A stretch of 30,753 nt of DNA from a virus, in IMG/VR virus record IMGVR_UViG_3300035698_014713, positions 1 through 30,753 of that record; one strand, given 5' to 3'. Made by a program: the position numbers and the translations under genes. Positions 1-30,753 of the stretch are shown piece after piece. The notes under the pieces are model-generated. The model saw only the letters and a list, made by a program, of their open reading frames with translations. It was not told the DNA's origin and ran no database searches. Each line of letters opens with the position of its first letter. The first letter of the stretch is position 1.

Positions 1-95
1 CTTTCGCAGGCATTGTGACTGAAGCAGGGCAAGTGGCCTAGTGGCCTAGGGGTCTCGTAGTCGAAAGTACGAAGCCCTTTCGCAGGCATTGTGAC
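1..95. CRISPR. CRISPR array fragment, one full and one partial repeat
   Basis: Bases 1-19 and 77-95 are identical over 19 of 19 positions, giving a period of 76. The only complete repeat is 60-95 (36 bases, starting GTCGAAAG and ending ATTGTGAC) if the left boundary is placed at the GTC that mirrors the terminal GAC; this boundary cannot be proved from one full copy. The spacer is then 20-59 (40 bases) and holds a small internal duplication (GTGGCCTA twice). CGAAAG (62-67) and CTTTCG (77-82) can form a stem. Read on the minus strand this stem lies next to the 3' end of the repeat, as is usual for type V crRNAs, so the array is probably transcribed leftward like the Cas12m-like gene. The array continues beyond the left edge, so its size is unknown. 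Confidence 0.8.
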
Positions 96-228
96 GGCTG
101 GCACTCTAACCCCTTGCCGCCGCCTACGTTGCGGCGTGCTTTGCGAGAGGTTGGTGGCAGTCGAGGTATCCATTATCGCTTCACCCGGCAAAATTACCGT
201 AAGTCCTTATCCCGTAACGGTCGAGAGG
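96..228. other. Interval between effector and CRISPR array, possible leader
   Basis: This 133-base stretch separates the stop codon of the Cas12m-like gene from the first repeat. I see no convincing gene and no further repeat copy. It contains an inverted repeat CGCCG/CGGCG around 119-136. By position it would be the leader if the array is transcribed leftward, either read through from the effector gene or from a promoter I cannot identify. Confidence 0.4.
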
Positions 229-1878
229 TCAGGGGGTTTTCTGCGCCACCGGACCGCTCGCAAGCAGATTCATCGCCGCATTATAATCCTGATCCCACTC
301 CGCGCCGCAGTGGCGGCATTTCGTCCAGAGGTGCGTGGCCGCGTCGAATTGCGCCAATTCGCCGCACGCATGACACCGTTGCGTAGTGTACGCTGCCTCT
401 TCCTTGACCACCTCGGCGAACCGTTCCCGAATCAACTTGCCCAGCCGGCCGGGTGCTGCTATCTGCCGGTAGCGGCGTGACGCCTTGTTGCCATCGTCCT
501 CCATCTCGGCAGTCGGCCGCTTTGCCATGTCCGACCACTTGGTGTTCTCGATGTGGGCCACGCGATACTGGCGGGAAAGCGTAGCCGCGAAGTTGCGGTA
601 CAAGTCCACTCGCCATGCAACCGCCTTCCGTCGCTGGTTTACCTCCCACGTCCACAGGTGCTTGTCCTTCTTTCGCCATGCCTCGATCTGCGCGAATATC
701 TCTTCGTCGCCCGCGAATCGTTCGCCGCGCCAGTGGATCACCAGGGCGGCCAGCCGGGCCTGGGCCCGCCATTGCCCGACGCTCTTCGTCCGTTCGGCCA
801 GCCAGTCGGGTAGCTCATGCGCTCGCAGCCACTCGCGAAACGATGTCAACGCAAGATTGAATCGTTCGTCGCGTATGGATTGCAGATCATCGGCCTTTTG
901 CCATCGCCCCACGTCGCGGATCGGCAATACCAGTTCGCCGCTCTGACCGTCATCGCCCGCCCAATAGGCCACGCGCAGGCCGTGGTCCAGCAACCGCCAG
1001 CCGAAGTCGATCCCGACGTTTCCACTGCGGGCCAGATCCGGCTTCTGCCAGCCGCCCGCACGGGACAGTACCAGACACAGCTGCCATTTATGATGAGCCT
1101 CGACCCGACGACGAATCAGGTACACCCACTTGATTAGGCAATCATCGGGGATCGGCCTGTGCATGAGCACCGGGACCACTGCCCAGACTGGCTGGCGGCC
1201 CTCGCTACCGATGCGAATCCACGCCTGCGCGTACTTGCTATCGCCCTCCAGGATGAATCGCTTATCCTTACCGGCGAACGCGTCTTCAGCGGTCATGCCT
1301 CCCTGAATCTGGACGGCTAACTTGCCGTCGCCCGTCCAGCGGCGAAAGCGTGGGGGCGGGCCGCTACGATTCTTGCCCGCCGCTTGCTCCACCTGTAGGT
1401 AAGTACCCCAATATATTTCCGACTCCGCGCGGGCGTCGCGCATGGTCTGCCCGGTGGCCTGGTTGATCGTCCCCAGTTCCGCCTTGGCTTCGAGCGATTC
1501 GTAGGCCAGGGCCTTGGCTTCCTTGCGGCGGCCGGCGGCCTCTTTGCGCTTCGTCCGTAGCTCTTTGATTTCGGCGCGTTGCTCTGGCGTACCCTTGCCC
1601 TTCTTGCGCGCCGACTGGTTGGTCAGGCGAATCGCGGCTTGAACCGCCTTGATCCGCTGGTCGAGATCGGCCACGGCCTGCTCGGCCGCCTCCAGGTCGG
1701 GCGATAGCCGCCGGACGAGGGCGTTGGTCGCCTCACGCCGCTGTAGCTCGATTTCCACGAGCTTGTTGCCGTATTTGTGGGCCGCGCTCATCTGTGCGTT
1801 CACCAGCTCAGCGTTGATCGTAGGGGCTTTCGCCCCGTAGGAATAAATACAGCTAGGCAAGGAATCGTGTCCAAACAT
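229..1878 (-). CDS. cas12m: Cas12m-like type V (V-M, formerly V-U1) CRISPR effector
   Basis: This 549-residue protein is a miniature RuvC-containing CRISPR effector. Residues 25-165 are a charged helical region. RuvC-I is GIDFGWR with D291. RuvC-II is AHIEN with E444. A zinc ribbon has cysteines at 502, 505, 521 and 524. RuvC-III is WDQDYNAA at 528-535. By memory it aligns with Mycolicibacterium Cas12m2 along much of its length, including GWR..DHG, WR.(A/K)DK.LW, the R.DL(H/Y)R segment, and IAAPG.L before the ribbon. Characterised Cas12m proteins process their own crRNA and bind DNA to silence targets rather than cutting it. This protein keeps Asp/Glu/Asp at the three RuvC positions. A TnpB transposon protein is the main alternative, but the adjoining CRISPR repeats and the Cas12m-specific segments argue against it. 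The start has AAAGGA about nine bases upstream. It is the last gene of a leftward operon. Confidence 0.85.
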   Translation of the reverse strand: MFGHDSLPSCIYSYGAKAPTINAELVNAQMSAAHKYGNKLVEIELQRREATNALVRRLSPDLEAAEQAVADLDQRIKAVQAAIRLTNQSARKKGKGTPEQRAEIKELRTKRKEAAGRRKEAKALAYESLEAKAELGTINQATGQTMRDARAESEIYWGTYLQVEQAAGKNRSGPPPRFRRWTGDGKLAVQIQGGMTAEDAFAGKDKRFILEGDSKYAQAWIRIGSEGRQPVWAVVPVLMHRPIPDDCLIKWVYLIRRRVEAHHKWQLCLVLSRAGGWQKPDLARSGNVGIDFGWRLLDHGLRVAYWAGDDGQSGELVLPIRDVGRWQKADDLQSIRDERFNLALTSFREWLRAHELPDWLAERTKSVGQWRAQARLAALVIHWRGERFAGDEEIFAQIEAWRKKDKHLWTWEVNQRRKAVAWRVDLYRNFAATLSRQYRVAHIENTKWSDMAKRPTAEMEDDGNKASRRYRQIAAPGRLGKLIRERFAEVVKEEAAYTTQRCHACGELAQFDAATHLWTKCRHCGAEWDQDYNAAMNLLASGPVAQKTP

Positions 1879-1958
1879 AATTTATCCTTTCTTCTCTCTT
1901 GCTGCGGTCCGGAGCGTCGCGGGGCCGGGGCGGCTTAGGTCGATACTGACTCCGGACT

Positions 1959-2225
1959 TCACATTGCCAAGTTTGCACACTCTGGCCGCCTCGCCAAACT
2001 ACAGGAACAGCACGCGGTAAGCTGGTGGTTGGAATGCTCCACCGCGATAGCTTCGGCAACGGCCTGTTCGAGTGTCGCACACTCCAGCAGTGTGGCGTCT
2101 GGATGCTGGCCGCCAAGAGGTTTAGGTGAAAAATTGTAGCGGGTGACGACACAGTACATAATTTTGATCCCGTCGCCGTCCGGTTTCTCACGCTTCAGAA
2201 CACAGACATTATTTGGCTCGTTCAT
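1959..2225 (-). CDS. Small protein of unknown function
   Basis: An 88-residue protein that I do not recognise. The ATG at 2225 has a strong Shine-Dalgarno sequence (GAGGAG) about six bases upstream, which supports the gene and its start. It is hydrophilic, with a CVLKREK segment near the N-terminus, a central ATLEQAVAEAI helix, and a short Cys pair (TACCSC) near the C-terminus. It lies between two other small leftward genes and the Cas12m-like gene and is probably cotranscribed with them. It has no features of Cas1, Cas2 or a regulator, so a role in CRISPR function cannot be claimed. Confidence 0.6.
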   Translation of the reverse strand: MNEPNNVCVLKREKPDGDGIKIMYCVVTRYNFSPKPLGGQHPDATLLECATLEQAVAEAIAVEHSNHQLTACCSCSLARRPECANLAM

Positions 2226-2263
2226 CGTTCTTCTCCTCGGTAAATGGTTAGGGGCCGGGGCGG

Positions 2264-2617
2264 CTACTCCACGATGTCATCGACCAGTGCGGTCAGTTCG
2301 GCAGCGATTGCCGTCTTGCGAGCCTCACGCTGGGGCCTTGCTCGTTCGTCGTCCAGCGGACCAAGCAACATTTTCTGCTCGTGCTTGAGTTGGGCGATTC
2401 TCAAATCGCGCTTCGCTTTTTCGGTTTCCTCGGGGGTGCAGGGCCGAAGCTCGAATTCTTGCGACCAAGGCTTTTGGCCCTGGTCGGTGAAAATGGGATC
2501 GTCAACACGAGTCACAATCATGTGTCCATCCGGCCCCTGCATGACTTGCCCTACATGGACATGGCAATCTCTTTTCTGATCACCGAGGCGGTGACATACT
2601 AGGCTTTTGGTTTTCAT
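2264..2617 (-). CDS. Small charged protein of unknown function
   Basis: A 117-residue protein starting at the ATG at 2617, preceded by AAGGAG and a spacer of about nine bases. A longer frame reaches 2797 but overlaps the upstream zinc-ribbon gene and lacks a ribosome binding site. The N-terminal half is rich in His and Asp (CHRLGDQ, HVHVGQV, DGHMIVTRV), suggesting a small beta-rich fold. The C-terminal half is a charged helix (ETEKAKRDLRIAQLKHEQK) that may form a coiled coil. The stop codon abuts one of the repeated GC-rich motifs. Function unknown. Confidence 0.6.
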   Translation of the reverse strand: MKTKSLVCHRLGDQKRDCHVHVGQVMQGPDGHMIVTRVDDPIFTDQGQKPWSQEFELRPCTPEETEKAKRDLRIAQLKHEQKMLLGPLDDERARPQREARKTAIAAELTALVDDIVE

Positions 2618-2660
2618 CGTCGTGTCTCCTTGGTTAAGGTTTCGGTGGGGGCCGGGGCGG

Positions 2661-2846
2661 CTATGCTGGTCGGGGTCGCGGTTGGTCGGGGCACAGGTCC
2701 AGCATCCCCCCGCACTGGCTACATCGTGGTGTATCTGGTAGGGGTGGCGTGCGACCCTTGCGTCGATGTTCGCGCGGCACGTAGAGCGGGGAATCAATTA
2801 TTTCTTCGTGCCCGCAATTACGACACGCATATTTACGCAGAATCAT
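2661..2846 (-). CDS. Small zinc-ribbon protein
   Basis: A 61-residue protein with two Cys pairs, CRNC near residue 8 and CSQC near residue 42, which would bind one zinc ion. The linker is basic (REHRRKGR). The ATG has GAGGATAGGA just upstream. Small zinc ribbons of this sort are common in phage genomes and usually bind nucleic acid or act as adaptors, but I cannot assign a partner. The stop codon is fused to one copy of the GC-rich motif. It probably belongs to the same leftward transcript as the Cas12m-like gene. Confidence 0.65.
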   Translation of the reverse strand: MILRKYACRNCGHEEIIDSPLYVPREHRRKGRTPPLPDTPRCSQCGGMLDLCPDQPRPRPA

Positions 2847-2851
2847 CGGTC

Positions 2852-3118
2852 CTATCCTCGGCGGCGGCGGCCGGGGCGGCTAGTCTTACCAATCGTCACA
2901 GTCAGTCGCCAATCCATAGTGCCCTCGGGCATGTCGTCGGTCCAGCCCCACACATCTACTCGGCTGTCGTCGATTTTGACTGAGTCGATGTTGCCGTCAT
3001 ACATGGCACGTAATTCGGCGAGCATTGCGGCCTGGTCGCCGGCGAATGTTGCATTGGCAATCTCACTGAGTAGTCGGCTGCGGTCGATCGCATCGCTTAG
3101 GCATCTCTGGGCGTTCAT
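2852..3118 (-). CDS. Small protein of unknown function
   Basis: An 88-residue protein starting at ATG 3118 after an AGAGAG ribosome binding site. In-frame ATGs further upstream (3142, 3157) have weaker sites. The N-terminal half is helical with many acidic and Ala residues, and the C-terminal half looks beta-stranded (VDVWGWTDD, WRLTVTIGK). The tail reads RPGRRRRG because the frame runs through a copy of the GC-rich motif. A one-base shift would instead end the protein at a TAG like its neighbours, so the last residues may reflect a recent indel. No family recognised. Confidence 0.55.
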   Translation of the reverse strand: MNAQRCLSDAIDRSRLLSEIANATFAGDQAAMLAELRAMYDGNIDSVKIDDSRVDVWGWTDDMPEGTMDWRLTVTIGKTSRPGRRRRG

Positions 3119-3159
3119 CGTTCTCTCTTTGGTTTGGGTTCTCATTGTTTCCCTCATCT

Positions 3160-3200
3160 ACAGTTATTATAGGCTCCCCCGGCTATAAAGCTAGTGCAAA
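3160..3200 (-). promoter_or_regulatory. Possible leftward promoter
   Basis: The minus strand contains a perfect -10 hexamer TATAAT at 3166-3171, extended to TATAATAA, about 50 bases upstream of the ATG at 3118. No good -35 hexamer is found at 16-18 bases. The placement in the 187-base gap between two leftward genes supports a secondary promoter for the four small genes, the Cas12m-like gene and perhaps the array. Confidence 0.4.
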
Positions 3201-3305
3201 TCTGAACGAATTTCACGGATTGAGTTGCAAACCCTTGCTGGATATGAGTTTACGGTTTTTGGATTTATTTTGGGGACCGCCAAAATCCAACACGTTACGG
3301 TTGAA

Positions 3306-4865
3306 TCACATCGATTTTGGCCTAGCTAAATGTAGCCGATCCAACGATACAGCCCAAGTAGCATCATCGGCATCCACGACTGTAACCTCTAGGCCGGAAA
3401 CCGTTTCGTACGGGTCACAATCCAACGTGGCGAAATACGGTTCGGTGCCATCATCTTCTTCGACGACCCACGCCGTGTCGCCCTTGGCCCACTTTTTACC
3501 ACGACGTTTACCTTTGCGATTCCCGCCGAGTTGCTTGCGGACTTTGGCTGATCGTTGTTTGATTTCGTCCTTTGATGGGTCTACGGCCTGGATTTGCAAT
3601 TCATCAGCCTCGGCTGAATTGCCGATGTCAATGCCGCCGACGGTAGGACACTCGGCCAGCGTTCGCACGTCGTCGCCATCTATGTGATAGGTCAGTGTGA
3701 TTAACTCATCGGTTACCGGCTTGTTGGTAGCATACAACATCCACGCCTTGACAATTAAGGCGCAGCGTTCGGCAACTGAGCCGCCACCGTCATCCAGTAT
3801 TTTGCCGAGGGCTGTGCGGACCGGCCGCAACTCGTCTGCACCGCTAGCCAGCATTACCCAAAAATCACAGGCACCATTCCACTGTGCCCAGTCCAGGTTT
3901 TGCTCGTTGGTGGAATCGGCAACTATGTATTGGGCCGGGTCCGTGGTGTTGCAACCCATTAGATAGAGCAAGCCAGAAGCGTATCCAGGTGAAATGTACT
4001 TAGTTATTTTTCGGCTCGGTCCATCGTCTTCTTCGTGTATGTGCTTCACACATTCGAGCAACTTGGGATGCTGAGTAAGAAAATCTAAACTCTCGGCATG
4101 CGTGCGACGTGGAGCAAACGCATTTGTATTGGCTCCTGTGCGGTGCCACAACAAGCGGATGGCGTAGTCACACACACGCGATAGTTTGCGTCGGTCACCG
4201 GCCGTGGTGTTCGCAAAAAATTGGCTGCGGTATAGCACGTCGGATAACGAACGTGGCTTGCAAGTGTCCATGGTATTAACTACGTCGTCGGTTTCGGGCA
4301 CACCAAATATCACAACCTTTTCCATGGTGGGCTCTTGGGGCCAATCCGACCATCGATCGCGGTGATCTTTCCACTCTTGAGCGGCTAGGATTAACGAGAC
4401 GAGTTGGTGTTGGCCGTTCAAGATTAAACCAGTGCATCCCACAATGATTGGTTCACCGTTGAGTCGCCATCGCTTGCGCAGGTGTTCTTGTTTGAGAGTA
4501 AGGTACACCTGCGAGTAGATGGGACGGTTTGTTACATTGTTGTAGCAGCGAATCTTGGTGCCGGCACTATCTTTGATAAAATAGTTGTTGCCAAACTTAA
4601 CTTGCTCGGTTTCCACCTCCCAGCCGAGTAGGTCACGAGCTTGGTTAGCAGTTATTGCATCGTTGCCGCAACAGAGTTTGGCAGTGGGCTTACCATGTTG
4701 TACTTCCCGACCGGATGCTTGGTCTTTTGCGGATTTCGCTTTTGGTTTTGCTTTTGCTTTTGCTTTTGGTTTTGCTTTTGCTTTTGGTTTTGCTTTTGCT
4801 TTTGCTTTCGCTCTTGGTTTCGCTTTAGGCTTGGGTGAACAAACTTTCTTCTTAGGGAGTGGCAT
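3306..4865 (-). CDS. Large GQH-motif (ParB/Srx-like) protein with histone-H1-like N-terminus
   Basis: A 519-residue protein from ATG 4865, which has AAAGGA upstream; the frame extends to 5012 but overlaps the next gene. Residues 1-45 are a Lys/Ala/Pro tract (repeated KAK, KPK units) like the tail of histone H1 and would bind DNA. The central part carries ILNGQHQLVSLILA, which resembles the GxHR motif of ParB/sulfiredoxin-fold domains, followed by CKPRSLSDVLYR. The C-terminal 60 residues resemble a small SH3-like beta barrel (GDTAWVVEEDDG). A paralogue lies at 19917-21269 and shares the central motifs but neither tail. A DNA-binding or nucleotide-dependent regulatory role is likely. The precise function is unknown. 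Confidence 0.75.
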   Translation of the reverse strand: MPLPKKKVCSPKPKAKPRAKAKAKAKPKAKAKPKAKAKAKPKAKSAKDQASGREVQHGKPTAKLCCGNDAITANQARDLLGWEVETEQVKFGNNYFIKDSAGTKIRCYNNVTNRPIYSQVYLTLKQEHLRKRWRLNGEPIIVGCTGLILNGQHQLVSLILAAQEWKDHRDRWSDWPQEPTMEKVVIFGVPETDDVVNTMDTCKPRSLSDVLYRSQFFANTTAGDRRKLSRVCDYAIRLLWHRTGANTNAFAPRRTHAESLDFLTQHPKLLECVKHIHEEDDGPSRKITKYISPGYASGLLYLMGCNTTDPAQYIVADSTNEQNLDWAQWNGACDFWVMLASGADELRPVRTALGKILDDGGGSVAERCALIVKAWMLYATNKPVTDELITLTYHIDGDDVRTLAECPTVGGIDIGNSAEADELQIQAVDPSKDEIKQRSAKVRKQLGGNRKGKRRGKKWAKGDTAWVVEEDDGTEPYFATLDCDPYETVSGLEVTVVDADDATWAVSLDRLHLARPKSM

Positions 4866-4918
4866 TGCGCATTTTCCTTTATTAGGATCGGTTGGTAAAA
4901 CAAAAGAATAAACTAAAG

Positions 4919-5146
4919 CTAAAACGTATCTGTTACGTCGATAGGAACTCCTATGTCTGGGCAATTGGATTGCGGACGCGGTGGGAGGGAGAGAGTAGTG
5001 ACGGTCTTGCAAGACTTGCGTTTCCGCCGCTTGTGAACGGGTGGTGGCTCACTGGGCGACCATTGAATGCCGCCCTCCCATCCGCTCAACTCGTCGTTAG
5101 AACAATATCTCTGTACACTGTCGGGAACATGAACAACTTTAACCAT
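4919..5146 (-). CDS. Small basic protein of unknown function
   Basis: A 75-residue protein from ATG 5146, which has an excellent AAGGAG site seven bases upstream. The longer frame to 5224 would overlap the promoter. The middle is Pro- and Lys/Arg-rich (PPPVHKRRKRKSCK), suggesting nucleic acid binding or disorder. It is the first gene after the promoter at 5204-5232 and precedes the large GQH-motif protein by 53 bases. No family recognised. Confidence 0.55.
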   Translation of the reverse strand: MVKVVHVPDSVQRYCSNDELSGWEGGIQWSPSEPPPVHKRRKRKSCKTVTTLSLPPRPQSNCPDIGVPIDVTDTF

Positions 5147-5203
5147 CGCTTTCTCCTTGGGGGAACGTGGCTTAAATCGAACGGTGTCGGTCGAGTATTT
5201 ATA

Positions 5204-5232
5204 TTTATAATACAATCGCCCCAAAAAGTAAA
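5204..5232 (-). promoter_or_regulatory. Leftward sigma70-type promoter
   Basis: On the minus strand TTTACT (5227-5232) is followed after 17 bases by TATAAA (5204-5209). The stretch GGGTTTACTTTTT is shared with the promoter at 21326-21353, upstream of the paralogous GQH-motif gene. Transcription would run into the gene at 5146 and probably on through the operon towards the Cas12m-like gene. Sharing between two paralogous units supports a real, coordinated control site. Confidence 0.65.
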
Positions 5233-5290
5233 CCCCAATATTACAAAAGGGGCTTATCTCGTGTTTTCCCGTGTTTCTGTCATTCCCCCT

Positions 5291-5354
5291 TACTACCTAT
5301 TACTACGTAATAGTACGTAAGCGCACCCCCGCGTAGGCCATTATACTCTATTTT
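5291..5354. repeat. 64-bp intergenic element, copy 1
   Basis: This element matches 25608-25672 at most positions, including TACGTAAG/T, GCCATTATAC and CTATTTT blocks. It contains near-palindromic TACGTA units separated by about 5 bases and a -10-like TATACT on the plus strand. It lies in the divergent control region between the leftward operon and the rightward genes. It may be a phage promoter with its operator, or a replication or packaging site. The rest of the 5147-5477 gap holds the leftward promoter and another TATACT near 5420. Confidence 0.65.
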
Positions 5355-5477
5355 CGGCGCACGTAAAGTGGGTTACGCGCCGCAAAGCCGGTTACGGTTT
5401 GCCACACTGCAAAACAGCTATACTATACCCAGAGGCTATTCAGGCAAATCATGGAACCGAAGGATAGGGGTGTGAGC

Positions 5478-5669
5478 ATGACAGGGAAAGAGCTACTCGA
5501 ATGGCTGCAAGAAATACCGGAATCAGAGCTTGCAAGTTCCCAGGTAGTGTTCGACGCATTGCCTCCGGGAAAGATGCGGCCGCTGGTGACAGCTAAGCTG
5601 CACACATTGATCCACACAAGTGGGGAGTATCAGAAGGGGGTCAGTGTAATTTACCTGGTCTACAAATAG
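5478..5669 (+). CDS. Small protein of unknown function
   Basis: A 63-residue protein starting at ATG 5478, with a G-rich ribosome binding site (AGGGG) upstream. An in-frame ATG at 5451 would add nine residues. The N-terminus MTGKELLEWLQEIPE looks like an amphipathic helix of a type common in small phage proteins, and the C-terminus is beta-like (VSVIYLVYK). First rightward gene after the 64-bp element. Function unknown. Confidence 0.55.
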   Translation: MTGKELLEWLQEIPESELASSQVVFDALPPGKMRPLVTAKLHTLIHTSGEYQKGVSVIYLVYK

Positions 5670-5739
5670 AGGGGCAAAAAGGACGCCCGTGCTACACTCA
5701 CTTAAAGACTATAAACTATAACGCGAGGAGCGACATGCG

Positions 5740-5928
5740 ATGGGCCGCAAATGCATCTATCCTTGGGACCGATGGTTCCGCCACAACCGATTTCGGCTTG
5801 TACGCGGCGTACACTACCATTGCCAACCCCACTCCATGAGCGTGATGGTTCGCAATGCCGCTTCTGCGCGTGGTGTCCGCGTTAGTGTTTTAATCGCCGA
5901 AGGAACACTGATTGTTTCGCAACACTAA
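5740..5928 (+). CDS. Small basic protein of unknown function
   Basis: A 62-residue protein starting at ATG 5740, with GAGGAG about ten bases upstream. A competing ATG at 5734 opens another frame of about 34 codons. The composition is basic, with Trp and His near the N-terminus (YPWDRWFRHNRF) and SMSVMVRNAASARGVRVSV further on. That last segment resembles the helix and basic patch of small phage DNA-associated proteins, but I cannot name a family. It lies 16 bases upstream of the RuvC-like gene and is probably cotranscribed. Confidence 0.6.
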   Translation: MGRKCIYPWDRWFRHNRFRLVRGVHYHCQPHSMSVMVRNAASARGVRVSVLIAEGTLIVSQH

Positions 5929-5944
5929 ATAGCCGAGGATAGCC

Positions 5945-6466
5945 ATGCCAAAATTACGCCCCCGCAAACGCGCCCCCAGCATTGTGTACGTCGGTGTTGA
6001 TCCAGGAATAAGTGGTGGATTAGCGTGGCTCACGGAGTTGCCGGCCACTCGAATCGTTGAGGCAACGCCAATGCCGGCAACCGAGCGGGATATTTGCGAT
6101 TGGTTTGCGGCACTAAGTAGTAAACACACAGCCATAGTTGCGATGATCGAGTCGGTCCACGCCATGCCACAAAACGCAGTTCGCGCTGCATTTAGGTTTG
6201 GCTGGGGGTACGGCGGACTGCGTATGGCTCTGATTGCTGCCCGCATTCCATTTCAAGAAGTGCGACCGCAAGACTGGCAAAAAGCGATGGGCATACCGCC
6301 GCGTAAGAAACGAAAGAAAGAATTCGTAGAATCAAAAACACAATTCAAAAACCGCCTTAAATCCAAAGCACAACAATTGTTTCCTTCGGTGGATGTTACA
6401 CTGAAAACTGCCGATGCCTTGTTAATCACAGAATATTGCTATAGAAAGCACAACGGCCAATTATGA
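5945..6466 (+). CDS. ruvC: RuvC-like Holliday junction resolvase
   Basis: A 173-residue protein of the RuvC/RNase H-fold nuclease family that cuts branched DNA such as Holliday junctions. The acidic residues are visible: D19 in VGVDPGISGG, E69 in MIESVH, and D157 in KTADALLIT, with a further Asp at 150. A basic loop with KKRKK lies at about 121-125. Length and motif spacing fit the RuvC family. In phages such enzymes resolve recombination or replication intermediates before packaging. The stop overlaps the ATG of the uracil-DNA glycosylase gene by four bases (ATGA), so the two are translationally coupled. Confidence 0.85.
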   Translation: MPKLRPRKRAPSIVYVGVDPGISGGLAWLTELPATRIVEATPMPATERDICDWFAALSSKHTAIVAMIESVHAMPQNAVRAAFRFGWGYGGLRMALIAARIPFQEVRPQDWQKAMGIPPRKKRKKEFVESKTQFKNRLKSKAQQLFPSVDVTLKTADALLITEYCYRKHNGQL

Positions 6467-7023
6467 CCACTTTATATCAAGAGCATCGCAATCGTTGGAC
6501 TGAATGCAACAAATGCGAGTTGTGTAGCCAGCGCAATCATGTTGTGTTGGCAAGAGGTATGGTGCCTTCGCCAATCCTCTTCATTGGTGAGGCTCCGGGC
6601 CAGAGCGAAGACGTGCTCGGAAAGCCATTTGTTGGGCCGGCCGGTAAGTTGTTGGATCGCATTATAGATCAAGCAATTGACGGCCAACACAATTATGCGC
6701 TCACGAATCTCGTCGCCTGTTTTCCCCGCGACGCTAAGGAAGAGGGGACGCACGAACCACCAAAAGAGGCAATTGAAGCGTGTATACCACGGCTCAGAGA
6801 GTTTGTTCGGATGTGCAAGCCTCAATTGATTGTCCTGGTGGGGCGATTAGCCGCTAAGCACATTGTTGACCAAGATCAATTCGGGCCGCCCTGGTCCTCC
6901 ACCCCGTTACGCTTTTGTGAAATAATTCACCCAGCATCAATTTTGCGTGCCGACGTTTCGCAGCGAGGTCTAGCTATTCAACGGTCAATCGTTATTTTAG
7001 ACGACGCCGTTTCCGAACTCTAA
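6463..7023 (+). CDS. Uracil-DNA glycosylase, family 4/5-like with iron-sulfur cluster
   Basis: A 186-residue protein that would remove uracil from DNA. The N-terminus has CNKCELC, which supplies cysteines for the 4Fe-4S cluster of family 4 and 5 enzymes. Motif 1 is GEAPGQSED followed by GKPFVGPAGKLLDR. The motif NLVACFPRD fits the conserved TN.VKC segment, and HPASILR near residue 165 matches the second active-site motif. Length is normal for the family. It is coupled to the RuvC-like gene. In a phage it could protect DNA from cytosine deamination or process uracil-containing DNA. Confidence 0.88.
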   Translation: MTTLYQEHRNRWTECNKCELCSQRNHVVLARGMVPSPILFIGEAPGQSEDVLGKPFVGPAGKLLDRIIDQAIDGQHNYALTNLVACFPRDAKEEGTHEPPKEAIEACIPRLREFVRMCKPQLIVLVGRLAAKHIVDQDQFGPPWSSTPLRFCEIIHPASILRADVSQRGLAIQRSIVILDDAVSEL

Positions 7024-7039
7024 CTTTAAGGGTTGAATC

Positions 7040-7705
7040 ATGCACCGCCGTTTATTTTTAGTAGGCTTTGGGGCCCTTCCATCATTGCTTCTCCCACGGA
7101 AGGAGACAAAAAATGTTGAACAAAGTTGCAACAAAACTCTATTTCATGGTGGAAGGCTAAGAGGCAAGAAAGTTTTGTCCTGCCGGCTGTTCAAGCAGCT
7201 AATTATTCTCTGGCAAGACCCAACATGGGTTCCCCACCAACATCGATCTTGTCGGGTGTTGTGCGGGGAAGTAGACGTAGCTGAAATTGTTTTGGAAAAA
7301 GACCCTAAGTTGGGAAGTTGTATTCTTTGTTGGATTCGGTATCCCGGCAACAACCAAATAATTGACGGGGGTAGGCAGGTAATTGATGGGTGGATGAACC
7401 CATGGGTACACACGGAATTTGCCTCCAAAACAGAACTAGAGTTAAGGATACCCCCAACCTCAAATGGGTTTTCCCGGTCGTGGTTTGACCAAGGAAAGGC
7501 CAGGGGAGAAATTGCCTCCAATTTCAATGCTTATTGGAACTGGCACCACTCCTCCATGCGAGTAACCCCGAAGCAGTTTGAACTTACAGGGAAATACGTA
7601 CCTGGCCCCGTCGGTTCGGTGCCTATCTATCCAGTTGCTTTAGGCCGCAATCCATCAAACATCCCCGACACGCATTACGAACATCGCTTTGAGCTTGAAA
7701 TATAG
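7040..7705 (+). CDS. Protein of unknown function
   Basis: A 221-residue protein starting 17 bases after the glycosylase gene, with AAGGG upstream of the ATG. The first 20 residues (MHRRLFLVGFGALPSLLLP) have a basic start and a hydrophobic core, resembling a signal peptide or membrane anchor. The remainder is rich in Trp, Pro and Asn (WMNPWVHTEF, NAYWNWHHSSM), which suggests a compact beta-rich domain. No catalytic motif can be assigned with confidence. Confidence 0.6.
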   Translation: MHRRLFLVGFGALPSLLLPRKETKNVEQSCNKTLFHGGRLRGKKVLSCRLFKQLIILWQDPTWVPHQHRSCRVLCGEVDVAEIVLEKDPKLGSCILCWIRYPGNNQIIDGGRQVIDGWMNPWVHTEFASKTELELRIPPTSNGFSRSWFDQGKARGEIASNFNAYWNWHHSSMRVTPKQFELTGKYVPGPVGSVPIYPVALGRNPSNIPDTHYEHRFELEI

Positions 7706-7707
7706 CT

Positions 7708-7713
7708 TATAAT
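7708..7713 (+). promoter_or_regulatory. Possible promoter -10 box
   Basis: A TATAAT hexamer lies directly after the stop codon at 7705 and 45 bases upstream of the ATG at 7758. No convincing -35 box is seen at normal spacing. It is included because it sits in a gap between two genes and resembles the -10 box at 9739. Confidence 0.35.
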
Positions 7714-7757
7714 GTAATTACTGACCGCTTAATTACCCGTTGCCTAGGAGCGAAACA

Positions 7758-8072
7758 ATGAAAACCATTCACGAGTATTTTTTGGGAATTGGTAATGACG
7801 CAACCATTTTCCTGCCCAAAGGGGCCAAGATTCTCACGGTTCAAGTTCAGCGCACACACCCCTGTCTTTGGGCGATTGTGGATACTAGCTGCGTTGAAGA
7901 GCCGCGCAAGTTTCGCATTGTTGGCACTGGCCGCTCATTCGACGACAACCCCGGTGAAAACCGACACTGGGAATACATTGACACTTTTCAGTTGGATGGC
8001 GGTGCGCTGGTGTTTCATGTGTTTGAGGACGTGGAAAATCAGGAAATAGATAGCCAGAAGAAAGCTACCTAA
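7758..8072 (+). CDS. DUF7352-like small protein
   Basis: A 104-residue protein starting at ATG 7758, preceded by TAGGAGCGAAACA, a box also used by two other genes here. The pattern PKGAKILTVQVQ, then PCLWAIVD, then FRIVGTGRSF, and finally YIDTFQLDGGALVFHVFE matches, as I recall it, a common phage and bacterial family of unknown function (DUF7352). It is predicted to be an all-beta soluble protein. Length is typical. It is probably expressed with the two ParB-like genes that follow. Confidence 0.75.
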   Translation: MKTIHEYFLGIGNDATIFLPKGAKILTVQVQRTHPCLWAIVDTSCVEEPRKFRIVGTGRSFDDNPGENRHWEYIDTFQLDGGALVFHVFEDVENQEIDSQKKAT

Positions 8073-8090
8073 GAAAACCCTTTGCTTATC

Positions 8091-8137
8091 CGTTACCCGT
8101 TACCCGTTACTCGTTACTCGTTACCCGTTGCCCGTTG
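8091..8137 (+). repeat. Seven-base tandem repeat
   Basis: Nearly seven imperfect copies of CGTTACC/CGTTACT stand between the DUF7352-like gene and the first ParB-like gene. The last copies change to CGTTGCC and run into the ribosome binding site region (GAAAGGGAACG) of the ATG at 8151. Single copies of similar sequence occur near 7733. The tract could be a binding array for a DNA-binding protein such as the downstream ParB-like proteins, or a simple slippage product. Confidence 0.7.
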
Positions 8138-8150
8138 AAAGGGAACGAAA

Positions 8151-8933
8151 ATGAACTGGCATGAAGCGGCAAATATTTTCCCGCTTGACAAAGAGCATAT
8201 CGACGAACTGGCCAAGGACATCAAGGCCAACGGTCTGCTGATCCCCATTGAAACCCTGGACGGCAAGATCATCGACGGGCGGCGGCGGTCGATGGCTTGC
8301 GAGCGGGCGGGCATTGAGCCCGACATTGTCGAAGTCGAGTCCGACGACCCGGTGGGCTACGTGGTGTCGCTAAATCTTCACCGCCGGCACTTGACGCCGT
8401 CCCAGTTGTCGATGGTTGGTGGTCGGATCAAGGACATCTACGCCAAGCAGGCGAAGGAACGGCAGGATGAACTCGGAAAAACCCACGGCAATGACCCTTC
8501 CGGTAAGTTTACCGGAAGGGGTGACGCCCGCGACGCTGCAGGCAAGGCGGTGGGCGTGTCGGGGAAACTTATCGACCGGGCGGCAACCGTACTCACGAAG
8601 GGCGTGCCCGAACTGACGGCGGCCGTCGATGCCGGCAAGATGTCGGTCAGCAGCGCGGCCGAAGTCGCCAAGAAGTACTCCGACCGTCCCGAGGTCCAAA
8701 AGGAAATCGCCGGGAAGGCGAAATTCAGCGGGGGGCGATACAGGAGGCCCGCAATTGAAGAGCCCGCCGAGGAACCAAAGCACGCGGGCGATAACCGGCG
8801 GACAGAACAGTTCGTCGTCAATAAAGCGAATGTGGCGATTGCCCAACTAAAGGGCATCCCGAAATCCAATAAGTTCCGAGAAAAAGCCTTCGCTATGGTT
8901 GAAGACTGGATCGCAACACAAAGGGTGAAATGA
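8151..8933 (+). CDS. ParB-like nuclease/partition-domain protein
   Basis: A 260-residue protein with an N-terminal ParB/Srx-fold domain: ELAKDIKANGLLIPIETLDG, then IIDGRRRSMACERAG, then NLHRRHLTPSQLS. A helical region follows with AAGKAVGVSGKLIDRA, resembling the helix-turn-helix of KorB/ParB-type proteins. The last 60 residues are charged and probably flexible. Such phage proteins bind DNA and may act in genome partition, in transcription or as adaptors for methyltransferases. The base composition is more GC-rich than the neighbouring genes, hinting at separate acquisition. It overlaps the next ParB-like gene by four bases. Confidence 0.8.
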   Translation: MNWHEAANIFPLDKEHIDELAKDIKANGLLIPIETLDGKIIDGRRRSMACERAGIEPDIVEVESDDPVGYVVSLNLHRRHLTPSQLSMVGGRIKDIYAKQAKERQDELGKTHGNDPSGKFTGRGDARDAAGKAVGVSGKLIDRAATVLTKGVPELTAAVDAGKMSVSSAAEVAKKYSDRPEVQKEIAGKAKFSGGRYRRPAIEEPAEEPKHAGDNRRTEQFVVNKANVAIAQLKGIPKSNKFREKAFAMVEDWIATQRVK

Positions 8934-9736
8934 TGGCGAAGGTCTTGGAAACCTCAGACTACTCTAAATTTGATCTATGCGCGTTCAATCGCGACGTTCG
9001 CAAGACCAAAGACTTGCGGCAGAGCATGAAAAAGTACGGCTGGATCGACGCCTATCCGATGCACTGCATCCCCAACGGCGGCAAGCGGCTGAAGATCAAG
9101 GCGGGGCATCATCGGTTCGAGGTTGCCCAGGATTTGGGCATCCCCGTCAAGTATGTCGTCTGTGACGATACGGCAACCATCCACGAATTAGAAAAGGGCG
9201 TGAACCCGTGGAAGCTGGCCGACTTCCTGGTCTCGTTCTGTAAATGCGGCGAGCCCCAGTATGCCGAAGTCGAAGGCTTCCAAAAAAGGACGGGCATTCC
9301 GTTGTCTGGTTGCATAGCACTTCTGGCCGGCAATATCGCTTGCTCAGGGAACTACAACCCCGCGTTCAAGTGCGGAACCTACAATATCACCCACAGGGAA
9401 TATGCCGAGAAGGTAGCCGACTTGGTAATTGCTTGCAAAAACCTTGATGTCCCGTTTGCAAGGCACGCGATGTTTGTCAACGCCCTTTCGCGGTGTGCCA
9501 CGCTTGATAAATTTAATGTCGATCAATTCATCAAGCGAGTTGAGACTAATGCGGCGTTGTTGAAAAAACAGGCATCGCTCGAAGGATACATGGAACTGAT
9601 CGAAACCGTATACAACACGCGAACGCATACGTCCAAAAGACTTCCCTTGCGTTTTCTCGTTCGCGAAATGATGCAGAAGCGAAACGTCAGAACGTCCGGA
9701 AAGCGAAACGCCGACGCAAAGCCAGCCAAACTTTAG
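8930..9736 (+). CDS. Second ParB-like domain protein
   Basis: A 268-residue protein translated from the ATG that overlaps the previous stop. The N-terminal 100 residues show the ParB-like pattern: LRQSMKKYGWIDAYPMHC, then KAGHHRFEVAQDLGIPVKYVV. The GHHR motif is the equivalent of the ParB nucleotide-binding GxHR box. The remainder is Cys- and Lys-rich with several helices and does not match the helix-turn-helix of the first gene. Adjacent but divergent ParB-like genes may act as a heteromeric pair. A TATAAT box follows its stop codon. Confidence 0.7.
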   Translation: MMAKVLETSDYSKFDLCAFNRDVRKTKDLRQSMKKYGWIDAYPMHCIPNGGKRLKIKAGHHRFEVAQDLGIPVKYVVCDDTATIHELEKGVNPWKLADFLVSFCKCGEPQYAEVEGFQKRTGIPLSGCIALLAGNIACSGNYNPAFKCGTYNITHREYAEKVADLVIACKNLDVPFARHAMFVNALSRCATLDKFNVDQFIKRVETNAALLKKQASLEGYMELIETVYNTRTHTSKRLPLRFLVREMMQKRNVRTSGKRNADAKPAKL

Positions 9737-9738
9737 TT

Positions 9739-9760
9739 TATAATGGGTGAGTACCCATTA
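9739..9760 (+). promoter_or_regulatory. Possible promoter with operator-like repeat
   Basis: TATAAT (9739-9744) is followed at once by TGGGT-GAGT-ACCCA, an inverted repeat of 5-base arms at about the expected transcription start. It precedes the micro-gene at 9783 and the nuclease gene at 9878. The -35 region is not clear. Confidence 0.4.
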
Positions 9761-9782
9761 CTCGCTACACAAGGAGCAAATT

Positions 9783-9842
9783 ATGGCCAATGTGCAAGAA
9801 GAAAGTATAGATGATATGAAAAAGTTGACTCACCTGACATAG
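9783..9842 (+). CDS. Candidate 19-residue micro-gene
   Basis: ATG 9783 has a near-ideal AAGGAG site seven bases upstream and opens a 19-codon frame ending in TAG at 9842. The peptide would be MANVQEESIDDMKKLTHLT, an amphipathic acidic helix. It lies 35 bases upstream of the RecB-like nuclease gene. It may be a genuine microprotein or a leader peptide that affects translation of the nuclease. There is no homology evidence. Confidence 0.4.
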   Translation: MANVQEESIDDMKKLTHLT

Positions 9843-9877
9843 AGTAGTAATAATCCCCGTGTTTTAGGAGCGAAACA

Positions 9878-11041
9878 ATGCCCAAGACCAAGAAGAAAAT
9901 AGCGCGCCCCCGTCGTTGCTTACAATCAAGCAATCCTCCAAAATCTGTTTGGAAAGGACCACAAGAAGACGGCATCACGCAGTCTCTGTTGAGCCGATTC
10001 CTTGTCTGCCGCGAACGGTTCCGACTGCTGGTTGTTGCTGGACTGCAACCCACTCCGGAGTTTAACCACCGCCTCGAATTCGGCAACATGTGGCACCTCT
10101 GCGAGGAAAACCACGCTTGCCAACCGGCAGAAGGCATGAATGTTACTTGGGACATTGAACTCAAGGATTACGCCAAGAACCTTTGCAAACAGTACCCTCT
10201 CCAGCAGGAACAAATCCAGCATTGGTACGATGTTTGTAAAATACAGTTTCCAGTATATTTGGATTACTGGAGCAAGCGCAAGAGCCGCAAACACCAAGAG
10301 TGTTTACTGCAAGAAGAGACATTTAGCGTGCCATATAAGTTGCCAAGCGGTTGCACCGTAAAACTGCGCGGCAAATGGGACGGTGTAAGTTTGGTTGGCA
10401 AAGGGCGAGGGGCAGGAATTTACCTCAACGAACACAAGACAAAAGGCGACGTTAAAGAGGAACAAATAAAACGACAACTACAGTTCGATCTTCAAACGAT
10501 GCTTTATCTGGTTGCTTTAACGAGTGGGAGAGCAACATATCATGGAAGTAGGGAAATACAGATAGGAAAAGGGCAGTGGCTACCCTCCGACGTTAAAGGT
10601 GTTATTTACAACGTCGTGCGGCGACCATTGGCGGGCGGAAAACACTCGATTCGCCGTCTTAAGCCAACCAAGAAAAATCCAGCAGGCGAAAGTGCAGAGG
10701 CGTTCTATGGTCGGTTGGGCAAACTCATCGCAGAAGAACCGGAGTGGTATTTCATGCGATGGCAGGTTGAGGTAACTCCCGCTGATTTGGAGCGATTCAA
10801 GCGGGAGTTCCTCAACCCAGCTCTTGAACAACTTTGTGTTTGGTGGGAATGGATTGAGAATGCAACCAAACACAGAGACGATCCATTTTCAACTATGGGT
10901 TCTCCCCTCCATTACCGCACACCTTATGGCATCTGGAATATACTGGCACAAGGCGGTAGCCACGAGTTGGATGAATATCTAGCGACGGGGTCCACTCTGG
11001 GTCTTGGCCGAACTAATACATTGTTTGGAGAGTTAGAATGA
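9878..11041 (+). CDS. PD-(D/E)XK nuclease of the RecB/Cas4-like superfamily
   Basis: A 387-residue nuclease. FGNMWHLCEE near residue 70 matches the helix with the conserved His of RecB-like nucleases. The catalytic core is GKWDGV, then NEHKTKG, with D, E and K as the metal-binding triad, followed by Q(L)QFDLQTMLYLVAL, the conserved QxxxY helix. The ATG is preceded by TTTTAGGAGCGAAACA. Such nucleases in phages process DNA ends for recombination and lie near Sak4-like ATPases, as here. I see no Cys cluster of the Cas4 iron-sulfur type, so it is more like a phage exonuclease than an adaptation Cas4. Confidence 0.82.
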   Translation: MPKTKKKIARPRRCLQSSNPPKSVWKGPQEDGITQSLLSRFLVCRERFRLLVVAGLQPTPEFNHRLEFGNMWHLCEENHACQPAEGMNVTWDIELKDYAKNLCKQYPLQQEQIQHWYDVCKIQFPVYLDYWSKRKSRKHQECLLQEETFSVPYKLPSGCTVKLRGKWDGVSLVGKGRGAGIYLNEHKTKGDVKEEQIKRQLQFDLQTMLYLVALTSGRATYHGSREIQIGKGQWLPSDVKGVIYNVVRRPLAGGKHSIRRLKPTKKNPAGESAEAFYGRLGKLIAEEPEWYFMRWQVEVTPADLERFKREFLNPALEQLCVWWEWIENATKHRDDPFSTMGSPLHYRTPYGIWNILAQGGSHELDEYLATGSTLGLGRTNTLFGELE

Positions 11042-11301
11042 AAGATGAATCTACACGAGATAGAACTAGATTCTGCGTTAGGGCCGTTGGAAAATACTGG
11101 GTTCCCTACTGCTTCAAACGCTGCTGGTACTGGCCCTGGAAAAGGATTTGGAAGCCGATGCACACTATGTGGGGTACGGTGGCCACCTTTGGTACGGAAG
11201 AATACGCCCAAAAAGTTCTCAATTGGTTCATTGAGGAATGTGAAGAAAAAAGTGCCCAACGTGAGGCTAAGCGTGAAGCTAAACGTATAACTCCCAATTA
11301 A
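11038..11301 (+). CDS. Small Trp-rich protein of unknown function
   Basis: An 87-residue protein whose ATG overlaps the nuclease stop by four bases. The N-terminal half is basic and aromatic (KYWVPYCFKRCWYWPWKRIWK), and the C-terminal half is a charged helix ending EAKREAKR. A second frame (11045-11290) is open over almost the same region, but this frame is favoured by the ATGA coupling. No function can be assigned. Confidence 0.55.
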   Translation: MKDESTRDRTRFCVRAVGKYWVPYCFKRCWYWPWKRIWKPMHTMWGTVATFGTEEYAQKVLNWFIEECEEKSAQREAKREAKRITPN

Positions 11302-11330
11302 CATTGCGTCTTTACAATCGGATATCTAAA

Positions 11331-11603
11331 ATGAGTTGCAATACACAGGCAGACCAGCAAGAAGACCCATCATACAAAATTAAACTTCACGATTTGTGGT
11401 GGGTTGTGTACGTCAAAAAACCTGTCTGGTGGACGTTTTGGCGTCGATCTGTATGGGTGCCCGTCGTTGATTGTCTAAACGATCCACTACAACTTTCACT
11501 AGATATGGCGAAACTGGTAATGGCTAGTTGTATTGCAAAAGAACGTCAAGAGCGAGCAAAACAGACAGTGCTGCACGGACGCCACCCAGTAGTAAAAGAC
11601 TAA
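11331..11603 (+). CDS. Small protein of unknown function
   Basis: A 90-residue protein from ATG 11331. The ribosome binding site is weak (GGATAT). A TTG at 11304 would extend it by nine residues, also without a good site. The central segment is rich in Trp and Val (LWWVVYVKKPVWWTFWRR), and the C-terminal half is a charged helix with CIAKERQERAK. The aromatic segment interrupted by basic residues argues against a simple membrane helix. Cotranscribed with the flanking small genes. Function unknown. Confidence 0.55.
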   Translation: MSCNTQADQQEDPSYKIKLHDLWWVVYVKKPVWWTFWRRSVWVPVVDCLNDPLQLSLDMAKLVMASCIAKERQERAKQTVLHGRHPVVKD

Positions 11604-11673
11604 AATAAGGGTGTAACCACGGGCAGTGAATTGGGTCTTGCTCGTAACACACCGTTATTTCAGGAGCTATAAA

Positions 11674-11856
11674 ATGTCTTCTGACCCCAACGATAATGAA
11701 GCAAGGCAGCTAGACCCGGCACAAATGGCAGGTATTGCCACCCATGGTGCGTGGGCGTTCTACGGCAAACGCACTGAAGCAAAGCAACGCTGGGATGTAG
11801 GTAAGGGAATGTGGGTCACAGACCTTGATGTGGCATCTCTGCGGTCCGATATCTAA
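11674..11856 (+). CDS. Small protein of unknown function
   Basis: A 60-residue soluble protein starting at ATG 11674, with CAGGAG about eight bases upstream. It has an acidic N-terminus (SSDPNDNEARQLDPAQ) and a Gly- and Trp-rich core (THGAWAFYGKRTEAKQRWD). An upstream in-frame extension to 11626 lacks a site. No family recognised. Confidence 0.55.
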   Translation: MSSDPNDNEARQLDPAQMAGIATHGAWAFYGKRTEAKQRWDVGKGMWVTDLDVASLRSDI

Positions 11857-11877
11857 CTAAACAGTAAGGGATCAAAC

Positions 11878-12156
11878 GTGAACGAACATGAAAAACTGCG
11901 AAATGCCATCAACAACTACCAAACAGCGGTGGCTTCTCGCCATGTTCTGCAATGCCGGCTGGAAGATGTTGGGAGGACGGTCGAATCAACTGAAGCACTC
12001 CTAGCTAAAACAATGCGCGCCGTGGTCGGCGACAAAATAGTAATTCTTGATGGATTTAGATACCGCGCATTAAAAGGGCCAGATGGCACAATCATTTTTT
12101 CAGCAAATCTTCACGACACTGTAATTTTGTCAAACACCCCCAAGGAAAAGGGGTAA
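11878..12156 (+). CDS. Small coiled-coil protein of unknown function
   Basis: A 92-residue protein with a GTG start at 11878, preceded by AAGGGATCAAAC. The first 50 residues are a long heptad-like helix (EHEKLRNAINNYQTAVASRH) and the rest is beta-like (DKIVILDGFRYRALKGPDG). This layout is common in small phage accessory proteins. It stands 21 bases after the previous stop and 7 before the next start, so the cluster is probably one operon. Confidence 0.6.
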   Translation: MNEHEKLRNAINNYQTAVASRHVLQCRLEDVGRTVESTEALLAKTMRAVVGDKIVILDGFRYRALKGPDGTIIFSANLHDTVILSNTPKEKG

Positions 12157-12163
12157 AGGAACA

Positions 12164-12364
12164 ATGCTAATCCCTAAATCGCCGACGTATAAAATTTGGC
12201 GAGTGGTTGTCAATGCGTTGGAAGATGTGCATGGTGTCGGAACAATGCTGATAGACGACTGCCTTACGCTGAGTGACCTTGTGGCAGATTTGGAAGAATT
12301 TTATCTTCAACATCGAAAACTCACAGAAGTAAATGATGACAACAAAAGCAATACCGCAGACTGA
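12164..12364 (+). CDS. Small acidic helical protein of unknown function
   Basis: A 66-residue protein with AAAGGAACA directly before ATG 12164. It is rich in Leu, Asp and Glu (MLIDDCLTLSDLVADLEEF) and probably all-helical. Its last 32 bases overlap the next gene. No family recognised. Confidence 0.55.
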   Translation: MLIPKSPTYKIWRVVVNALEDVHGVGTMLIDDCLTLSDLVADLEEFYLQHRKLTEVNDDNKSNTAD

Positions 12365-12743
12365 ATGGGAGTGGTTTGGAAACCATGGACACTTCATTTG
12401 CGGGCGTTGGTGCCGGTTTCACCTATGTACGAAAGTTGGTAAATATTTAATTTCCACAGTCGGCGAGTATGTGCATGCGAAGCACAGTCAAGGAAGCGAG
12501 CAAATTGACACCGCCTGGGTGAAAAATAATTATCCCGGCAAAGACATTGGGGCAGGCCGCAAATATGAAACAATGGTGTTTCTTGCCGGTGAACGGTGTA
12601 GAATCGAAGAATGTGGTTGTGGCTTGCCTAAAATTATATTCCCGGAACTGTATATGTTGGGTTACAATAAAGCTGGTTGTGCAGCCGCTGGACATCTCAA
12701 AGCGTGCAAGGAGTTTGCAAGCCAATCCAAACAGCAAAACTAA
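12333..12743 (+). CDS. Conserved-looking protein of unknown function
   Basis: A 136-residue protein starting at ATG 12333 inside the end of the previous gene. It carries WEWFGNHGHFICGRWCRFHL near the N-terminus, then VGKYLISTVGEYVH, and a Cys-rich part with EECGCG. The Trp/His/Cys spacing gives the impression of a conserved phage family, possibly a metal-binding one, but I cannot assign a function. It is directly upstream of the Sak4-like ATPase, so a role with recombination or replication genes is possible. Confidence 0.65.
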   Translation: MMTTKAIPQTEWEWFGNHGHFICGRWCRFHLCTKVGKYLISTVGEYVHAKHSQGSEQIDTAWVKNNYPGKDIGAGRKYETMVFLAGERCRIEECGCGLPKIIFPELYMLGYNKAGCAAAGHLKACKEFASQSKQQN

Positions 12744-12755
12744 GGGAAAAGAAGA

Positions 12756-13577
12756 ATGCCCACGGTAAAGAAACAGAATACAAAACCACAACGGAACTTG
12801 AAGACAAAACGTAAGGGCGTAGTTGGTCGAATTGCGCCTATCGGCCTTGGTGACGCGATTATAAGAATGAACATCTACGGTCGTAGTGGTACAGGCAAAA
12901 CAACGCTGGCTTGTACTTTCCCCAAACCGCTGTTGCTGATCGGTACGGAGGACGGAACAAAATCGGTGCATAACGTCAAGGGCGTGGATTTTGTTCGCGT
13001 CTACAACAGTCAGGAATTGACTGAGGTTACTGAGCATTTGACAACCGGGGCGTACAAAACATGTGTGTTAGATAGTGCCAGCGGCCTTCAAGATTTGATT
13101 TTGAAAGAGATTTTAGGCTTGGATGAATTACCGGCACAAAAATCGTGGGGCATGGCTAGCCGCGAGCAGTATGGACAGTGTTCACTGCAAACCAAAGAGC
13201 GGTTGCGAGCGCTGTTGTCTCTGCAATGCAATGTTGTGATTTTAGCGCAGGAGCGAGAGTTCAATACGGAAGGGGAAGGCGAGTTGTTAATGCCGTTTGT
13301 TGCAAGTGCATTGACACCGAGCATAACCGGGTGGCTGAACCCCGCTTGTGACTATATTGCCCAAACATTTATTAGGTCAGCCGTAATTGAAAAGAAAACC
13401 AAAATTGGCAAAAAGGTCGTACGCACTCAGCAGAAAACCAGCGCGGTAGAATACTGTTTGAGGACCGCACCCAACCCAGTATACACGACAAAATTTCGCG
13501 TGCCCAAAGGATCGCCGTTGCCGGAAGTGATTATTGACCCGGACTTCGATAAAATCTATCACATTATACAAGGGTAA
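12756..13577 (+). CDS. Sak4-like RecA-fold ATPase
   Basis: A 273-residue P-loop ATPase. Walker A is GRSGTGKTTL at 42-51, and the Walker B Asp is D106 in KTCVLDSASGL. Around 25 basic residues precede the core. IGTEDGTKSVHNVKGVDFVRV matches the strand after Walker A in phage recombinases of the Sak4 (RecA/Rad51-like) group or the AAA_24 family. These act as single-strand annealing or ATP-dependent recombination factors and commonly sit next to a RecB-like nuclease and an SSB-like protein, as here. The ATG follows AAGGGAAAAGAAG. Confidence 0.8.
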   Translation: MPTVKKQNTKPQRNLKTKRKGVVGRIAPIGLGDAIIRMNIYGRSGTGKTTLACTFPKPLLLIGTEDGTKSVHNVKGVDFVRVYNSQELTEVTEHLTTGAYKTCVLDSASGLQDLILKEILGLDELPAQKSWGMASREQYGQCSLQTKERLRALLSLQCNVVILAQEREFNTEGEGELLMPFVASALTPSITGWLNPACDYIAQTFIRSAVIEKKTKIGKKVVRTQQKTSAVEYCLRTAPNPVYTTKFRVPKGSPLPEVIIDPDFDKIYHIIQG

Positions 13578-13622
13578 AGGTAGAGTTACAAAAATCAAGT
13601 TATTTCACAAAAGGGATGAGTG

Positions 13623-13802
13623 ATGTTAGTTTTATCGCGAAAACAGAACGAGAGCATTGTTATCAACGACAACATTATTATCGTCGTCGTGGATATTCGT
13701 CCTGGCACGGTGCGTTTGGGGATTGAAGCCCCGAAGGAAGTACCGGTCCATCGCCGCGAAGTGTACGATACCATCGATCAAACCAAAAAGGAGGGTTCCT
13801 AA
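13623..13802 (+). CDS. csrA: CsrA-type RNA-binding translational regulator
   Basis: A 59-residue protein covering the whole CsrA family. MLVLSRKQNESIVI forms the first strand with the RNA-binding residues, GTVRLGIEAPKEVPVHR contains the second RNA-binding surface, and REVYDTI is the C-terminal helix. CsrA dimers bind GGA motifs in mRNA leaders and alter translation or stability. The start has AAAGGG nearby. A GTG one codon earlier is a weaker choice. A phage copy could reprogramme host translation or regulate phage mRNAs, many of which carry GGA in their ribosome binding sites. Confidence 0.92.
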   Translation: MLVLSRKQNESIVINDNIIIVVVDIRPGTVRLGIEAPKEVPVHRREVYDTIDQTKKEGS

Positions 13803-13869
13803 CACTACCAAATAAACCGCAGCAAGTTTTGTGTCAGTCACTACTCACTTTTAGAGAGGTAAAAATGCT

Positions 13870-14862
13870 ATGCCAAGATCAGTAGGAAAGAGCGGTTTGG
13901 CCGGTAAGTTGGGAGCGACGGGGCGTAAGGCCGTCACCGCCCACAAGGCCGATCAAACGACGTATGGTGCCGGTGCCGATTTGCCCGGAGGGATTGAGGG
14001 CGGAATCGCCCAACTGACCGAATGCAAATTCGACAAGTACAAGAGCGGCGACAACACGGGAGAATACTACTTCCTTGCCGCCGGGATTGTCAAGCAACCT
14101 GCGGAGTCCAGCGGCGTTCCCATCCAAGGGCTTCGCACTCAGATTATGGAGCCAGTCTGCGATACGCCGACCCGCAGCCGACCGGACGTTGACGCCCACC
14201 TGGAGTGGGTTCTCAACGAAATGCGTAAACTGGGTGTCGATACCGGTGGTGCAGGTATCGACGACCTGGAAGACATGGCAGCGGCGATCAAAGAAGAGCA
14301 GCCGCACTTCCGCTTCCGCACCTGGCAAGGACAAAAGCAGACGGAAGGGCCATACGCCGGTCGCGAGCCTTTGGTGAACCACGATTGGCGAGGGGCCTGC
14401 GAGTACCAAGACGATGGGGACGAGCAGGACGATGTAGTTGATAAAACCGACGGCACCGACGACGACACCGTTGCCACCGACGACGTTCCTACCACCGTCG
14501 ATGACCTGGACTCCCTTGCCAAAGCCGCCGATGGTGGCGACGACGATGCTCAAGCGCAACTGGCCAATAGAGCAACTGTTTTGGACATTGACCATGAGGC
14601 GCACGAGTCGTGGACCAGTGTGGCCAGTGCAATCGTCGAGGCAAACGGAGACACCGAATCCGGAGAAGAGGAGGATGAGGACGATGGTAGCGAAGACCCG
14701 CAAAAAGGCGAGGTCTACCAGTTCAAACCGCCACGCGCCCGCAAAGCAGTGGAGTGTGAGGTTACGGCGGTGTTTGCCGGCAAGCAGACGTGCAACCTCA
14801 AGAACCTTGCCGATGGTAAGATTTACAAGGCCGTTGCTTGGGATAAGCTGCTAGACGCTTAG
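13870..14862 (+). CDS. Acidic protein near recombination genes, possibly SSB-like
   Basis: A 330-residue protein. The N-terminal 30 residues are basic, followed by a beta-rich region (LTECKFDKYKSGDNTGEYYFL, FRFRTWQG) that could form an OB-like or DUF669-like fold. Residues 180-290 are strongly acidic (runs of Asp/Glu and Thr), and the C-terminal 45 residues look like a small Tudor/SH3-type barrel (GEVYQFKPP, VECEVTAVF). The position after the Sak4-like ATPase and nuclease fits a single-stranded-DNA-binding partner, but I cannot show this from motifs. The gene is more GC-rich than its neighbours. AGAGAGG lies upstream of the ATG. Confidence 0.6.
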   Translation: MPRSVGKSGLAGKLGATGRKAVTAHKADQTTYGAGADLPGGIEGGIAQLTECKFDKYKSGDNTGEYYFLAAGIVKQPAESSGVPIQGLRTQIMEPVCDTPTRSRPDVDAHLEWVLNEMRKLGVDTGGAGIDDLEDMAAAIKEEQPHFRFRTWQGQKQTEGPYAGREPLVNHDWRGACEYQDDGDEQDDVVDKTDGTDDDTVATDDVPTTVDDLDSLAKAADGGDDDAQAQLANRATVLDIDHEAHESWTSVASAIVEANGDTESGEEEDEDDGSEDPQKGEVYQFKPPRARKAVECEVTAVFAGKQTCNLKNLADGKIYKAVAWDKLLDA

Positions 14863-14920
14863 CCTGGAATGCAAGCGTGATTGGATTCTTCTTGGGTGGG
14901 GCCAAGGATGGCCCTATTTT

Positions 14921-15021
14921 GGTTCTGTTGCGATAAAGGATAATCGCACGTTGTAGCCACTCCTGGCGTCGAAAGACGAATGGAGATCGACGTTTTGTAG
15001 GTTCGATTCCTGCCGGAGCCA
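14921..15021 (+). tRNA. tRNA-like gene with unusual anticodon region
   Basis: A 101-base cloverleaf-like sequence. Acceptor GGTTCTG (14921-14927) pairs with CGGAGCC (15014-15020). D-stem GCGA/TCGC encloses a loop with GG. T-arm GTAGG-TTCGATT-CCTGC is canonical. The CGTTG/CGACG stem (14949-14953 with 14988-14992) sits where the anticodon stem should be, but it closes a 34-base loop that itself contains CGTC-GAAA-GACG. No normal 7-base anticodon loop is found, so no amino acid is assigned, and no CCA is encoded. It may be a tRNA with an insert or a tRNA-like structure. Confidence 0.55.
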
Positions 15022-15097
15022 CTGAGAAACTACTTATAGGTTTAGCATTCTCCAGACAACAACAGTAACCTACGAGCGGATGAGAGGTCCGTGTTTT

Positions 15098-15237
15098 GGT
15101 CCTGTGGCGGAATTGGTAAACGCTCCTAGCCGGCAATGGGAATTGAATCGGCGTAGGCTGGGGTCTCAGGCGGCGGTTGCACGCCGACAAGTCCGACTGT
15201 CATTTACGAGGTCCGGGTTCGACTCCCGGCAGGACCA
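15098..15237 (+). tRNA. tRNA-Leu-like gene with expanded interior
   Basis: Acceptor GGTCCTG (15098-15104) pairs perfectly with CAGGACC (15230-15236). The D-arm TGGCGGAATTGGTAAACGC is nearly the bacterial tRNA-Leu consensus, and the T-arm CCGGG-TTCGACT-CCCGG is canonical. The gene is 140 bases, about 55 more than a normal tRNA-Leu. The interior folds as other stems: CCTAGCC/GGCTGGG and, as an alternative, TCGGCGT (15148-15154) with ACGCCGA (15181-15187). No standard anticodon loop is evident and no CCA is encoded. An insert in the anticodon arm or a tRNA mimic are both possible. Confidence 0.6.
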
Positions 15238-15240
15238 CCT

Positions 15241-15457
15241 ATTCCTATGTGAGGACGGGTTCTGTTGCGACCCCAGTTGCACGGGTACGACAATATCCGG
15301 TACGTGGCTCAGTGATGGTCAGCCCGGAAGAATCCACTGTGGCCAAGTGGCGGCGATTGTCGATGAACAACTGAACACGAAAGGAAAAGAGCATATGGAT
15401 AATCAATCGGCAATCTGTTGAAGCCGCAGAAGCTGCAGAAGCCGCAAAGGAAAAACC
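15241..15457. other. Intergenic stretch after the tRNA-like genes
   Basis: No convincing long gene. An eight-codon frame with a good AAAGGA site starts at the ATG at 15395 (MDNQSAIC) and ends at 15421. It is followed by a short GAAGCCGCA-type tandem repeat (about 15420-15446) just before the ribosome binding site of the gene at 15458. Confidence 0.4.
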
Positions 15458-15862
15458 ATGACTAACGAGCATTATGAACACTGTGCGATTTGTGACTGCT
15501 TCACCGGAAAGGCCGGACCAGCGGACGACAGTATTTACTGGCTCGATGGCGAAATTGGCCCGCTGTGCGAAACGTGCAGCAACAGGCTGGAGGCTGAGGT
15601 ACTTAAGAATCTCGGGTTCGATCTTGTCGAAATAAAGGAACATAGTGCCGTGACTGCCCTTGAAGACCTTGCCGAAACGGCTTGGGGTATCATCGCCAAT
15701 GTCTACGGCGGCTGGAACTCGGCATCTGAGGCATCCGGCTGGAAGGCGGCGGCAGAGCGATGGCGTGAGAACTACAAACAATGCGGCGTTACCGAGAGAT
15801 TACTGCAACGCGAAGCGGCGGAAACGACTCAAGCACCAAAAGAAATCGCCAGCGTCCACTAA
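15458..15862 (+). CDS. Zinc-finger-containing small protein
   Basis: A 134-residue protein with CAIC near residue 9 and CETC near residue 38, a four-Cys zinc-binding pattern. The rest is helical with ALEDLAETAWGIIANVYGGW and ASGWKAAAERWRENYKQCG. AAAGGAAAAACC precedes the ATG. This combination of an N-terminal zinc finger and a C-terminal helix with Trp residues is common among phage proteins of unknown role. Confidence 0.65.
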   Translation: MTNEHYEHCAICDCFTGKAGPADDSIYWLDGEIGPLCETCSNRLEAEVLKNLGFDLVEIKEHSAVTALEDLAETAWGIIANVYGGWNSASEASGWKAAAERWRENYKQCGVTERLLQREAAETTQAPKEIASVH

Positions 15863-15906
15863 TGTCCCGGTTGTCGTGAGTGGACAGTCATGCGGGAGGA
15901 GAAGCC

Positions 15907-16221
15907 ATGAACACTACGCAAGTCATGCACAAGTTTGCCCCCCACGACATCGTAATACTCAAGGCACACCACAAGTTGCAGCAGCAGTCAAAGGATAACG
16001 GCGAACCCATGCGGCTGGCTGTGGTCGCCATGCAGGCGCAACTGGTGGACAGCATCGCAAGTGTGGCTTACTACTGTCGTATCCTCCGCCGGCTGCCAAC
16101 ATCATGGCGATGCCTGACAGCCGAGGTAGGCGAGCAGGATTATTATCCCGGCACGGTGTCAGACGTTGGCCTCAGCCTAATCGACGAAGCCGAGTTGATG
16201 CTGTACGAGGGGGATGAGTGA
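15907..16221 (+). CDS. Small protein of unknown function
   Basis: A 104-residue protein from ATG 15907 with GGGAGGAG upstream. It is mostly helical at the N-terminus (HDIVILKAHHKLQQQSKDNG) and has VGEQDYYPGTVSDVGLSL later. The stop TGA overlaps the next ATG by one base (TGATG), indicating translational coupling. No family recognised. Confidence 0.6.
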   Translation: MNTTQVMHKFAPHDIVILKAHHKLQQQSKDNGEPMRLAVVAMQAQLVDSIASVAYYCRILRRLPTSWRCLTAEVGEQDYYPGTVSDVGLSLIDEAELMLYEGDE

Positions 16222-16352
16222 TGGAATTCTGGATTTGCCTTGCCGCCGCGATAGGTCTGACTGTGCTGCTGGACAGGACTGTGTTGAGTCCGCGGCGCAC
16301 GCTAAAACCCAAACCCAAACCCAAACCCAAACCCGAAAGAATTTGGCCATGA
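16221..16352 (+). CDS. Small membrane-anchored protein with Lys-Pro repeat
   Basis: A 43-residue protein coupled to the previous gene by a one-base overlap. The N-terminus FWICLAAAIGLTVLL is a single membrane segment, followed by a positively charged region with KPKPKPKPKP, encoded by a run of five AAACCC units. The Lys-Pro stretch would be rigid and extended. The overlap with the following ATG (ATGA) supports translation. It could be a spanin-like or other small membrane protein, but no lysis gene is evident nearby. Confidence 0.5.
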   Translation: MEFWICLAAAIGLTVLLDRTVLSPRRTLKPKPKPKPKPERIWP

Positions 16353-16561
16353 AAACAATAGTTGCAGTGATTGACCCGTCTGGTAGCGAGGCGATCTATG
16401 TTGACGGCAGATTGCACCCCATCGAGGGCAATACGATCTTTGCAAGCGACCTTATCGACGCCGCAGACGATAAGCCCGTGATGCTGCGCGGGGTAACGGT
16501 AGAGGATAGCGACGAGTCTTGGCCGGAAAAGTTGGCCGACCTGAAGACAGTAGATGAATGA
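16349..16561 (+). CDS. Small protein of unknown function
   Basis: A 70-residue protein from ATG 16349, which overlaps the stop of the previous gene by four bases. An alternative start upstream (16214) would run through the AAACCC repeat in another frame and is less likely. The N-terminus TIVAVIDPSGSEAIYVDG is a beta hairpin-like segment. No family recognised. Confidence 0.6.
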   Translation: MKTIVAVIDPSGSEAIYVDGRLHPIEGNTIFASDLIDAADDKPVMLRGVTVEDSDESWPEKLADLKTVDE

Positions 16562-16685
16562 CAATCCAAACCCGAAAGGAACGCATTGCTTGATCCGGGT
16601 TCGTTTGACTCAGGCCGAACAGGCGATTCTGATGGAACTTGGTCTCGGGATCGACGAGACGGGCCAAATTGTACCCGAAGAATAA
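16554..16685 (+). CDS. Candidate 43-residue protein
   Basis: ATG 16554 overlaps the previous gene by eight bases and gives MNDNPNPKGTHCLIRVRL and then a helical TQAEQAILMELGLGIDE segment, ending at 16685. The gap to the next gene is 15 bases. It would be coupled to the preceding gene. No independent ribosome binding site is seen, and homology is unknown. Confidence 0.45.
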   Translation: MNDNPNPKGTHCLIRVRLTQAEQAILMELGLGIDETGQIVPEE

Positions 16686-16700
16686 CCAAGGAGAATAGGA

Positions 16701-16988
16701 ATGAACATTTTGGCGGGCATTACTTCTGTTATTTCCATGGCTGGATGTCTGCTATCCTTATGTAATGGGAATTGGATAGCGGCAATGTATGCTGCCAGTA
16801 CAACAGGTTGGTGCTGGATTTACTTGTTGTCTTGGAGAAATAGCCTGTGGGTCTCACCAGTAAAATCCGAGATGCAATGGAACGAAAACCACGGCGACCA
16901 AAGCCGGATTGGCAGCGGCGACCAGAGATATTATTGTGCCAAAACATCCCCCAACCAATGCACGGACTTGCGCCGCGAGTTATATTAG
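16701..16988 (+). CDS. Small membrane protein, overlaps HNH-like gene
   Basis: A 95-residue frame with a perfect AAGGAG site eight bases before ATG 16701. Residues 3-45 are hydrophobic with two likely membrane segments (ILAGITSVISMAGCLLSL and WIAAMYAASTTGWCWIYLLSW). The last 47 residues lie in the overlap with the following HNH-like gene and are hydrophilic. The overlap of 142 bases is long for a phage. The true protein may be shorter functionally, or the HNH-like protein may start later. Confidence 0.5.
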   Translation: MNILAGITSVISMAGCLLSLCNGNWIAAMYAASTTGWCWIYLLSWRNSLWVSPVKSEMQWNENHGDQSRIGSGDQRYYCAKTSPNQCTDLRRELY

Positions 16989-17425
16989 GGAGAGCGTGGT
17001 GGGAAGCAACTCGACAATCTGCCTACCGCACAACAAACTACCATTGCGCGGCGTGCGGAGTCCACAAACTGAAAGCAAAATACCGGCAGTGGTTAGAAGC
17101 GCACGAGGTCTACGAAATTGATTACCTGCTTGGTAAGATGAAATACTTAGAGGCTGTCCCGCTGTGCCACTGCTGCCATAACTACATTCATAGCGGTAGG
17201 CTGGCTGCATTGTTGGATGAGGGTAAAGTTTCCCAAGCAAAGTACGCAGCAATCATTCAGCACGGTGATCGAGTGTTGCAAGAAGCAGGATTGACCAAAG
17301 AAGTTGATGTTGGTCCAACGGTCGATTGGGCTGACTGGCGGTTGGTATTAAATGGGAGAGAACACCCACCAAAATACAAAACCCTCGAACAATGGAACAA
17401 GGCATTTCAAAATGATATCACTTGA
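16847..17425 (+). CDS. HNH-type zinc-binding nuclease-like protein
   Basis: A 192-residue protein from a GTG at 16847, with GGAG about nine bases upstream; an ATG at 16877 or 16958 could also be used. CAACGVH near residue 65 and CHCCHNYIHSGR near residue 108 surround AHEVYEIDY. The paired Cys residues and the His/Asn/His pattern resemble HNH endonucleases, though the catalytic order is not fully typical. It overlaps the polymerase start by 14 bases. It might be a free-standing nuclease working with replication, or a homing-type enzyme targeting the adjacent polymerase. Confidence 0.6.
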   Translation: MGLTSKIRDAMERKPRRPKPDWQRRPEILLCQNIPQPMHGLAPRVILGRAWWEATRQSAYRTTNYHCAACGVHKLKAKYRQWLEAHEVYEIDYLLGKMKYLEAVPLCHCCHNYIHSGRLAALLDEGKVSQAKYAAIIQHGDRVLQEAGLTKEVDVGPTVDWADWRLVLNGREHPPKYKTLEQWNKAFQNDIT

Positions 17426-19421
17426 CACCGAAACCATTGGATTGGATTTGCACCACGGCGCGCAGCCATATTTGGTGACGACGTGCGACGAGCAGCAGAA
17501 CAATACGTGGTGGGAATGGGACGTTGACCCGTTGACCAGAACTCCCGATGTTGTGTACGGGGATTTGGGAGACATCCAGCAAGTCATTGACGATGCCGAC
17601 CACATCGTACTGCAGAACGCCAAGTTTGACGTGACCGCTTTGCAGAAGACATTTTTGGGACGGTTGCATTGGGACTGGGGCAAAGTGTACGACACGTTAT
17701 TGGCTGGGCACTTGCTGGCGAGCAACCAACCCCATAATCTAACGACGATGGTTTTGATTTATCTTGGTGTTAATGTGCAGCCATACGAAGATGCGGTAAA
17801 GAAGGCGACTACCGAGTGCCGGCGTCTGTGCCAAGGCAAACACCCCAAATATCCGTGGAGGATTGCAAGCAAGGATTTGTCGGAGATGCCTAGCGCAAAA
17901 GGTACACCGTGGAAATACGATATGTGGTTGCCCCGCGCTGTAGCTCAGGTGGAGAAACGCAGCAAGAGTGACCCTTATTGGACTGTGACCAGTGAGTATG
18001 CAAACAGCGATAGCTCCACGACGATTGCACTGTTTCAACGTCAAAGAGAATTGTTGGAAGAACGGGGATTGTGGGACATCTATTTGGAACGGCTAAAGGT
18101 GCTGCCGATAGTGTACCAAATGCAAAACCACGGCGTTTCAATTAGTGGGGAGCGGCTGAAAGAGTTGGAGCAGAGCTACACGGCAGAAGCGAACTATTGT
18201 CACAAAGTTTGCGTTGGGGCAGCAGATGGCGAAATCAAGAAATTGCCTGTTACCGGGGTAAGCAACGCACTGAGGTCGGTGGTGTTCGACAAATTTGATT
18301 TGCAGTCCACCAAGAAAACAAAGAAGGGTGCTGCCAGCATGGACAAGGAGGTTCTTGAGAGTTGGCTGATTAGTCTGCCACGGAGGAGCAAGGCATACAC
18401 TTTCGTCAAAAACCTTAGGGCATACCGCAAACGGGCAACAGCAATTTCGTACATGAAGTTGTACCGTCGATTCTGGTTGCCGTTGTACCGACACCCGCGC
18501 AAACGACAAATCTGGTACGTGCTTCACCCGTCGCTGAATCCAACTGGGACTGATACGTTGCGGTGGAGTAGTCAAAACCCAAACCAACAAAACATTAGCA
18601 AGCAGGAAGGATTTAATTTGCGGTATTGTTTTGGGCCATCGCCGGGAAGGGAGTGGTGGTCGTGCGATGCCAAAAACATTGAGTTGCGGATTCCAGCTTA
18701 CGAAGTCGGCGAGCCGGAAATGGTTGATCTGTTTGAACGGCAGAACGATCCGCCGTACTACGGTAGCTACCATATGTTGATTTTTGACACGTTGCATCCC
18801 AAAAGGTTTGCCGAGCACGGTATGAACTGCAAGAAGGTATTTGCCAGTAGTTGGTATCAATGGACGAAGAATGGTAATTTTGCGGTGCAGTACGGGGCAA
18901 TGCCAACAAGTGGAACTGCCGACCGTGCTTACCACGTACCGGGAGCACAACAGAGGATTCAAGGGCGATTCAAAAAAATCAAAGCATTGGGTGACCGCAT
19001 GATCGACTTGGCCAGCCGTCAAGGTTATGTGGAGACGATACCAGACAAGACAGTAGACCCCAGCCACGGTTACCCTCTGTTGTGTACTCGGACCAAGTGG
19101 GGCAGCATACTGCCCACCGTGCCATTGAACTACCATGTATCAGGCACGGCAATGTGGTGGATGATGAAAGCAATGATTCGATGCCAAGCCTACCTTGACG
19201 AGTTAAACGCAAAGTCTGGATCATTTGGGTATCATATGATTATGCAAGTGCATGACGAGTTGGTTTTTGATTTTCCCAAGGGCCGGGCACCCAAATCAAA
19301 TCTTCCGAAGGTCAGACGGCTGCGACATCTAATGGAGCAAGGGGGCGACGGTATCGATGTTACAACGCCGGTGAGTATTGATTACCACGCAAAAACCTGG
19401 GGAGAAGGGGAAGCGGTGTGA
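17412..19421 (+). CDS. polA: Family A DNA polymerase with 3'-5' exonuclease
   Basis: A 669-residue replicative polymerase. The start is ATG 17412, because upstream extension overlaps the HNH-like gene. Exonuclease motif I is SLDTETIGL, motif II QNAKFDVTAL, and motif III YANSDSSTTIALF. The polymerase palm has motif A WSCDAKNIELR with catalytic D419, motif B TKNGNFAVQYGA, and motif C QVHDELVF. There is no 5' nuclease domain, as in T7-like polymerases. Motif A differs from the common DYSQIELR, and the O-helix Arg seems to be Tyr, four residues before Lys. It probably copies the phage genome together with the primase and helicase further right. Confidence 0.92.
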   Translation: MISLDTETIGLDLHHGAQPYLVTTCDEQQNNTWWEWDVDPLTRTPDVVYGDLGDIQQVIDDADHIVLQNAKFDVTALQKTFLGRLHWDWGKVYDTLLAGHLLASNQPHNLTTMVLIYLGVNVQPYEDAVKKATTECRRLCQGKHPKYPWRIASKDLSEMPSAKGTPWKYDMWLPRAVAQVEKRSKSDPYWTVTSEYANSDSSTTIALFQRQRELLEERGLWDIYLERLKVLPIVYQMQNHGVSISGERLKELEQSYTAEANYCHKVCVGAADGEIKKLPVTGVSNALRSVVFDKFDLQSTKKTKKGAASMDKEVLESWLISLPRRSKAYTFVKNLRAYRKRATAISYMKLYRRFWLPLYRHPRKRQIWYVLHPSLNPTGTDTLRWSSQNPNQQNISKQEGFNLRYCFGPSPGREWWSCDAKNIELRIPAYEVGEPEMVDLFERQNDPPYYGSYHMLIFDTLHPKRFAEHGMNCKKVFASSWYQWTKNGNFAVQYGAMPTSGTADRAYHVPGAQQRIQGRFKKIKALGDRMIDLASRQGYVETIPDKTVDPSHGYPLLCTRTKWGSILPTVPLNYHVSGTAMWWMMKAMIRCQAYLDELNAKSGSFGYHMIMQVHDELVFDFPKGRAPKSNLPKVRRLRHLMEQGGDGIDVTTPVSIDYHAKTWGEGEAV

Positions 19422-19489
19422 AAGTTAAAAAGTGGACATAAAAATTGAAGATGCAGTGAAACAGAAACTTGGAGCGAAGGAGTGAGCGT

Positions 19490-19804
19490 ATGAATACTTC
19501 CACACGACGGGAATGGGTCAGGATAGATACTTGGGATTTGGTTGTTCAGCAGACCGGCGGGGTAGGTGGTGAGCATATATTTCGGTTCGAGAAACAACCG
19601 TCGCTTACCGACTTTCTCGACGTTTGCAAGTTGCTACCCTGGACCTTCGTTTGGAGCAAGACCTTGCTCTTAGACTTGGAGCAAAAAATAATTGAGTGGC
19701 CGGTTGTAAAGCCGGGGTGTAAGCGGGGTTGGGTAGAGGATCCCGGGTATGGAATGGAATTGATCATTGAACGCTCGGTAGTGTATCGCAAAGTTGATCG
19801 CTGA
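19490..19804 (+). CDS. Small protein of unknown function
   Basis: A 104-residue protein with AAGGAG seven bases before ATG 19490. A longer in-frame start at 19469 is less well placed. The sequence is rich in Trp and Glu/Arg (REWVRIDTWDLVVQQ, LLPWTFVWSKTLLLDLEQK) and probably folds as a small alpha/beta domain. It is the last rightward gene before the bidirectional terminator. No family recognised. Confidence 0.6.
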   Translation: MNTSTRREWVRIDTWDLVVQQTGGVGGEHIFRFEKQPSLTDFLDVCKLLPWTFVWSKTLLLDLEQKIIEWPVVKPGCKRGWVEDPGYGMELIIERSVVYRKVDR

Positions 19805-19867
19805 GTACTCGGCAAAACACTAGGGGTTTACAACGCCAGCGAGTGGGTATTCCCAAAGTCTAAAAAG

Positions 19868-19892
19868 AGAGCCTGGGGGTAAGCCAGGCTCT
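19868..19892. terminator. Bidirectional rho-independent terminator
   Basis: AGAGCCTGG (19868-19876) and CCAGGCTCT (19884-19892) form a perfect nine-base stem with a 7-base loop. Leftward, CTTTTT follows at once (19862-19867). Rightward, GTTTTT follows at about 19898-19903. It lies between the convergent genes ending at 19804 and 19917 and would terminate both. Confidence 0.88.
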
Positions 19893-19916
19893 TGGGAGTT
19901 TTTGGGTTGGCAGTGG

Positions 19917-21269
19917 CTAAATACTTTTGCCTTTGACAGTGATTTGGAAATTGTAGGGTGCCGTGGTTTCCCCTTCCTGGGGTTCGTATTGGGAGACTGC
20001 AACCAATTTACGGGAGACAAGGCTGTGCGGATTCTGTTTTCCTCGCTTGGTTTCTTCCATGATCGCATTGGCGAGCGTGCCAATTTGGAGCCCCGTGTTT
20101 TCCGTAAGGTATTTGTAAGTGGATTCCTTGCCGGAACTCCTGAGAGCGCTGAGAACCAGAAGCTGGTGTTGTGTGAGTCCAACTTCCAATTCCACGGGGC
20201 TGTCAAGTCCACCGATCCGGGGAAACTCCGAGGAGACAAACTTGTCCCCATCCTTTTTGCGAGCAACCCTGATGTCTTTGGTTACACCACTCTTGTTTTT
20301 GACGAAGAGAAGCCAGGCTTTGATGACAGCACCAATAATCTGATCCCGTTTGCTGCTGCTGGATGCGTCCATGCGGACAAGCAATTGGCGGAGGGAGAGG
20401 ATGGGACTACCCTTCTTAAGACCCTCGCCGGAAGCGAAGGCTTCCCAAAAAGCAACCGCTGTTTTGCTGTCTACCGCAGACTCCATCAAATACATAAGAC
20501 CAGCGGCGTAGCTGAGACTGATAAGAGAGGAGATACACTTTTCATTTCCTTCCTCACCGTCATCGAGTTGGACAATAGTTGTGACCGCTGTAAGAATCTC
20601 GGGATGTTGCCCGTAGAATTCGAGAGCCTCGGAGTGTGGAAAGTGTGGAGCAAAAGATACCAGCTTGCCTCCAACACGGAGCCATACGAGCCTAACTGCC
20701 CCGGAGAGAATCTTAGAAACGCCCCTTTGCTTTTTATCAGACACGCCCTTGCCAAACTTCTGGCGGCGATAAAGCACGTCACTCAGGGTACGTTTGGCTC
20801 CGAGATCATAAGTGTCTGCATTTTTGGGCGTAGACGACGCGCCGTAACCGATAAGAGTCTCGTAGACAAGGGGAGTTTTTCCCCACTGTTTGGAGTCGAT
20901 TTGCCGAAGTTGGTCTGCCAAAATGAGTCCGACCAAGCGGTGTTGCCCTTGGAGAACGTGGTCGGTATCCGAAACGACAACCGTTTCGAGATTGACAGAC
21001 CATTTATCTCGAATGTGTTCGTTTGCGTAGCGATTGGCGAGCGGTCGTTTGAAAGGGCGGTTACTCGGATTTTTCGCAAGCCTAATTTTCTTTCCGAACA
21101 CGTCCTTAAGGACAAATTCCTTTCCCCAGTCTGTATCTGGGGGTTCTTCGGTCCAACCAATCAAGTCTTTGCAGTTTTGAACAGTGAGTGGTCCCCCTTT
21201 TTCCTGTTTAGTTCTCAGAACTGCAAAGGGTTTGGGATACTTTCTACCTCTGGATTTACGCACGGGCAT
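19917..21269 (-). CDS. GQHR-motif (ParB/Srx-like) protein with C-terminal winged-helix-like domain
   Basis: A 450-residue protein from ATG 21269, preceded by TTTAGGAGCGAAACG. HVLQGQHRLVGLILA and AKRTLSDVLYRRQKF align with ILNGQHQLVSLILA and CKPRSLSDVLYR of the protein at 3306-4865, so they are paralogues. It lacks the long H1-like tail, but the first 15 residues are basic (VRKSRGRKYPK). The last 90 residues (TQHQLLVLSALRSSG, YLTENTGLQIGTLANAI) resemble a winged helix. It lies alone on the minus strand between rightward replication genes and has its own promoter and terminator, so it may be a regulator. Confidence 0.75.
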   Translation of the reverse strand: MPVRKSRGRKYPKPFAVLRTKQEKGGPLTVQNCKDLIGWTEEPPDTDWGKEFVLKDVFGKKIRLAKNPSNRPFKRPLANRYANEHIRDKWSVNLETVVVSDTDHVLQGQHRLVGLILADQLRQIDSKQWGKTPLVYETLIGYGASSTPKNADTYDLGAKRTLSDVLYRRQKFGKGVSDKKQRGVSKILSGAVRLVWLRVGGKLVSFAPHFPHSEALEFYGQHPEILTAVTTIVQLDDGEEGNEKCISSLISLSYAAGLMYLMESAVDSKTAVAFWEAFASGEGLKKGSPILSLRQLLVRMDASSSSKRDQIIGAVIKAWLLFVKNKSGVTKDIRVARKKDGDKFVSSEFPRIGGLDSPVELEVGLTQHQLLVLSALRSSGKESTYKYLTENTGLQIGTLANAIMEETKRGKQNPHSLVSRKLVAVSQYEPQEGETTAPYNFQITVKGKSI

Positions 21270-21325
21270 CGTTTCGCTCCTAAAAGTGGGAAAAGTTACG
21301 GTTGGGTGTTCCAACCAACACTTTC

Positions 21326-21353
21326 ATTATAAATAGTATCGGTAAAAAGTAAA
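21326..21353 (-). promoter_or_regulatory. Leftward sigma70-type promoter
   Basis: On the minus strand TTTACT (21348-21353) is followed after 16 bases by TATAAT (21326-21331). GTTGG-GTGTT-CCAAC (21301-21315), an inverted repeat near the transcription start, may be an operator. The GGGTTTACTTTTT stretch is shared with the promoter at 5204-5232. Confidence 0.7.
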
Positions 21354-21385
21354 CCCAACTATATGATTATTCAGGAAAGCAGATT

Positions 21386-21988
21386 ATGCGCATACTACTC
21401 GATATGGATGGAGTCTTGGTGGATTTCGTGGGTGGGGCAGCAAAAGCACACGGATGGACCCACGATCAGCTAGTCCAGGTGTGGCCACCGGGACAGTACG
21501 AGATTGCTGAACCGATGGGATTAACTCTAGACGAGTTCTGGCAACCCATCAACGAGACGGGAGAGCAGTTTTGGCTGCAATTGGAGCCGCTACCGTGGAT
21601 ACACGATATACTGCACTTGCTTGTTACCATTGAAACGGTGACTGGGGTGGATTGGTACATTGCAACGACACCATCACACCATTCCAGTTCTTACTCGGGC
21701 AAAGTCAAATGGTTGCAGGAATTCTTTGGGCAAGACTTTGATCGATTTATTTTAACCGGGCACAAGCATCTATTGGCTGGCAACGGGCAGACCGTGCTAA
21801 TTGATGACAACCGGAGCAATGTAGATAAGTTTGTGCGAGCGGGCGGCGAAGCGTTGCTGTTTCCGGCACGATGGAACGCGCTCCACCAGTTTGCAGACGA
21901 TCCCGTTCCACATCTAACCGGAAGCATGAAAAACCTTTTTGATGCACTTCAAATTCCACAGGGCAAAGGAACCGTACAAAGTATCTAA
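21386..21988 (+). CDS. 5'(3')-deoxyribonucleotidase (HAD family)
   Basis: A 200-residue phosphatase of the haloacid dehalogenase superfamily that would dephosphorylate nucleoside monophosphates. Motif I is LLDMDGVLVDF with D6 as nucleophile and D8 as acid/base. Motif II is the Thr in IATTPS. A Lys of motif III probably lies in GKVKWLQEF, and motif IV is LIDDNRSNV. Length fits the NT5C family. A phage enzyme of this kind could adjust nucleotide pools during replication. It lies immediately after the leftward GQHR gene promoter, before the primase. Confidence 0.85.
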   Translation: MRILLDMDGVLVDFVGGAAKAHGWTHDQLVQVWPPGQYEIAEPMGLTLDEFWQPINETGEQFWLQLEPLPWIHDILHLLVTIETVTGVDWYIATTPSHHSSSYSGKVKWLQEFFGQDFDRFILTGHKHLLAGNGQTVLIDDNRSNVDKFVRAGGEALLFPARWNALHQFADDPVPHLTGSMKNLFDALQIPQGKGTVQSI

Positions 21989-22163
21989 AAACTGCAAAAC
22001 GGTAAAAGAGGCTATGGCTGCATCAGGTTACCACATCGAACAACCGGCAAAGGTTGCTCGTCTACTTGTAACAGGCAATGAAACTCAAGGCGGTGTGGGG
22101 TCGTGGTGTGTGTTACCCGAATTCGAGGTGGATGATGGCCCAACCAGTGCTGACAAAACGTAG
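21942..22163 (+). CDS. Possible small protein of unknown function
   Basis: A 73-residue frame from ATG 21942 that overlaps the end of the nucleotidase by 47 bases. It has a basic N-terminus (HFKFHRAKEPYKVSKNCK) and an acidic C-terminus. No clear ribosome binding site is present, though overlap with the upstream gene could couple it. A shorter version could start at 22014. Evidence for translation is modest. Confidence 0.45.
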   Translation: MHFKFHRAKEPYKVSKNCKTVKEAMAASGYHIEQPAKVARLLVTGNETQGGVGSWCVLPEFEVDDGPTSADKT

Positions 22164-22218
22164 CAGGTATAATAACCATAGTGCTACTGCGTGAGCTTAT
22201 TTTCCCCAATAACAATTG

Positions 22219-23109
22219 ATGCTACTAATGCCAAATCTACGACGCAAACCACCGGACGGAATTAGACCATACTTATTTCACGGCGTATCGCTCCAACAAG
22301 GTGAAGATGGTCAGGCCGTTGGCGACTGCCCATTTTGCGATCGCGAGGGCAAGTTCAGTGTAGAAGTTGCAACCAGTAAATTTAAGTGCTGGTCTTGCAG
22401 CGAACACGGCAACAGCTTGGTGTTCATACGACGACTATGGGAGCAGAGCGAGAAGCAAACGGGGACAGCCAACTACAAACGGCTGGCAGCGGAGCGGAGA
22501 TTTCTGAACCTCGACACAGTGCTGCAATGGGGCATCACTCGATCCGTGGTGTCGGGTAACTGGCTGGTGCCGGGGTATGGAGCCAACGGGGCACTCAATC
22601 AGTTATATCAATACATGGAAACAAAGAAAGGGATGCGTTTGTTACCGACGCCCACACTGGGCCACCAACTGCACGGCGTCAACCTCTACAAATTATCTAA
22701 ACCGGTAGTGTACCTGTGTGAGGGACCGTGGGACGGAATGGCGTTGTGGGAAGTTTTGCGGCAGTGCAAACGCAACGACGATGGCAACCTGGTAGTGACG
22801 GCCAGTCACGATAATTGTTTGTACGCTGAAGCAAGTGTATTGGCAGTGCCGGGTTGCTCAACATTCAAAGACGAGTGGACCGGGCTATTTGCAAAGAAGA
22901 CAGTTAATTTGATGTACGATAACGACCACCCGCAGACCAAAACCGATACGAAGCTGCCACCTGGAATGCGAGGCATGCGTCGCGTTGCCCGCATTTTGAA
23001 CGGCGCTAAGATTCCGCCGAACGAGATTTGCTATTTGGCGTGGGGCAATCGAGGATTTGATCCAGAGTTACCAAACGGAGCAGACGTGCGAGATTTACTA
23101 AGCACCTAG
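22219..23109 (+). CDS. DNA primase with CHC2 zinc finger and TOPRIM domain
   Basis: A 296-residue primase-like protein. CPFCDREG and FKCWSCSEHG form a CHC2-type zinc finger near residues 35-60. The TOPRIM domain shows LCEGPWDGMAL with the catalytic Glu and MYDNDHP with the DxD pair. The compact size resembles short phage primases that work with a separate helicase, which here is the next gene. The start is uncertain among TTG 22216, ATG 22219 and ATG 22228, as none has a strong site. Confidence 0.85.
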   Translation: MLLMPNLRRKPPDGIRPYLFHGVSLQQGEDGQAVGDCPFCDREGKFSVEVATSKFKCWSCSEHGNSLVFIRRLWEQSEKQTGTANYKRLAAERRFLNLDTVLQWGITRSVVSGNWLVPGYGANGALNQLYQYMETKKGMRLLPTPTLGHQLHGVNLYKLSKPVVYLCEGPWDGMALWEVLRQCKRNDDGNLVVTASHDNCLYAEASVLAVPGCSTFKDEWTGLFAKKTVNLMYDNDHPQTKTDTKLPPGMRGMRRVARILNGAKIPPNEICYLAWGNRGFDPELPNGADVRDLLST

Positions 23110-23125
23110 AAAAGAGGATACTACA

Positions 23126-25555
23126 TTGCCAAAGTTGTCTGAAGCGGTTCGATTGCCCGCTGTAGCAAGCCCACAGAAGCCTCTGTGCGGTCGCCTGGAG
23201 GGATTGGAGAGGCTATTGCGGTATTTATCTCCTATACCTAAAGAGTGGCTAAACGGGGACGCCCCTGTGTCCGATAAATCTACGAGTAGCAACGGCGAGG
23301 CGTATATGGAATGTGTGGACTGCCGGGAGTACCGAACGTTGGTTACGGCGTGGCGCAAAGCACTGAAATGGACGCCGGGATTGGATCACGCATTGAGTGT
23401 CATGTTGGCATCGGTTGCATCCACAAAGAGCGTCGGCGACCAGTTATGGATCAAAGTGATTGGACCAGCGGCTTGTTTGGATGGGGATATCCCAATCCAT
23501 GACCCTACGAATGGGAGTACAAAAACAGTTGCAGAGCGGTGGAAAGATGGTAAGAAATTTTTTGTCTACACGCAATTTAAGGGAGAGATAGGTATTACCC
23601 AAGCAATGCCGCCGCAAAGGTATAAACCCGCACTGATGTACGATGTGGTGTTTGCATCCGGCAGGAGCATTCGAGTTACCGGCGGCCACCGCTTTTGGAA
23701 CGGCTCTTCTTACGTTGCTGTCGGCACCATTTGCGATGCGCTGCGGCAATTCGCTTTCTACCGTCTTCCGTCCATTTCGGGCAGCGGCCTTTTAGCTCGG
23801 CAGCAAGATGCTCCCCGTTCGTCGCAAAGAGTTCGAGGTTATCAATGCGGTTGTCATGCTTCTTCCCATTACAATGGTGAACTACTTCCCCAGGGCGGAG
23901 GTGTCTTCCAAGATGCTTTTCCATTACTAAGCGGTGTTCTAGGATGTAACCGCACCGCTTACAGTGTGGATGGTCTGGATAGCGGACGTAGACATACTCA
24001 CCAACATGGCGTCCACCCTTCCAGTTTGGATTCTGTTCTACCTTGCCGGTTGCCTCGAAGTAGAACAGAATCGGAATTCCGGTCTGTTGAAGATACTTAC
24101 GGACGGTGTGGCGGTTTGCGTGCATCTTCTGTGCTGTCTTTGCCACAGACAATCCAGATCGATAGAAGCCAACCATCCGCTGGATTCGCTCTTTCGTCCA
24201 AGGGGCAAACCGACAAGCAATCCCTTGCTGTTTCAGAATTTTGCACACATGGGCCTGTCCGGCCTTCAACTCCTTTGCAACCTGGTCTTGAGAAAATCCC
24301 TGTGAATAGAGGTGTACGCACAGGTCGATCTTTTTCTGGCTCCATGGTTTCATGGCATACTCCAATTTTTAGGGAAAGTAAACGGTACGGCCCTATTACT
24401 CTAACAGATAAGGTTATCTCTGTAAAGGCTTGCGGTGAAAAGCCCTATTACGATTTCCATGTACCGGAGACGCAGAACTATTGGGCGAATGGTGTGTTTC
24501 ATCACAACTGCGGAAAATCGACTCTATGTGAGGCGATCAGTGTTAATCGGGAGTACGTGGTTGCAAAAAGTACGATCCGGGGATTCCACAGTGGGTATAA
24601 GTCGGATGGTGGCGATGAAGAACAGGACCACAGTTTAATTCCGACAATTCGAGATAAGACGCTCGTGACAAAAGATGGCGATACGCTATTGCAAAGTCCC
24701 AACTTGTCGCAGATTTTAGCAGAGGCGCGAGACTTGTACGATAGCACCTGCCGCACCCACTACCGTAACGCAATGAGCAAGGATTACAGTGGAATTCGGA
24801 TGACGTGGTTGCTGTGTGGTACGAGTTCGTTGAGAGCAATTGATAGCAGCGAGTTGGGCGAGCGTTTCTTGGACTGTGTTATTATGGATGGTATTGATGA
24901 TGAGTTGGAGGACGAGGTGCTGTGGCGAGTGGCGAACCGTGCGAGTCGCAATTTGGTGTACGAGTCCGACGGTAAAGCCGAAACTCAATACGAACCAGAA
25001 CTGGCTAAAGCGATGCAACTAACCGGGGGTTACGTTGCATACTTGCGGGAGAACGCCATTGGTAAGCTATCGACAATTGATTACCCACCGTGGGCGATGC
25101 GACAATGCACCAAATTGGGAAAGTTTGTTGCGCATATGCGAGCAAGACCCAGCCAACACCAGGAAGAAAACGCTGAACGTGAATTTGGTGCCCGGTTGGT
25201 AAGCCAGCATGTACGATTGGCCGCATGTTTGGCGTTGGTGTTAAATTGCGACCAGATAAATCAAGAAGTGATGCGACGCACTACGCAAGTGGCGATGGAT
25301 ACCAGCCGTGGACAGACGTTGGATATTGCGGCACATTTGTATACTGCCGGCCGCGATGGAAGAGAAGTGCGGGGATTGAGTCTATTCACTAACCGCACGG
25401 AAGAGAAAACACGCGGTATGTTGCGGTTCCTAAAACAGATCGGGGTAGTGGAACTGTTTAGCGCAAAGGCCAAAGGGATCACAAGCAAGGCACGGTGGAG
25501 ATTAACAACCCGTATGCACCAATTGTATAAAGACGTGGTAGAACCAGATGCCTAG
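23126..25555 (+). CDS. P-loop replicative helicase-like ATPase interrupted by an intein
   Basis: An 809-residue precursor. Removing the 345-residue intein gives a 464-residue protein with Walker A GPAACGKST restored across the junction. Beyond it are LCGTSSL and ELGERFLDC, resembling sensor and arginine-finger regions of AAA+ or SF3-like ATPases. The N-terminal part contains CVDC and a charged helix. The location directly after the primase, 16 bases away, supports a helicase or primase-loading role. The start is a TTG with AGAGGA upstream. The helicase family cannot be stated firmly. Confidence 0.78.
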   Translation: MPKLSEAVRLPAVASPQKPLCGRLEGLERLLRYLSPIPKEWLNGDAPVSDKSTSSNGEAYMECVDCREYRTLVTAWRKALKWTPGLDHALSVMLASVASTKSVGDQLWIKVIGPAACLDGDIPIHDPTNGSTKTVAERWKDGKKFFVYTQFKGEIGITQAMPPQRYKPALMYDVVFASGRSIRVTGGHRFWNGSSYVAVGTICDALRQFAFYRLPSISGSGLLARQQDAPRSSQRVRGYQCGCHASSHYNGELLPQGGGVFQDAFPLLSGVLGCNRTAYSVDGLDSGRRHTHQHGVHPSSLDSVLPCRLPRSRTESEFRSVEDTYGRCGGLRASSVLSLPQTIQIDRSQPSAGFALSSKGQTDKQSLAVSEFCTHGPVRPSTPLQPGLEKIPVNRGVRTGRSFSGSMVSWHTPIFRESKRYGPITLTDKVISVKACGEKPYYDFHVPETQNYWANGVFHHNCGKSTLCEAISVNREYVVAKSTIRGFHSGYKSDGGDEEQDHSLIPTIRDKTLVTKDGDTLLQSPNLSQILAEARDLYDSTCRTHYRNAMSKDYSGIRMTWLLCGTSSLRAIDSSELGERFLDCVIMDGIDDELEDEVLWRVANRASRNLVYESDGKAETQYEPELAKAMQLTGGYVAYLRENAIGKLSTIDYPPWAMRQCTKLGKFVAHMRARPSQHQEENAEREFGARLVSQHVRLAACLALVLNCDQINQEVMRRTTQVAMDTSRGQTLDIAAHLYTAGRDGREVRGLSLFTNRTEEKTRGMLRFLKQIGVVELFSAKAKGITSKARWRLTTRMHQLYKDVVEPDA
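23474..24508 (+). other. Intein within the helicase Walker A motif
   Basis: Splice junctions: the intein starts with Cys (CLDGDIPI, block A) after GPAA and ends HHN before Cys (C-extein CGKST). Block B is RVTGGHRF. Block F is around YYDFHVPETQNYWANG and block G is GVFHHN. All the residues required for splicing are present (Cys1, block B Thr/His, penultimate His, terminal Asn, +1 Cys). The sense frame between about 23760 and 24360 has no recognisable endonuclease motif. A homing endonuclease lies there on the other strand. Because the intein interrupts the ATP-binding loop, helicase activity depends on protein splicing. Confidence 0.88.
23676..24353 (-). CDS. HNH homing endonuclease antisense to the intein
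   Basis: A 225-residue endonuclease. The ATG at 24353 has GGAG six bases upstream; a TTG four codons earlier also opens the frame. Two helix-turn-helix-like units come first (DQVAKELKAGQAHVCKILKQ and VAKTAQKMHANRHTVRKYL). Next is YVYVRYPDHPHCKRCG. The HNH core is LEHRLVMEKHLGR, then VVHHCNGKKHDNRIDNLEL. The tail is basic. The gene reads opposite to the host protein, and its 3' end overlaps the block B coding part of the intein. It presumably mobilises the intein by cutting intein-free helicase genes. Confidence 0.88.
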   Translation of the reverse strand: MKPWSQKKIDLCVHLYSQGFSQDQVAKELKAGQAHVCKILKQQGIACRFAPWTKERIQRMVGFYRSGLSVAKTAQKMHANRHTVRKYLQQTGIPILFYFEATGKVEQNPNWKGGRHVGEYVYVRYPDHPHCKRCGYILEHRLVMEKHLGRHLRPGEVVHHCNGKKHDNRIDNLELFATNGEHLAAELKGRCPKWTEDGRKRIAAAHRKWCRQQRKKSRSKSGGRR

Positions 25556-25607
25556 ACTATCGTTAAAGCCGTGACGGTAGAGGTATACCAATCACGCATT
25601 GACTCTC

Positions 25608-25672
25608 TACTATAATACTACTACGTAGTATTACGTAAGTAGACCTCCGCATGAGCCATTATACACTATTTT
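25608..25672. repeat. 64-bp intergenic element, copy 2
   Basis: The counterpart of 5291-5354, with matching TACTACGTA, TTACGTAAG, GAGCCATTATAC and CTATTTT blocks and one inserted base. The remaining 100 bases to the ATG at 25774 contain GAGTTT/GGAGTTTACGG-type short repeats and no gene. Like copy 1, it precedes a run of small rightward genes, which supports a promoter/operator role. Confidence 0.65.
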
Positions 25673-25773
25673 GAGACCGCGCCCATACGTTGCAAAGGCG
25701 CAATTTTGCGGTTTCCGGAGAGATTCACGGAGTTTATGCGGAGTTTACGGGGGTTTTGTAGGGGAAAGCTATA

Positions 25774-26013
25774 ATGAATGCAGGCCAATATATTTTTGAA
25801 ATTCGTGCCAGAAAAGGGAACGAGTGGCATATTTACCGATATACAGGGGACCGTGTGTTGGAGTTGATCCACCACGTCATGGGTCAAGTAGGACGATCGG
25901 GTTTTACAGTGCGAAATGCCTGCACTATCGTGACCGCCATGCAAAGGCAAATACGAATCAAAGCAACATTGGATGCAGTTGCAAATCGAATCATAGGAGA
26001 GTTTCACCCGTAA
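25774..26013 (+). CDS. Small protein of unknown function
   Basis: A 79-residue protein with AGGGGAAAG upstream of the ATG. It begins with a beta-rich part (YIFEIRARKGNEWHIYRY) and continues as a helix (VLELIHHVMGQVGRSGF, VTAMQRQIRIKATLDAVAN). It is the first gene after the second copy of the 64-bp element. No family recognised. Confidence 0.6.
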   Translation: MNAGQYIFEIRARKGNEWHIYRYTGDRVLELIHHVMGQVGRSGFTVRNACTIVTAMQRQIRIKATLDAVANRIIGEFHP

Positions 26014-26036
26014 CCAACTAACCAAGGAGAACTGAA

Positions 26037-26453
26037 ATGGAAACCGAACTAATTTCACCGTGGACGCTGTACTGGATTTTGCGGCTGGATACAATCCATG
26101 GCATAATGATCACTGTCCAGATATTTGGCTATATCGCCATAGGAATTGGGGCCATTTGCCTAGCAGTGTGTCAAGTTCCAAGTTCGCAACGTGATGAAAA
26201 AGAAAGAGAGAAAGAAGATATATCCAACAAGACCCTTGCTCGTGTGATTTCCCGTAAGCTAAATATTTGCTTCCCGTTATTGATCTTTATATCGGTTGTG
26301 TATGTCCTTACCCCGACTACAAGGCAAGCGGCTGTTATCTACGCCCTACCAGCACTCGTCAACAACCAACAGATGCAAAGCGAAGCTGGAGAAGTGTACT
26401 CGCTGCGTAAGCAGTGGTTTACAGAACAAGTTGAACCAAACAAGGAGAACTGA
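26037..26453 (+). CDS. Phage membrane protein with two transmembrane segments
   Basis: A 138-residue protein. AAGGAG lies eight bases upstream of the ATG. Membrane segments are at about 22-46 (TVQIFGYIAIGIGAICLAV) and 78-93 (CFPLLIFISVVYVLT). Between them lies a charged loop (QRDEKEREKED). LTPTTRQAAVIYALPAL following the second segment matches, as I recall, a pattern found in many phage membrane proteins of unknown role. It is separated by one base from the next gene and probably coupled to it. Confidence 0.68.
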   Translation: METELISPWTLYWILRLDTIHGIMITVQIFGYIAIGIGAICLAVCQVPSSQRDEKEREKEDISNKTLARVISRKLNICFPLLIFISVVYVLTPTTRQAAVIYALPALVNNQQMQSEAGEVYSLRKQWFTEQVEPNKEN

Positions 26454-26454
26454 C

Positions 26455-26676
26455 ATGCCCACATACAAACTAATTCAGTCGGGCGAACCGGAGTTTGTGG
26501 AAACCCTCATGCACGAAGACGCCGCAGGAACGCCAACCATATCACTGATCGGAATTGATGTTGCTTTTCTTTCGAGCGGGGGCCGGCTGGTAACGATGAT
26601 CCTCTCCCACGAGAAACAGGAAAAACTGAGGTTAGCTGGCATGAGCATCGAGAACAACCAACTAGCGACTGAATAA
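26455..26676 (+). CDS. Small protein of unknown function
   Basis: A 73-residue soluble protein with AAGGAG eight bases upstream of ATG 26455. It has an alpha/beta appearance (YKLIQSGEPEFVETLMHED, VAFLSSGGRLVTMILSHEK). Placed between the membrane protein and a zinc-ribbon protein. No family recognised. Confidence 0.6.
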   Translation: MPTYKLIQSGEPEFVETLMHEDAAGTPTISLIGIDVAFLSSGGRLVTMILSHEKQEKLRLAGMSIENNQLATE

Positions 26677-26679
26677 GTT

Positions 26680-26844
26680 ATGAGCTGCGCAGACTGGGTT
26701 TGCGAGTGCGGGTATTTTGAAGAGTTTCGCGGTTCCGAGACAGAGAAGGCTTGCCCGAAATGCGGGGAGCAAATGTTCTGTGAATGGGACGAGCGCGACG
26801 ACCATTACCCAGACCCCGAGGACGAGGACGAAGACGATGCCTGA
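26680..26844 (+). CDS. Short zinc-ribbon protein with acidic tail
   Basis: A 54-residue protein starting three bases after the previous stop. CECG and CPKCGEQMFC provide four or more cysteines for a zinc ribbon. The last 15 residues are almost all Asp, Glu and Pro. It overlaps the next gene by eight bases. Such tiny ribbons are common in phages and usually overlooked. The role is unknown. Confidence 0.6.
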   Translation: MSCADWVCECGYFEEFRGSETEKACPKCGEQMFCEWDERDDHYPDPEDEDEDDA

Positions 26845-27520
26845 CGAACCGATTACGTCAAGAGGTGCTGTTTTGACCAAGCTAAACCGAGGGGGAGAAA
26901 CCGTGGATAAAAACGAACTCGAAAACGCAGTAGCTACGATTCGCGAGTATGCGGCCGCGACACTTGCAATTTGGGCCGACGATCTAGCAGTAATTGTCGG
27001 CGACCGCCTATTGGCACTTGCTGGCGAGTTGCCTAGGCATGATGCGAAACTCGACAACGCATTCGCGGCTATCGAGGCTGGCGTTGTCGAAATTAAGCGA
27101 CTGAAGGCCGACATCGCAAATGCGTTGAAACAAAGCCGGGAAGTATGTCCGGACTATCCGTGGAAGGATTCCCTACCAAACCAGGCATCTCAAGCGGCAT
27201 GGGCCGTTACGCAGTCGCTACTTGGCACGGAGGCGGCAAATGATGATCTTCATGCCATCATAGACAAGCCGCCGGGCGCTTGCTCGACGGTCGAGAGTGG
27301 AATGGGTATCCAGAAGCCACAGACGCGGCAGGAGGAACCAATGGACACGATTCATAAATGCCCAGTATGCGATGGAACGGGCCTCGTCTCACGCCCACCA
27401 GGAATAGCGGGGGATCAGCAGACATGGGTGGACTCGCAGGCTGCACCGTATCCCTGCAAGGCGTGTGGCGGGACGGGACTCATTATTGTGGAAGCCGACG
27501 ACGCGGCGGGAGGTGAGTGA
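26837..27520 (+). CDS. Two-part protein: helical domain plus DnaJ-like zinc finger
   Basis: A 227-residue protein from ATG 26837. Residues 1-150 are helical (VATIREYAAATLAIWADDL, VVEIKRLKADIANALKQ). The C-terminal 59 residues hold CPVCDGTGL and CKACGGTGL, the paired CxxCxGxG motifs of DnaJ-type zinc fingers. An internal in-frame ATG at 27341 has a strong AGGAGG site and would make the zinc-finger part as a separate 59-residue protein. Fusion of two once-separate genes or internal initiation are both possible. Confidence 0.65.
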   Translation: MPDEPITSRGAVLTKLNRGGETVDKNELENAVATIREYAAATLAIWADDLAVIVGDRLLALAGELPRHDAKLDNAFAAIEAGVVEIKRLKADIANALKQSREVCPDYPWKDSLPNQASQAAWAVTQSLLGTEAANDDLHAIIDKPPGACSTVESGMGIQKPQTRQEEPMDTIHKCPVCDGTGLVSRPPGIAGDQQTWVDSQAAPYPCKACGGTGLIIVEADDAAGGE

Positions 27521-27581
27521 TGGGCATAGCAGACTAGACCTGACAAACCAAGTTTTTTCACTTTTTTGAGGAGTGTGAGTT

Positions 27582-28499
27582 ATGGGCGATTACGATTGTA
27601 TGATAAATGCTGCCAAAGCGGCGCAAGCTAGTTTTGGGCTGTCTGAGTTTTCCGATTGCTACCCGGTCGTTGATCATCGTATCCCGCCTACGTCGCCGGA
27701 GACAATTTTGAAGGATGCAACCGATGAACTGATTGAAGAGAATAGAACCTTGCGCAGAGAAGTCAAGGAATTACGCAAAGAAGTCGGGCAGTTACGTTTG
27801 CGACATCAGGTTATGATGCATCTTTTGCATTGCGGTATGGACGTGGATTGTGCGGACGCAAAGGCAGGCGATAGCATTGCGCACTGTTTGGTAGTAACGA
27901 ACTCAAGCAAAAGGGAAGCGGTCATGGACAACGTGCAAGTTGATTGTGTTGATGGTCTACGCTATCGAGCATTGGTTGAGTTAGCCAGAGAGCATGGTTG
28001 GGAAGGTTCTGCCTTGAATGTTGTATTGAATTATCAGTGGTTGCTTATTAAACCTAATGGCATTTATGGTAATGAAAAAGAAAAAGAATGCGAAGTAATC
28101 TCACTGAAAGATGCCATCAATCTAATAAAGAAAGGCCCATCGAAACCTGACATCACCATCAAACCAGCATTGAAGGAAGCCGTAGAACCGAAAACTGCAT
28201 CGAAAGGTCGGGTAGTTATTACGATTCCGGCAAGCAATGCAGAGGAGGCACTTAAAAAATTGGGACTAGAGGAATCCCAAACGCTGGCGATTGACTTATC
28301 CCGTGTGAGAATACAATTGTGGACCAGAGGGAAAGAAGAGGAAGGCGGTGACGTTTCTCGGATCGAGGGTGACGTGGAATTACTATTCACGATGGGCGAG
28401 TTAGATGCAAAAGTGCAAGCGATGGCGGCACGCTTCAACCAGCGGGCAGAAATACTGAGAAAGGTTTATAAGCTACTTTGCCCTCATGAGTCTCCATAG
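27582..28499 (+). CDS. Protein with coiled coil, function unknown
   Basis: A 305-residue protein with GAGGAG upstream of the ATG. A strong coiled coil runs at about 50-75 (ELIEENRTLRREVKELRKEV). A middle segment has VELAREHGWEGSALNVVL, and the last part alternates beta strands (GRVVITIPASN, VRIQLWTRG) with a helix. It lies directly upstream of the terminase small subunit, so a structural or packaging accessory role is possible but not shown. Confidence 0.62.
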   Translation: MGDYDCMINAAKAAQASFGLSEFSDCYPVVDHRIPPTSPETILKDATDELIEENRTLRREVKELRKEVGQLRLRHQVMMHLLHCGMDVDCADAKAGDSIAHCLVVTNSSKREAVMDNVQVDCVDGLRYRALVELAREHGWEGSALNVVLNYQWLLIKPNGIYGNEKEKECEVISLKDAINLIKKGPSKPDITIKPALKEAVEPKTASKGRVVITIPASNAEEALKKLGLEESQTLAIDLSRVRIQLWTRGKEEEGGDVSRIEGDVELLFTMGELDAKVQAMAARFNQRAEILRKVYKLLCPHESP

Positions 28500-28570
28500 T
28501 TCTGTGGGTGATTTTGACGTGAACATCTGAATAGGAATATGTTAATGGGTATTACATGGGGTTATAAAGC

Positions 28571-29254
28571 ATGGCGAGATTGAAGAGCAAGATACAAGGT
28601 AAGGGGTTTAGGGACTTAACTGATAAACAAGTTAGGTTCGTTTTGGAATATCCACTGGATTATAAACCGGGAGCAGCAGCAATTAGAGCGGGATATAGCG
28701 CGAAATGCGCGAGCCAAACAGCGCAGAAATTGTTGGACCCTAAATTGCATCCTGAGATAATTCGTGCCCTGGCTCGCATGGAGAAAAAAGACCAAAAGAA
28801 GTTTGAGATTGACCGCGAAACGATTCTCAAACATTTGGCATCTTGTGCTACTAGGGATGGGAGGCAGTTCGTTGATGAAAAGGGACGGTTGATTGGTAGT
28901 GTGTTTATCAGAAACGGTGAAGTCAAAAAGGGATTACGCATCAACGATTTGCCCAAGGATGTAACGCGCGCAATTGATGAGATAAAACAAAAGCGAAAGT
29001 GTTACACATTGGACGATGGTACGGAAGTAGAGGAAATCGAAACTGTGCTAAAGCTGACTTCCAAAAATCAAGCCATTGACATGGCCATGCGACACCGCAA
29101 TCTATTTCCGCCACACCAGGTAGAGGCACTGATAGGTGTCACTCAAGTTGGACAGGAATTTTGGGATCAGTTGGGCGGTGCAGAAAGTGTTGCTGATCCA
29201 GGAGAAGAACGTATACTTGAAATAGCGGCTAAGGCTGTAACTAAGGAAGAGTAG
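28571..29254 (+). CDS. terS: Terminase small subunit (Terminase_2-like)
   Basis: A 227-residue DNA-packaging protein that recognises phage DNA and regulates the large terminase subunit. LTDKQVRFVLEYPLDYKPGAAAIRAGYS followed by AQKLL is the N-terminal DNA-binding helix-turn-helix signature of this family. The middle carries FEIDRETILKHLASCA, and the C-terminal part NQAIDMAMRHRNLFPPHQVE is typical. The large subunit should follow; it is not in the window, where a methyltransferase comes instead. Confidence 0.85.
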   Translation: MARLKSKIQGKGFRDLTDKQVRFVLEYPLDYKPGAAAIRAGYSAKCASQTAQKLLDPKLHPEIIRALARMEKKDQKKFEIDRETILKHLASCATRDGRQFVDEKGRLIGSVFIRNGEVKKGLRINDLPKDVTRAIDEIKQKRKCYTLDDGTEVEEIETVLKLTSKNQAIDMAMRHRNLFPPHQVEALIGVTQVGQEFWDQLGGAESVADPGEERILEIAAKAVTKEE

Positions 29255-29261
29255 ACTAAAA

Positions 29262-29429
29262 ATGGAATCTGTGCGATCGTGTTTGCTTTGTGGTGCGTCG
29301 TTTGTTTCCAGTGGATCGGGAAACAGACTATGTAAAAAGTGTAATCGAAGAAACCAACAACAGGGAAAACGGCCCGCCGTTGTGGTGAGTAGTATAGGAC
29401 AGCATCGCGATAAACCCCTACAACAGTAA
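29262..29429 (+). CDS. Short zinc-ribbon protein
   Basis: A 55-residue protein starting seven bases after the terminase stop. CLLCGASF and LCKKCNRRN form a zinc ribbon near the N-terminus, and the remainder is basic. Ribbons of this layout often sit next to phage terminase genes. The ATG has AAGGAAGAG about 14 bases upstream, which is a little distant. Confidence 0.65.
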   Translation: MESVRSCLLCGASFVSSGSGNRLCKKCNRRNQQQGKRPAVVVSSIGQHRDKPLQQ

Positions 29430-29462
29430 CTTTAGTTCTAACTATCACGAGGAGAGTTGATT

Positions 29463-29678
29463 ATGAAACACAGACTTTTAACTGCAATTAGTCGTTGTTT
29501 GGTTCTCAATACAAAATTGGGAATCTCAGTTGCTGGGTGCGCTGCTAGATATGCCCTTCTTATTGCGTTGTTGCCTTTTTTGGTTGTTGCTGCTATTGTT
29601 GGGGGTGTCATTGGCTTGGTGGCAACTAGCCCCGCAATCACAACCGCCCTATTGTATCTGCTAAGAGGCTACGCATGA
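29463..29678 (+). CDS. Small membrane protein
   Basis: A 71-residue protein from ATG 29463, with GAGGAG ten bases upstream. A basic N-terminus is followed by hydrophobic stretches at about 28-60 (ALLIALLPFLVVAAIVGGV and IGLVATSPAI). It may span the membrane one or two times. The size would fit a holin-like protein, but no lysis gene is visible to support that. It overlaps the methyltransferase start by four bases. Confidence 0.6.
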   Translation: MKHRLLTAISRCLVLNTKLGISVAGCAARYALLIALLPFLVVAAIVGGVIGLVATSPAITTALLYLLRGYA

Positions 29679-30753
29679 AACATCGCATAAAGTTATTGCG
29701 TGGGGACTGTTTGGATTTGCTACCGAAAGAACCAACGTACACGGCTTGCGTTACTGACCCGCCATACGGTCTGAAATTTATGGGGTGGGGGTGGGATCAT
29801 GGCGTACCGGGCGTGCCGTTTTGGGAAGCGATACGTGATGCTTGTTTTCCCGGCGCAATGTTGTTGGCGTTTGGCGGGACCCGAACTCACCACCACTTGA
29901 TGTGTGCCATTGAGGACGCCGGGTGGGAGATTCGCGATTGCCTGATGTGGGTTTATGGGAGCGGGTTTCCCAAGTCGCACAACATCAGCAAGGCGATCGA
30001 CAAGGCGGCGGGGGCCGAGCGGGAAGTTGTGGGCAGTAAGGCTGGGCAGCCTGGCTATAGCAAAACCATGGGCCAGGGCGCGGTGTGTTACGGTGGTGGC
30101 TTTGGTGGGAATGGCGATGGTGTGGAAGAATGTAAGATCACAGCCCCCGCCACCGAAGCCGCCAAACTCTGGGACGGCTGGGGGACTGCGCTGAAGCCGG
30201 CCCATGAAATTATTGTATGTGCTCGAAAACCGTTGACAGCAGAAACGGAACGGGGTATAATAGTTGAGAACCTATTAACCCTGGAGGCTAAGTTATGGTC
30301 GTTATTACCTGCGAGTGTTGCAAAAAGGAGTTTCGGGTTAAGCCAAGCCGAGCAAGACGCGGCTGCCGCTTCTGCTCAATGGAGTGCCGACGAAAGGTCC
30401 AGTTTACGGGATGCTTTGTCCGCTCAGACGGATACATTGCAATTCGTGTCGGCGATAATTTCCAGCTTGAGCACCGTGTCATCATGGCGAAGCATCTTGG
30501 ACGCAAGTTGCGAACTAGCGAAAATGTCCACCACATCAACGAAGACCGAGCAGACAATCGACTGGAAAACCTTAAACTCTTGTCTGTCGGTTCTCACGCC
30601 GCACTCCATCATCAAGGCCGAATTGCAAGCACCTGGATCAAGGTTAAATGCCGAACCTGCGGCAAGGTATTTGAACGCCGTCTGTCTCAACATAAGCAGC
30701 ACCCGAGAGCTTTCTGTTCTCGGAAGTGCTATATCAAAGGGGCACACCTTACC
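29675..30753 (+). CDS. DNA methyltransferase (DPPY type), incomplete, contains HNH gene
   Basis: The frame starts at ATG 29675 and has no stop before the window end. [11 protein letters not shown] near residue 28 is the catalytic DPPY motif of N6-adenine or N4-cytosine methyltransferases, and [19 protein letters not shown] and [15 protein letters not shown] are typical of the phage family. The FxGxG AdoMet motif expected near the C-terminus is not reached. From about 30225 onward the sequence carries another gene (HNH) in a different frame, and the methyltransferase frame there looks non-homologous. The gene may be interrupted or may use the overprinted frame. Confidence 0.8.
30233..30261 (+). 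promoter_or_regulatory. Consensus sigma70 promoter inside the methyltransferase frame
   Basis: TTGACA (30233-30238), 17 bases, TATAAT (30256-30261). Both boxes match the consensus at every position with ideal spacing. It is followed by GGAGG (30283-30287) and, seven bases later, ATG 30295 of the HNH gene. Its position within a coding sequence suggests it came with the inserted element. Confidence 0.82.
30295..30753 (+). CDS. HNH homing endonuclease, incomplete at window end
   Basis: At least 153 residues, open to the edge. [10 protein letters not shown] and [10 protein letters not shown] form an N-terminal zinc finger. The HNH core is [13 protein letters not shown], then [20 protein letters not shown] second zinc finger ([16 protein letters not shown]) begins near the end. 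The core is clearly related to the endonuclease antisense to the intein. It is transcribed from its own promoter and read in a different frame of the same strand as the methyltransferase. It is probably a free-standing homing endonuclease that inserted into the methyltransferase gene. Confidence 0.88.

Follow-up and report, generated by a model that had tools for sequence, protein, structure and literature searches.

Phage RNAs with a tRNA body and no anticodon arm recur at one locus and are probably stand-ins for tRNA

Why would a phage encode, side by side, two RNAs with the outer arms of a tRNA around a centre that has no anticodon arm? The question is raised by a virus contig of 30,753 bases, the whole of which is called here the window, whose phage genes encode a PolA-type polymerase, an exonuclease, a primase and a small terminase subunit. 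A preliminary description of the sequence had picked out two tRNA-like genes of 101 and 140 nt with abnormal anticodon regions; they lie behind the gene named here q. Coordinates and lengths were borne out, and neither element has a canonical anticodon arm. The features of the locus are the following:

13870..14862 (+): gene q, the acidic upstream neighbour of the two elements, whose homologues identify this locus in 67 distinct phage loci
14894..14920 (+): terminator-like hairpin with T run, reaching right up to the first base of element 1, so that the −1 base is T
14921..15021 (+): element 1, predicted tRNA-like RNA of 101 nt with intact acceptor, D and T arms and without an anticodon arm
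14921-14927 with 15014-15020 (+): acceptor of element 1, GGTTCTG/CGGAGCC, 7 pairs including 2 G-U
14930-14947 (+): D arm of element 1, GCGAT-AAAGGATA-ATCGC
14948..14996 (+): abnormal centre of element 1, an extended arm CGTTG...CGACG in place of the 7-nt anticodon loop (minimum-energy fold)
14997-15013 (+): T arm of element 1, GTAGG-TTCGATT-CCTGC
15021 (+): discriminator of element 1, A
15022..15023 (+): start of the 3′ trailer of element 1, CT after the discriminator, with its T at +2, the position that activates RNase Z
15022..15097 (+): conserved linker joining element 1 to element 2, 76% identical to that of the related phage L052
15024-15028 with 15048-15052 (+): helix 1 of a predicted H-type pseudoknot in the linker, GAGAA/TTCTC
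15037-15042 with 15067-15072 (+): helix 2 of the same pseudoknot, TAGGTT/AACCTA
about 15077-15091 (+): predicted hairpin in the linker, CGGA/TCCG
15098..15237 (+): element 2, predicted tRNA-like RNA of 140 nt with a D arm like that of bacterial tRNA-Leu and without an anticodon arm
15098-15104 with 15230-15236 (+): acceptor of element 2, GGTCCTG/CAGGACC, 7 Watson-Crick pairs
15124..15212 (+): abnormal centre of element 2, without a canonical anticodon arm, with possible crossing helices AGCC/GGCT and TCGGCGT/ACGCCGA
15213-15229 (+): T arm of element 2, stem CCGGG/CCCGG
15237 (+): discriminator of element 2, A

The outer arms had been called perfect, which holds for the acceptor of element 2 and is slightly generous for that of element 1, given its two G-U pairs. 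The minimum-energy fold of element 1 (−36.8 kcal/mol, z −3.07) consists of a tRNA body and a long extended arm with a GAAA loop, whose inner helices are CTCC/GGAG and CGTC-GAAA-GACG. Of the two alternative stem-loops proposed earlier, the GAAA loop is thus part of the fold, whereas the GGGA hairpin of element 2 (CAAT-GGGA-ATTG) can form but is absent from the minimum-energy structure. The crossing helices in the centre of element 2 would give a pseudoknot topology common to the window and L052; in the window sequence 11% of shuffles reach it, and a pseudoknot was therefore not adopted there. The centre of the second element of L052 (2907-2975) may form one from TGGCTT/AAGCCA and GATCGTT/AACGATC, which 0.25% of shuffles reach.

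Neither element behaves as an ordinary tRNA in prediction. With default settings ARAGORN predicts no tRNA in the window, and with introns allowed it returns forced, poor solutions whose anticodon varies with the option chosen. The Rfam tRNA model scores element 1 at 26.4 bits (E 3.6e-5), under the Rfam cut-off, and reaches 41.9 bits (E 8e-6) with element 2 only when 76 nt are skipped at the anticodon position, so that no normal anticodon loop emerges. The elements possess the outer arms and the TTC and GG elbow bases of a canonical tRNA and lack its 5-bp anticodon stem, 7-nt loop, U33 and purine 37. No significant Rfam match to a Group I intron, a ribozyme or tmRNA was obtained within the elements. 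A Group I intron was rejected, no match appearing at E 5 with permissive filters and the inserts being too short; Group I cores typically exceed 200 nt. For tmRNA the Rfam score was at chance level (18.8 bits, 47 being needed), ARAGORN detected none, and lengths of 101 and 140 nt compare with a body of about 350 nt.

The same tandem pair lies after q in L052. Outer arms are 66 and 80% identical between the two phages in element 1, and 89 and 64% in element 2, while the centres are weakly alignable in element 1 (z 3.2) and unalignable in element 2 (z −0.5). The pseudoknot of the linker (15024-15072 in the window) has its counterpart at 2810-2857 of L052, and the outermost pair of helix 2 is T-A in the window and A-T in L052, a single compensatory change between two sequences. 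A search of viral contigs for the pseudoknot pattern matched the contig of L052 only, and an exact-pattern search of the same kind for the 5′ end of element 2 gave no match. Since L052 carries the same pair with the same linker, the tandem arrangement predates the split of the two phages; the duplication suggested in the preliminary description is therefore at most an old one.

Relatives of the locus were sought through the polymerase and a Sak4-like ATPase, whose homologues gave about 130 viral loci, all the related contigs being metagenomic; DNA-level searches of phage and plasmid records gave matches at chance level only. The order of q and its neighbours is kept across the related loci. 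The q homologues were reached via these neighbouring genes; the q protein as a single-sequence query confirmed no homologue. Its N-terminal part is weakly like the ssDNA-binding protein PrgE and is accompanied by an acidic linker (matches not significant), and its C-terminal part gives a low-significance structural match to Tudor/SH3-like domains. Elsewhere in the window, an ORF at 23126-25555 contains the end of an intein-like splicing domain (residues 427-461; sub-threshold in Pfam).

A scan for outer arms over the 1 kb downstream of q in the 67 distinct loci gave 31 matches in 20 regions, compared with 0.35 per 67 kb of shuffled sequence, bearing in mind that the matches are not all separate genes, as a single T arm may have several possible acceptors upstream. 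The reverse strand gave none, and 671 kb of other sequence gave 8. In a test that avoids circularity by not requiring an acceptor, 33 perfect T arms were found in the regions downstream of q, and in 24 of these an acceptor partner of 7 bp, six or more of them Watson-Crick, lies upstream, as against 7% in shuffles. Elements were sorted into normal and abnormal ones by eye and with a rule asking for a 5-bp stem, a 7-nt loop, U33 and a purine at 37, which describes all 10 normal tRNAs and 1 of the 24 abnormal elements (L056, weakly). The family so defined comprises 24 abnormal elements of 68 to 232 nt in 17 phages, and 10 ordinary tRNAs in six phages. Some phages thus keep at the same site the canonical relatives whose search had been suggested, and L008 carries both kinds. 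The preliminary description's idea of a tRNA mimic gains support here, the 24 elements all keeping a tRNA body without an anticodon arm.

Every abnormal element carries GG in its D region and TTC in its T loop, and pairing in the acceptor and T stem is kept through many different base pairs, these acceptor and T-loop features partly reflecting selection at detection. The central region, by contrast with these parts, is hypervariable. Several phages have two or more elements. The D stem is wholly absent in some. Short elements and those without a D stem are assigned to the family by few features; of all members, L041, L069, L051b and L036b are the least certain. Two D-stem-less elements from phages far apart, L036a (L036 5718-5790) and L120 (9951-10018), have in common the motif GTGTGGTA-hairpin-GATAGGGCA. 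In one case, L011b (176 nt), the abnormal element precedes the Sak4-like gene instead of following q; L011 also encodes a Type II hammerhead ribozyme at 13384-13456 (−), over the Rfam cut-off. Over a quick tree built from 64 polymerases the abnormal, normal and absent states are scattered, and well-supported branches force at least 10 changes of the abnormal state, from which it follows that elements have often been gained and lost at the same site. As 43 of the 64 rows are without one, the element is dispensable.

An indication that the elements are matured as tRNAs comes from a base that was never used in their detection. The second base after the discriminator (+2) is T in 23 of the 24 abnormal elements (p about 3e-14), in all 10 normal phage tRNAs (p 3e-7) and in 32 of the 33 T-arm matches taken without an acceptor requirement (background 0.226). 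None of the 24 encodes CCA. On CCA-less tRNA precursors of B. subtilis, RNase Z is stimulated about 200-fold by a uracil no more than 2 nt from the discriminator (PMC10100781, which credits the result to Pellegrini 2012). These substrate features, no CCA and a U not more than 2 nt past the discriminator, are found in 23 of the 24 members, element 1 included, and because the +2 T corresponds to the activating uracil of CCA-less precursors the elements appear to be matured like tRNAs. The single exception in the family is element 2, whose trailer CCT has its T at +3; a trailer starting with CC is a poor RNase Z substrate. On the 5′ side, the base preceding G1 is T in 15 of the 24, and the discriminators are A in 16, T in 4, G in 3 and C in 1. 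Most simply, one set of enzymes would mature both the abnormal and the normal elements, and the shared signature at their ends further favours mimicry of tRNA.

The architecture has a parallel in phage T4. Species 1 RNA (rnaC) is a stable late RNA of 139 nt from the T4 tRNA locus, detected by Northern blot and with no known role (PMC9697503; PMC3014915). It occupies NC_000866 70908-71046 (L176 909-1047, −) and adjoins the T4 tRNA genes. We find in it a perfect T arm, CCGGG-TTCGAAT-CCCGG, an acceptor CGATTCG/CGTTTCG with two U-U mismatches, and a long structured centre without an anticodon arm. Among four sequences, one acceptor pair changes from A-U to G-C and one T-stem pair from G-C to U-A, and the proportion paired is 97.5% in the structure, compared with 35-55% in shifted versions. 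In relatives from other T-even-like phages the pairing is kept and the T loop is lost in some; matches extend to 710 phage records, reported by genus, in a collection separate from the present contigs. Rfam and its tRNA model do not detect rnaC, and no published description of its tRNA-like ends was found in the open literature, a search whose scope did not extend to the papers of the 1980s. T4 species 2 RNA (rnaD) was also inspected for a T arm and none was seen. RnaC and the present family thus have in common a T arm and an acceptor helix that enclose a long centre other than an anticodon arm, encoded where a phage has its tRNA locus. They differ in that rnaC has mismatches in its acceptor, no clear D arm and relatives without the T loop, that its host is E. 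coli, and that no sequence similarity between the two is apparent; by architecture alone, the present family is a variant of the rnaC kind.

Other known RNAs are similar in some respects and different in others. The phage tRNAs that evade tRNA-directed defences (PMC10264068, PMC11555353) are also tRNA bodies in a dedicated locus with a possible counter-defence role, but they decode, their anticodon loop differing from a normal one by point changes, whereas here the arm is absent. MascRNA, cut by RNase P and RNase Z, is likewise a tRNA-like body without an anticodon arm on the 3′ side of a longer transcript, and L004 and element 2 show weak, sub-threshold Rfam similarity to RNAs of this type; unlike the present elements, it is eukaryotic, single and about 60 nt long. 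In tmRNA too, RNA of another kind stands between tRNA-like ends where an anticodon arm would be, but in the present elements no tag reading frame was found, or is expected at this length, and a D arm with GG is retained.

Taking into account the outer arms, the missing anticodon arm, the syntenic recurrence, the 3′ signature and the hypervariable centre, we propose that both elements are genuine, tRNA-processed, non-decoding RNAs, a conclusion drawn from sequence in which we are highly confident. They are probably stand-ins for tRNA and not decoders of the genetic code. In the model, acceptor stem, D/T elbow and T arm make up the tRNA body of this family of phage RNAs, in which the anticodon arm has been swapped for a fast-changing RNA domain. 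The elements would be transcribed together with the locus downstream of q, no shared promoter being found upstream of either window element. RNase P would cleave before G1 and RNase Z after the discriminator, aided by the +2 U; subsequent addition of CCA would yield stable RNAs unable to decode. These would present the acceptor end and the elbow in trans to a host or defence protein, which would be occupied or misled. Any protein that recognises the acceptor end and the elbow is a conceivable target, Cas12a3 being an example of a defence that does so (PMC12851939). A trans-acting mimic function as such we put forward tentatively, at somewhat less than even chances, and the whole explanation, processed non-decoding RNAs acting in trans as mimics of tRNA ends, we consider evenly poised between right and wrong. 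It has to accommodate the trailer of element 2 without a +2 U, the dispensability of the elements in most tree rows, and the fact that a pure processing signal would preserve the outer arms just as well.

That last point leads to the rather unlikely alternative that the tRNA-like bodies are only cut sites, by which the q mRNA receives its 3′ end and the following mRNA its 5′ end while the centre drifts freely. The fixed place right after q would suit such a role, as would the retention of only those parts read by RNase P and RNase Z, the processing signature, and the hairpin with T run that abuts the 5′ end of many family elements. However, the upstream hairpin is only modestly enriched near the elements and is not a universal part, most phages of the clade manage with the hairpin alone, and neither the tandem elements of several phages nor the long structured centres are necessary for one cut. 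In L008, a normal tRNA at the site has its own sigma-70 promoter with 12 of 12 consensus positions, which points to the RNA itself as the product; this tRNA (4345-4447) has a CUA anticodon (amber suppressor) and lies directly behind the promoter. Because of the tandem copies, the structured centres, the rapid turnover and the L008 promoter, we prefer an RNA that acts in trans as a mimic to one that serves for cutting alone. An improbable further alternative is that some elements are charged without decoding, and deliver amino acids outside translation or sequester a synthetase or EF-Tu. LeuRS, SerRS and AlaRS do not need the anticodon, and element 2, both elements of L052 (L052a/b) and L011b combine a Leu-type D arm with A73; many members, however, are not Leu-like, the discriminators vary, and no recipient pathway is visible beside the elements. 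The decoy for anticodon nucleases imagined in the preliminary description would need a nuclease-bindable anticodon loop, and this bait is exactly the missing part, so that the idea is disfavoured.

The other alternatives deny the RNAs their unusual form or any function. Small introns within or close to the anticodon loop, removed by some unknown splicing activity of bacterial or phage origin, would explain the extended arm at the anticodon position of some members, and tRNA introns are spliced in archaea, to which a polymerase homologue in an archaeon-labelled MAG might point. When any single contiguous deletion within the loop was allowed to restore a canonical arm, class II variants with a long variable arm included, 3 of the 18 longer members were solved (L080, L056 and L036b; 0.5 expected by chance), compared with 8 of 14 long candidate intron-bearing tRNAs of an archaeal MAG used as a positive control, a test not fully sensitive, as the unsolved controls include tRNAs with long variable arms and other insertion sites. 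No such deletion restores the arm in either window element, contrary to the earlier suggestion of tiny removable inserts, and L011a, L036a and L120, whose length does not exceed that of a normal tRNA, still lack the arm. The clade's normal tRNAs are of bacterial type and L008 has a consensus sigma-70 promoter. Introns are a very unlikely explanation. Judged by tRNA type and promoter, the hosts would be bacterial. The archaeon-labelled MAG (L082; genome G048 contig C74 144400-148200, L175) holds a clade phage contig, the sole genome match of the clade, and a contig with a phage-like array of 32 tRNAs, which suggests that viral contigs were binned into it; this, with the bacterial type of the clade's own tRNAs, led us to discard an archaeal host. 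Finally, decaying tRNA genes or assembly artefacts without function would fit the patchy distribution, the many gains and losses and the hypervariable centres. In decay, however, the acceptor and T arms would be lost too, whereas base pairing is conserved along with the bases of the elbow and the T at +2, and the tandem pair with its linker persists between phages with strongly diverged polymerases; the independent contigs L029 and L030 have the same element, which argues against an artefact. We regard this last possibility as hardly credible.

The preferred reading, processed non-decoding RNAs that mimic tRNA ends in trans, could be extended to a widespread, previously unrecognised class of phage counter-defence RNAs, tRNA-processed decoys in which the hypervariable domain sets the target and to which T4 species 1 RNA would belong; so broad a claim is speculative and, as we see it, unlikely to hold in full. 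Standard annotation overlooks these genes, as ARAGORN and Rfam detect none or some of them. A phage lineage appears to have repeatedly turned tRNA genes at one site into non-decoding RNAs, and the parts that it keeps are exactly those recognised by tRNA-maturing enzymes and by defences directed at tRNA ends. The link with rnaC makes an old question testable, since tRNA-like ends predict that this RNA would depend on RNase P and on a tRNA 3′-end enzyme, and that it would have a tRNA-binding partner.
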